Assembly (NCBI GenBank): GCA_949744905.1
Contig: CATKCE010000074.1
Coordinates: 1 to 48,636 of the forward strand
DNA length: 48,636 nucleotides
Direction: 5' to 3'
From: an uncultured bacterium
GTDB lineage: Bacteria > Bacillota > Clostridia > Christensenellales > Pumilibacteraceae
Shown: positions 1-48,636 of the stretch, one piece after another
Layout: every line of letters begins with the position of its first letter
Numbering within the stretch: position 1 is the stretch's first letter
Notes under the pieces: model-generated
What the model saw: the letters and a program-made list of their open reading frames with translations, nothing else
Told to the model about the DNA's origin: nothing
Databases searched by the model: none
Translations under genes and position numbers: made by a program

Positions 1-1
1 A

Positions 2-790
2 TACGCGGGCGGCAAACTTATAAAGACGCGCCTTTGCGAGCTTGACAGACTCGGCGGCTACGGATACTCGTGCGAGATGAGCGTAACGCCGGAAAAAGGG
101 TACGTAAAGAAAAAGTATTCTTTCGGCGATCTTTTGCGGATAATGGGAAGGCTAACCGCTTTTGACGGTTGTCCGTGGGATAAAGCGCAGACGCACGAAA
201 GCATACGTATCAATATGATAGAGGAAGCGTACGAGGCTGTGGACGCGATAAACTGCGGCGACGCGGACGCAATGACCGAGGAGCTGGGCGACGTTATGTT
301 GCAATCGGTGTTCCACTGCGATATGGGCGAACGGACCGGCGAATTCACTTTGGCAGACGTGATAGACGCGTTGTGCCGTAAACTCGTGGGGCGGCATACT
401 CACATATTCGGAGAGAACCGCGCTTCCGATGCCGGCGAGGCGTTGGGATTTTGGGAAGCGGCGAAGTCGGAAGAAAAAAGCTATGTTTCCACGGCGGACA
501 AGCTCGATCGCCTGCCCGAATGTTTTCCCGCGCTTCTTGCCGCCGAAAAGGTGTACAAAAAACTCTTAAAGGTGTGCGACAGGCCCGGCGACGAATGGTT
601 CGAGCTGGCGCGTAGCGGCGGCGTCGATGAAAAGGATATCGGTAAAAAACTGTTCGCCGCGGCGGCGGATGCGGCTGATAAAGGCGTGGACGCCGAGGTA
701 GCGCTGAGCTCGTTTATCGCAAACATAAAAAGAAATTTCGCAAAAGCCGAAGCGTCCGGCGACGTAAAGGACTTTTTGAAGGATCTATGA
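2..790 (+). CDS. YabN/MazG-type nucleotide pyrophosphohydrolase, 3' part (5' end outside window)
   Basis: Frame stays open upstream of ATG 77 to the window edge (YAGGKLIKTRLCELDRLGGYGYSCEM...), resembling the methylase-to-MazG linker of YabN fusions; then GCPWDKAQTHESIRINMIEEAYEAVDAI and EELGDVMLQSVFH MazG motifs. Confidence 0.85.
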   Translation, partial: YAGGKLIKTRLCELDRLGGYGYSCEMSVTPEKGYVKKKYSFGDLLRIMGRLTAFDGCPWDKAQTHESIRINMIEEAYEAVDAINCGDADAMTEELGDVMLQSVFHCDMGERTGEFTLADVIDALCRKLVGRHTHIFGENRASDAGEALGFWEAAKSEEKSYVSTADKLDRLPECFPALLAAEKVYKKLLKVCDRPGDEWFELARSGGVDEKDIGKKLFAAAADAADKGVDAEVALSSFIANIKRNFAKAEASGDVKDFLKDL

Positions 791-1716
791 AGATCGGCAA
801 TATAGTTTTCGCCGATCCGTTCGTGTCTCTCGCCCCGCTTGCCGGATACGGCGATACGGCGTTCAGGCGGTTGTGCCGCGAGTACGGCGCGTCGCTTACC
901 GTTACGGAAATGGTATCGGTAAAGGGACTTGTTTACGGCAACGAAAAAACCGCGACGCTTTTGACTACCGCGCCGTGCGAAAAGCCTTCTTGCGTTCAAT
1001 TGTTCGGTAGCGACCCCGAATTTTTCCGCAAGGCGCTTAGCATAGGAACTCTTGACGGTTTTGATATAATAGATATAAATATGGGTTGTCCGGTCCCCAA
1101 AGTTACGAAATGCGGCGAGGGGAGCGCTCTCATGAACGACCCCGGCAGAGCCGCGGATATCGTGCGGGCGTGTTGCGACAGTTCGGGCGGCAGGCCGGTC
1201 ACGGTAAAGCACCGCCTGGGCTTTGACGACGATAAAATAGTAGCTCCGGGATTTGCCGCGAAGATGCAGGAGGCGGGAGCTGCCGCTGTCACGGTGCACG
1301 GGCGCACCTCTCGGCAGGGATACGGCGGAGTCGCCGACTGGGACGCGATAGCGGAAGTGGCGGAAGCCGTGACGATACCGGTGATAGGCAACGGCGATAT
1401 AACAAGCATTGACGACGCCGTGCGCAAGATATCGAAGTACGGATGCGCCGGAGCAAGTATCGGGCGGGGAGCACTGGGCAGGCCGTATGTTTTTTCCGAC
1501 TCTCCCCGCGACAGAGTAAAGACTATACTGCGGCATATTAGATACGCGCTGTCGTATATGCCGGAAAGCGTGGCGGTGCGCACGATGCGAAAGCATATCT
1601 GCAAGTATCTTGCCGGAGTGCCGGGGACAAAGGAATTGCGTCTTAAAGTCAACGGCGTTGAGAGCGCGGACGAATTGATAGCAGGGATAAAGACTTTGGA
1701 GGAACCGTTATGCTGA
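787..1716 (+). CDS. dus: tRNA-dihydrouridine synthase
   Basis: LAPLAGYGDTAFRRLCREYGA, DINMGCPVPKVTKCGEGSALM, VTVHGRTSRQGYGGVADW and IPVIGNGDI Dus motifs; ATGA overlap with the preceding gene. Confidence 0.93.
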   Translation: MKIGNIVFADPFVSLAPLAGYGDTAFRRLCREYGASLTVTEMVSVKGLVYGNEKTATLLTTAPCEKPSCVQLFGSDPEFFRKALSIGTLDGFDIIDINMGCPVPKVTKCGEGSALMNDPGRAADIVRACCDSSGGRPVTVKHRLGFDDDKIVAPGFAAKMQEAGAAAVTVHGRTSRQGYGGVADWDAIAEVAEAVTIPVIGNGDITSIDDAVRKISKYGCAGASIGRGALGRPYVFSDSPRDRVKTILRHIRYALSYMPESVAVRTMRKHICKYLAGVPGTKELRLKVNGVESADELIAGIKTLEEPLC

Positions 1717-1916
1717 TATCGTCGGTTTGGACGGTTCTTGCGCCGATATTAGCCGCGCAGTATATCCTTACGGTGGCGGGCCTGATAGTTTTAAGCCGCC
1801 GCGACGTGCCCGTTAAAACTTACGTGCTGTGGAACGTTTTTATATTGCTTGTATTTTTTATAGGAAGCATAACGTTTCTTATATATAACAAAGTAAAGCC
1901 GCTACCAAAAAAATAG
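1710..1916 (+). CDS. Small two-TM membrane protein, resembling PLDc_N-type proteins
   Basis: 68 aa, two hydrophobic segments; start overlaps the end of dus. Confidence 0.6.
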   Translation: MLISSVWTVLAPILAAQYILTVAGLIVLSRRDVPVKTYVLWNVFILLVFFIGSITFLIYNKVKPLPKK

Positions 1917-1935
1917 ACGGAAGGCGGCTTTTTTA
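1895..1935 (+). terminator. Rho-independent terminator
   Basis: AAAGCCGC ... GCGGCTTTTTT stem plus T-tract, overlapping the end of the 1710 ORF. Confidence 0.65.
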
Positions 1936-1974
1936 TTATGTTGGAAAATACGCAAAATAGTTTTTGCACAGTGC

Positions 1975-2003
1975 TTGACAATAAAAAATTATTCTTTTAT
2001 ACT
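1975..2003 (+). promoter_or_regulatory. Sigma-A type promoter for the first ABC pair
   Basis: TTGACA-N17-TATACT. Confidence 0.8.
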
Positions 2004-2032
2004 TAGCTTAATATTCGGAGGAAACGCCTTTT

Positions 2033-3799
2033 ATGGTGATAAAAACGTTATCGCGCAGTATAAGGGAATATAAACTTCAATCCGCGCTTACGCCGCTTTT
2101 TATGGTGGGCGAAGTCGTATTGGAATGTTTTATCCCGCTTATAATGGCGCATCTTATAGACAGTATAGAGGCAAAAGCGATGACCCCGGTAGTGCGGTTC
2201 GGAGTCATACTTTTGGGTATGGCGGCGGTTTCGCTTTTGTGCGGGACTCTGTCGGGCAGGTTTGCCGCCCGCGCCGCTACCGGATTTGCCAGAAATCTGC
2301 GCCGCGACCTGTTTTACAAAGTGCAGGATCTTTCGTTCGGCAATATAGATAAATTTTCGTCGGCGGGACTTGTTACGCGCCTTACGACAGACGTCACCAA
2401 CGTACAAAACGCCTATATGATGCTCATACGCATGGCGGTGCGTTTTCCCATAATGCTTGTTACCGCGCTTGTCATGTCTTTTACCATACACGTAAAAATG
2501 ACGCTAATATTTTTATGTATAGCGCCTGTGCTTGCCGCGGGGCTGGCGTTGCTTATTTGGAAAGTTTATCCCATGTTCGATAAAGTGTTCAAAAAGTACG
2601 ACGAACTCAACGATTCGGTGCAGGAGAACATTAAAGGCATGCGCGTAGTAAAAACTTACGTGCGGGAGGAACACGAGAAAAAGAAATTCGAGCGAAGCGC
2701 CGAGGAGATACGTAAAACTTTTACCAAAGCCGAACGCATAATCGCGCTCGACAATCCGCTTTTATGGTTCTGCGTTTTTACCGCTATGCTTCTTATAAGC
2801 ACTCTCGGGGCGGTCATAGTCGTAAGATCGTTCGGCGGATATGCGGGCGACACTCCGGTTTGGGGAGAGCTCAGTACCGGCGACATAGCCAGTCTGTTTA
2901 CTTACATAGGTCAGATATTTTCTTCGCTCATGATGCTTGCGATGGTGCTGGTCATGATAATAATGGCTACGGCGTCCGCCCGGCGTATAGCCGAAGTCTT
3001 AAACGAACAAGTGGAAATAACGTCGCCGGAAAACGCCGTTACCGAAGTCGAAAACGGCGACGTGGATTTTTGCGGAGTGGACTTCAAGTATTCCGCATCC
3101 GCCGAAACCGACGCCCTCAGCGGGATTGAACTGCATATAAAAAGCGGCGAAACGGTGGGGATAATAGGCGGCACCGGCAGCGGCAAATCGTCGCTCGTGC
3201 AAATGATACCCCGACTTTACGACGCGCATAAAGGGCAGGTGAAAGTGGGCGGCAGAGACGTAAAAGAGTACGACTTGCGGGCGTTGCGCGACAGCGTTGC
3301 AATGGTCTTGCAGAAAAATCTGCTGTTTTCCGGCACGGTGGCGGAAAATTTAAGATGGGGCGACAAAAACGCGACCGACGAACAGATAAAAGAAGCGGCG
3401 TCTCTTGCTTGCGCCGACGAGTTTGTTAGCGCGTTTCCCGATAAATACGATACTTACATAGAGCAGGGCGGCTCCAACGTTTCCGGCGGGCAGAAGCAGC
3501 GCCTTACCATAGCGAGGGCTCTTTTGAAAAAGCCCAGAATACTTATCCTGGACGATTCGACCAGCGCGGTGGATACGCGCACCGACGCGCTTATACGCAA
3601 GGCTTTCCGAGAAAAAATTCCCGGGACCACCAAAATAATAATAGCTCAGCGCATTGCGTCGGTACAGGAAGCCGACCGCATAGTTGTGATGGATAACGGG
3701 CGCATTGACGCCGTTGGGACCCACGACGAGCTGATCGCGTCTAACGCCATATACCGCGAAGTATACGATTCGCAAAACCGCGACGGAGGTGAGGAATAA
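2033..3799 (+). CDS. ABC exporter half-transporter (TM + NBD), degenerate Walker B
   Basis: GGTGSGKSSL Walker A, VSGGQKQRL signature, ILILDDSTSAVD (DD rather than DE). Confidence 0.93.
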   Translation: MVIKTLSRSIREYKLQSALTPLFMVGEVVLECFIPLIMAHLIDSIEAKAMTPVVRFGVILLGMAAVSLLCGTLSGRFAARAATGFARNLRRDLFYKVQDLSFGNIDKFSSAGLVTRLTTDVTNVQNAYMMLIRMAVRFPIMLVTALVMSFTIHVKMTLIFLCIAPVLAAGLALLIWKVYPMFDKVFKKYDELNDSVQENIKGMRVVKTYVREEHEKKKFERSAEEIRKTFTKAERIIALDNPLLWFCVFTAMLLISTLGAVIVVRSFGGYAGDTPVWGELSTGDIASLFTYIGQIFSSLMMLAMVLVMIIMATASARRIAEVLNEQVEITSPENAVTEVENGDVDFCGVDFKYSASAETDALSGIELHIKSGETVGIIGGTGSGKSSLVQMIPRLYDAHKGQVKVGGRDVKEYDLRALRDSVAMVLQKNLLFSGTVAENLRWGDKNATDEQIKEAASLACADEFVSAFPDKYDTYIEQGGSNVSGGQKQRLTIARALLKKPRILILDDSTSAVDTRTDALIRKAFREKIPGTTKIIIAQRIASVQEADRIVVMDNGRIDAVGTHDELIASNAIYREVYDSQNRDGGEE

Positions 3800-5712
3800 T
3801 GCCGCGCAAAGAAGCGCAACAGGATAAGCCGCATGTGCTCGGCAGATTGCTGAGATATCTGTTCGCGCATTACAAGGGAAAACTTATCGTCGTATTGATA
3901 TGTATTTTGGTCGCGTCGGCGATACACGTCTCGGCATCGGTGTTTTTACAGATAATAATAGACGATTGCATAACGCCTGCGCTTAAAGCCGGACTTACGG
4001 CGGGCGACATGTTGCCCGGACTGCTTAAAATAGCGGGGATCATGGGCGGAGCGTTTGCGGTGGCTGTAATAGCGGTGTTTGTGCACACTCAGCTTATGGC
4101 GATAGTTGCGCACAGGTTTTTAAAGCAGATACGCGAAGACATGTTCAACAATATGCAGTCTCTGCCGATAAAATATTTCGATACGCATAAACACGGCGAC
4201 ATAATGAGCTGTTACACCAACGACGTTGACGCTATACTTCAACTTGCGACCCAGTGCATACCCGCCATAGTCTGCGCTGCGATAATGATAATCGCATTTT
4301 TGTGCGTAATGCTTTATTACAGCGTCTGGCTCACTTTAATAGTGCTCGGCTCGTCGGTCATAATGGTTTTAGTGACGCGGTTCGTGGGCGGCAAAAGCTC
4401 GCGCAATTTCATCCGCCAGCAAAAAGCCATTGCCAAGACCGAAGGCTATATAGAAGAAATGATGAACGGTCAAAAAGTCGTAAAAGTATTTTGCCACGAA
4501 AGCGAGGCGGCGCGCGACTTCGATAAACTTAACGACGAACTTTTCGATTGCGCGGACAAAGCCAACGGTTTTGCAAATATCCTGGGTCCCATTATGGGCA
4601 ATATAGGTAATCTTTTGTACGTGGTGCTCGCGTTTGCCGGAGGCGCCATGATGCTCGGCAACGTATTTAATGTCAGCGTTTTTGGCGTAAAGCCTTTGGA
4701 AGTCGGCATGATAGTATCGTTCCTCGCCATGAGCCGTTCTTTTTCCAATAACGTAATGCAAATGGCTCAAACCGTAAATTCGGTAGTTCAGGCGAGCGCG
4801 GGCGCGGGCAGAGTGTTCGCGTTGCTTGACGAAAGACCCGAGCCCGACAAAGGATACGTCACTCTTGTACACGCGACCGAGGACGAAAACGGCAACCTTA
4901 CCGAGTCCGAGGAGCGCACGGGCAGATGGGCGTGGCGTCATCCGCATTCCGCGGACGGAAGCGTTACTTACACCGAGGTGAAAGGGCGTATAACGCTCGA
5001 TAACGTGGATTTTGCCTACGAGCCGGAAAAACCCGTGTTGCACGGAGTAAGCGTGTTTGCCGAGCCGGGGCAAAGAGTGGCTTTCGTGGGGTCTACCGGA
5101 GCGGGCAAGACCACCGTTACGAATCTTATAAACCGCTTTTACGATATTGCCGACGGTAAAATCCGATACGACGGAATAAATATAAACAAGATAAGAAAGA
5201 GCGACCTTAGGCGTTCGCTGGGCATGGTGTTGCAGGATACCAATCTGTTTACCGGTACAGTGCGCGAAAATATCCGTTACGGCAGACTCGACGCCACCGA
5301 CGCCGAAGTCGAAGCAGCGGCGCGGCTTGCCGGAGCGCACGACTTTATTTCGCATTTGCCGTCGGGCTACGATACGGTGCTCAAATCCGACGGCGCGAAT
5401 CTTTCGCAGGGTCAACGCCAGCTTTTGAGCATAGCGCGCGCCGCCGTAGCCGATACTCCCGTTATGATCATGGACGAGGCGACCAGCAGTATAGACACGC
5501 GTACGGAAGCCATAGTTCAGGAAGGTTGCAACCGCCTTATGCAGGGACGCACGGTGTTTATAATAGCGCACCGGCTTTCCACGGTGCGTTCGGCGGATGT
5601 GATAATGGTATTGGAGCACGGCAGGATAATCGAGAGGGGCAACCACGAAAAACTTATAGCCGAAAAGGGAAAATACTACCAGCTTTATACCGGCGCGTTC
5701 GAGCTTGACTGA
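3799..5712 (+). CDS. ABC exporter half-transporter (TM + NBD), canonical Walker B
   Basis: GSTGAGKTTV Walker A, LSQGQRQLL signature, VMIMDEATSSID. Confidence 0.93.
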   Translation: MPRKEAQQDKPHVLGRLLRYLFAHYKGKLIVVLICILVASAIHVSASVFLQIIIDDCITPALKAGLTAGDMLPGLLKIAGIMGGAFAVAVIAVFVHTQLMAIVAHRFLKQIREDMFNNMQSLPIKYFDTHKHGDIMSCYTNDVDAILQLATQCIPAIVCAAIMIIAFLCVMLYYSVWLTLIVLGSSVIMVLVTRFVGGKSSRNFIRQQKAIAKTEGYIEEMMNGQKVVKVFCHESEAARDFDKLNDELFDCADKANGFANILGPIMGNIGNLLYVVLAFAGGAMMLGNVFNVSVFGVKPLEVGMIVSFLAMSRSFSNNVMQMAQTVNSVVQASAGAGRVFALLDERPEPDKGYVTLVHATEDENGNLTESEERTGRWAWRHPHSADGSVTYTEVKGRITLDNVDFAYEPEKPVLHGVSVFAEPGQRVAFVGSTGAGKTTVTNLINRFYDIADGKIRYDGININKIRKSDLRRSLGMVLQDTNLFTGTVRENIRYGRLDATDAEVEAAARLAGAHDFISHLPSGYDTVLKSDGANLSQGQRQLLSIARAAVADTPVMIMDEATSSIDTRTEAIVQEGCNRLMQGRTVFIIAHRLSTVRSADVIMVLEHGRIIERGNHEKLIAEKGKYYQLYTGAFELD

Positions 5713-5745
5713 CGCGGCGATATCCCGATAAAATTTTGATAAAAT

Positions 5746-5783
5746 AAAAAGCGCGGTACCGTGTTGCGGTTAACGCGCTTTTT
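5746..5783. terminator. Bidirectional terminator between convergent ABC pairs
   Basis: AAAAAGCGCG ... CGCGCTTTTT inverted repeat. Confidence 0.75.
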
Positions 5784-5801
5784 GCGTATCGGAAACTTTT
5801 G

Positions 5802-7568
5802 TCAGCTGAACTGGCTGTTATACAGTTCGGAGTAAAATCCGCCGCGCTTTAACAGTTCGGCGTGCGTGCCCTGTTCTATCACGTTGCCGTCGCGCATCAC
5901 GAGTATCATGTCGGCGTCTACTATGGTGGAAAGCCTGTGGGCTATCACAAAACTGGTGCGCCCTTTCATCATGGCGGCAAACGCCGATTGTATCTTCTGC
6001 TCGGTGCGTGTATCGATATTACTGGTGGCTTCGTCGAGTATCAGCATGGGCGGCTGGGTGAGCATTATGCGCGCGATACACAACAATTGTTTTTCGCCTT
6101 GGCTTATAGAACTGCCCTCGTCGTCTATGACGGTGTCGTAACCGTTTTCCAGCTTTTCTATAAACGAGTGGATGTGCGCTCGTTTAGCCGCGTCGATTAT
6201 TTCTTCGCGGGATGCGTCGGGCTTGCCGTAGGCTATATTTTCGGCGACGGTGCCGCGGAATATCCAGCTCTCCTGCAATACCATTCCGTATGCGCTGCGA
6301 AGCGACGCCCGGGTTATTTCTGTGACGGGAGTGTTTGATAACAGTATCCTGCCGTTTTGCGGGTCGTAAAACCGCATCAGTAAGTTTATAAGAGTAGTCT
6401 TGCCGCAACCGGTGGGGCCCACTATGGCGACGCGCTTACCCGGCAGCACGGATAAGTTTAAGTCGCGTATCAGCGGGCGGGAGGGGTCGTAAGCAAAATC
6501 CACCTGCTCTATTTCGAGACTGCCGTCGCAGTAAGTCAGGTCCGGCAATCCGTCGTCGCACGGTTCCTCTTTTTCTTCCAGCAGTTCTTTTACTCTGCCT
6601 GCGGCGGCGGACGCGGTTTGAAGTTCGGTCACTACGCCGGTTATCTCGTTAAAAGGTTTTGTATACTGGTTGGCGTACGATAAAAAGCAACTTAACATTC
6701 CCACCGTAAACGCGGAGTCTCCGCCGTCTATCACCATGAGAGCTCCCACGACGGCTACCGCCGCGTACACTATGCCGTTTACGAAACGCGTTCCGGGGTT
6801 TGTCAGCGCGCTGTAAAACATGGCTTTTATTCCCACTTTTCTAAGTTCTTCGTTGACTTCGTCGAATTCCTTTTCCGCCTGTTTTTCGCGGTTGAAAGCT
6901 TTTATCACTTTTACTCCGCTAAGCGCCTCTTCGCTCAGTCCGCTTAACGTTCCCCGCATGGTCTGTTGCCGACGGAACATATTGTGGGTGGCTCTTGCGA
7001 TAAAATACGCCACGCATATCGAGACGGGAGTGATCAGTACGACGACCAAAGTCACGGTCACGTTGCGCTGTATCATAAATATTATGGTGCCTATTATCGT
7101 TACCACGCCGGTGAACAACTGCGTAAAGCCCTGGATAAGGCCGTCGGAAATAAGATCGGTGTCGTTGACCACGCGCGACAAAAGGTCGCCGTGCGATTTG
7201 GTGTCTACGTATGACAGCGGCACTCTGTTCAGTTTGTTGAACGCCGCGCATCTTAGGTCGCGCACGGTGTTCATCGCCGCTTTGTTGGTGCACAGCGACG
7301 CCAGCCACTGGAATATCATTACAGCCGCAATTAGCCCCATTAGTATAAAGGCGTAAAACATTATCTTTTCGAAGTTCACGTTGTTTTCGCCTAATATATA
7401 GTCTATCGCTTTGCCCACCACTACGGGTGCAAATAAAGTCGCGGTTATTTGCACCGCGCTGAAAATTAGAGCGACGACTATAAGCGGCATGTAACGGTGC
7501 ATGTATCTCATTACGAGGCGTATAGCGCCTTTTTGGACCGCGGGTTTTTCGCTTTTACTGTTTTTCAT
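5802..7568 (-). CDS. ABC exporter half-transporter, canonical Walker B
   Basis: GPTGCGKTTL, ISQGEKQLL, MLILDEATSNID. Confidence 0.93.
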   Translation of the reverse strand: MKNSKSEKPAVQKGAIRLVMRYMHRYMPLIVVALIFSAVQITATLFAPVVVGKAIDYILGENNVNFEKIMFYAFILMGLIAAVMIFQWLASLCTNKAAMNTVRDLRCAAFNKLNRVPLSYVDTKSHGDLLSRVVNDTDLISDGLIQGFTQLFTGVVTIIGTIIFMIQRNVTVTLVVVLITPVSICVAYFIARATHNMFRRQQTMRGTLSGLSEEALSGVKVIKAFNREKQAEKEFDEVNEELRKVGIKAMFYSALTNPGTRFVNGIVYAAVAVVGALMVIDGGDSAFTVGMLSCFLSYANQYTKPFNEITGVVTELQTASAAAGRVKELLEEKEEPCDDGLPDLTYCDGSLEIEQVDFAYDPSRPLIRDLNLSVLPGKRVAIVGPTGCGKTTLINLLMRFYDPQNGRILLSNTPVTEITRASLRSAYGMVLQESWIFRGTVAENIAYGKPDASREEIIDAAKRAHIHSFIEKLENGYDTVIDDEGSSISQGEKQLLCIARIMLTQPPMLILDEATSNIDTRTEQKIQSAFAAMMKGRTSFVIAHRLSTIVDADMILVMRDGNVIEQGTHAELLKRGGFYSELYNSQFS

Positions 7569-9309
7569 TGCGCGCGCCTCCTTTATTATCGTCCGATTTG
7601 GTTTGGCTCAGGCATATCTCGCGGTATACTTCGCACGAATCAAGCAGTTGTTCGTGGGAGCCGTAGCCTGCGGCTTCGCCGTCTTCCAAGACGAGTATCT
7701 TATCGGCGTGCGACAGTGAAAACGCGCGTTGGCTTATAAGCACTATCGCGGGGCGGAAGGGCAACGCTTCCAACGCGTGCCGCATTTTGGATTCGGTCGC
7801 GTAATCGAGAGCGCTGGACGAGTCGTCTAAAATAAGTATTTCGGGCCTGCCTGCAAGCGCTCGCGCCACAGTGAGCCGCTGGCGTTGTCCGCCGGAAAAA
7901 TTCCGTCCGCCGCGGCTGACGGGACTGTCTAGTCCGTCGGGGAGTTTTTGAACAAAATCGTAAGCCTGCGCCGCCTTTAACGCGTCTATGAGTTCTTCGT
8001 CGGTAGCGTCGGGGTTGCCGTACATCAAATTTTCGCGCAAAGTGCCCGAAAACAGCACCGCTTTTTGCGGCACAAGGCCTATCTTTCCGCGCAGGTCGGC
8101 AAACGGATATTCTTTTATGTTTACTCCGTCTATATATATTCCGCCCGAGTTTACGTCGTAAAACCTCGGGATAAGATTTGCCACGGTGGATTTGCCGCTG
8201 CCGGTAGAACCTATTATGCCCAGAGTCTGACCGCAGTCGATATCGAAGTTAATGTTTTTTAACGCTTCTCTGCCGCCTTCGTAATATGAAAAGTCGACGT
8301 CTCGGAAGGAGAGTTTACTCTGCCCTTTTACCGGCTCGGGACACGACTCGGCATCGTCGCGTATTTTGGTGCGCGTGTCGAACACTTCGTTTATGCGTCC
8401 CGCAGACGCCGCCGCTTTGGTAAACGTCACAGCGAGATTTGCGGTAACTACCAGCGCCAGCAGTATCTGCGACAGATAATTTACGAGAGCTATTATATCG
8501 CCTTGTTCGAGAGAGCCGAAAAACACTTTTTTGCCGCCGAAATACAGCACCGCTATAATAGCGAAATTTATCACGGCGTAAGTGAGAGGATTGAGCAGAG
8601 CCGACAGAGCGGTGGCTTTCACGTTTTTGCGTTTTAACGAATCGGCAGACTCGTAAAAGTCGTTTTGTTCGTTTTGTTGGTTGGAAAACGCGCGCACTAC
8701 TCTCGCGCCCGAAAGCGTTTCGCGCGTGAGAAGCGAAATATCGTCGAGATTATTTTGTATCTTGCGGTAATAGGGCGCGGTACGAGACATTACAAGCCAC
8801 AGGATAAAGCTGACGACTACCGCCGTTATAAGAAAGATAACGCTTACCGACGGACTTATCGATACGGCCATGACGAGAGAGCCTATGACCAGAAAAGGCG
8901 CGCGCAGTACGAGCCGGATGAACATCGCAACGCCCACCTGGGTTTGTATCGTGTCGGAATTTATGCGCGTAAGCAGTCCCGCCGAGCCGAATTTATCGGT
9001 TTCGGAAAGCGACAACGTGTTTATGTGCCGGTACAGAGAGCCGCGTAAATTTGTCCCGAAGCCCTGACTTGCCCGCGCCGCCATGTACTGGGCGGAGACG
9101 GCGAATATCAGACCCGTGACGCCGAGGGCAAGCATAACGCCGCCCATCTTCCATACGTACGCCGCGTCGTTGCCGTTTATGCCTTTGTTGATTATATCGG
9201 CTACGACAAGCGGTATTATAAGTTCGTTTACCGCTTCCAACAGCTTGAAAAGCATACCGAGCACGGACACCGCGCGGTAGCCTTTGAGATATAAGAGAAG
9301 TTTTTTCAT
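7555..9309 (-). CDS. ABC exporter half-transporter, degenerate Walker B
   Basis: GSTGSGKSTV, FSGGQRQRL, ILILDDSSSALD; start chosen at MKKLLLYLKGYR rather than the longer ORF start at 9369. Confidence 0.92.
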   Translation of the reverse strand: MKKLLLYLKGYRAVSVLGMLFKLLEAVNELIIPLVVADIINKGINGNDAAYVWKMGGVMLALGVTGLIFAVSAQYMAARASQGFGTNLRGSLYRHINTLSLSETDKFGSAGLLTRINSDTIQTQVGVAMFIRLVLRAPFLVIGSLVMAVSISPSVSVIFLITAVVVSFILWLVMSRTAPYYRKIQNNLDDISLLTRETLSGARVVRAFSNQQNEQNDFYESADSLKRKNVKATALSALLNPLTYAVINFAIIAVLYFGGKKVFFGSLEQGDIIALVNYLSQILLALVVTANLAVTFTKAAASAGRINEVFDTRTKIRDDAESCPEPVKGQSKLSFRDVDFSYYEGGREALKNINFDIDCGQTLGIIGSTGSGKSTVANLIPRFYDVNSGGIYIDGVNIKEYPFADLRGKIGLVPQKAVLFSGTLRENLMYGNPDATDEELIDALKAAQAYDFVQKLPDGLDSPVSRGGRNFSGGQRQRLTVARALAGRPEILILDDSSSALDYATESKMRHALEALPFRPAIVLISQRAFSLSHADKILVLEDGEAAGYGSHEQLLDSCEVYREICLSQTKSDDNKGGARNEKQ

Positions 9310-9340
9310 GGCGAAAATTCTCCGAGTGTGTATTGTCGGT

Positions 9341-9369
9341 ATTTTACCACAATATTTCCGCTTTGTCAT
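9341..9369 (-). promoter_or_regulatory. Promoter for the minus-strand ABC pair
   Basis: On the minus strand: ATGACA-N17-TAAAAT, about 30 nt upstream of ATG 9309. Confidence 0.55.
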
Positions 9370-9687
9370 GTCTTTGCCGCAAACTTCATTTCTTTTTAAT
9401 CATGTTATGCGTCCGACGGTCGAAACGCGCCTTTTATCTATTCTTGCTCTTTTGCGGCGGGTTACCGAGCAGTTCGTTTTTTTTTGCGCGTTTCACAAAG
9501 AAACGCGCGACTTTTATTTTGCCGTCATGCGTTTGTCACATACGGAATGTATAATTCGCGTATACAAATCGATAAAATTTCGCGGCGGCGTTTCCTCCTT
9601 TGTAAATAAGTTTTTCATCATCTTCCTTTTTTTCAAAAAAACGTCGTCGCGGGTTTTATACAATACCTATTATACGATAGGAGGTAA

Positions 9688-9729
9688 ATGATTATAAGAG
9701 GACGTCCTACCATCGACCACACAAACTGA
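9688..9729 (+). CDS. Candidate 13-codon leader ORF (MIIRGRPTIDHTN)
   Basis: ATG preceded by a strong SD (taggaggtaaATG), followed by a hairpin and a terminator; not in the ORF track because of its size. Confidence 0.35.
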   Translation: MIIRGRPTIDHTN

Positions 9730-9749
9730 AAATTCTTCCTTTGTAAAGG

Positions 9750-9786
9750 AAAAGAAGCGGAACGGATAAGTTGCCGCTTCTTTTCT
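9750..9786 (+). terminator. Rho-independent terminator/attenuator upstream of htpG
   Basis: AAAAGAAGCGG-N13-CCGCTTCTTTT perfect 11-bp stem with T-rich tail. Confidence 0.8.
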
Positions 9787-9804
9787 TTATATTAATACAA
9801 GCGC

Positions 9805-9833
9805 TTGATTTTTTGATATCAAAGCGTTATAAT
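9805..9833 (+). promoter_or_regulatory. Sigma-A promoter of htpG
   Basis: TTGATT-N17-TATAAT; CAAGCGCTTG and TTTGATATCAAA palindromes overlap it, and TTTAAGTAT-N7-ATACTTAAA follows at the transcription start. Confidence 0.8.
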
Positions 9834-9881
9834 CTTTTAAGTATAAAGTTGATACTTAAATATCGAGAGGTGAAATTAAAA

Positions 9882-11681
9882 ATGGCTAAAAAACAATTCA
9901 AAGCCGAATCGAAAAAATTACTCGACCTGATGATAAACTCCATATACACCAACCGCGAGATATTTTTGCGCGAGCTTATCAGCAACGGAAGCGACGCGAT
10001 AGACAAGCGTCATTACATGAGCCTTACCGATTCTTCGCTCGGCGCGGATTTTTGCATAGAGCTTGTGCCGGACAAAGAGGCGAGAACTCTTACCGTGCGC
10101 GATAACGGTTGCGGAATGGACAAGGTCGAGATGGAGAATAACCTCGGCACCATTGCCAAGAGCGGAACTTCGGAATTCAAACAAAAAGAAAACACCGCCG
10201 AAGCTCTTATCGGGCAGTTCGGCGTGGGCTTTTATTCGTCGTTCATGGTGGCAGACAAAGTTATCGTGCGCAGTAAAAAAGTCGGAGGAAACGAGGCTTA
10301 CGAGTGGGAAAGCGAGGGCGCCGACGGCTACACCGTGTCGCCGTGCGAATACGATGCCTTCGGAACGGAGATAATTTTGCACTTAAAGCCCGACGACGAG
10401 GACTGTTCTTACGGAGAATTTACCGACGAGTATACTCTCACAAGACTGGTGAAAAAGTATTCGGACTATATAAGATACCCGATAAAATCGGGCGGAAAAA
10501 CGCTTAACAGCATGGTACCCTTGTGGCGCAAGCGCAAATCGGAAGTCAAAAAAGAGGAATACGCGCAGTTTTACCGCGACAAGTTTTTCGACTTTAACGA
10601 TCCCGCGCAAGTGTTTGCGTCGCAGGTCGAAGGCAACATAAATTATTCGATGATGGTGTTTGTCCCCGAAAAAGCCCCGTACGATTATTACACCCGCGAG
10701 TACAAAAAAGGGCTTTCTCTCTATAGCGGCGGCGTGCTTATCATGGAAAGCTGCGCCGACGTGTTGCCGGATTATCTCGGTTTTATAAAGGGACTTGTTG
10801 ATTCTCCCGATATCAGTCTTAATATCTCGCGCGAGTTGTTGCAAAAAGACCGTCAACTGCGCGCGATAGCCGTATCGCTGGAAAAGAAGATACGCGGCGA
10901 GCTTGGCAAATGGCTTAGATCCGACCGCGAAGCATACGAGAAGATGTTCGCGCAGTTCGGGAATTCGCTTAAAATGGGCGCGTACGACAATTTCGGAGCG
11001 AGGAAAGACGACCTTAAAGATCTGCTGTTGTTTGAATCCGACAACGGAAAACAGACGCTGTTTTCCGAGTACGTTTCCCGCATGAAAGAGGGGCAGGAAA
11101 ATATTTATTACGCGTCGGGCGCAAGCGCGGAGGCGATAAAGGCGTTGCCGCAGGTTGAGATGTTCCTTGATAAGGGATACGAGATACTGTGCCTTAAAGA
11201 CGGCATAGACGAATTTGTGGTTAAAATGATAGAATCTTACGACGGTAAAAAATTCGTTTCGGTAGCGGATAAAGACGCCGCGGGAGTTTCCGACGAACAG
11301 AAAGCCGAGCTTGAAAAGAAGTCGGGCGACAATTCCGCCGTGCTCGGAAAAATGAAAGAACTTCTTAAAGGAAAAGTTAAGGACGTGCGGCTCACCGCAA
11401 GGCTCAAATCCGCCGCTGCGTGCCTTACCAGCGACGGCGACATATCGCTTGAAATGGAGCGGGTGCTTCGCGCAATGCCGGGAAGCGAGGGGATAAACGT
11501 CGGCAGAGTGCTGGAAATAAATCCCGACCACGACGCGTTTTCGCACATTGCGGCTTTAGAGCCGGACGGCGAAAAGTTCGCCGATTACACTCTCGCGCTG
11601 TATAGCGCGGCGCTGTTGCAGGAAAATCTCCCTGTGGACGACAGCGCTGCTTTGGCGGCTCTCATAGTTAAATTGTTATAG
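9882..11681 (+). CDS. htpG: Molecular chaperone HtpG (Hsp90)
   Basis: KKLLDLMINSIYTNREIFLRELISNGSDAIDK, DNGCGM, GQFGVGFYSSFMVADKV; SD gagaggtgaa before ATG 9882. Confidence 0.96.
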   Translation: MAKKQFKAESKKLLDLMINSIYTNREIFLRELISNGSDAIDKRHYMSLTDSSLGADFCIELVPDKEARTLTVRDNGCGMDKVEMENNLGTIAKSGTSEFKQKENTAEALIGQFGVGFYSSFMVADKVIVRSKKVGGNEAYEWESEGADGYTVSPCEYDAFGTEIILHLKPDDEDCSYGEFTDEYTLTRLVKKYSDYIRYPIKSGGKTLNSMVPLWRKRKSEVKKEEYAQFYRDKFFDFNDPAQVFASQVEGNINYSMMVFVPEKAPYDYYTREYKKGLSLYSGGVLIMESCADVLPDYLGFIKGLVDSPDISLNISRELLQKDRQLRAIAVSLEKKIRGELGKWLRSDREAYEKMFAQFGNSLKMGAYDNFGARKDDLKDLLLFESDNGKQTLFSEYVSRMKEGQENIYYASGASAEAIKALPQVEMFLDKGYEILCLKDGIDEFVVKMIESYDGKKFVSVADKDAAGVSDEQKAELEKKSGDNSAVLGKMKELLKGKVKDVRLTARLKSAAACLTSDGDISLEMERVLRAMPGSEGINVGRVLEINPDHDAFSHIAALEPDGEKFADYTLALYSAALLQENLPVDDSAALAALIVKLL

Positions 11682-11693
11682 TAAAAAGAAGGG

Positions 11694-11727
11694 AAAAGCG
11701 GAACGGCGTCGGACTGTTCCGCTTTTT
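11694..11727 (+). terminator. htpG terminator
   Basis: AAAAGCGGAAC-N10-GTTCCGCTTTTT. Confidence 0.85.
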
Positions 11728-11802
11728 CTTGCGCCTGGACGACGCGTAGCCGGAGGAACCGGACGGGCGAATTTTTGTATTCTTTTGACAATGGAAAAAT
11801 TA

Positions 11803-11831
11803 TTGCCATACCGCGTCCGATATGGTATAAT
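11803..11831 (+). promoter_or_regulatory. Promoter of the 2Fe-2S protein/hydrogenase cluster
   Basis: TTGCCA-N17-TATAAT. Confidence 0.7.
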
Positions 11832-11869
11832 CGTATCGTATGCAAATCTACGGTAGGGAGGATAGCAAA

Positions 11870-12112
11870 ATGGAGATAAAAGTATGTATCGGTTCGTCGT
11901 GCCATTTGAGGGGAAGCTACGAAGTGATAGAAAAGCTTAAAGCGCTCATAGCCGACAACGGACTCGAAAACAAGGTGGATCTTGCGGCGAGTTTCTGTCT
12001 CGGCAAGTGCGGCGCGGGCGTTACCGTGACGGGCGACGGCGAATTTTGGGACAACGTTACGCCCGAGACGGTGGAAAGCATTTTTGCCGAAAAAGTTTTG
12101 AAAAAGATATAA
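11870..12112 (+). CDS. Thioredoxin-like [2Fe-2S] ferredoxin-domain protein
   Basis: CIGSSCHLRGSYEV ... CLGKCGAG four-Cys pattern of the NuoE/HydC-like fold; SD gggagga before ATG 11870 (in-frame alternative ATG 11840). Confidence 0.85.
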   Translation: MEIKVCIGSSCHLRGSYEVIEKLKALIADNGLENKVDLAASFCLGKCGAGVTVTGDGEFWDNVTPETVESIFAEKVLKKI

Positions 12113-12153
12113 CGGATACATATAAAACGCCAAACGAAACGGAGAGAACGAAA

Positions 12154-13854
12154 ATGCGCGAATATCTCAATTTCAAACAAGCGAATTGCAAAAACTGTTA
12201 TAAATGTCTGCGCGAGTGTCCGGTAAAGGCGATAACCGTGCTGGGCGACCGCGCGCGTATACGCGAGGACTTGTGCGTATTGTGCGGACACTGTACAGGC
12301 GTGTGCAGTTTCAACGCAAAAGAAGTGGTAAACGATATTGCCGCGGTAAAGAAAATGCTGGGCGGAAAGAAGAAGGTCATAGCGTCGGTCGCGCCGGCGT
12401 TTGCCGCAAGTTTCGCCCCCGATTTCGATTCTTTTAAGCGGTCGCTGATAAAGGCGGGATTCGCCGACGCGTTCGAGACAGCCGACGGCGCCAGGGAAGT
12501 TACCGACTGTTACCGCAAATTGCTGGACGGCGGAAAGTACCGCAATCTCATAGCGTCCGCTTGTCCGTCTATAGTGCGGCTCATAAGTATTTATTATCCC
12601 GACGCGCTCAAATATCTTGCGCCGGTCGTAAGTCCCATGGTGGCGCACGCAAGGATACTGCGCAAAAAGTATCCCGACTGCAGGATAGTTTTCATAGGAC
12701 CGTGCATAGCGAAAAAGCGCGAGGCGGACGAAAGCGGCGTGATAGACGCGGCGCTGACGTTCGAGGAAATAAATACCGTATTTAAGGAAGCGGGCATAGA
12801 CGCGGAATTTCCCTCCGCCGAAGTCGCGGCTACGTGCGGCGCGGCTACTGCGGCGAAAAACGCGGCGAGATATTATCCCATCAACCGCGGGATCATAAAA
12901 TCGTTTGAAGCGTTTTCGGACGGGTACGAGTACATAAGCGTGGACGGACTTGCGCGCGCCAAAGAAGTGCTTTCAAATATAGACACTCTTTCCGGCATGT
13001 TCATTGAAATGCACGCGTGCGAATTTTCCTGCATAAACGGTCCTTGCGCGCTGAAAAAAGAGCGCGGCGGATTTATCAAAGCGACCGAGACCGTTCGCGC
13101 TTACGCAAAGACCGGAACGGAAAAAGGCGAACCGCAAAGCGGAGTGGCGCTTTCATGCGATTACGAAAAACTTCCCGATATCCGCCGCACTCCTTCGGAG
13201 GAAGAAATATCAAAGATACTTGCCGCTACCGGAAAGACTGCGCCGGAGGACGAACTCAACTGCGGCGCGTGCGGCTATAATACCTGCCGCGAAAAAGCGG
13301 CGGCGGTTTATAACGGCATGGCGGAGATAAGCATGTGCGTACCGTACATGCGCGAGCGCGCCGAAGGATTGAGTTACGACATTATACAAAACAGTCCCAA
13401 CGGTATTTTTGCGGTGGATAACGACCTCACGGTTTTGGAAATAAACGAAAAAGCGGCACAGCTTTTGGGCGGAAGCAAATCGTTGCTTAAAGGCGAACCG
13501 TTGGAAAAGTACCAGAATCCCGCGGATTTTTACCGCGCCATGTACGAAAACGAATTTTTCACGGGGCGCAAAACAAAGCTGGACAAGACCGGAAAATGGG
13601 TGGAGATGACCATCCGCAAGGTAAAGAATCAAAACCTGTTGTTCTGCATAATGAAAGATATAACGCAAGACGTGGATTACAACACGCGGCTCAATAAGAT
13701 AAAAGAGGAGACCGCGCAGGCGGCGTCGGAAGTTGTGAGCAAGCAGATGCGCGTAGTGCAGGAGATAGCGTCGCTTTTAGGCGAGACAACGGCGGAGACC
13801 AAGATAGCTCTTTTGAAACTACGCGACGCGCTGAGCGACGAAACGCGCGATTAG
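12154..13854 (+). CDS. PAS-containing [FeFe]-hydrogenase-like sensory protein (HydS/group C type)
   Basis: CKNCYKCLRECP and CVLCGHCTGVC ferredoxin motifs; H-cluster-like IASACPS, IGPCIAKK, MHACEFSCINGP; CGACGYNTC Fe-S motif, then a PAS domain (IIQNSPNGIFAVDNDLTVLEINEKA). Confidence 0.85.
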   Translation: MREYLNFKQANCKNCYKCLRECPVKAITVLGDRARIREDLCVLCGHCTGVCSFNAKEVVNDIAAVKKMLGGKKKVIASVAPAFAASFAPDFDSFKRSLIKAGFADAFETADGAREVTDCYRKLLDGGKYRNLIASACPSIVRLISIYYPDALKYLAPVVSPMVAHARILRKKYPDCRIVFIGPCIAKKREADESGVIDAALTFEEINTVFKEAGIDAEFPSAEVAATCGAATAAKNAARYYPINRGIIKSFEAFSDGYEYISVDGLARAKEVLSNIDTLSGMFIEMHACEFSCINGPCALKKERGGFIKATETVRAYAKTGTEKGEPQSGVALSCDYEKLPDIRRTPSEEEISKILAATGKTAPEDELNCGACGYNTCREKAAAVYNGMAEISMCVPYMRERAEGLSYDIIQNSPNGIFAVDNDLTVLEINEKAAQLLGGSKSLLKGEPLEKYQNPADFYRAMYENEFFTGRKTKLDKTGKWVEMTIRKVKNQNLLFCIMKDITQDVDYNTRLNKIKEETAQAASEVVSKQMRVVQEIASLLGETTAETKIALLKLRDALSDETRD

Positions 13855-13865
13855 GCGGTGCGGAT

Positions 13866-15026
13866 ATGGACGTTTTGGAATACGGATACGTATCGCTTAA
13901 TAAGAAAAACGAGGAATTGTGCGGCGACAAGGTTGAAATGATACCGTCGCCTCAAGGCGGGGCAACTTTAGTGCTTGCAGACGGACTCGGCAGCGGAGTC
14001 AAGGCAAATATACTCTCCACCCTTACAAGCAAGATCCTTTGCACCATGGCGGCGGCGCATGTCCCTTTGGAAGAATGTATAGATACCGTTGCGGGAAGTC
14101 TTCCGGTGTGCAAGCAGCGCGGAGTGGCGTATTCCACGTTTTCGCTACTTACTCTCGCGTCCGACGGTAGCGGATATCTCGCCGAGTTCGACAATCCGCC
14201 CGCCATACTTCTGCGCGGCGGAAAGTGGGTGCCTCTCGAGCGCGCCGAGCGAATATTCGGCGGTAAAAAACTGTACGTAAGCAAAATAGAACTCAGGCGG
14301 GGCGACGTAGTGCTCATGATGAGTGACGGAGTGGTGCACGCGGGCGTGGGCGAAACTCTCAACTTCGGATGGGACATAAAAGAGATACGCGAATTCGCCG
14401 AGATCCAGTACGACCCCGCGCTTTCGGCGCGCACAATGGCGAGCATAATGGCAAACGCGTGTTACGAACTGTACGGTCACCGCCCCGGCGACGACACCAC
14501 CGTGCTTGCCGTAAAATACCGCGCGCCGCTTACCGTAAATATGATGATAGGTCCGCCTTCAAACGCCGAGAGAGACGGCGCGGTGGTAAAGGAATTTATG
14601 GCGCAGGAGGGAAAGCGCGTCGTGTGCGGCGGCACTTCCAGCCAAGTGGTCGCGCGCGAGCTCCGCACGTCGGTCACAACGAGTTTCGACTACATAGATA
14701 AGGACGTTCCGCCGATCGGCTATATAGACGGCATAGACCTCACTTGCGAGGGAGTGCTCACGCTTAAAAAACTGCTTGTTTACGCCGACAAGTACGTGTC
14801 GGTATCCGACCCGGACGTAAAACTGTTTAAAGGACGCGACGGCGCTAGCCTGCTTGCCAAACTATTGCTGGTGGACGCGAGCGAAGTCAATCTGTTTGTG
14901 GGGCGGGGAGTAAATCTCGCGCACGAGGGACTCGGCATAGACAACAAGACCAAGCTCGATTCGGTGGTGAAACTTATAAATATACTTAAATCGCTCAATA
15001 AAAAGGTCGAGATAAAATATTATTGA
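13866..15026 (+). CDS. SpoIIE-type PP2C serine phosphatase with C-terminal extension
   Basis: LADGLGSGVKAN, GDVVLMMSDGVVHA, GDDTTVLAVKY motifs; about 150 additional residues after the phosphatase domain. Confidence 0.83.
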   Translation: MDVLEYGYVSLNKKNEELCGDKVEMIPSPQGGATLVLADGLGSGVKANILSTLTSKILCTMAAAHVPLEECIDTVAGSLPVCKQRGVAYSTFSLLTLASDGSGYLAEFDNPPAILLRGGKWVPLERAERIFGGKKLYVSKIELRRGDVVLMMSDGVVHAGVGETLNFGWDIKEIREFAEIQYDPALSARTMASIMANACYELYGHRPGDDTTVLAVKYRAPLTVNMMIGPPSNAERDGAVVKEFMAQEGKRVVCGGTSSQVVARELRTSVTTSFDYIDKDVPPIGYIDGIDLTCEGVLTLKKLLVYADKYVSVSDPDVKLFKGRDGASLLAKLLLVDASEVNLFVGRGVNLAHEGLGIDNKTKLDSVVKLINILKSLNKKVEIKYY

Positions 15027-15055
15027 AATATTGCGTTTTACGCCCCTTTTAATGT

Positions 15056-15084
15056 TTGCCCGCTTTGCCCGAATGTGGTATACT
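15056..15084 (+). promoter_or_regulatory. Internal promoter before the second hydrogenase gene
   Basis: TTGCCC-N17-TATACT, flanked by CCGAATG-N11-CATTCGG. Confidence 0.6.
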
Positions 15085-15149
15085 TTCATTCGGAAAGGCG
15101 GGTAAACCGTGATCGACGGCGTTACTTCGATAAAAAGATAAAGAGAAAT

Positions 15150-16592
15150 ATGGAAAGAGTTTTCGATACAAAAGTTCAGTTGTTAAAGTACAAAGCGCTT
15201 AAAGCGGTGATAGAACGCGCGTATGCCGGCACGCTCGAGCAGGCTTTGTACGAGATACCGAAAGAGATAGTGCCCGGTCCCAAATCGGACATGCGTTGCT
15301 GTATATACAAGGAGCGGGCGGTGCTTAGCGAGCGCGTGCGCATGGCGATGGGCGGCGATCCCGCAAATCCCAACGTTATAGAAACGCTGCCGGTCGCATG
15401 CGACGAATGCCCCATGGAAACGTATTTCGTAACGCCTGCATGCCGCGGTTGTATAAACCATAAGTGTATGGACGTGTGTCCGCGCGGCGCGATATCGATA
15501 GACGGCAGGACGGCAAAGATAGACGCCGACAAGTGCGTGGAGTGCGGCAGATGCGCAAAGAGCTGTCCTTACGGCGCGATAATAGAGCTTGCCCGTCCGT
15601 GCGTAAAGGCATGCAAGATCGGCGCGCTGAAAATAAGCGACGACAAAACGGCGGTGATAGACAACGACAAATGCGTCATGTGCGGCGCGTGCGTTTACAG
15701 TTGTCCGTTCGGAGCGATAGTGGATAAATCCTATGTTTTGGATTGCGTAGAAATACTTAAAGAGGCGGAAGCCAGCAAACGTAAAGTTTACGCCATAATC
15801 GCGCCGGCTATAGTGAGCCAGTTCAAGTACGCGAAAATAGAGCAGATAGTCGAGGGCATCAAAAAGCTCGGGTTCCACCAGGTGATCGAGACCGCCATGG
15901 GCGCGGACATCACTCTCGGCAAAGAGATGGAGGAACTCAAAGAGCGCGACAAAATGACCACAAGCTGTTGCCCCAGTTTCGTAATGTACATAGAACGGCA
16001 TTTTCCCAAACTGAAACAGTACATTTCGTCGTCTCCCAGTCCCATGGTGGAAGCGGCTCAATTGATAAAACGCACGTCTCCGGGAAGCAAGGTAGTGTTT
16101 ATAGGGCCGTGCGCCTCAAAGAAATACGAGTATAAGTTGGAAAAGACCGGCGGCGCGGTGGATTGCGTGATATCGTTTGAGGAATTGCAGGCGTTTTTGG
16201 ACGCGCGCGGTATAGACGTTTCGTCTTTGGAAGAATCTCCGCTCAACAACGCGTCCAAGTACGGCAGGATATTCGCAAAGAGCGGCGGCATATCGCAGGG
16301 CGTAAAAGAACTGAAAGAGAAGTACGGCATACAAAAAGATATTTGTCCCATAGCTCTCAACGGGCTGGAACAGATAAGACTGAATATGCTTAAAATGAAC
16401 GCCGGCAAACTGCCGGAAAACTTTATAGAGGGCATGGCGTGCGAGGGCGGTTGCCTCAACGGTCCTTTGTGTCTCAGTCACGGCGATAAAAACGTATTGG
16501 ACGTGGATAAGTACGGCGCGCAGGCGCGCGAGCAGGATATAGCCGCCAGCCTTACTTTGTACGAAATGACCAAAGAAATGGAGAAAAAATAG
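15150..16592 (+). CDS. [FeFe]-hydrogenase-family protein with multiple [4Fe-4S] motifs (group B/HfsB-like)
   Basis: TTSCCPSFVMYIERHFP, FIGPCASKKYEY, GMACEGGCLNG H-cluster motifs; CVECGRCAKSCP and CVMCGACVYSCP ferredoxin motifs. Confidence 0.88.
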   Translation: MERVFDTKVQLLKYKALKAVIERAYAGTLEQALYEIPKEIVPGPKSDMRCCIYKERAVLSERVRMAMGGDPANPNVIETLPVACDECPMETYFVTPACRGCINHKCMDVCPRGAISIDGRTAKIDADKCVECGRCAKSCPYGAIIELARPCVKACKIGALKISDDKTAVIDNDKCVMCGACVYSCPFGAIVDKSYVLDCVEILKEAEASKRKVYAIIAPAIVSQFKYAKIEQIVEGIKKLGFHQVIETAMGADITLGKEMEELKERDKMTTSCCPSFVMYIERHFPKLKQYISSSPSPMVEAAQLIKRTSPGSKVVFIGPCASKKYEYKLEKTGGAVDCVISFEELQAFLDARGIDVSSLEESPLNNASKYGRIFAKSGGISQGVKELKEKYGIQKDICPIALNGLEQIRLNMLKMNAGKLPENFIEGMACEGGCLNGPLCLSHGDKNVLDVDKYGAQAREQDIAASLTLYEMTKEMEKK

Positions 16593-16660
16593 TCGGCGGT
16601 AACGGATCGTATTGCAAAAATTTTCAAAAAGTCTACTTTAAAAAAGGAATACATAAACCA

Positions 16661-18028
16661 ATGCAAAAACTGAACGAAGAATGCGGAGTGCTCGGATTTT
16701 ACGACAATGACGGTTATAACGTCGCCCACATGCTGTATACCGGGATGTTCGCGTTGCAACACAGAGGACAGCAGAGTTGCGGCATAGTAACAAACGACGA
16801 CGCGCATTTGCACCAGCTTAAAGACAAGGGTTTGGTCAGCGAAGTGTTTGACGAACATTCGCTCACGTCGCTTACCGGCAACATAGGCGTTGCGCACGTA
16901 CGCTACGCCAAAGAGGGCGAAAACCTTAAAGAAAACGCCCAGCCCATAGTTTCGCGTTACTGCAAGGGAAGTATAACGCTTGCGCACAACGGAAGTATCG
17001 TAAACGCGAAACAACTGCGTGAAGAACTTGAAATGGGCGGGGCCATATTCCAGTCCACCAACGAGACCGAAGTCATCATGCACCTTATTGCGATAGCCCG
17101 CACGCGCACCAAAAGTATAGAGCAGGCTGTGTTGAAAGTAATGGAGCAGATAGAGGGAGCGTACAGCATGGTGCTGATGTCGCCCCGCAAATTGCTCGGT
17201 ATACGCGACCCCCAGGGATTCAGACCGCTGTGCATAGGAAAGACGGGCAACAGTTACGTGCTTGCAAGCGAGAGCGTGGCTCTCGACGTGATGCGCGCCG
17301 AATTCGTGCGGGACGTGGAGCCCGGCGAGGTCGTTTTAATAGAGGCGGGAGGAAAACTTACCAGTTTTAAGAATTTCTGCGGTAAAAAGCCCAGCCTTTG
17401 CGTGTTCGAATACGTATACTTCGCCCGTCCCGATTCGGTCATAGACGGCGTGAGCGTATATAAAACCAGGATAGAGACCGGCAAACAGCTTGCGATCGAG
17501 CATCCTGTGGACGCCGATATGGTAATAGGCGTGCCCGACAGCGGGACGCACTTCGCCCACGGTTACGCTTACCAGAGCGGAATACCGTTCGGCGACGGAC
17601 TTATCCGCAACCGCTACACGGGGCGCACGTTTATAAAACAGACGCAAGCCGAACGCGAAATGGCGGTATCTATAAAACTCAACGTTCTCAAAAGCAACGT
17701 GGAAGGAAAGCGCATAGTAATGGTTGACGACTCCATAGTGCGCGGGACTACAAGCGCGAATCTTATCAAAATGCTCAAAGACGCTGGGGCAAAGGAAGTT
17801 CACATGCGTGTGGCGTCGCCTCCGTTTTTGTGGCCGTGCTATTACGGCACCGATATCCCCAGCAAAAAAGAACTTATGGCGGTAAAATATACCATTGAGG
17901 AAATACGTCAAAAGCTGGGAGCCGACTCGATCGGGTATCTGCCGATAGAGGCTCTCAAAAAAATAGGGCTCCGAGAAGATTTCGGGTACTGCGACGCCTG
18001 CTTTACCGGAAATTATCCCGTAAGATGA
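16661..18028 (+). CDS. purF: Amidophosphoribosyltransferase
   Basis: EECGVLGFYDND ... LQHRGQQSCGI Ntn glutaminase; VMVDDSIVRGTTSANLIKML PRPP motif. Confidence 0.96.
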   Translation: MQKLNEECGVLGFYDNDGYNVAHMLYTGMFALQHRGQQSCGIVTNDDAHLHQLKDKGLVSEVFDEHSLTSLTGNIGVAHVRYAKEGENLKENAQPIVSRYCKGSITLAHNGSIVNAKQLREELEMGGAIFQSTNETEVIMHLIAIARTRTKSIEQAVLKVMEQIEGAYSMVLMSPRKLLGIRDPQGFRPLCIGKTGNSYVLASESVALDVMRAEFVRDVEPGEVVLIEAGGKLTSFKNFCGKKPSLCVFEYVYFARPDSVIDGVSVYKTRIETGKQLAIEHPVDADMVIGVPDSGTHFAHGYAYQSGIPFGDGLIRNRYTGRTFIKQTQAEREMAVSIKLNVLKSNVEGKRIVMVDDSIVRGTTSANLIKMLKDAGAKEVHMRVASPPFLWPCYYGTDIPSKKELMAVKYTIEEIRQKLGADSIGYLPIEALKKIGLREDFGYCDACFTGNYPVR

Positions 18029-18046
18029 TTTATTAAATTTGTTAAA

Positions 18047-18087
18047 AACGACCGCCGCGTCTTTACCGTAAAGACGCGGCGGTTTTG
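18047..18087. terminator. Bidirectional terminator after purF
   Basis: ACCGCCGCGTCTTTA-CCG-TAAAGACGCGGCGGTTTT, perfect 15-bp stem. Confidence 0.85.
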
Positions 18088-18104
18088 TTATGAAAAATAT
18101 TTTG

Positions 18105-18989
18105 TCAAAGAACTTTGGACAAAAAGTCTTTAAGCCTGGGGTTGTCCGGACTTTCGAACACTTGGTCCGGAGGACCCTGCTCAACTATTTTGCCGCCGTC
18201 CATAAACATGACGCGGGTGGCTACTTCTCGGGCAAAGCCCATTTCGTGGGTGACTATCACCATGGTCATTCCGCCGCGGGCAAGCTCTTTTATCAGCTCC
18301 AACACTTCGCCCACCATTTCGGGGTCGAGCGCCGAAGTCGGCTCGTCAAACAGCATTACTTTGGGATTCATGGCTAGCGCACGCACTATTGCTATGCGCT
18401 GGCGCTGTCCGCCGGAGAGGGTGGAGGGATATGCGTCCGCCTTGTCGGCAAGTCCTATGCGTTCGAGCAGTCTCAATGCGTTTTCACGCGCTTCGATTTT
18501 TATCTGTTTTAATGTTTTGCCGTAGTTAATAAGAGGTTCGCGTTTGTCTTTTTTTCGAAACAGATTTTTTATCCGCGTAAAAAAGTTCTTAGTACGCGTT
18601 TTTCTCAGGTCCTGCTTTTGTACGTGCACCGGCGCGAGCATGATGTTTTTTATTACGTTCATGTTGTTGAAAAGATTGAACTGTTGGAACACCATTCCCA
18701 TGCGTCGGCGTTGCAGATTGATGTCTACTTTGAGATCGCAAAGGTCGTTGCCCTCGAAGAACACATGGCCGTCGGAGGGGTCTTCGAGAACGTTGAGACA
18801 ACGCAAAAAAGTGCTTTTGCCGCTGCCCGACGGTCCTATCACCGCTATCTTTTCGCCTTCGGTGATCTTTTCGCTGATGTCGTCGAGCACTTTGAGTTGT
18901 CCGTAAGATTTGGTAAGGTGCTGTACTTCTATGAGAGCCGCGGGGTCGGGCGCTACTGCGGGAGTTTTTTCTTTTTTATTTTCTTTCAT
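18105..18989 (-). CDS. Polar amino acid ABC transporter ATP-binding protein (GlnQ-like) with an internal insertion
   Basis: [66 protein letters not shown]. Confidence 0.93.
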
Positions 18990-19659
18990 TCCTGCGCAGT
19001 CTCCTTTCCGCCAATCGTATTATTACGGTGAATATTATGATGATCGCAAGATACACGACCGCCAGCATTATGTACGGCACTATGAATTCGTATGTTGCGC
19101 TGGATATCGCGCGGAATGCGACCGTAAGGTCGATGGTGCCTACAAAACCCGCTACCGAAGTATCTTTTGTAAGAGCGATAAGTTCGTTGCCGAGAGTGGG
19201 GATAACGTTTTTTACCGCTTGCGGAAACACTATTTTAAGCATGGCGGCGGGGTAGCTCAGTCCGAGAGTTCTGCCCGCTTCGAGTTGACCCGCGTCTACC
19301 GACAGTATGCCGCCGCGCATTATCTCTGCAACATAAGCTCCGCTGTTTAGTCCGAATACAAGTATTGCTTCCGTGAGTCCGTCGATATCGACCGAAGCGA
19401 ATATAATAAAGTGGAATACGAGGAGCTGGACTACGATGGGCGTGCCGCGGAATATCCCGGTGTACACGTCTCCCGCGACCGAGAATACTTTGGCGACTTT
19501 GTTCCGTCTGCCCGCGACTTGCACGCACGCCACGATCGTTCCTATCGCTATTCCTATTATAAGACCGCATATAGCTATGACGAGCGTGTTTCTGAGTCCG
19601 AGCAGAATGTTTTTATAGGCGCCTTCGGTATAAAACTGTTTCCAAAAGATCTGCCACAT
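18976..19659 (-). CDS. Polar amino acid ABC transporter permease
   Basis: [64 protein letters not shown]. Confidence 0.93.
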
Positions 19660-19663
19660 ATAA

Positions 19664-20608
19664 TTATTTTGCTTGTTTGTTTATCGCGTCCACCGATGAG
19701 ACGAGCGTGTCCTTGTCTCCGACGACGAATTTGAGCTTGCCGTTGGAAAGGTCTTTTACCGCAAGTCCTATTGTACTGTAACTTTTGGCATTCACTTTGG
19801 GGAATCCGGGGAAGTCGAAGTCGGTGCTTCCGGTTATGTAAAAGTATCCGGTCTGTCCGGTCGCCGCGCCGGCGTTGACTTTGCCCATTCCCTCTATTAC
19901 CGCGCGCACGTCGGCTTCGGTAGCGCAACTGTCGAAAGCCGTTTCGCCTTCATGGACGGCAATACGCTGGGTGGTGAGATAATATCCGCGCGAAAAGGTG
20001 ACTACCTGCTCGCGTCCGTGGTTTATAGTAAGCCCCGCCATTCCTATGTGGGCGTTGCCCTGTTCTACTTCGGTGATGACTACTTCGAAGTCTATGTTCT
20101 TTATTACGAGAGTTTTATCCATGGTGTCGGCAAGTATTTTTGCTATCCACATGTCGATACCGGCGTATTTACTGCCGTTTTTGTATTCGAACGGTTCGAA
20201 TTCCGCGTTTGTGGCGACTATAAGGCATTCGCTTTCGGTCTTGTCGGAGGGGACGGAGGCGGGGACTTCTCCCACGTCTCTCGCGGTGCCGCCGGTGACG
20301 GCGTCGTAAATGGTCTTAAAAGTGACTTTTTCGGGCGTTCCGTCACCGTCGAAGTCGTACTGTATGCCTTCGGCTTCAAAGTCCGGGGCTTCGGGGTTAT
20401 ATGCGGAAGATCCGCACAGTTTTTCGAGTAGGTCGTTTACCGACGTCATTATCGTCGTATTGCTTTTGGATACGCAGTAACCGTACTGTTCGCCGGTAAG
20501 AGTTATATCGATAACTTTTACTTTTTTCAATGTCGAACATGCCGTCATGGAAAGTGCGGCGACTACCGCGATAACGGCGGCGGTAAGCGCGCGTAACGTC
20601 TTTTTCAT
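19664..20608 (-). CDS. Amino acid ABC transporter substrate-binding lipoprotein, circularly permuted SBP_bac_3
   Basis: Lipobox LSMTAC; LTGEQYGYCVSKSN (normally C-terminal) precedes ECLIVATNAEFEPFEYKNGSKYAGIDMWIAKILAD. Confidence 0.88.
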   Translation of the reverse strand: MKKTLRALTAAVIAVVAALSMTACSTLKKVKVIDITLTGEQYGYCVSKSNTTIMTSVNDLLEKLCGSSAYNPEAPDFEAEGIQYDFDGDGTPEKVTFKTIYDAVTGGTARDVGEVPASVPSDKTESECLIVATNAEFEPFEYKNGSKYAGIDMWIAKILADTMDKTLVIKNIDFEVVITEVEQGNAHIGMAGLTINHGREQVVTFSRGYYLTTQRIAVHEGETAFDSCATEADVRAVIEGMGKVNAGAATGQTGYFYITGSTDFDFPGFPKVNAKSYSTIGLAVKDLSNGKLKFVVGDKDTLVSSVDAINKQAK

Positions 20609-20754
20609 TATGATCGTATACCTCGTTATAAATATAAATCAATATTATCACTGTTGCCGTCAAAAGGCAAACGATTTAAGTAAAATTTATTTTTATTCAT
20701 AAAAATGTATATTTAATCATGAGGCGTTTTGCGTCTGCTTGCGGTAAGTTGCGC

Positions 20755-20783
20755 TTGACAATATCTTATCCGTGCGTTACAAT
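20755..20783 (+). promoter_or_regulatory. Sigma-A promoter of the Na/Pi cotransporter gene
   Basis: TTGACA-N17-TACAAT. Confidence 0.8.
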
Positions 20784-20867
20784 AATAAAGGTAAAGTTTT
20801 CGCATTGTTCACGGTATGCGGACATGTGATTTTGCCGCGGTATTTTACATCGGAAAAAAGAGGTAAC

Positions 20868-22568
20868 ATGGCGGAGTTAATCAAAGCGATAGTAATGCTC
20901 TTGGCGGGATTGGGCGTTCTGATGACGGGCATGAAGATGTTGAGCGACGGCTTGGGGCGCAGTGCGGGCGGCAGGATGCGCAAGCTGTTCGGCAAGATCA
21001 GCAACAACCGCTTTGCCAGCATCGGCGTGGGCGCGGTGGCGACGGTTCTCGTGAGTTCGTCGGCCGCCACCACCGTAATGGTGATAGGCTTTGTGAACGC
21101 GGGACTGATGACGCTGCTGCAAGCCACGGCCATCATCATGGGCGCGAATATCGGCACCACGCTTACGGGCGTGATCATAGCGTTGTCGGGATTCAGTTTG
21201 AGCTCTTATATGGCTGTGCTTGCCTTTATAGGCGTGGTCATGAATATGGTTTCCAAAAACGACACCGTGAAAAAAGTGGGGTCGGCCGTTACGGGCTTGG
21301 GGCTGATGTTCGTGGGGCTATCCTTTATGAGCGACGCGTTCAACACACAAAAGATATCGTCGGCGCTCAATTCGGTGTTTTTGAAAGTCGATTTCCCGTT
21401 GGTGCTTATTTTGATAGGCATTGTGTGCACGGCGCTTTTTCAATCGTCCGCCGCCATGACGGCCATATTGGTTACCATGACTGGCGCGGGGATCATTCCC
21501 ATGCAGAGTGCGCTGTTTGTGGTACTCGGCACCAACATCGGCACGTGCGTAACGGCCATTTTGGCGTCGTTCGGCGCGAGTACCAACGCAAAGCGCACGG
21601 CCGTGATCCACTTGCTGTTTAACGCCATCGGTACGGTGGTATTTACCACTTTTATATGGATATTCCGTAGGCAAGCCGTGTGGCTGCTCTGCGCCATGTC
21701 GTCCAGTCCGCAAATGCAGGTCGCGCTGTTCCACGTATTTTTCAACGTAATAACCACCGCGCTTTTGGTGCCGTTTATGAAACCTCTTACAAAGCTCGCC
21801 ACTCTATTGGTGCGTGACAAGAAAAACGACGACAGCGTGCTGAAAATGTATTACATAGACGATCGTATACTCCAAACTCCCGTCATCGCCGTAGCTCAGG
21901 TGCTTAAAGAAGTGTCCAACATGGCGGTCATGGCCCGCGACAATCTTGGACGCGGTTTCGACGCGATAGCCTCCGGAAATTTGGGCGAGCGCGAAAAGAT
22001 ACTCCAAACCGAAGAAAAAATCAATTTTGTAAATAAGGGCGTGGCGCGCTACCTTATAAAAATGTCGTCTCTCAGTCTTTCGCGCAGCGACGAAAAACTC
22101 GTGGGCGCGTTGCACCACGTGATAGGAGATATAGAGCGCATAGGCGACCATGCCGAAAACTTTCTCGAAGAAGCGGAGCAGATGCACGAAAACGGCATAA
22201 CTTTTTCCGACGACGCTCTCGGCGAGCTTGCCAATATGTACGACAAGGTCAAGTACATGTTCGAGAGAAGCATTTACGTATTTGAAAACCGCGACGAAAA
22301 AGCGTTGCAGGAAATATCCGATCTCGAATCGGAAGTAGATATGTTGAAGCGGGTACTGGGGAACAACCATATAATGCGGCTGAATAACGGCAACTGCTCG
22401 GTGGAATGCGGCACACATTTTTACGCCATCATTTCGGCGCTCGAACGTGTCGCCGATCACCTTACGAATGTGGCTTTCAGTATAAAGAGCCCGTCGGGGT
22501 CGCAACTCGAAGCGATGGAAAAGATAGCGAAGGAACAGGCGCGCAAACACCACGGCGCGGCGGTGTGA
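20868..22568 (+). CDS. Na/Pi cotransporter family protein with C-terminal PhoU-like region
   Basis: GLGVLMTGMKMLSDGL, SSSAATTVMVIGFVNAG, ALFQSSAAMTAILVTM QSS-type repeats; ATG 20868 follows aggtaac. Confidence 0.93.
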   Translation: MAELIKAIVMLLAGLGVLMTGMKMLSDGLGRSAGGRMRKLFGKISNNRFASIGVGAVATVLVSSSAATTVMVIGFVNAGLMTLLQATAIIMGANIGTTLTGVIIALSGFSLSSYMAVLAFIGVVMNMVSKNDTVKKVGSAVTGLGLMFVGLSFMSDAFNTQKISSALNSVFLKVDFPLVLILIGIVCTALFQSSAAMTAILVTMTGAGIIPMQSALFVVLGTNIGTCVTAILASFGASTNAKRTAVIHLLFNAIGTVVFTTFIWIFRRQAVWLLCAMSSSPQMQVALFHVFFNVITTALLVPFMKPLTKLATLLVRDKKNDDSVLKMYYIDDRILQTPVIAVAQVLKEVSNMAVMARDNLGRGFDAIASGNLGEREKILQTEEKINFVNKGVARYLIKMSSLSLSRSDEKLVGALHHVIGDIERIGDHAENFLEEAEQMHENGITFSDDALGELANMYDKVKYMFERSIYVFENRDEKALQEISDLESEVDMLKRVLGNNHIMRLNNGNCSVECGTHFYAIISALERVADHLTNVAFSIKSPSGSQLEAMEKIAKEQARKHHGAAV

Positions 22569-22619
22569 CGATCTTATCCGCGGCGTGTCGGCGGCGCGGG
22601 CTTTTTGTAGGAGAGAAAT

Positions 22620-23522
22620 TTGATTTACGTAGTCGGCAGTATCAACGTCGATCTTTCGGCGGCGCTCGCAAGATTTCCGCGCGCGGGCGAGACAGTGGCG
22701 GCGGAAAGTTTTACCGTGGGGCTTGGCGGTAAGGGCGCGAACCAGGCGGTTGCGGTCTCAAAGCTCGGCGGCGAATGCGCGATGATCGGCAAAGTCGGCT
22801 CCGACGCGTTCGGCGGACGTCTTAAAGCCGGACTTGACGCGTACGGAGTGGATACGCGGTTTGTTACTGCGGCGGAGGGCGACAGCGGGCTTGCCGTGAT
22901 TTGGGTGCGCGGAGGCAATAACAGGATAGTTACGTCGGGCGGAGCGAATTTTTTATTGAACGAAAGCGATGTGGACGAGGGACTTGCGGCGGCAAAAGCC
23001 GGCGACGTGCTCATAGTCCAACTCGAAGTTCCGCAAAGCGTTGCGGCGCGCGCTTTGAAGATCGGAAGACGCAAAGGCATGATAACGGTGCTCAATCCCG
23101 CGCCGGCATCGCCTCTCGGACGCGACATATACGAAAACGCCGAAATAATCGCGCCCAACGAGACCGAGACCGAAATACTTACCGGAGTGCGCCCGGATTG
23201 CGAAGTGAACGTTGCGCTCGCAGTAAAAAAGTTGCGCGAAAAAGGCGCGGAAAACGTGGTTATAACGCTCGGCAAAATAGGCAGCGCGGTCGCGGCGGGA
23301 CGCGAGATAACTCTTATTCCGGCTTATAAAGTAAAAGCGGTGGATACGACTGCCGCCGGCGACACTTATATCGGAGCTTTGGCTCTGGGGCTTTACCGAA
23401 AACAAAACATAGCGGAGGCGGCGAAGTTTGCCACAAAGGCGAGCGCGCTCAAAGTTACCCGCAGAGGCGCGGCGGACGCCATTCCCACAGCCGAAGAAGC
23501 GGAGGCGGCGTTCGGCGGGTGA
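22620..23522 (+). CDS. rbsK: Ribokinase / PfkB family sugar kinase (TTG start)
   Basis: VVGSINVDLSAALARFPRAGETV, GGKGANQAVAVSKLGG, VDTTAAGDTYIGAL; SD taggagag. Confidence 0.9.
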   Translation: MIYVVGSINVDLSAALARFPRAGETVAAESFTVGLGGKGANQAVAVSKLGGECAMIGKVGSDAFGGRLKAGLDAYGVDTRFVTAAEGDSGLAVIWVRGGNNRIVTSGGANFLLNESDVDEGLAAAKAGDVLIVQLEVPQSVAARALKIGRRKGMITVLNPAPASPLGRDIYENAEIIAPNETETEILTGVRPDCEVNVALAVKKLREKGAENVVITLGKIGSAVAAGREITLIPAYKVKAVDTTAAGDTYIGALALGLYRKQNIAEAAKFATKASALKVTRRGAADAIPTAEEAEAAFGG

Positions 23523-23562
23523 ACCTGCCGGCTGTTTACGTGCAATAAAGAAGGATATCGAT

Positions 23563-24237
23563 ATGAAGATAGATACTCACACGCATACGAGCGGAGTCAG
23601 CTTTTGCAGCGAAGTGTCTCCCGAAGAATTCGTAGAACGGTACCGCGACGCCGGTTACGGCGCGGTGGTTTTGACAAACCATTATTCCCGGATGTATATG
23701 TTCCGCTACGGCGAGACATGGGAAGACCAGATAAAAATATATCTTGACGAATACCGTAAAGCACGGGAAATAGGTGCCCGCGCGGGGCTTCCGGTGTTTT
23801 TGGGAGCGGAGGTCGCCATATCGACCCCCGAGAGTCCGTATATAGAATTTTTGCTGTACGGAGCGGACGAAGAATTTTTGCTGTCCAATCCACGCTTGTA
23901 CGATAAAAGCCAGGCGGAACTTTACAGGATATGCAACGACAACGGCGTTTTGATGTTTCAGTCGCATCCTTTCCGCGACGAGCAGGGGCACTTTCCGCAG
24001 GACCCGGAATTTATGGACGGCACCGAGATAAACTGCCATCCGTACTTTTTGCGGCACGAGGATAAAGTACGCGAGTTTGCCGACAAACACGGACTCATGT
24101 TGGTGTGCGGCAGCGATTTCCACTTTGCTTATCAGGCGGGGTCGGCGGCGACGATCGTCGACGATGACGTTGCGAGCGCAAAAGACCTTGCGCGGTATCT
24201 GCGCCGCGTGCCGCGTCCCGAGACGTTTTACAAATGA
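23563..24237 (+). CDS. PHP-domain metal-dependent phosphoesterase-like protein
   Basis: MKIDTHTHTSG, GYGAVVLTNHYS, FQSHPFRDE, GSDFHF. Confidence 0.85.
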   Translation: MKIDTHTHTSGVSFCSEVSPEEFVERYRDAGYGAVVLTNHYSRMYMFRYGETWEDQIKIYLDEYRKAREIGARAGLPVFLGAEVAISTPESPYIEFLLYGADEEFLLSNPRLYDKSQAELYRICNDNGVLMFQSHPFRDEQGHFPQDPEFMDGTEINCHPYFLRHEDKVREFADKHGLMLVCGSDFHFAYQAGSAATIVDDDVASAKDLARYLRRVPRPETFYK

Positions 24238-25166
24238 TAGGCAAGGGAATTAAAAATTATTTCATAAACTTAAAGTATTACTTTATTCCGCTGGGAGCGT
24301 TTGCGCTGGGCGTGGTCATAGGGTTGTCGGCGCTGGTTCCCGCGACCGTATCGTCGGTAAACAACCTTGCAAAAGTTGCGACCGAAATATCCGGAAGCGC
24401 AAGCGTGGACGTCGGCGCGCTTTTCGACCGTTTATCCGACGCCGTTCTTGCTCTCGACTGGACTAAGCCCGCGGATGCCGTAAGAACAGTATGCAGCAAA
24501 GAATGGCTGGGCGAAACTTTTCACGCATGCTTAATATCTTTTGTGCCGGGGAGCGAAACGTATGCCGCGCAGATAGTGGACGCGGTCGCAAGCGCCGTGG
24601 AAACGGTAGTTTCCGGCTTTGTGGTGCTCGTATTTTTTGCGGTCCTGGGAATAATAGGCGGATACGCGCTGACAAAATTTTTGGTGCGCAGGAACATGGC
24701 CCGCAGAGCTTGGTGGAAATATTTTCTGGCTTCGTTTATCGAGACTCTCATAAACGCCGCGTTTATAGTCGTGACCGCGTGGCTACGGTTTTTATGGGCG
24801 CCCGGAAGCGTGATCTTTGCCGTCGTGTCGCTGGGGCTCATGGGGGTTGCCGCGCTTGTCGAGGCGTATATACTGCACGCTTGGAAAAAGCTCGATTGGC
24901 GTAAAGCGGTAAATATAAAAAACACGGGAATGCTATTGCTTACAGATCTCATAATACTTGTCATCGCGTTTGCGGCTTTTGCGGCGCTGGCGGAGATAAA
25001 CGCGGTAGTGGGCGTATTTGCGGGACTTCCGTTTTTGCTGATAGCTTTGCTCGTTATGAGCCTTAACGCCGAGGCGTACGTCAAGGGCGTTGTGGAAAAA
25101 GAGAACCGCGCTGCGGCTCCCGCAAAGCCCGAAGAAGAAATGCCCGGTTGCGGCGACAGGATCTGA
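24234..25166 (+). CDS. Multi-pass membrane protein of unknown function
   Basis: Several hydrophobic segments; ATGATAG overlap with the PHP gene. Confidence 0.7.
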   Translation: MIGKGIKNYFINLKYYFIPLGAFALGVVIGLSALVPATVSSVNNLAKVATEISGSASVDVGALFDRLSDAVLALDWTKPADAVRTVCSKEWLGETFHACLISFVPGSETYAAQIVDAVASAVETVVSGFVVLVFFAVLGIIGGYALTKFLVRRNMARRAWWKYFLASFIETLINAAFIVVTAWLRFLWAPGSVIFAVVSLGLMGVAALVEAYILHAWKKLDWRKAVNIKNTGMLLLTDLIILVIAFAAFAALAEINAVVGVFAGLPFLLIALLVMSLNAEAYVKGVVEKENRAAAPAKPEEEMPGCGDRI

Positions 25167-25174
25167 GAAAAAAA

Positions 25175-25204
25175 CAAGACCGCGGAGACGTTTCCGCGGT
25201 CTTG
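25175..25204. terminator. Bidirectional terminator
   Basis: CAAGACCGCGG-N8-CCGCGGTCTTG with an upstream A-run. Confidence 0.7.
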
Positions 25205-25224
25205 CCGTATGACCGGAGTCGAGA

Positions 25225-26064
25225 TCACTTATTACTTTTTTCGAGTTTGAAAAGATATCTGTACCGTAGCGGCGTTACGCCCTTTACGCGTTTGAAGGTG
25301 CGCGAGAAGTAACAGGGGTCGGAAAAGCCGCACGCCTTGCCGATGTCCGCTACGTTATCGTCCGAAGTTTCAAGATATTCGCACGCGCGTTGTATGCGTT
25401 TGTTTATAAGATATTTTACGGGAGGCACGCCTTCGTTTTTGCGGAATAGCGAAGAAAGATAGTATTTGTTTACGTACAGACTTTTGCATACGCCCTCTAT
25501 CGAGTCTATTTCGAGATAATGTTCGTCGAAATAACGCTTGGCGCGAATGTAATTGAGATTTTCGTCAAAAGTTTCGCCGTCGTCGTATGCCGCAAGTCGC
25601 ACGGCAAAGAGCAACAGTATCCGCAAAAGGTATTCCGATATCTGCTCGTGCAAAGGTTGCGAACTTTCGGTCTCGGCGATCAGCTGGGAAAAATAACCTT
25701 GCAGGGCGGGAAAATATTCCCGCGTGTGCACTATGCAAAAGTCGCGGTCTTTAAGCACTTCGCCGCCCGCGTTTCCGTAGATATGCAGGTTGCCCACGCC
25801 TATAAAGCACAGTTCGCGTCCCGGCGTGTCGTCAAAATATTCGCGGTGGCTTGTTCCGCCGTTTAGTATGATAAGGTCGCCGGTTGCAAAAGGATAAGAG
25901 CATTCGCCTATTTCGGTCTTGCCGCTCCCGTTTTTTATAAGTATGAATTCGGCGCAGTCCGACGGCTTTTTTTCGTTGAGCCAGCCCGCGCCGTTATTGT
26001 TTACGCCCGCGTACATAAGCCGCGGGCGTTGGCGTAACACCGATTTTTTCAGTGTGGAACTCAT
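25225..26064 (-). CDS. AraC family transcriptional regulator
   Basis: Two HTH motifs: SIEGVCKSLYVNKYYLSSLFRKNEGVPPVKYLINKRIQRACEYL and DNVADIGKACGFSDPCYFSRTFKRVKGVTPLRYR. Confidence 0.93.
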   Translation of the reverse strand: MSSTLKKSVLRQRPRLMYAGVNNNGAGWLNEKKPSDCAEFILIKNGSGKTEIGECSYPFATGDLIILNGGTSHREYFDDTPGRELCFIGVGNLHIYGNAGGEVLKDRDFCIVHTREYFPALQGYFSQLIAETESSQPLHEQISEYLLRILLLFAVRLAAYDDGETFDENLNYIRAKRYFDEHYLEIDSIEGVCKSLYVNKYYLSSLFRKNEGVPPVKYLINKRIQRACEYLETSDDNVADIGKACGFSDPCYFSRTFKRVKGVTPLRYRYLFKLEKSNK

Positions 26065-26873
26065 AACTGCTTTTTGAGCGAGCCGATATTCTTTATCGGA
26101 GTATAAGGGTCTTTATTGCGGTCGAGAAGCTCCTCGGCAAGCGCGAGGTAAGCAAGCGAGCCTGTGGAGCGCGGGTCGTATTGCATGATGGGGATTCCGT
26201 AACTTGTGGATTCCACCAGGCGGATATTGCGCGGTATGCGCGTTGAGAACACCTTTTTTCCGAATACTTTGAGTATCTCGTCGGCAACGTTGTTGACTAT
26301 GTTGCTGCGGCCGTCGAACATGGTCAGCACTACGCCTTCCACGTCCAGCGACGGATTGAGATATTTTTTGGCAAGTTTTATGGTGTTCATAAGTTGGCTC
26401 AACCCTTCGAGCGCGAAAAATTCGCCCTGTATGGGTATGAGTATCGAGTCCGCCACCGTTATCGCGTTTACCGTAAGAAGGGCGAGCGAGGGCGGGCAGT
26501 CTATAAGGATATAATCGTAATGGTTGCGTAATTCGCCCAAAGCGTTTTTGAGCACCTTTTCGCGGTTGTCCATGCTTACGAGCTCTATTTCCGCGCCGGA
26601 CAAGTCTATGTTGGACGGAATGATATCGAGGTTTGCGACCGAGGTTTTGAGTATCGCGTCGCGCGCCGTATCTTCGCCCACGAGCACGCTGTAAACCGAT
26701 TTGTTCAGTTTGCGCTTTTCAACGCCCAGACCGCTTGAAGTGCTTCCCTGGGGATCGATATCTATCAAGAGCACCTTTTTGCCGAGAACCGCAAGATATG
26801 CTCCGAGGTTGATGGTGGTGGTGGTTTTGCCCACGCCGCCTTTTTGATTTGCTATCGCTATTATTTTCGACAT
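26061..26873 (-). CDS. soj: ParA/Soj family ATPase
   Basis: MSKIIAIANQKGGVGKTTTTINLGAYLA, LLIDIDPQGSTSSGLG, DYILIDCPPSLALLTVNA. Confidence 0.94.
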   Translation of the reverse strand: MSKIIAIANQKGGVGKTTTTINLGAYLAVLGKKVLLIDIDPQGSTSSGLGVEKRKLNKSVYSVLVGEDTARDAILKTSVANLDIIPSNIDLSGAEIELVSMDNREKVLKNALGELRNHYDYILIDCPPSLALLTVNAITVADSILIPIQGEFFALEGLSQLMNTIKLAKKYLNPSLDVEGVVLTMFDGRSNIVNNVADEILKVFGKKVFSTRIPRNIRLVESTSYGIPIMQYDPRSTGSLAYLALAEELLDRNKDPYTPIKNIGSLKKQL

Positions 26874-26895
26874 AAGAAATTTTCTCCCACGGCTT

Positions 26896-26924
26896 ATTAT
26901 AGCATACAAAATTTTCAAATGCAA
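26896..26924 (-). promoter_or_regulatory. Promoter of soj-araC
   Basis: Minus strand TTGCAT-N17-TATAAT. Confidence 0.75.
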
Positions 26925-27033
26925 GTTTTTAACGCATTCCGTAAGGCGGCAAAAAGAGCGTATATGCGGATACCGTAGCGTAAAGACGCATGGCGCAACA
27001 CCGCTTTCTCACAAAACGCACCCCGCAAATAAG

Positions 27034-27062
27034 TTGTAAAATCGATATTACTGTGCTATACT
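27034..27062 (+). promoter_or_regulatory. Promoter of the ecf-truA operon
   Basis: TTGTAA-N17-TATACT, ending 9 nt before ATG 27072. Confidence 0.65.
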
Positions 27063-27071
27063 TATACCGCA

Positions 27072-27893
27072 ATGATAGAAGTGCGCAACGTAAAATTCGT
27101 ATATAACGAGGGCGCAGAGGACGAAAAAGAGGCTCTGCACAACGTATCGTTTACCGTAAACGACGGTGAATTCGTAGCTCTTGTGGGGCATAACGGAAGC
27201 GGCAAGAGTACTCTTGCCAGACTTTTCAACGGTTTGCTCGCGCCGAGTTCCGGCATTGTCAAGGTGGACGGAATGGACACCTCGGACAAAAAAGCGCTGT
27301 TCGATATTCGTAAGACGGTGGGAGTCGTTTTCCAGAATCCCGACAACCAGATGGTGGCGTCGGTAATAGAGGACGACGTGGCTTTCGGTCCGGAAAATCT
27401 GGGACTTGCGAGTGAAGAAATAAGCGAACGCGTCGAATGGGCGCTTAAAAGCGTGGGAATGGCGGAGCACCGCAAAGGTACTCCGTTCCGGTTGTCCGGC
27501 GGGCAGAAACAGCGCATAGCGATAGCGGGAGTGCTTGCCGTAAAGCCCAAAGTAATGGTGCTGGATGAAAGCACCGCCATGCTCGACCCCTTGGGACGCG
27601 ACGAAGTAATGAATGTCATAACGCGGCTCAACCGCGAAGAAAAAATGACCGTGATAATGATAACGCATTTTATGGAGGAAGCCGCGCTTGCCGACCGCAT
27701 AATAGTAATGCGCGACGGCCGCGTCGCCGCGGAGGGCGGCAAAGAGATATTCCGCAAGCGGGAGCTTATAGAGAGCGCAGGGCTTGAACTGCCTGTCGCC
27801 GCGCGTATCGCGGCAAAACTGCGCGAACGCGGACTTGATATAGAGGGCGACGTTACTTTGCCCGGGGAGCTTATCGACGCGTTATGCCCATAA
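27072..27893 (+). CDS. ecfA1: Energy-coupling factor transporter ATPase EcfA1
   Basis: GHNGSGKSTLARLFNGLL, VGVVFQNPDNQMVASVIEDDVAFGPENLGL, LSGGQKQRIAIAGVLA. Confidence 0.94.
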   Translation: MIEVRNVKFVYNEGAEDEKEALHNVSFTVNDGEFVALVGHNGSGKSTLARLFNGLLAPSSGIVKVDGMDTSDKKALFDIRKTVGVVFQNPDNQMVASVIEDDVAFGPENLGLASEEISERVEWALKSVGMAEHRKGTPFRLSGGQKQRIAIAGVLAVKPKVMVLDESTAMLDPLGRDEVMNVITRLNREEKMTVIMITHFMEEAALADRIIVMRDGRVAAEGGKEIFRKRELIESAGLELPVAARIAAKLRERGLDIEGDVTLPGELIDALCP

Positions 27894-28768
27894 AAATCAC
27901 CGACCTTAATTATGTTTACAGCGCAGGAACTCCGTTTGCGAAACACGCTCTTAAAAACGTCGATCTTTATATAGAAGACGGCGAATTTTGGGGCGTTATC
28001 GGGCACACCGGCAGCGGCAAAAGCACGCTGTTTTCGCACCTTAACGCTTTGACGAGAATACAAAGCGGCGTTATACAGGTGGACGAATTTACCATGACCG
28101 GCAACGGCGGAAAAAAGCTCAAACGCAAAAACCGCCCCGATTTCAAAGCTTTGCGCGCCCGCGTGGGCATGGTTTTCCAATATCCCGAGTACCAGCTGTT
28201 TGCCGAAAGCGTTGAAGAAGACGTGGCTTTCGGGGCTAAAAACATAGGGATAAAAGGGGACGAGCTTGCCGAGCGGGTCGAAAACGCGATAAAAATGGTG
28301 GGACTCGACTACGAAGAAGTTCGGTCGCGCAGTCCTTTCGATCTTTCCGGAGGACAAAAGCGCAGGGTCGCGCTTGCCGGCGTGCTTGCCATGCACCCCA
28401 AAGTGCTTGTTCTCGACGAGCCCACCGCGGGACTCGATCCCCGCGGCAAAAAAGAGATACTCGACCTGATAACCGAGATAAAGGCCGCGCTTTGTCCCAC
28501 TATCATAATGATATCGCACAACATGGACGAGGTGGCAAGGTACTGCGATAAAATAGCCGTCATGGCGGACGGCGAATTAAAACTCACCGCCACTCCGAAA
28601 GAACTGTTCACACAGACCGGACTGCTTGAATCGTTGCATATAGAAATGCCGCAGGTCACGGCGCTTGCCTGCGCGCTTGCAAGCCGCGGACTTGACGTGT
28701 CGGGCGCGGCGCTTACCGAGGACGAACTGGTGGAAGAAATACTTCGCGCAAAAGGGGTGACGGCATGA
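27884..28768 (+). CDS. ecfA2: Energy-coupling factor transporter ATPase EcfA2
   Basis: GHTGSGKSTLFSHLNAL, VGMVFQYPEYQLFAESVEEDVAFG, LSGGQKRRVALAGVLAMHPKVLVLDEPTAGLDPRG. Confidence 0.94.
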   Translation: MPIKITDLNYVYSAGTPFAKHALKNVDLYIEDGEFWGVIGHTGSGKSTLFSHLNALTRIQSGVIQVDEFTMTGNGGKKLKRKNRPDFKALRARVGMVFQYPEYQLFAESVEEDVAFGAKNIGIKGDELAERVENAIKMVGLDYEEVRSRSPFDLSGGQKRRVALAGVLAMHPKVLVLDEPTAGLDPRGKKEILDLITEIKAALCPTIIMISHNMDEVARYCDKIAVMADGELKLTATPKELFTQTGLLESLHIEMPQVTALACALASRGLDVSGAALTEDELVEEILRAKGVTA

Positions 28769-29601
28769 AGGACGTTACCATTGGGCAGTATTATCCGGTA
28801 TCGAGCCCGATCCACCGGCTCGACCCGCGGATAAAACTGCTTGCCGTTATCTTATATATAGTAGCGATATTCTTCATACAAAAGTTTGTCGGATTCGCGC
28901 TGGTCGCGGTGTTTTTGCTGGCGGCGGTGTTTTTGAGCAGAGTCCCGCTTTTGAAAGTGCTGAGAAGCCTGCGCGCCGTTCTGTTTTTGGTGACGTTTAC
29001 CATGATAATAAGCGTGCTGTTTTACTCGTCTAAAACGGCCGAGCCGTTGTGGGCGTGGGGCATAATAAAGATATACAAGCAGGGACTTATTAACGCCGCC
29101 CGCATGGGGCTCAGACTTATACTGCTCGTGCTGGGTCCGAGTCTTCTTACGCTTACCACGACTCCCACCGCGCTTACCGACGGTCTTGAAAGTCTGCTTA
29201 AACCGCTGGCGCTCATAAAACTGCCGATACACGAACTGGCTATAATAATGAGCATTGCGCTGAGACTTATACCAACGCTTATGGAGGAGACCGAAAAGAT
29301 AATGAACGCGCAAAAAGCGCGTTGCGCCGATTTCGATACCGGCAATATTTTCAAACGCGCGAAGGCTCTTATACCGGTGCTCATACCGTTGTTCGTCAGT
29401 TCGTTCCGCAGGGCGGACGAGCTTGCCGACGCGATGGATTCGCGCTGTTACCGCGGGGCGAAGGGACGCACCCGTATGAAAAGACTTAAACTGCATTTCC
29501 GCGATTTTGCCGCTTCGTTTGTCATGCTCGCGCTGTTTTTCGTTATTTTGGTGCTTCGCTACAACTGGTTCGGTTGGGCGTTTGTGGCGGCGCTCATATG
29601 A
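28765..29601 (+). CDS. ecfT: Energy-coupling factor transporter transmembrane protein EcfT
   Basis: GQYYPVSSPIHRLDPRIKLL, SIALRLIPTLMEETEKIMNAQKARCADF, FVSSFRRADELADAMDSRCY. Confidence 0.94.
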   Translation: MKDVTIGQYYPVSSPIHRLDPRIKLLAVILYIVAIFFIQKFVGFALVAVFLLAAVFLSRVPLLKVLRSLRAVLFLVTFTMIISVLFYSSKTAEPLWAWGIIKIYKQGLINAARMGLRLILLVLGPSLLTLTTTPTALTDGLESLLKPLALIKLPIHELAIIMSIALRLIPTLMEETEKIMNAQKARCADFDTGNIFKRAKALIPVLIPLFVSSFRRADELADAMDSRCYRGAKGRTRMKRLKLHFRDFAASFVMLALFFVILVLRYNWFGWAFVAALI

Positions 29602-30350
29602 AGACGTATCTGCTTACGCTTTCTTACGACGGCACCGCGTACAGCGGTTGGCAACGGCAGAAAAACGCCCGCACCGTCCAGCAAGAGGTGGAGGAAGCGC
29701 TTTACCGTTTGACCGGATTTGACGTATCGGTCACTGCGTCGGGACGCACCGACGAGGGAGTGCACGCTCTCGGGCAGGCGGTGTCGTTTAGTTGCGAATT
29801 GCCGATGCCCGCCGCAAACGCGGTAAACGCCCTTAACGGCAAACTTCCGCATGATATCCGCGCGGTAAACTGCCGGGAGGTAGCCGCCGGTTTTTGCGCG
29901 CGGCGGAGCGCCAAACGCAAGACTTACGCATACAGATTTTATGTTTCGCCCGCGGTCGTGCCGCAAATAGACCGGTACGCGCTACGTCTGGGTTCGCCGC
30001 TCGATACGGAACTGCTTACCAAGGCGGCAAAAAAGATAGAGGGGACGCACGATTTTAAGGAATTTTATTGCCTCGGCTCGTCGGCGAAAACAACGGTGCG
30101 CACGGTGTATTCGTGCAATCTTACGGAATATGCCGAAAATGGTATAATGCCGCTGTCTTATGAACTGAGGATATGCGGCAACGGTTTTTTGTACAAAATG
30201 GTGCGCCTTTTGACCGGCGCGCTTTTGCGCCTAAACGGCGGGGAAATTTCTTTGGCGGAATTTGAGGCGGCGTTAAACGGAGAGGGAACTTTACGAAAGA
30301 TACCGGCGCCGTCCAAAGGACTTACTCTTGCGGGCGTGGAATACGATTGA
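29598..30350 (+). CDS. truA: tRNA pseudouridine synthase A
   Basis: MKTYLLTLSYDGTAYSGWQRQKNARTVQ, SGRTDEGVHALGQAVSF, GNGFLYKMVRLLTGALL. Confidence 0.96.
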   Translation: MKTYLLTLSYDGTAYSGWQRQKNARTVQQEVEEALYRLTGFDVSVTASGRTDEGVHALGQAVSFSCELPMPAANAVNALNGKLPHDIRAVNCREVAAGFCARRSAKRKTYAYRFYVSPAVVPQIDRYALRLGSPLDTELLTKAAKKIEGTHDFKEFYCLGSSAKTTVRTVYSCNLTEYAENGIMPLSYELRICGNGFLYKMVRLLTGALLRLNGGEISLAEFEAALNGEGTLRKIPAPSKGLTLAGVEYD

Positions 30351-30411
30351 GTCGTAAGCGCGGAATATACAAAAAAATGCGTTACGCGTCGATTTATTTT
30401 TTGAAAACCCC

Positions 30412-30439
30412 TTGACAAATGCTACAAATATTGTAAAAT
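30412..30439 (+). promoter_or_regulatory. Promoter of the LytTR two-component operon
   Basis: TTGACA-N16-TAAAAT. Confidence 0.65.
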
Positions 30440-30479
30440 AGTTATATTAAGGTATATACATTTTTTATCAGGAGGTGAG

Positions 30480-30536
30480 GTGCGGACTGTTCGGCGTAAA
30501 TATTATGCGGAAATGATTTTTTTATGCTTTATATAA
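30480..30536 (+). CDS. Candidate 18-codon peptide (MRTVRRKYYAEMIFLCFI)
   Basis: GTG start 4 nt after AGGAGG; stop TAA 30534-30536, 21 nt before the regulator start. Confidence 0.3.
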   Translation: MRTVRRKYYAEMIFLCFI

Positions 30537-30557
30537 TTACTTCATAAGGAGGAGAGT

Positions 30558-31301
30558 GTGGTTTACAAAGTTGCTGTTGTCGACGACGAAGCTGAGATCG
30601 TGGAAAAATTATCCCTCATGTTAGACCGTTATTCCGAAAAATCGCGGGGGGGGGACTCCTTCGTAATAAATTGTTTTAATAACGGAGACGAATTTTTACG
30701 GTCGGAAACCAATATTTACGACATCATATTACTCGATATCAACATGCCCGGGACCAACGGGCTGAAAACAGCAAAGCTGATAAGATCCGAAAACAAGACC
30801 GCCGTTATAATATTTTGTACGCATTACGCACAGTACGCCGTAAAAGGTTATGAAGTCAACGCCTTGGGATACCTGGTAAAACCCATAGACGAAAACGCGT
30901 TCACGAGAAACATCGCGCGCGCGATAGACGTGCTTAAAAGCAACCAGACCAGAAAACTTTATATCAAAACGTTCCACGGAATGGACGTGGAACTTATTTC
31001 CGATATTGTGTATCTCGAAGTGCAGATACATAATTTATTTTATTACGCTTTGCGCGGCAACGAGTTGGTAACTTATAAATCGCGCGGCACAATGCACGAA
31101 ATGTGCAGGAATCTGGAAGAATTCAATTTTGCGAGATGCAGCGCGTGTTATCTTATAAATCTTAACCACGTTACTTCCATAAGAAACGGCGAAGTGCATT
31201 TGCGGGGCGGCAAGGTATTGCCTATCAGCCGCAAGTTTTTGAGGAGCTTTACCGAAAATTTCATGCGATTTTTGGGAAAGAACGGGACTGTAAATGTCTG
31301 A
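30558..31301 (+). CDS. LytTR-family response regulator (GTG start)
   Basis: Receiver: VAVVDDEAEIVEKL, DIILLDINMPGTNGL, LGYLVKPID; C-terminal LytTR domain; SD aaggagg. Confidence 0.93.
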   Translation: MVYKVAVVDDEAEIVEKLSLMLDRYSEKSRGGDSFVINCFNNGDEFLRSETNIYDIILLDINMPGTNGLKTAKLIRSENKTAVIIFCTHYAQYAVKGYEVNALGYLVKPIDENAFTRNIARAIDVLKSNQTRKLYIKTFHGMDVELISDIVYLEVQIHNLFYYALRGNELVTYKSRGTMHEMCRNLEEFNFARCSACYLINLNHVTSIRNGEVHLRGGKVLPISRKFLRSFTENFMRFLGKNGTVNV

Positions 31302-32589
31302 ATATGCAAAAGTAATATCGTTTATTTTCGACCTTGCGGGCAACGAGTTCATGACGCAGATACTTCTCGTCGCGCTGCTTTTTATACCGGTATGCAAAAG
31401 GCGGAGCCTGTTTTTCGTAAGGTATCCGCTGTGCCTGGCGGTAATGGTGCTGTACCACTGGCTCTGCCGGTTATGCAACTGGAACATACTGCCTCCTTTA
31501 AGTTATTTCTTTACTGTGGTGATGCTGTTTTGCACCAATCTGATATGTTTCCGCACCGACGTATGGCAGGCGCTCTTTTTGAGCGTATGCGTGTATTGCG
31601 TACAGCATCTCATCAGCAATATTTCGTATTCTTTGATATACGTGATAGTATTTTCGGCTAAGCGTTGGGAACCGTTTGAATATTATTTTATCATCATGCC
31701 GATAGTTACGGCGGCGGGAATGGCCGCCGCGTACTTTTTTATGGTGCGGTGGTTGTGTTTTACGGAAGAATTGAAGTTTAACAGCAACGTCGTGATATAT
31801 ATAATAACGGCGTTCATACTGGTGGCGTCGGTACTTACGTATTACGGACGGCAGTCGATATTTTATATGCTGGACGGCGTGACGTATATGCTTATAATCG
31901 CGTCGCTGTTCACGGTTTCAACTCTCGTTATGGGATTCATGAATATCCGGAAGCAACAGCTCGAACAGGAAAATACTATACTCATCGAGCTTATGCATAA
32001 GGACAAGCAGCGTTACGAGCAGGCCAAGCTCAGCAACGAAAAGATACAGATAAAGTATCACGACATAAAACAGCGGGAACATCAGGGTATAGTGGATTAC
32101 GAGGAATTGTCCGAGATCGAGGGCGATAAAGAGATACTTAACAGCACGTATTTTACAGGCAACCCCGCGCTTGACGTGGTGCTTTCGGAAAAAGCGCTTT
32201 TGTGCGGGCGTCTTGGCATTCGGTTTATATGTACGGCGGACGGCTCGGTCATAGAATTCATGAAGCCGTACCACATATATTCGCTTATAGGGAACGCTTT
32301 GCAAAATTGCATAGAGAGCGTCAGGGAGCAGGACGACGACGTTCAAAAAGAGATAATAGTGGAGATAGTGCGGCGCAATAATATGTGCGTTATAAAAACG
32401 ACCAACTATTCCTGCGACGCGCTTGTGCTGAAAGACGGTATACCGCAGACCAAAAAGACCGATATCGAAAACCACGGTTTCGGGACCAAGAGCATGCGTA
32501 ACGTGGTGCACAAATACGGAGGACAGATAAGTTTCATTTCCGAGAACAATATATTTACCATGCTTGCCGCAATCCCTTTGCTACGGTGA
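31294..32589 (+). CDS. GHKL sensor histidine kinase (AgrC-like)
   Basis: Multi-TM N-terminus, IKYHDIKQREHQG H-box, IGNALQNCIESV N-box, HGFGTKSMRNVVHKYGG G-box. Confidence 0.9.
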   Translation: MSEYAKVISFIFDLAGNEFMTQILLVALLFIPVCKRRSLFFVRYPLCLAVMVLYHWLCRLCNWNILPPLSYFFTVVMLFCTNLICFRTDVWQALFLSVCVYCVQHLISNISYSLIYVIVFSAKRWEPFEYYFIIMPIVTAAGMAAAYFFMVRWLCFTEELKFNSNVVIYIITAFILVASVLTYYGRQSIFYMLDGVTYMLIIASLFTVSTLVMGFMNIRKQQLEQENTILIELMHKDKQRYEQAKLSNEKIQIKYHDIKQREHQGIVDYEELSEIEGDKEILNSTYFTGNPALDVVLSEKALLCGRLGIRFICTADGSVIEFMKPYHIYSLIGNALQNCIESVREQDDDVQKEIIVEIVRRNNMCVIKTTNYSCDALVLKDGIPQTKKTDIENHGFGTKSMRNVVHKYGGQISFISENNIFTMLAAIPLLR

Positions 32590-32610
32590 CGGCACTGTTT
32601 AACAGTTGAA

Positions 32611-32645
32611 AAAAGCGGTCGGGACACGTATCCGGCCGCTTTTCT
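32611..32645 (+). terminator. Terminator after the histidine kinase
   Basis: AAAAGCGG-t-CGG ... CCG-g-CCGCTTTT stem plus T-tail. Confidence 0.75.
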
Positions 32646-32689
32646 ATTTGCCACATACGACAAAAAACGTTCCTGTCGTGACACGCCTA

Positions 32690-32718
32690 TTTACATATTG
32701 ATAAAGGTGGTCTATTCT
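32690..32718 (+). promoter_or_regulatory. Promoter of the polysaccharide-degradation locus
   Basis: TTTACA-N17-TATTCT; an ACGACA-N11-TGTCGT inverted repeat lies at 32657-32679. Confidence 0.5.
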
Positions 32719-32767
32719 GGAAAAAAGGGCGATTTTCGCCCCGAATAAATCAAAATGGAGGAAAAGT

Positions 32768-35533
32768 ATGAAAGCTAAAAGATTATCGGCGCTTTTGTGC
32801 GTTGTGCTTGCTTTTGCGGTATGCTTTGCATTTGCCGCATGCGGCGACGACAGACCCGCCTCCGCTACCGAATATACGGTAACGTTCGATGCAAACGGAG
32901 GAACGCTGACCGGCAGTTCTACCGTAAAAGTTAAAAGCGGCGAGTCTATAACCGGCGCGCCCACCGCGTCTAAGACGGGTGTCGATTTCGCCGGATGGTA
33001 CACCGCGGCTACCGAGGGCACCAAGGTCGATATATCTACATATAAAGTGACCGCCAACGTGACGCTTTACGCGCATTACGTTGCTCCGTCGGCAAAAGTC
33101 ACGTTTGACGCCAACGGCGGCGCTCTTAAAGGAGACGCCGTGGTAAGCGTCGACAAAAACGGAAACGTTATCGATTGTCCCACCGCGACTTACGCGGGAC
33201 ACCGTTTTAAAGGCTGGTTTACCGAAAAGACCGGCGGAACGGAAATCAATCCCATGTTCGATACTATCGAGCAGGATACCACGTTGTACGCGCAGTGGAT
33301 AAAAGTCTGGACGGTAACGTTTGACGCCAACGGCGGAACTATCGCCGGCAACAATACCGTTATAGTCGATGACGGCAATAAACTCGGAAACGCGCCCGCG
33401 GCTACCAAAGACGATCTTGTGCTCTACGGTTGGTATACCGCTGCCGAAGGCGGCGAAAAAGTGGATGTCGCCGACTATTCGCCGATATCCGACGTAACGC
33501 TTTACGCGCGCTACGGTAAACTTACCATGCCCTTAACTATACTTAAATCATCCGATAAGACCCCTGCGGGTTACCGTATAGAGGCGGAAAACGCGAGAGT
33601 GACGGGAAAACCTTCTTACGGGGATTCGTTTATTAACGAAGGCGAAGCCGCCGGAACGGCAAGCGGAGGCGCGTGCCTCGGCAGTCTCAGCGTTGCCGGC
33701 AATAAAATTGAATTTACGTTTGACGCCGCATCTGCGGGAAAGGCGAACATATCGTTGTGGGTATCCAGCAATACCATGTCCGGTATGAGTGTAGTGAATC
33801 AAACGGTGGATACAACCGTGCTTACCGTAACCTTAAACGGAAACAATGTTACGTATGCTCCGGGCGTTGCGCCGGGTTCCAACGCATTTTCGTGGAACGT
33901 AAAATTCGGCGCGATAGAGTTCGGCGAACTTGACGTTATAGAAGGATTTAATACTGTAATTATAGAAGTTAAGTCGGATAAAATGCCCAACGTAGACTGT
34001 CTCGATGTGCAAACCGAGCTTACGCTTACGGCTGTAAACGGAGATGCGGCGAGCGGAGAGGCATTGCTTCCCGCGCCTCCCGTGCCGTACAACAAAGACG
34101 TAAACGTAAAACTTATGGTCAGCGCACACGCCGGAAACCCTATAATAGACAAAGCGGTAATAGGATTGGATGACGATATTCCCGCTGCAGCCGTATCTTC
34201 CCTGGCTGAAGGCAAAGCGTTGTTTAGGTTGACTGCCGGCGGTCAGTCCGCTTTCGATACGTATCTCTCGGACGCGAACGGCAATGCTGTAGCGAAAGGA
34301 ACGGATTCTTCAAAATACGTGACGCTCGAATACAAGGGCTATTATAACGCGGCTATATACCAGTGGGTGCCCAAGCCCAACGCCTTTGCTTACAATATGG
34401 CGACCGGAAGAAACAATTGGCAGGAAGTAAAAGTAAGTCTCGATACTCCGCTCGTTTTGAGCGAAACTACCTATACGTCCATAGGCGGCAATACCGTAGC
34501 GGATTGGGATATTCCCGCTCTTAACGGATGGGATACTACCGGTACTTATACCGACCCCGATAAAGTTACCGTGGGTACCGGCGACGACGCCGAACAAAAA
34601 GAAATAACCCTTAAATACGCGTCGTGGACGCCCACGCCCGTGAACGGCAAAAACGGCAAGAAACCGCTCGTAGTTTGGTTGCACGGCGCCGGCGAAGGCG
34701 GCACCGATCCCAGAATCGCTTTGCTCGGAAACCAGGTGACCAACCTTTCGACAAATCTTATACAAAAATATTTTGTGACTGACGATATCCCCGGAGCTTA
34801 TCTGCTTGCTCCGCAGTCTCCCACTATGTGGATGGATAACGGCAACGGACAACAGGGCGGCAACGACGTCGGCGAGTCGATATACACCGAGTCTTTGTTC
34901 AAACTTATACAAAAATTCGTTACCGAGCACGCCGATATCGATGCCAACCGCGTGTATCTCGGCGGTTGCTCCAACGGTGGCTGGATGACTGTAGAAATGC
35001 TTTCCAAGCATGGAGAGTTCTTTGCGGCGGCATATCCCATCGCTGTTCCGTACGTTAAAGACGCAGGCATGACTGACGATGAGTTTAACCGTTTGGCGGC
35101 TGTTCCCATGTGGATAACCCATGCAAAGGCCGACCGCACGGTAGAGCTCGGCTCTTGGACCCCCGGACAAAACTGGTGGGATCCCGCAACTTTTAACGGC
35201 TTTACCGAGACGAACTCCAACTCGCTTTACATAGAGCTTCTTAAAGCCGGCGCCACCAACGCGCACTACTCTATGTTCGATACGGTCGCTATAGCTGAGG
35301 GCGACGTTGACGCGGGAACTTACGACGGACATTATTCGTGGATATATGTTCTTCGCGACGAGTGCTTCAAAGTGCAGGAAAAGACCGGTACCGGCGCGGA
35401 CAATGCGTTTACGCTTGACGACCTTAAAGTGGGCGTCGAGCAGACCGGAACCGTAAAACTCACTCCCGACGGCGACGCCGTAGGACTGTGGGCATGGCTT
35501 GCGGGACAAAGCAAGACTGTTGCGGCGGCTTAA
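32768..35533 (+). CDS. Lipoprotein: three InlB-type (Listeria-Bacteroides) repeats, CBM-like domain, CE1-like alpha/beta hydrolase (esterase)
   Basis: Lipobox FAFAAC; three VTFDANGG..LYA repeats; PLVVWLHGAGEGGTDPR, GGCSNGGW nucleophile elbow, HAKADRTV and DGHYSW candidate acid/His. Confidence 0.85.
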   Translation: MKAKRLSALLCVVLAFAVCFAFAACGDDRPASATEYTVTFDANGGTLTGSSTVKVKSGESITGAPTASKTGVDFAGWYTAATEGTKVDISTYKVTANVTLYAHYVAPSAKVTFDANGGALKGDAVVSVDKNGNVIDCPTATYAGHRFKGWFTEKTGGTEINPMFDTIEQDTTLYAQWIKVWTVTFDANGGTIAGNNTVIVDDGNKLGNAPAATKDDLVLYGWYTAAEGGEKVDVADYSPISDVTLYARYGKLTMPLTILKSSDKTPAGYRIEAENARVTGKPSYGDSFINEGEAAGTASGGACLGSLSVAGNKIEFTFDAASAGKANISLWVSSNTMSGMSVVNQTVDTTVLTVTLNGNNVTYAPGVAPGSNAFSWNVKFGAIEFGELDVIEGFNTVIIEVKSDKMPNVDCLDVQTELTLTAVNGDAASGEALLPAPPVPYNKDVNVKLMVSAHAGNPIIDKAVIGLDDDIPAAAVSSLAEGKALFRLTAGGQSAFDTYLSDANGNAVAKGTDSSKYVTLEYKGYYNAAIYQWVPKPNAFAYNMATGRNNWQEVKVSLDTPLVLSETTYTSIGGNTVADWDIPALNGWDTTGTYTDPDKVTVGTGDDAEQKEITLKYASWTPTPVNGKNGKKPLVVWLHGAGEGGTDPRIALLGNQVTNLSTNLIQKYFVTDDIPGAYLLAPQSPTMWMDNGNGQQGGNDVGESIYTESLFKLIQKFVTEHADIDANRVYLGGCSNGGWMTVEMLSKHGEFFAAAYPIAVPYVKDAGMTDDEFNRLAAVPMWITHAKADRTVELGSWTPGQNWWDPATFNGFTETNSNSLYIELLKAGATNAHYSMFDTVAIAEGDVDAGTYDGHYSWIYVLRDECFKVQEKTGTGADNAFTLDDLKVGVEQTGTVKLTPDGDAVGLWAWLAGQSKTVAAA
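32870..33515 (+). repeat. Three tandem about 70-residue InlB-type repeats within the esterase CDS
   Basis: VTFDANGGTLTG, VTFDANGGALKG and VTFDANGGTIAG units, each ending VTLYAHY/TTLYAQW/VTLYARY. Confidence 0.85.
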
Positions 35534-35616
35534 AACACATGTAACAAAATTATCGCGTAGCGGGCGCATTTTTGCGCCCGTTGTATGCGGTAACAAAAAA
35601 ATCAAGAGGTGACGTT

Positions 35617-38600
35617 ATGAAACAAAAAACAAAACGCAGACTGGGTAAAATCGGCGCTTTGTGCGTAGCCGCCCTTACGGCGTTTGCTATCGGCGTTAAC
35701 GTTGCGCCTACAAAAGCGGACGCGGCGCAAAACAACTACGTATCGGTATTTCGTTCGGACGCAAGCAGCGCTTCCGATGCGCTCAAACGCGCCAACGATT
35801 TGAACCAAAAGATAGTAGAGGAAGGAATAGTATTACTTAAAAACGCCAAGCTCAAAAACAACTCCGATTCGCTTCCCGTGAAAGCGGGCGCCAGGGTAAC
35901 GGTGCTGGGTAAAAACTCCGTCGATCCGTTTTACGGCGGCGGCGGCTCGGCTTCCGGCGCCGACGGAAGCGGCTTGGGCGGCGTAAAATATTATAATCTG
36001 TACGACAGTTTGAACAACGCGGGCTTTGCGGTAAATCCGGCGACAAAAGCTTTTTACGAGAACAAAGCTTTGTCGGGAGACGGACGCGACGGAGGTTCGG
36101 GCACCGGACAGGTGGCTACCATAACAGGCGAGACCCCGGTGTCAAGGTACGACGCGACTCTAAAAAATACTTTCAAAGATTATTCCGACGCCGCGATAGT
36201 GGTCATAGCTCGCGCGGGAGGCGAGGGCGCCGACCTTAAAACGAATTACACCAGCGCTGTTGCCGGAAGATCGGATTACAACAAAAACGGCAATGCCGCA
36301 TCCGGCGACCATTATCTCGAACTCGACGATAACGAGGAAGCCCTTATAGAGCTTGCCAAGGAAAACTTCGACAATGTGGTGGTAGTTCTCAACATAGCCA
36401 CTTCGTTCGAACTAGGAGCGCTTGAATCCGACGACGGCGTAGGGTCGATACTGTGGCTGGGATTCCCCGGCGGTAGCGGTATCAACGCTCTCGGAAAAGT
36501 GCTTACCGGCGAAGTCAATCCTTCGGGAAGAACGGTGGACACGTATGCCGCCGATTTCAAAAAGGACCCCACGTTTTCCAACTTCGCGATAAACTATACC
36601 AGCCAGTTCATTAACGAATCGGGGCAGGGTACCGGCGTAAATTACGTTGAGTACGACGAAGGCATTTACGTGGGCTACCGTTATTACGAGACCCGCGCGT
36701 ACGAAGAGGTAAAGAGCGACGCATCTTCCGAGTGGTACGAGGAAAACGTAGTATATCCTTTCGGATACGGGCTCAGTTACACGACTTTTGAATGGGACGT
36801 CAAATTTTTGACGAAACAACTCGATAAAGACGGCACCGTGCAGGCGGACGTTACCGTTACCAATACCGGTAAAGTAGCAGGCAAGGAAGTCGTGCAGATG
36901 TACTTCTCGGCTCCGTATATCTCCGGCGAAATAGAGAAGTCGCACGTAAATCTCGGCGCGTTTGAAAAGACCGATTTGATCCAGCCCGGTATGTCGCAAA
37001 CCGTGCGCCTCAGCATGAACGTGCGCGATATGGCGAGCTACGACTTTAACGATGCCAACGCCAACGGAACTAAGGGTTACGAGCTCGACGCGGGCGATTA
37101 CACCTTCTACGTCGGCAAAAACGCCCACGCATGGGCGGACGATAACGTATCGTCCAAAACCTACAATCTCGCTTCCTCCGTGTATTACAAGACCGACGCG
37201 GTATCCGGAAACGATGTGGAAAACAGATTCGATTATATGAGCGACTATTTCGATGCGAATGCCGACAGCTTGTTTGCCGGACATTCCAAAGTAATGTCGC
37301 GCAGCGACTTCGAGGGTACGTTCCCTCTGCCGCCCACCGAGAGCGAGGCTAAACTCACGGCGGAAGAGATCGCGAAATGCACATACTCGGCGGCAAGTCC
37401 CGAATACGACGCTGGACAACCGTGGTACACAGATGAAATGCCCACGTACCAGACTACGCGCCAGACCAAGATAAGCGCTACCAAGCTCGTGGGAGTTGAC
37501 TTCGACGATAAACGCTGGGATGCTTTTATGGACCAGCTTACGTTGGAAGATATGCGTAACCTTATCGTCAAAGGATACTTTGTGACCCATAATATCGACG
37601 ACCTCGATCTCCCGATGTCCATAACTCCCGACGGACCCACCGGATTCGTGCAGGGTTCCGGCAACAACTGGGTAGGAAATACCTGCTCGTATGCTTCTCC
37701 CATAGTTGTGGCTTCCACTTGGAACAAGGAACTCGCGCTTGCCATGGGCGAAGCCGTAGGCGACGAGGGTATCTGGGGCGGCGAAGGCGCCAGCTCGAAA
37801 TCCACCGGCGTTAAAGGCGGATACAACGGTTGGTACGCTCCCGGCAACAACATACACCGCAGCCAGTTCTCCGGAAGAAACTTCGAGTACTATTCCGAGG
37901 ATCCCGTGCTTGCCGGCATGATCTGCGGTCAGGTCGTAAAGGGCGCTCAGTCCAAGGGCGTGTTCGTAATGATAAAGCATTTTGCGCTTAACGATCAAGA
38001 GCAGAACCGCGGCGATCTTTCCACCTGGGCCAACGAACAGACTATCCGCGAAATATATCTCAAATCGTTCGAGATATCCGTAAAGGACGGCGGCGCCACC
38101 GGCATGATGAGCGCGTTCAACCGCATGGGAAATATCTGGGCGGGAGCAAGCTATGAACTTCTTACCAATGTTCTCCGCGACGAATGGGGCTTTAACGGCC
38201 TTGTTATAACCGACTGGGTAAACTCGTTCATGCGCGCCGACCTCATGATACGCGCCGGCAACGACCTCTGGCTTGCCAACGGCGGAGCAAGCACGCTCTC
38301 GATAAGCGGAGCCGCTCTTACGCCCACGCACGTTGCTGCGATGCGCAGAGCCGCCAAATGCGTTGTTTACACTGTCGTCAATTCCAACGCCATGAATCGT
38401 CTCGGAGCGAGATACACTTCCGAGCATTACGCGGCGAACGTGTTCAGTAAAGACATCGGAACGTTTGAAAAAGGAGCCGCCGTATCTTACAACGCGGCGA
38501 GCACTGTGTACACCGGCTACGAATATGTGTTAAGCGACGCGCCCAAAGGCGTTGTTATCAATAAGACCACCGGCGCGATAAGCGGCACTATAGCGGCCGA

Positions 38601-39360
38601 CGCTGTTGCCGGCACTTACAATATGCACGTTTCGTTAAAAGACGCGGACGGATTTATAGGACAGGGACTTGTGCTTACCCTCACGGTAAACGGCGGGTTG
38701 AGCTATACCGGTTCCGCGTCGGCGCAACTGGTCGCAGGTAAGTTTGCGAAAGTGGACGTTACATCGAAGTGTGAAGGCTCGAGCGTATCTTACGAAGTAA
38801 GCGGCAATTTGCCAAAAGGCATGGTGCTTACGGCGGAAGGCGCGATAGTCGGCGTGCCCGCGGAAAAAGGCACCGGCAAGTTTACCGTCACTGCGAAAGC
38901 GGCGGGTAAAGACGACCTTGCGACCGAAGTTACGATCACCGTAAACGACGCCGCGGTTATCAGTTTCTCCGGCAAAGCTCTCGGCGAGGCTACCGTAGGC
39001 TCGGCGTATTCGGCGGCCGTCAATACGGCTACCGGCGCCGACGGCATAGTGTATTCGGCGGCCGGCTTGCCCGAAGGCCTTACAATCTCCGCCGACGGCA
39101 CCATCTCCGGCACGCCTGCGGTCGCGGGAAGTTATACTGTAAAAGTATCGGCGTGGTCGGATAACTGTCTTACCGCTACGACCGCCGAATTTACTCTAAG
39201 CGTAAAGGGCGGCGAGACCGATCCGGGAACGGATGATAAACCGGCTAAGAAAGGTTGCGGTTCAGCGGTCGAAGGTACCGTTGCGGCATCTGCGGCACTG
39301 GCTCTGTTGGGAGTCGCCGCCGTTGCGGTTTGTAAAAGAAAAAAGAATATAGCAGAGTAA
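35617..39360 (+). CDS. Secreted glycoside hydrolase family 3, domain-swapped, with putative Ig domains and a C-terminal TM anchor
   Basis: C-domain motifs (IVEEGIVLLKN..LPVKAGARVTVLGKNS), FnIII-like region (VYPFGYGLSYTTFEW), then the TIM barrel (PDGPTGF, IKHFALNDQE, GFNGLVITDW); C-terminus GCGS-TM-KRKK. Confidence 0.92.
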   Translation: MKQKTKRRLGKIGALCVAALTAFAIGVNVAPTKADAAQNNYVSVFRSDASSASDALKRANDLNQKIVEEGIVLLKNAKLKNNSDSLPVKAGARVTVLGKNSVDPFYGGGGSASGADGSGLGGVKYYNLYDSLNNAGFAVNPATKAFYENKALSGDGRDGGSGTGQVATITGETPVSRYDATLKNTFKDYSDAAIVVIARAGGEGADLKTNYTSAVAGRSDYNKNGNAASGDHYLELDDNEEALIELAKENFDNVVVVLNIATSFELGALESDDGVGSILWLGFPGGSGINALGKVLTGEVNPSGRTVDTYAADFKKDPTFSNFAINYTSQFINESGQGTGVNYVEYDEGIYVGYRYYETRAYEEVKSDASSEWYEENVVYPFGYGLSYTTFEWDVKFLTKQLDKDGTVQADVTVTNTGKVAGKEVVQMYFSAPYISGEIEKSHVNLGAFEKTDLIQPGMSQTVRLSMNVRDMASYDFNDANANGTKGYELDAGDYTFYVGKNAHAWADDNVSSKTYNLASSVYYKTDAVSGNDVENRFDYMSDYFDANADSLFAGHSKVMSRSDFEGTFPLPPTESEAKLTAEEIAKCTYSAASPEYDAGQPWYTDEMPTYQTTRQTKISATKLVGVDFDDKRWDAFMDQLTLEDMRNLIVKGYFVTHNIDDLDLPMSITPDGPTGFVQGSGNNWVGNTCSYASPIVVASTWNKELALAMGEAVGDEGIWGGEGASSKSTGVKGGYNGWYAPGNNIHRSQFSGRNFEYYSEDPVLAGMICGQVVKGAQSKGVFVMIKHFALNDQEQNRGDLSTWANEQTIREIYLKSFEISVKDGGATGMMSAFNRMGNIWAGASYELLTNVLRDEWGFNGLVITDWVNSFMRADLMIRAGNDLWLANGGASTLSISGAALTPTHVAAMRRAAKCVVYTVVNSNAMNRLGARYTSEHYAANVFSKDIGTFEKGAAVSYNAASTVYTGYEYVLSDAPKGVVINKTTGAISGTIAADAVAGTYNMHVSLKDADGFIGQGLVLTLTVNGGLSYTGSASAQLVAGKFAKVDVTSKCEGSSVSYEVSGNLPKGMVLTAEGAIVGVPAEKGTGKFTVTAKAAGKDDLATEVTITVNDAAVISFSGKALGEATVGSAYSAAVNTATGADGIVYSAAGLPEGLTISADGTISGTPAVAGSYTVKVSAWSDNCLTATTAEFTLSVKGGETDPGTDDKPAKKGCGSAVEGTVAASAALALLGVAAVAVCKRKKNIAE

Positions 39361-39504
39361 GCTGAAACGACAATACCGGACTGTATAAGTCTGCTGCACA
39401 AGGACTGCACTTTCCGGCGCAGTCCTTGTGTTAAATACGTCCGGAAAAATTGTTGTCGTTTAATAAATCACAGAATAAAGCGGAAACGCTTTAAGGAGGC
39501 AGTT

Positions 39505-41316
39505 TTGAAAAAGAAAAGTGCGCTTACGGCATTGGCGCTTGCCTTTATAATGGCCGTAACGGTATTTTGGGGCTGCGGATCCGACGACGGAGACAAGTCG
39601 AAAGCGCTTTTGCCGGGTACTATCGTTTACGAGAATACCATGTGCGAAACAATAATCGGCGTTGAAAACTCCGGTACCGTGGCGATGGCTACGGCGTCAA
39701 ACGGAGCCTCGGTAAGCTATTCGCTTGCCGACGAAGAAAAACAGAAACTTGATAACGCTTTCGAGGGCAAACTGTCCGTAGAATCTGACGGAACGATATC
39801 CGGAAGTTACGGCAAGATAAAAAAACTCAAAATAAAGATAACCGCATCCGCGGAAAAATGCGACTCCGTAACGGCGGATATAACGATAAGCGTCGTTAAT
39901 CCGTACCTTAAATACCGCGGCAGAGCTTTGACCGACGCGCGCGTGGGCTTGCCTTATGCCGCGTCCATAGCGTATGTCGAAGACGAGGACATCGAAGTAA
40001 CGTACCGTATGTCGGGATCGCTTCCCGCGGGACTCGTTATCGACGAATTCGGTACTATAACCGGAACTCCCACCGCCGTGGGGCCGGGAACTCCTTTCAG
40101 AGTGACAGCTTCGGCGAAAGGGTATTCTGATACCACCGTCAATTTTACCATAGACGTAGTGCTTGACCACGTGTCTAAAACTCCGTCCAAGATAATAAAC
40201 TTCGGCAATGCCGACGAAAGCGCGTGCGAGCTCGATCCCGCTTACGTGGAAACGCTTTACGTCAATCAAAGCGGAGTTCCCGGAAAGTCGACGGCGCTCA
40301 ATAACAACGCCGTTACTTACGAGCTTGAGGCGGGCAGTACTCTGCCGGAGGGATTTACTCTGTATCCCAACGGAGCTCTTATAGGCAAATCCATGCAGCG
40401 CTCGGAGTGCGAGTTCAACGTAGTGGCTTCCGCCGCCGCGTGCGAACCCGTGACGCGCGCGTTCAAATTTACCGTAAGCCCCAAGCGTATACGTTACGAA
40501 TCCAAGTCCGGCGTGATCACTAAGGGCGAAGAAGCTAATTACAGCATAGCTACCGCCGACGCCGGCGAAGGCGTTGCGATAACTTATTCCATGACGGAAG
40601 ACGACGCAAAAGCGCTTAAAGACGGATACGGACTTACCGTTACTTCCGCAGGCATGGTGACAGGCGTGCCCACCAAAGTCGTCAAGACCATGAGCTTCCG
40701 AGTCACGGCAAATGCCGAAGGATTCTCGCCGCGTACCGTGACGATGTATCTCCGCATAAACGAGCCTTTGCAGGCTCCGGATAACGGACGCTTCGAGGCC
40801 GAATACGTAGACCTTACCGGCAAGTCCGGAACGGGATATTCGGCGTCGCCCTCGGGAGAGGATATGATAGACATGACCGTTTCGGTTGCAAGTAACGGCG
40901 CGTTCGTAAACTATATGCACAACGATACCATAACTCTTGAATTCGTGATATTCGCGCCGGAAGCGGTAAGCAACGCACCGTTGTATCTTGCTCTCGGCTC
41001 GGAGATAGGCTCGCCCACATTCACGCCTTCGTCGCTGGGAGTATACCGTTACAGCGGAAAGACGGCTACGGGAACGAAAGATACGATACAATACGGTTCC
41101 GTCAAAGTGAGCGGCAGCAATGAGTATACGTCGTTCAACGAGTACCAGTTCGGAACGGTATCGCTCGTAGAGGGGTGGAACGTGATACAGATAGCGGTGC
41201 ATACCAACAAATTGCGCGACGGCAACATAGGCGGACCGGGCGTTGACTACATACGCATAAATACGGCCGTGTCGCTCAAATGGGTGCCTCTCACGTACAA
41301 CCTGACGAGAAATTAA
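39505..41316 (+). CDS. Lipoprotein with repeated putative Ig (He_PIG-like) domains and a C-terminal CBM-like domain (TTG start)
   Basis: Lipobox TVFWGC; repeated SGSLPAGLVIDEFGTITGTPTAVGPGTPFRVTASAKGY-type units; RFEAEYVDLTG ... GVDYIRI CBM-like; SD taaggagg. Confidence 0.78.
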   Translation: MKKKSALTALALAFIMAVTVFWGCGSDDGDKSKALLPGTIVYENTMCETIIGVENSGTVAMATASNGASVSYSLADEEKQKLDNAFEGKLSVESDGTISGSYGKIKKLKIKITASAEKCDSVTADITISVVNPYLKYRGRALTDARVGLPYAASIAYVEDEDIEVTYRMSGSLPAGLVIDEFGTITGTPTAVGPGTPFRVTASAKGYSDTTVNFTIDVVLDHVSKTPSKIINFGNADESACELDPAYVETLYVNQSGVPGKSTALNNNAVTYELEAGSTLPEGFTLYPNGALIGKSMQRSECEFNVVASAAACEPVTRAFKFTVSPKRIRYESKSGVITKGEEANYSIATADAGEGVAITYSMTEDDAKALKDGYGLTVTSAGMVTGVPTKVVKTMSFRVTANAEGFSPRTVTMYLRINEPLQAPDNGRFEAEYVDLTGKSGTGYSASPSGEDMIDMTVSVASNGAFVNYMHNDTITLEFVIFAPEAVSNAPLYLALGSEIGSPTFTPSSLGVYRYSGKTATGTKDTIQYGSVKVSGSNEYTSFNEYQFGTVSLVEGWNVIQIAVHTNKLRDGNIGGPGVDYIRINTAVSLKWVPLTYNLTRN

Positions 41317-41332
41317 GGGAGGACGCATAATT

Positions 41333-44300
41333 ATGGGAGCTATAAAAAGAGCATTCAAATTTATATGGAAGTATACCCGCGCATGGTTTTTGGTCTCCGT
41401 GATAGTTATAGTCGTGTTTTTCACCGCTACTATGGTAGCTACGCAAAACGACTTTTTATCGGGTACGATAGATACCGTTATGGGCGGCGAGAGACGCACG
41501 CACGTTTCGGGCGATCCCGATAAGTATTACAGATTTCAAAAGACTACGGAAGGATTCAAACAGTTCGAGACCGATCTTAAATTGGGCGATTCCGTAATAG
41601 CGGGCGGCAGTGAAAAGAGAGCAGTGCTTAAAGCAGCGAACAAACTTAACGAAGAAATAGTGTCCGAGGGCGTTACGCTTCTTAAAAACAAAAACAACGC
41701 TTTGCCGCTTGCGGCGGGCTCGAAAATAAGCGTTTTCGGTAAAAACTCGGCTAACATCGTTTTGGGCGGCTCTGGAAGCGGCGGCGGCAACGCCAAAAAT
41801 TCGGTATCGCTTTACAAAGGCTTGAAGAACGCGGGATTCGAACTTAATCCCAAGCTCAAAGATTTTTACGAGAGCGGTAAATCGGGCGACGGACGCGACG
41901 GCAACCCCGCGATAGGCGCAAAAGTCACGGGACTTGCGATAGGCGAGACTCCGCAGTCCAAATATACCAAGGCGATAAAAGACAGTTACGCTTCGTATTC
42001 CGACGCGGCTGTGATAGTGTTTTCGCGTATAGGCGGCGAGGGTTTCGACCTGCCGCGTCTGCAAACCAAGAGTTACGGCGGTGCTGCGGTGGACGGCTCT
42101 AAAGAGGGCGGTCAGCATTACCTCGAACTCGATAAAAACGAGGAAGCGCTTCTCAACGCGGTCATAGAGTGCGGCACCTTCAAAAAGGTGGTGGTGCTCA
42201 TAAACTGCGCCACAAGCATGGAACTCGGCTTTATCGAGGAGAATGACGGAATAGACGCGGCTATGTGGATAGGCAGTCCCGGCGGCAGCGGCACAAACGC
42301 GATAGGCGATCTGCTCTGCGGAAAAAAGACGCCCTCCGGACACCTTGTCGACACATACGTGAGAGATTTCACCAAAGACCCCACTTGGCAGAACTTCGGC
42401 GACAATCTCCAAAACAACGGCAACGCGTATCTGGCGGCGGGCTCGGCTCTCGGCAACTACTTTGTCGAATACGAGGAAGGCATTTACTTCGGATATCGTT
42501 ATTACGAAACTCGTTCGTTCCAGGATATTTACCGCTTCGGAGACGATAAAGGTTGGTACGACGAAAACGTTGTTTATCCTTTCGGATACGGACTCAGTTA
42601 CGCCGATTTTACCTGGACGCTCAATACCGAAAAAACGACGCCGTCGGGCTATATTCTCAATAAGGACGTCAACAACAAGATAGACGTTGTTGTCAGCGTT
42701 AAGAATACGAGCGAAAAGTATTCGGGAAAAGACGTTATACAGCTTTATTATTCCGCGCCTTACGTAAACAACGGCATAGAAAAGTCGCACGTGATATTGG
42801 GCGGAGTGGTAAAGACAGGACTCTTGGCGCCCGGAGAAACCAAAGAATACAAGCTTACGCTGGATATAGAGGATATGGCGTCTTACGACTATGACGACGC
42901 CAACGGAAACGGATTTTACGGTTACGAGCTCGATCCCGGCGTGTACACGGTGTACGTGGGTAAAAACGCGCACGACTGCTGGGCGGAAGATTCAGCGATA
43001 AAGCTGGAGTACTCGTTGCTTGACGGTATAAAGTATCCTATGGATATTTACGGCAACGGCAGCGATAACGACAATCGTTTCGAGAGCATGAGCGAATACA
43101 TGAACGGCAAGACCATGTCGCGCGGCAGTATAAACGCCACATTCCCGCAAATGCCCACCCGTGCCGACCGCGAAATAAGCGATACGGTCCGCGATGCGCT
43201 CAATTTCAAATACGACGACGTTAACGGCGATTATATGAAGACGTTTACAGGCGAGACTCGCGAGCAGGGCAAAAAGGGGACCGCGCCGCAATTGTACGAA
43301 ATGTTCGGGTTGCCGTACGACGATCCCAAATGGGACGAACTGCTCGATTACATATCGGTGGACGATATGGTCACGCTTGTTGGACAGGGCAACTTCCATA
43401 CCATAAGTATGGATAAAATAGGGAAGCCCCGCACGATAGATCCCGACGGCCCCGCGGGCTTTACGAACTTTATGGGAGACCCGACCGTACACGATACGTG
43501 CTTCTACGCGTCGGAGTGCCTTATAGGCGCTACTTTCAACGCCGACCTTGCAAACGATATGGGCGTTATGGTCGGGCTTGAAAGCCTTGTGGGTTATACA
43601 AAAGGCGACGGCAGAACATACAGCGGCTGGTACGCTCCCGCGGTGAATATCCACCGCAGTCCGTTCTCGGGCAGAAACTGGGAATATTACAGCGAGGACC
43701 CGTATCTTTCGGGATACATGGGCACCAACGTGGTAATAGGCGCGCAGTCCAAGGGTGTTTATACTTACGTAAAACACTTTGTTCTTAACGATCAGGAAAC
43801 TTGCCGCGACGCCGGCGGTCTTATAACGTGGGCGGACGAACAGACTTTCCGCGAGATATACTTAAAACCCTTCAAGATGATCGTTGAAGAAGGAAATACG
43901 CACGCCATGATGAGCTCGTTCAACCGCATAGGTACCGAATGGGCAGGCGGAAGTTACGCGCTTTTGACCGAAGTTTTGCGCAAGGAATGGGGCTTCGAGG
44001 GCATGGTGATATCAGACTACAATCTCAGCAACGCGTACATGCATCCCGACCAGATGATCCGCGCCGGCGGAGACCTCAATCTTTCGCAGGACTACAAGCC
44101 TTCGGACGACGCGAGCCGCAAAGGAATGACCGACGATGTGCAGATCAAGGCTTTGCGTAACGCCACCAAAAATATTCTGTTCACGGTAGCCAATTCCAAC
44201 GCCATGAACGGTATGGGCGAAGGCGTTGTGTGGGGAACGGCTATGGCTATATGGAAGATACTGCTTATAGTCGTAAACGTAGCGCTCGTATTGCTGGCGG

Positions 44301-44404
44301 CGTTGTGGGGATTCTTCGCTATACGCAAAGGACTCAAAAAAGCTAAAAAAGCCGACGCGCCAAAACCCGAGCCCGTTGCGGCGGACGCTGCTCCCCGCGA
44401 GTAA
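41333..44404 (+). CDS. Membrane-anchored glycoside hydrolase family 3, domain-swapped
   Basis: N-terminal TM; IVSEGVTLLKNKNNALPLAAGSKISVFGKNS first, later DPDGPAGFTN, YVKHFVLNDQE, GFEGMVISDYN; second TM near the C-terminus. Confidence 0.92.
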   Translation: MGAIKRAFKFIWKYTRAWFLVSVIVIVVFFTATMVATQNDFLSGTIDTVMGGERRTHVSGDPDKYYRFQKTTEGFKQFETDLKLGDSVIAGGSEKRAVLKAANKLNEEIVSEGVTLLKNKNNALPLAAGSKISVFGKNSANIVLGGSGSGGGNAKNSVSLYKGLKNAGFELNPKLKDFYESGKSGDGRDGNPAIGAKVTGLAIGETPQSKYTKAIKDSYASYSDAAVIVFSRIGGEGFDLPRLQTKSYGGAAVDGSKEGGQHYLELDKNEEALLNAVIECGTFKKVVVLINCATSMELGFIEENDGIDAAMWIGSPGGSGTNAIGDLLCGKKTPSGHLVDTYVRDFTKDPTWQNFGDNLQNNGNAYLAAGSALGNYFVEYEEGIYFGYRYYETRSFQDIYRFGDDKGWYDENVVYPFGYGLSYADFTWTLNTEKTTPSGYILNKDVNNKIDVVVSVKNTSEKYSGKDVIQLYYSAPYVNNGIEKSHVILGGVVKTGLLAPGETKEYKLTLDIEDMASYDYDDANGNGFYGYELDPGVYTVYVGKNAHDCWAEDSAIKLEYSLLDGIKYPMDIYGNGSDNDNRFESMSEYMNGKTMSRGSINATFPQMPTRADREISDTVRDALNFKYDDVNGDYMKTFTGETREQGKKGTAPQLYEMFGLPYDDPKWDELLDYISVDDMVTLVGQGNFHTISMDKIGKPRTIDPDGPAGFTNFMGDPTVHDTCFYASECLIGATFNADLANDMGVMVGLESLVGYTKGDGRTYSGWYAPAVNIHRSPFSGRNWEYYSEDPYLSGYMGTNVVIGAQSKGVYTYVKHFVLNDQETCRDAGGLITWADEQTFREIYLKPFKMIVEEGNTHAMMSSFNRIGTEWAGGSYALLTEVLRKEWGFEGMVISDYNLSNAYMHPDQMIRAGGDLNLSQDYKPSDDASRKGMTDDVQIKALRNATKNILFTVANSNAMNGMGEGVVWGTAMAIWKILLIVVNVALVLLAALWGFFAIRKGLKKAKKADAPKPEPVAADAAPRE

Positions 44405-44430
44405 TAAGCGTTATAAAGATCAAGCGAAAC

Positions 44431-44470
44431 AAAAAAGAAAACCGCCTTTTACCGGCGGCTTTCTTTTTTT
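44431..44470. terminator. Bidirectional terminator
   Basis: AAAAAAGAAAACCGCC-ttttacc-GGCGGCTTTCTTTTTTT. Confidence 0.8.
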
Positions 44471-44478
44471 GTATCTTA

Positions 44479-45078
44479 TCATGTCGAGACGTTTTCCGTA
44501 GATTGCTGCGTCCGTCGTTCGTTTTTACGGAACAGTATTTTAAGTTTGTACGAATTGTAGCGCAGTACGAAAAACGGCATTATGTTGAGTATTGCGTTTA
44601 TCGCAGCAACGGGAAGGGCGAAGCAATACCACATTTCGAGCGGACAGATAAATATTATCAAAAAGCCGGTGAACGCCGTGATAAGATGTATTATCTGGCC
44701 GTAATCGGCTTCCAGCAGATAACGCGCAAGATATTCGTTGTCGCGCGGTTTGTCTATGCTGCCTTTGGAAAAATTCGTAAAGCCGCCGAGTTCGGGAATC
44801 TTGTCTTTCCATTTTTTTATGCTCAGACGCTTTTCGTAAAAATTCTTTTCTCGTAAGGATACGTTGAAAAACTTTCTTTTGTGTCCGAACGCTTTGGACG
44901 GAAGCCGGCGGATGATAAAAGCTAAAACTCCGTCGACCGCTATTACGGCTACGGTATGTATTATCGTTGCGAGCACTGCGTACGTTATTGAAAATCCGAA
45001 GTGCGGAGCGGCGAACAAGGCGTTAAAGAGCGCCGTGAGAGCCATTCCGATAAAGATCGCTATGCCGTATAGTATCAT
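44479..45078 (-). CDS. Membrane acyltransferase-like protein (resembles the CrtO glycosyl-4,4'-diaponeurosporenoate acyltransferase family)
   Basis: NFYEKRLSIKKWKDKIPELGGFTNFSKGSI pattern, four TM segments; start MILYGIAIF at 45078. Confidence 0.6.
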   Translation of the reverse strand: MILYGIAIFIGMALTALFNALFAAPHFGFSITYAVLATIIHTVAVIAVDGVLAFIIRRLPSKAFGHKRKFFNVSLREKNFYEKRLSIKKWKDKIPELGGFTNFSKGSIDKPRDNEYLARYLLEADYGQIIHLITAFTGFLIIFICPLEMWYCFALPVAAINAILNIMPFFVLRYNSYKLKILFRKNERRTQQSTENVST

Positions 45079-45947
45079 GATTCGAGTTCCGCGCCGTATG
45101 CTTCGCGGTATTTCCGGCGGTACGATTCGAATGTGTCGGCGCGCATTTTTTCCGAGCATGCTTTGGGCGGCAACGATGTGTCGGGATAAACCGGAGGCAT
45201 TATATGCACGGTATGTTTTTGCACCGGGTAACCGTCGGCGCCCGAGGTATCTCCGTCTCGCATGGTAACGAATACCGGCAAGACCGGCACCCCGGCCTTT
45301 TGCGCCATTATAAACCCTCCGGTCTTGAAAGGTCGCGGTTTGCGGTAGTTCCACCACATGGCTTGTTCGGGATAAATGAGCACCGTTTCTCCGCGCGACA
45401 AGAGCGTCGATACCGCTTTCATCAAAGCCATAGAACCGCGCGCGTCGGACGCGAGAGGCAAAGTGTTGCAGTTGCGCATCAAAAATCCGAACAACCCTTT
45501 AAGAGAGGTGTAGTTTCCTTCGCGCACTATTTTGTAAAGTCTGCCTTTGGGTAAAGCGTTTTCCACCGCTTTGTATACCAGAAAGTTGTCGTATACCGCA
45601 AAATGGTTGCAGGTGATTATCGCTCCGTCGCGAAGCGCCGTAAGATATTGCGCGCCCTCGACTCCTTCTATTATCACATGTCCCTTTTTTATAAGTTTGC
45701 TAAAATACGAATAGCCCATACGATTCGCTATCGCGGTTTTTATTTTGGAAAAAGTTTTTTCGCCGAGATAGTCTACTTTGGCGTAGTCCAACGGTATGGT
45801 GGGCGGATCGTTTTCAACGTCCACGTCGAATCTTTTTTCGCGTTCGAGACGCGCAATTTTTTCCAGTACTTCGCGGCGGTCGTCGGCGAGTCCGTTTTTT
45901 TCGCAGACGCTTATAAGCGGCTCGTACCGTTCTTGCGAAAGTTCCAT
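45075..45947 (-). CDS. 1-acyl-sn-glycerol-3-phosphate acyltransferase-like (PlsC family)
   Basis: ITCNHFAVYDNF (HX4D), YPEQAMWW, KTGGFIMAQKAGVPVLPVFV. Confidence 0.85.
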   Translation of the reverse strand: MELSQERYEPLISVCEKNGLADDRREVLEKIARLEREKRFDVDVENDPPTIPLDYAKVDYLGEKTFSKIKTAIANRMGYSYFSKLIKKGHVIIEGVEGAQYLTALRDGAIITCNHFAVYDNFLVYKAVENALPKGRLYKIVREGNYTSLKGLFGFLMRNCNTLPLASDARGSMALMKAVSTLLSRGETVLIYPEQAMWWNYRKPRPFKTGGFIMAQKAGVPVLPVFVTMRDGDTSGADGYPVQKHTVHIMPPVYPDTSLPPKACSEKMRADTFESYRRKYREAYGAELES

Positions 45948-45959
45948 TTGGTATTCTCC

Positions 45960-46883
45960 TTACATCGCGGCGTATTTGCGGTAGTAATTGGCGGGGTCCG
46001 CCGCTTCGCGGGCGGCAAGGGCAATGAGCCTCTTTTCGCATTCGGAGTCCGCAAGTTTGCGTTCGTCGGTAAACGAGTCGCGCACGTCTATTATCTCGCG
46101 GTAAAATTCCGATTTGCGTGCGTATTCCCAAAAGTACTCGCGGTACGGCACGTTATTGTAATGCCACGGTTTGCGCGTAAGGTTGTAATGTATAAGTTTC
46201 GGCGGTATGCGCGTTTCCGTCGGCATCGGCATTTTGTTCCATTCGGAAGAAATGTAGAGCACTCTGCCGCGGCACAGTACGTTAAGATAGTCCTGGTCCT
46301 GCGCTACGGAAAATTTGTACAGTCGTAACAGTCTGTTGAATCCCTCGTAAAAGTTTTCGCGGCGGAACGCTTTAAGATTCATTAAAAGAATGCCGGCGTT
46401 GAAATAATTGTCCGGTGATATGCCGAGTGCTTTTTGCACGTAATCGCAAAAGACGGGCTCGCCGGATACCGTTTCGTCGGTCACCGCGCCGACGAGGTTG
46501 TCGCCGAGTTCATGGTTATATAGCTCGGATATATCTCCGAGGACAACGGTATCGCTGTCGAGATACAACGCTTTTTCGTATTCGGGGAACATCTCCGCTA
46601 TAAATATTCGGTAATACGTCGTTCCGGTGTAATAGTCGCGCAGTTGCAGGCTTTTCGAAATGGCGGACAGTTTGTCGGTAACGTCGTCGAATCTTACGGT
46701 AAAGCCGTCTTCGTCAAGCATAGCCGTGCGACGCATATTGTCGCTGTCGAGCCCGGAATGCAGTATGTGTATATCGTAATCGTAGTTCTTCGATGCGTTT
46801 GCTTTTACCGAGCCGAGCGAAACGGCTAAAAACGGAAGATAATTGTCGTCGGCGGCAAAAAAAACAGGGATAACGGGTTTCAT
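45960..46883 (-). CDS. Glycosyltransferase family 8 protein
   Basis: VIPVFFAADDNYLPFLAVSLGSV, YYRIFIAEMFPEYEKALYLDSDTVVLGDISELY, YFNAGILLMNLKAFR. Confidence 0.93.
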   Translation of the reverse strand: MKPVIPVFFAADDNYLPFLAVSLGSVKANASKNYDYDIHILHSGLDSDNMRRTAMLDEDGFTVRFDDVTDKLSAISKSLQLRDYYTGTTYYRIFIAEMFPEYEKALYLDSDTVVLGDISELYNHELGDNLVGAVTDETVSGEPVFCDYVQKALGISPDNYFNAGILLMNLKAFRRENFYEGFNRLLRLYKFSVAQDQDYLNVLCRGRVLYISSEWNKMPMPTETRIPPKLIHYNLTRKPWHYNNVPYREYFWEYARKSEFYREIIDVRDSFTDERKLADSECEKRLIALAAREAADPANYYRKYAAM

Positions 46884-47050
46884 GTATCGGCGCTCCTTTT
46901 TGAATATCGTATTGTAATTTTATCCCTTTTATAACGTTTCAGGCAAGAGAACGGGCGGAGACGGACTATAATGTTTTTATTGTATCGTGAGAGTGCGTTC
47001 TCACGCGGCGAGAATTTTGCCGTAAACAACTCTCGCGACGGTAGAATCGC

Positions 47051-47079
47051 TTGATATGGCGGTAAAAATCTGTTATAAT
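47051..47079 (+). promoter_or_regulatory. Promoter of the XRE regulator gene
   Basis: TTGATA-N17-TATAAT, followed by 6 nt and then ATG 47086. Confidence 0.8.
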
Positions 47080-47085
47080 CGAGCC

Positions 47086-47673
47086 ATGGCGGAAATAAAA
47101 GACATATTGGCAAAGAATTTGTTGGAACTTCGCAAAGCAGCGTCGCTCACCCAGTTGGAACTTGCCGAAAAACTTAATTACTCGGATAAATCGGTATCGA
47201 AGTGGGAACACGGAGACGCCGTGCCGGATATAGAAGTGATAGCCTCTATCGCAAACTTTTATTCGGTAAGCGTCGATTATCTTATAACCGAACATAAAGA
47301 GGGCGAAATTTCGCCTGCGGAACAACAACGTAAATTCGACAGCAATAAACTGGTCATCACGCTGTTGTCCGTTTCGGCGGTATGGATAGTTTCAACGATA
47401 GTTTACGTACAGCTTTTGCTGTGGGCAAAGATAAATTACTGGCAGGCGTTTGTATGGTCGGTTCCCGCCTCGTGTATCGTAATGATAGTTTTTAACGCGA
47501 TATGGGGAAGACGGAGGTTTTCGGCGGTTTTGGTATCGGTCCTTGTATGGTCTATTATCACGGGTCTGTATCTGCAAACGCTTAAATACAACATGTGGGT
47601 ATTGTACTTTATAGGAATACCTTTGCAGATATCGGTAATACTTTGGTCGCGACTCGGGAGAGGCAAAAAATAA
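47086..47673 (+). CDS. XRE-family regulator with C-terminal membrane domain
   Basis: AKNLLELRKAASLTQLELAEKLNYSDKSVSKWEHGDAVPDIEVIASIANFYSVSVDYLI HTH, then hydrophobic segments. Confidence 0.9.
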   Translation: MAEIKDILAKNLLELRKAASLTQLELAEKLNYSDKSVSKWEHGDAVPDIEVIASIANFYSVSVDYLITEHKEGEISPAEQQRKFDSNKLVITLLSVSAVWIVSTIVYVQLLLWAKINYWQAFVWSVPASCIVMIVFNAIWGRRRFSAVLVSVLVWSIITGLYLQTLKYNMWVLYFIGIPLQISVILWSRLGRGKK

Positions 47674-47737
47674 AGTCGAGAGACTTTGCTACAATATAAA
47701 ATCGCGCTTCCGGTACAAAATGCGTCGCGTATAATAA

Positions 47738-47777
47738 AAAACGCACCGTCCTTTTGGGGCGGTGTATCTTTTTGCGG
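47738..47777 (+). terminator. Terminator after the XRE gene
   Basis: CACCGTCC-TTTT-GGGGCGGTG followed by a T-rich tail. Confidence 0.6.
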
Positions 47778-47902
47778 AGCATTTCCGAATCCGAAACGAA
47801 TATCGCGAAAGTTGAAACAAAAAGAAAGGAGAGATCGTAACGTACTTTTATGTGAGCGGAAAGAGGACCGGATATTTGCGACCGGCAGTCGAAACACGCA
47901 AA

Positions 47903-47922
47903 AAGGGCGCGTTTGCGCCCTT
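47903..47922 (-). terminator. Terminator downstream of tRNA-Met
   Basis: AAGGGCGC-GTTT-GCGCCCTT; on the minus strand it is followed by a T-run. Confidence 0.65.
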
Positions 47923-47932
47923 AAATGCCTTT

Positions 47933-48009
47933 TGGTAGCGGTAGTTGGATTCGAACCAACGACCAATCGGGTATGAACCGAGTACTCTAGCCAGCTGAGC
48001 TATACCGCC
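47933..48009 (-). tRNA. tRNA-Met (CAT anticodon, elongator-like)
   Basis: Minus strand GGCGGTATAGCTCAGCTGGCTAGAGTACTCGGTTCATACCCGATTGGTCGTTGGTTCGAATCCAACTACCGCTACCA: cloverleaf, TTCATAC anticodon loop, encoded CCA. Confidence 0.93.
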
Positions 48010-48155
48010 ACACAGCTTACCTATTATAGCAGACAAATTTATATTTTGCAAGTCTTTTTACGACCGTTGCCGATAAAAAATCGAAACCTTTTTATATAAC
48101 CTTACATAGTATGATATAGAGAGGTTATAATCTCGCAACAAAGGAGACTTACAAA

Positions 48156-48636
48156 ATGTTCAAATTCAATTTCGGATGCTCAAACAGGTGCGGTTGCGGA
48201 TCGCACGAGCACGATTGCTGCTGTGAGCCCGAGCCTATCCCTCCTTGTCCCGAGCCGGCTCCGGCTTGTTGCGTAGGACCCACCGGCCCGCGCGGACCTA
48301 TGGGCGCAATGGGCCCCATGGGCTTCCCCGGTGCAATGGGGCCTACCGGACCGCAGGGCGTACAAGGCTTGCAGGGCGTTCCGGGGGCGATCGGACCTAC
48401 CGGTCCCATGGGTCCCATGGGCCCCGCGGGCGCGACCGGAGCTACCGGCGCTACGGGAGCCACAGGAGCTACGGGTGAAATAGGACCCACCGGTCCCACC
48501 GGACCTGCGGGCGCTACGGGAGCCACAGGTGCCACAGGCGCTACCGGCGCTGTCGGTCCCACCGGACCTATGGGCCCTGCCGGACCCGCGGGAGCTACCG
48601 GCGCTACGGGTGCCACGGGAGCCACCGGTGCAGTCG
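48156..48636 (+). CDS. Collagen-like G-X-Y repeat protein with Cys-rich N-terminus (3' end outside window)
   Basis: SD aaggagac then [39 protein letters not shown] followed by [17 protein letters not shown]...GATGATGAT repeats, open to the window end. Confidence 0.9.

Follow-up and report, generated by a model that had tools for sequence, protein, structure and literature searches.

The window, i.e., the whole stretch of 48,636 nucleotides analyzed here, comes from a gut bacterium and carries on its minus strand the gene of a substrate-binding protein (SBP), which is the first gene of an ABC-importer operon and is followed by permease and ATPase genes. The first-pass annotation had given the right coordinates for this gene and no strand. 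The features of the locus are as follows:

19664–20608 (−): gene for an apparently circularly permuted substrate-binding lipoprotein, 314 aa (ORF 20608..19664; Pfam PF00497, 1.3e-18)
20540–20608 (−): lipoprotein signal peptide, residues 1–23, with the lipid-modified Cys24 next (sequence ...LSMTAC)
20288–20527 (−): moved block, residues 28–107, assigned by homology and model as second hinge strand and lobe-1 C-terminal helices
20321–20413 (−): insertion inside the moved block, residues 66–96, with an Asp-rich turn (DFDGDG)
20228–20287 (−): joining linker, residues 108–127, bridging the former C-terminus and the former N-terminus (alignment A1; model)
19667–20227 (−): canonical core, residues 128–314, comprising the N-terminal part of lobe 1 and lobe 2 (Pfam, GlnBP alignment, model)
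18976–19659 (−): polar amino acid-type ABC permease (BPD_transp_1; Pfam PF00528, 1.9e-21)
18105–18989 (−): ABC ATPase (Pfam PF00005, 1.3e-33)

The permease gene starts 5 bases past the last base of the SBP gene, and the ATPase and permease genes overlap by 14 bases; this adjacency is that of a polar amino acid importer. The nearest NCBIfam models of the permease include GlnP, and the top model of the ATPase is GlnQ (1.2e-88), both below the respective cut-offs; indeed, no NCBIfam equivalog cut-off was reached by the SBP, the permease, or the ATPase. The window protein is the sole PF00497 match found in the source genome, which is 91.7% complete. Six other genomes searched from the same genus gave no match to it, so the operon is patchy within this genus, reflecting loss or horizontal gain.

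The lipobox of the window protein (...MTAC24) is followed by STLKKVKVIDITLTGEQYGYCVSKSNTTIMTSVNDLLEKL, and Cys24 does not vary among permuted relatives, whether in an alignment of 17 sequences or in one of 62. The first-pass annotation had assigned the block after the lipobox to the C-terminal tail of canonical SBP_bac_3 proteins, and residues 28–65 do correspond to the hinge strand and helix of that tail. Aligned with the C-terminal tail of the canonical relative L006, the N-terminal block scores 72, compared with a mean of 23, an SD of 4.4, and a maximum of 46 over 2000 shuffles. The remainder of the window protein scores 20 against the same tail, under its own shuffled mean of 25.8; therefore, the protein retains no further copy of the tail. 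Profile–profile comparison of permuted blocks (74 sequences) with canonical tails drawn from outside the permuted clade gave a probability of 99.5% (E = 1e-22). The block of the window protein alone matched canonical tails at 95.8% (E = 8e-9), and comparisons of the block with the remaining three quarters of the fold gave 1.2% or less. PF00497 covers residues 129–285, equivalent to profile positions 1–114 of 132, and its score of 67.5 bits, against a curated cut-off of 26.4 bits, places the protein in SBP_bac_3; when the window sequence was artificially re-ordered, the score rose to 72.8 bits. The chain departs from the canonical order, in which the hinge strand and two helices come last: here, this tail sits N-terminally. 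As in a natural permutant, the moved segment is homologous to the opposite end of the canonical chain, and the original end holds no copy of it.

AlphaFold modeling with 62 native permuted relatives as input predicted a confident single bilobed fold for the window protein (pLDDT 95.0, pTM 0.87). In this model, strand 30–46 is the second hinge strand, and helices 51–65 and 97–105 the C-terminal helices of lobe 1, the latter helix occupying the place of the last canonical C-terminal helix and being preceded by a short hairpin insertion. The modeled chain ends after the lobe-2 helix 299–312, with neither a return strand nor lobe-1 helices behind it. Its predicted strands and helices follow the same cyclic order as those of the relative L062, but from a different starting point; L062 belongs to type B, which is cut earlier in lobe 2 than type A, the topology of the window protein. 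The type B relative model, built from 8 sequences, has a pLDDT of 87.4 and gave poor sequential matches. A Foldseek search of the PDB with the window model returned amino-acid SBPs as the best matches, with TM values by target of up to 0.70 against canonical SBPs and approximately 20–26% identity in most of the best alignments. Only about 184–190 columns were aligned for targets of about 225 residues, as expected when a sequential aligner meets a permuted chain. Sequence and profile searches found no solved structure with this topology.

In GlnBP, the small domain comprises residues 90–180, and the second hinge strand residues 181–185 (PMC7400645). GlnBP residue 173 is the counterpart of V30 in the window protein, and K314 falls at nearly the same position, so the cut cost the chain few residues, if any. 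Since the cut maps within the GlnBP small domain, the new termini are in lobe 2, shortly ahead of the second hinge strand. The permuted ends proposed by the first-pass annotation hold, but they are placed within lobe 2, some 8 residues ahead of that strand, and not at the hinge. Similarly, a joining linker is present at about residues 108–127, but the segment named as such, DFDGDGTPEKVTFKTIYDAVTGG, is not simply a linker and holds helix 97–105 (KTIYDAVTG) and the short hairpin insertion before it. In GlnBP numbering, cut A lies at about 172 and cut B at about 110, just before the KIGVQxGTTG strand; both are in lobe 2.

Collectively, the tail homology, the absence of a tail at the canonical end, and the single two-lobed predicted fold support the view that the window protein is a true circular permutation of the SBP_bac_3 chain, as had been suggested at first sight. 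An N-terminal block that is merely a domain added before a complete SBP, with no permutation at all, appears extremely improbable. Pfam does place the SBP domain in the core only, and the block alone gives no Pfam match, which was the check that the first-pass annotation had recommended; since the block is too short, this test is too insensitive. An added domain is contradicted by the profile match of the block to canonical C-terminal tails and to no other part of the fold. Moreover, the coverage of TIGR01096 extends from 5 to 250 in the canonical L006, against 17 to 190 in the window protein and 16 to 187 in the type A relative L110, and the predicted model stops after the last lobe-2 helix; the extra domain beside a complete SBP fold that would have spoken against a permutation is not seen in it. 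In the arginine-binding protein ArgBP of T. maritima, the C-terminal helix is swapped in a dimer, and an exchange of the hinge strand between two molecules is conceivable here as well, in which case the protein would be a domain-swapped dimer and not a permuted monomer. This arrangement is also unlikely, although less remote than an added domain: with some 20 residues of linker and a confident model of a single chain, a monomer is sufficiently explained, and the block and linker of type A proteins form a compact unit of 56–105 residues. An assembly or gene-calling artefact was ruled out because the topology recurs in many genomes, including those of named strains.

The ligand contacts of GlnBP include Gly68, Thr70, Arg75, and Asp157 (PMC7400645). 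By alignment to GlnBP, the first three correspond to G192, T194, and R199 of the window protein, and D298, read by eye from its flanking sequence, corresponds to Asp157. All four residues are invariant in alignment A1 (17 permuted relatives); among 62 permuted relatives, G192, R199, and D298 are invariant and T194 is nearly so. The residues for the α-carboxylate and α-amino groups of the ligand (GlnBP Arg75 and Asp157) are thus kept, by alignment, as R199 and D298. Because these contacts are conserved, the ligand is likely an amino acid. As both the fold and the ligand residues are kept, the protein would close on a polar amino acid in the usual flytrap manner and may hand it to the adjacent permease. 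A search with Rfam for a riboswitch or T-box as a clue to the ligand was negative for the window and for 16 relatives. The insertion formed by residues 66–96 (window 20321–20413 (−)), whose full-length form is found in the nearest relatives of the window protein, contains a DxDGDG-type turn that resembles a calcium-binding loop; such an insertion also occurs in L085, L086, L088, and L042, with D/N variation.

The first-pass annotation had supposed that other Clostridia carry similar permuted proteins, and a scan of genome contigs agrees with this. It gave at least 594 pattern matches. All proteins read at the best 80 of these loci are type A, in a scan that ranks by likeness to type A and is therefore uninformative on topology proportions; their hosts include Christensenellales, Lachnospiraceae, Oscillospiraceae, and others, and type A proteins are present in the named strains Acetivibrio mesophilus N2K1 and Thermoclostridium caenicola DSM 19027. 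Topology was read from the offset of the match to a query consisting of the canonical core twice in tandem. A non-redundant set of 170 proteins, i.e., ORFs at the fetched loci, comprises 75 of type A, 26 of type B, and 69 labelled canonical. The cut positions cluster sharply at these three places, with one clear exception, L081:1396-2448 (−), which is counted as canonical in the set of 170. Its termini are in lobe 1: it starts with YYGLDMEIAQ, and at its end a linker resembling that of type A leads into the first strand (KQLVVLTNVPFSPFEYLA). This is a fourth topology with a single example. No further clear lobe-1 cut of this kind was found among 20 genomes of the same family. Where enough downstream sequence was available, a permease and an ATPase follow 83 of 84 type A genes and all 19 type B genes.

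Trees were built on re-ordered sequences. The 170-row tree requires 13 topology changes and a careful 84-row tree 11, with starred branches forcing at least 5 for type A, at least 3 for type B, and at least 7 for canonical, in an alignment of 235 columns where recombination among paralogues could mimic repeated switching. Holding types A and B together against the canonical rows was rejected (p-AU 1.6e-7), as was type B as one clade (p-AU 9.6e-5). When the clearly independent cases L232, L211, L213, and L081 were removed, 9 changes were still needed, and a single clade, as one gain without reversal would give, was again rejected (p-AU 5.1e-5). L232:1917-2720 (+) has the type A cut, yet it groups with the canonical L182 in another SBP subfamily, and because of this grouping it seems to have reached cut A independently. 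In the other direction, L004 and L008 are canonical and nested in a type A clade, and their C-terminal extensions (YTYTNP and FTYTNP) resemble the linker of their type A relatives. The nesting together with this extension suggests that both reverted to the canonical order; taken alone, the resemblance would also be compatible with the opposite direction, i.e., a tail that later turned into a linker.

Permutation by duplication, a model described previously (PMC2096629), offers a route. Under this model, SBP genes would have been duplicated in tandem and fused, and the product trimmed at either end to give the permutation; the termini of the family may have moved more than once since, including back to the canonical place. 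Three genes, L217:749-3778 (−), L218:1345-5001 (+), and L219:1334-3730 (+), look like the fused intermediates it predicts: they consist of a second-half SBP, one to three whole SBPs, and a first-half SBP fused to a permease. For L218, which extends past the stretch read, this composition comes from alignment spans and the position of the Pfam permease only. Against the inner C-half, the N-terminal half of L217 scores 190, compared with 30 against the inner N-half; the last piece of L217 shows the reverse. Trimmed to its two end halves, such a half-whole-half array is a type B protein. These arrays support permutation by duplication in relatives, and no intermediate was found for the lineage of the window protein itself. 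For type A, the tandem SBD1-SBD2 of L. lactis GlnP (PDB 6h30) is instructive: profile A1 matches the SBD1 tail, the linker, and the SBD2 core, an arrangement from which type A could be trimmed, although both GlnP SBDs are complete and canonical. Taken as a whole, a permuted type II amino-acid-type SBP, probably binding a polar amino acid, born by duplication and with termini moved repeatedly, is a highly probable explanation of the window protein. The broader proposal is somewhat less certain but still rather probable: that this family in Clostridia switches topology repeatedly and reversibly between the canonical order, A, B, and a rare lobe-1 cut, driven by tandem SBP duplication, with cuts concentrated in lobe 2 and the anchor switching lobes. 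If true, the chain termini are a freely evolving trait in this SBP family.

Since cuts A and B are both in lobe 2, the lipid tether has moved from lobe 1 to lobe 2. Type A SBPs fused directly to their own permease occur in L220:1790-3433 (+) and L228:1306-2880 (−). The permutation could be adaptive, in that a lobe-2 tether improves docking to the permease or spares the ligand-binding lobe strain, a reading that competes with near-neutrality and not with permutation itself. In its favor, the lipidated N-terminus ends up in lobe 2 with either of the common cuts, many tethers are short (in most cases about 3–15 residues), and the C-terminus joined to the permease in the two fusions is also in lobe 2; a similar idea has been put forward for TpMglB-2, whose authors suggested anchoring as a reason for its permutation (PMC4990184). 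Against it, canonical versions persist, the cut of L081 falls in lobe 1, and L004, L008, L033, and L006 seem, from where they sit in the tree, to have reverted. Adaptation is thus possible but doubtful. The apparent reversions among close relatives look like tolerance of the change and not a need for it, and for this reason we lean toward a permutation that is nearly neutral for binding.

Compared with GlnH/GlnBP and SBP_bac_3 proteins in general, the window protein has the same predicted fold, ligand residues, and operon of lipoprotein, permease, and ATPase, but the last ~45–60 residues of the canonical chain come first. TpMglB-2 (Tp0684), of "Type Ic / Cluster Bc", is a type I sugar-binding lipoprotein whose chain is permuted, and Gram-positive gut bacteria also have relatives of it (PMC4990184). 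It is likewise a natural circularly permuted, lipidated binding protein of an ABC importer; however, it has a sugar-binding type I fold, belongs to another family, and has one reported topology. The best matches of the window protein are type II amino-acid SBPs, not the Type Ic / Cluster Bc fold, and no report of permuted type II SBPs was found in the open-access literature searched. Circular permutation is usually described as rare and once-only. Here, closely related genomes contain several topologies of one family, canonical members branch within permuted groups, and half-whole-half fusions resemble the expected intermediates. Because the cut differs among the clostridial relatives of the window protein, the rewiring of a chain may happen repeatedly within a single family and may also be reversed. 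Natural proteins thereby allow direct tests of the duplication route, the choice of cut site, and the role of the anchored lobe. For annotation, domain searches call permuted SBPs truncated and overlook the moved part.

Elsewhere in the window, two ORFs were recognized by eye at 13866–16592 (+), one for a SpoIIE-like phosphatase and, after it, one for an iron-sulfur, hydrogenase-like protein, and a tRNA gene at 47936–48009 (−) is the only Rfam match.
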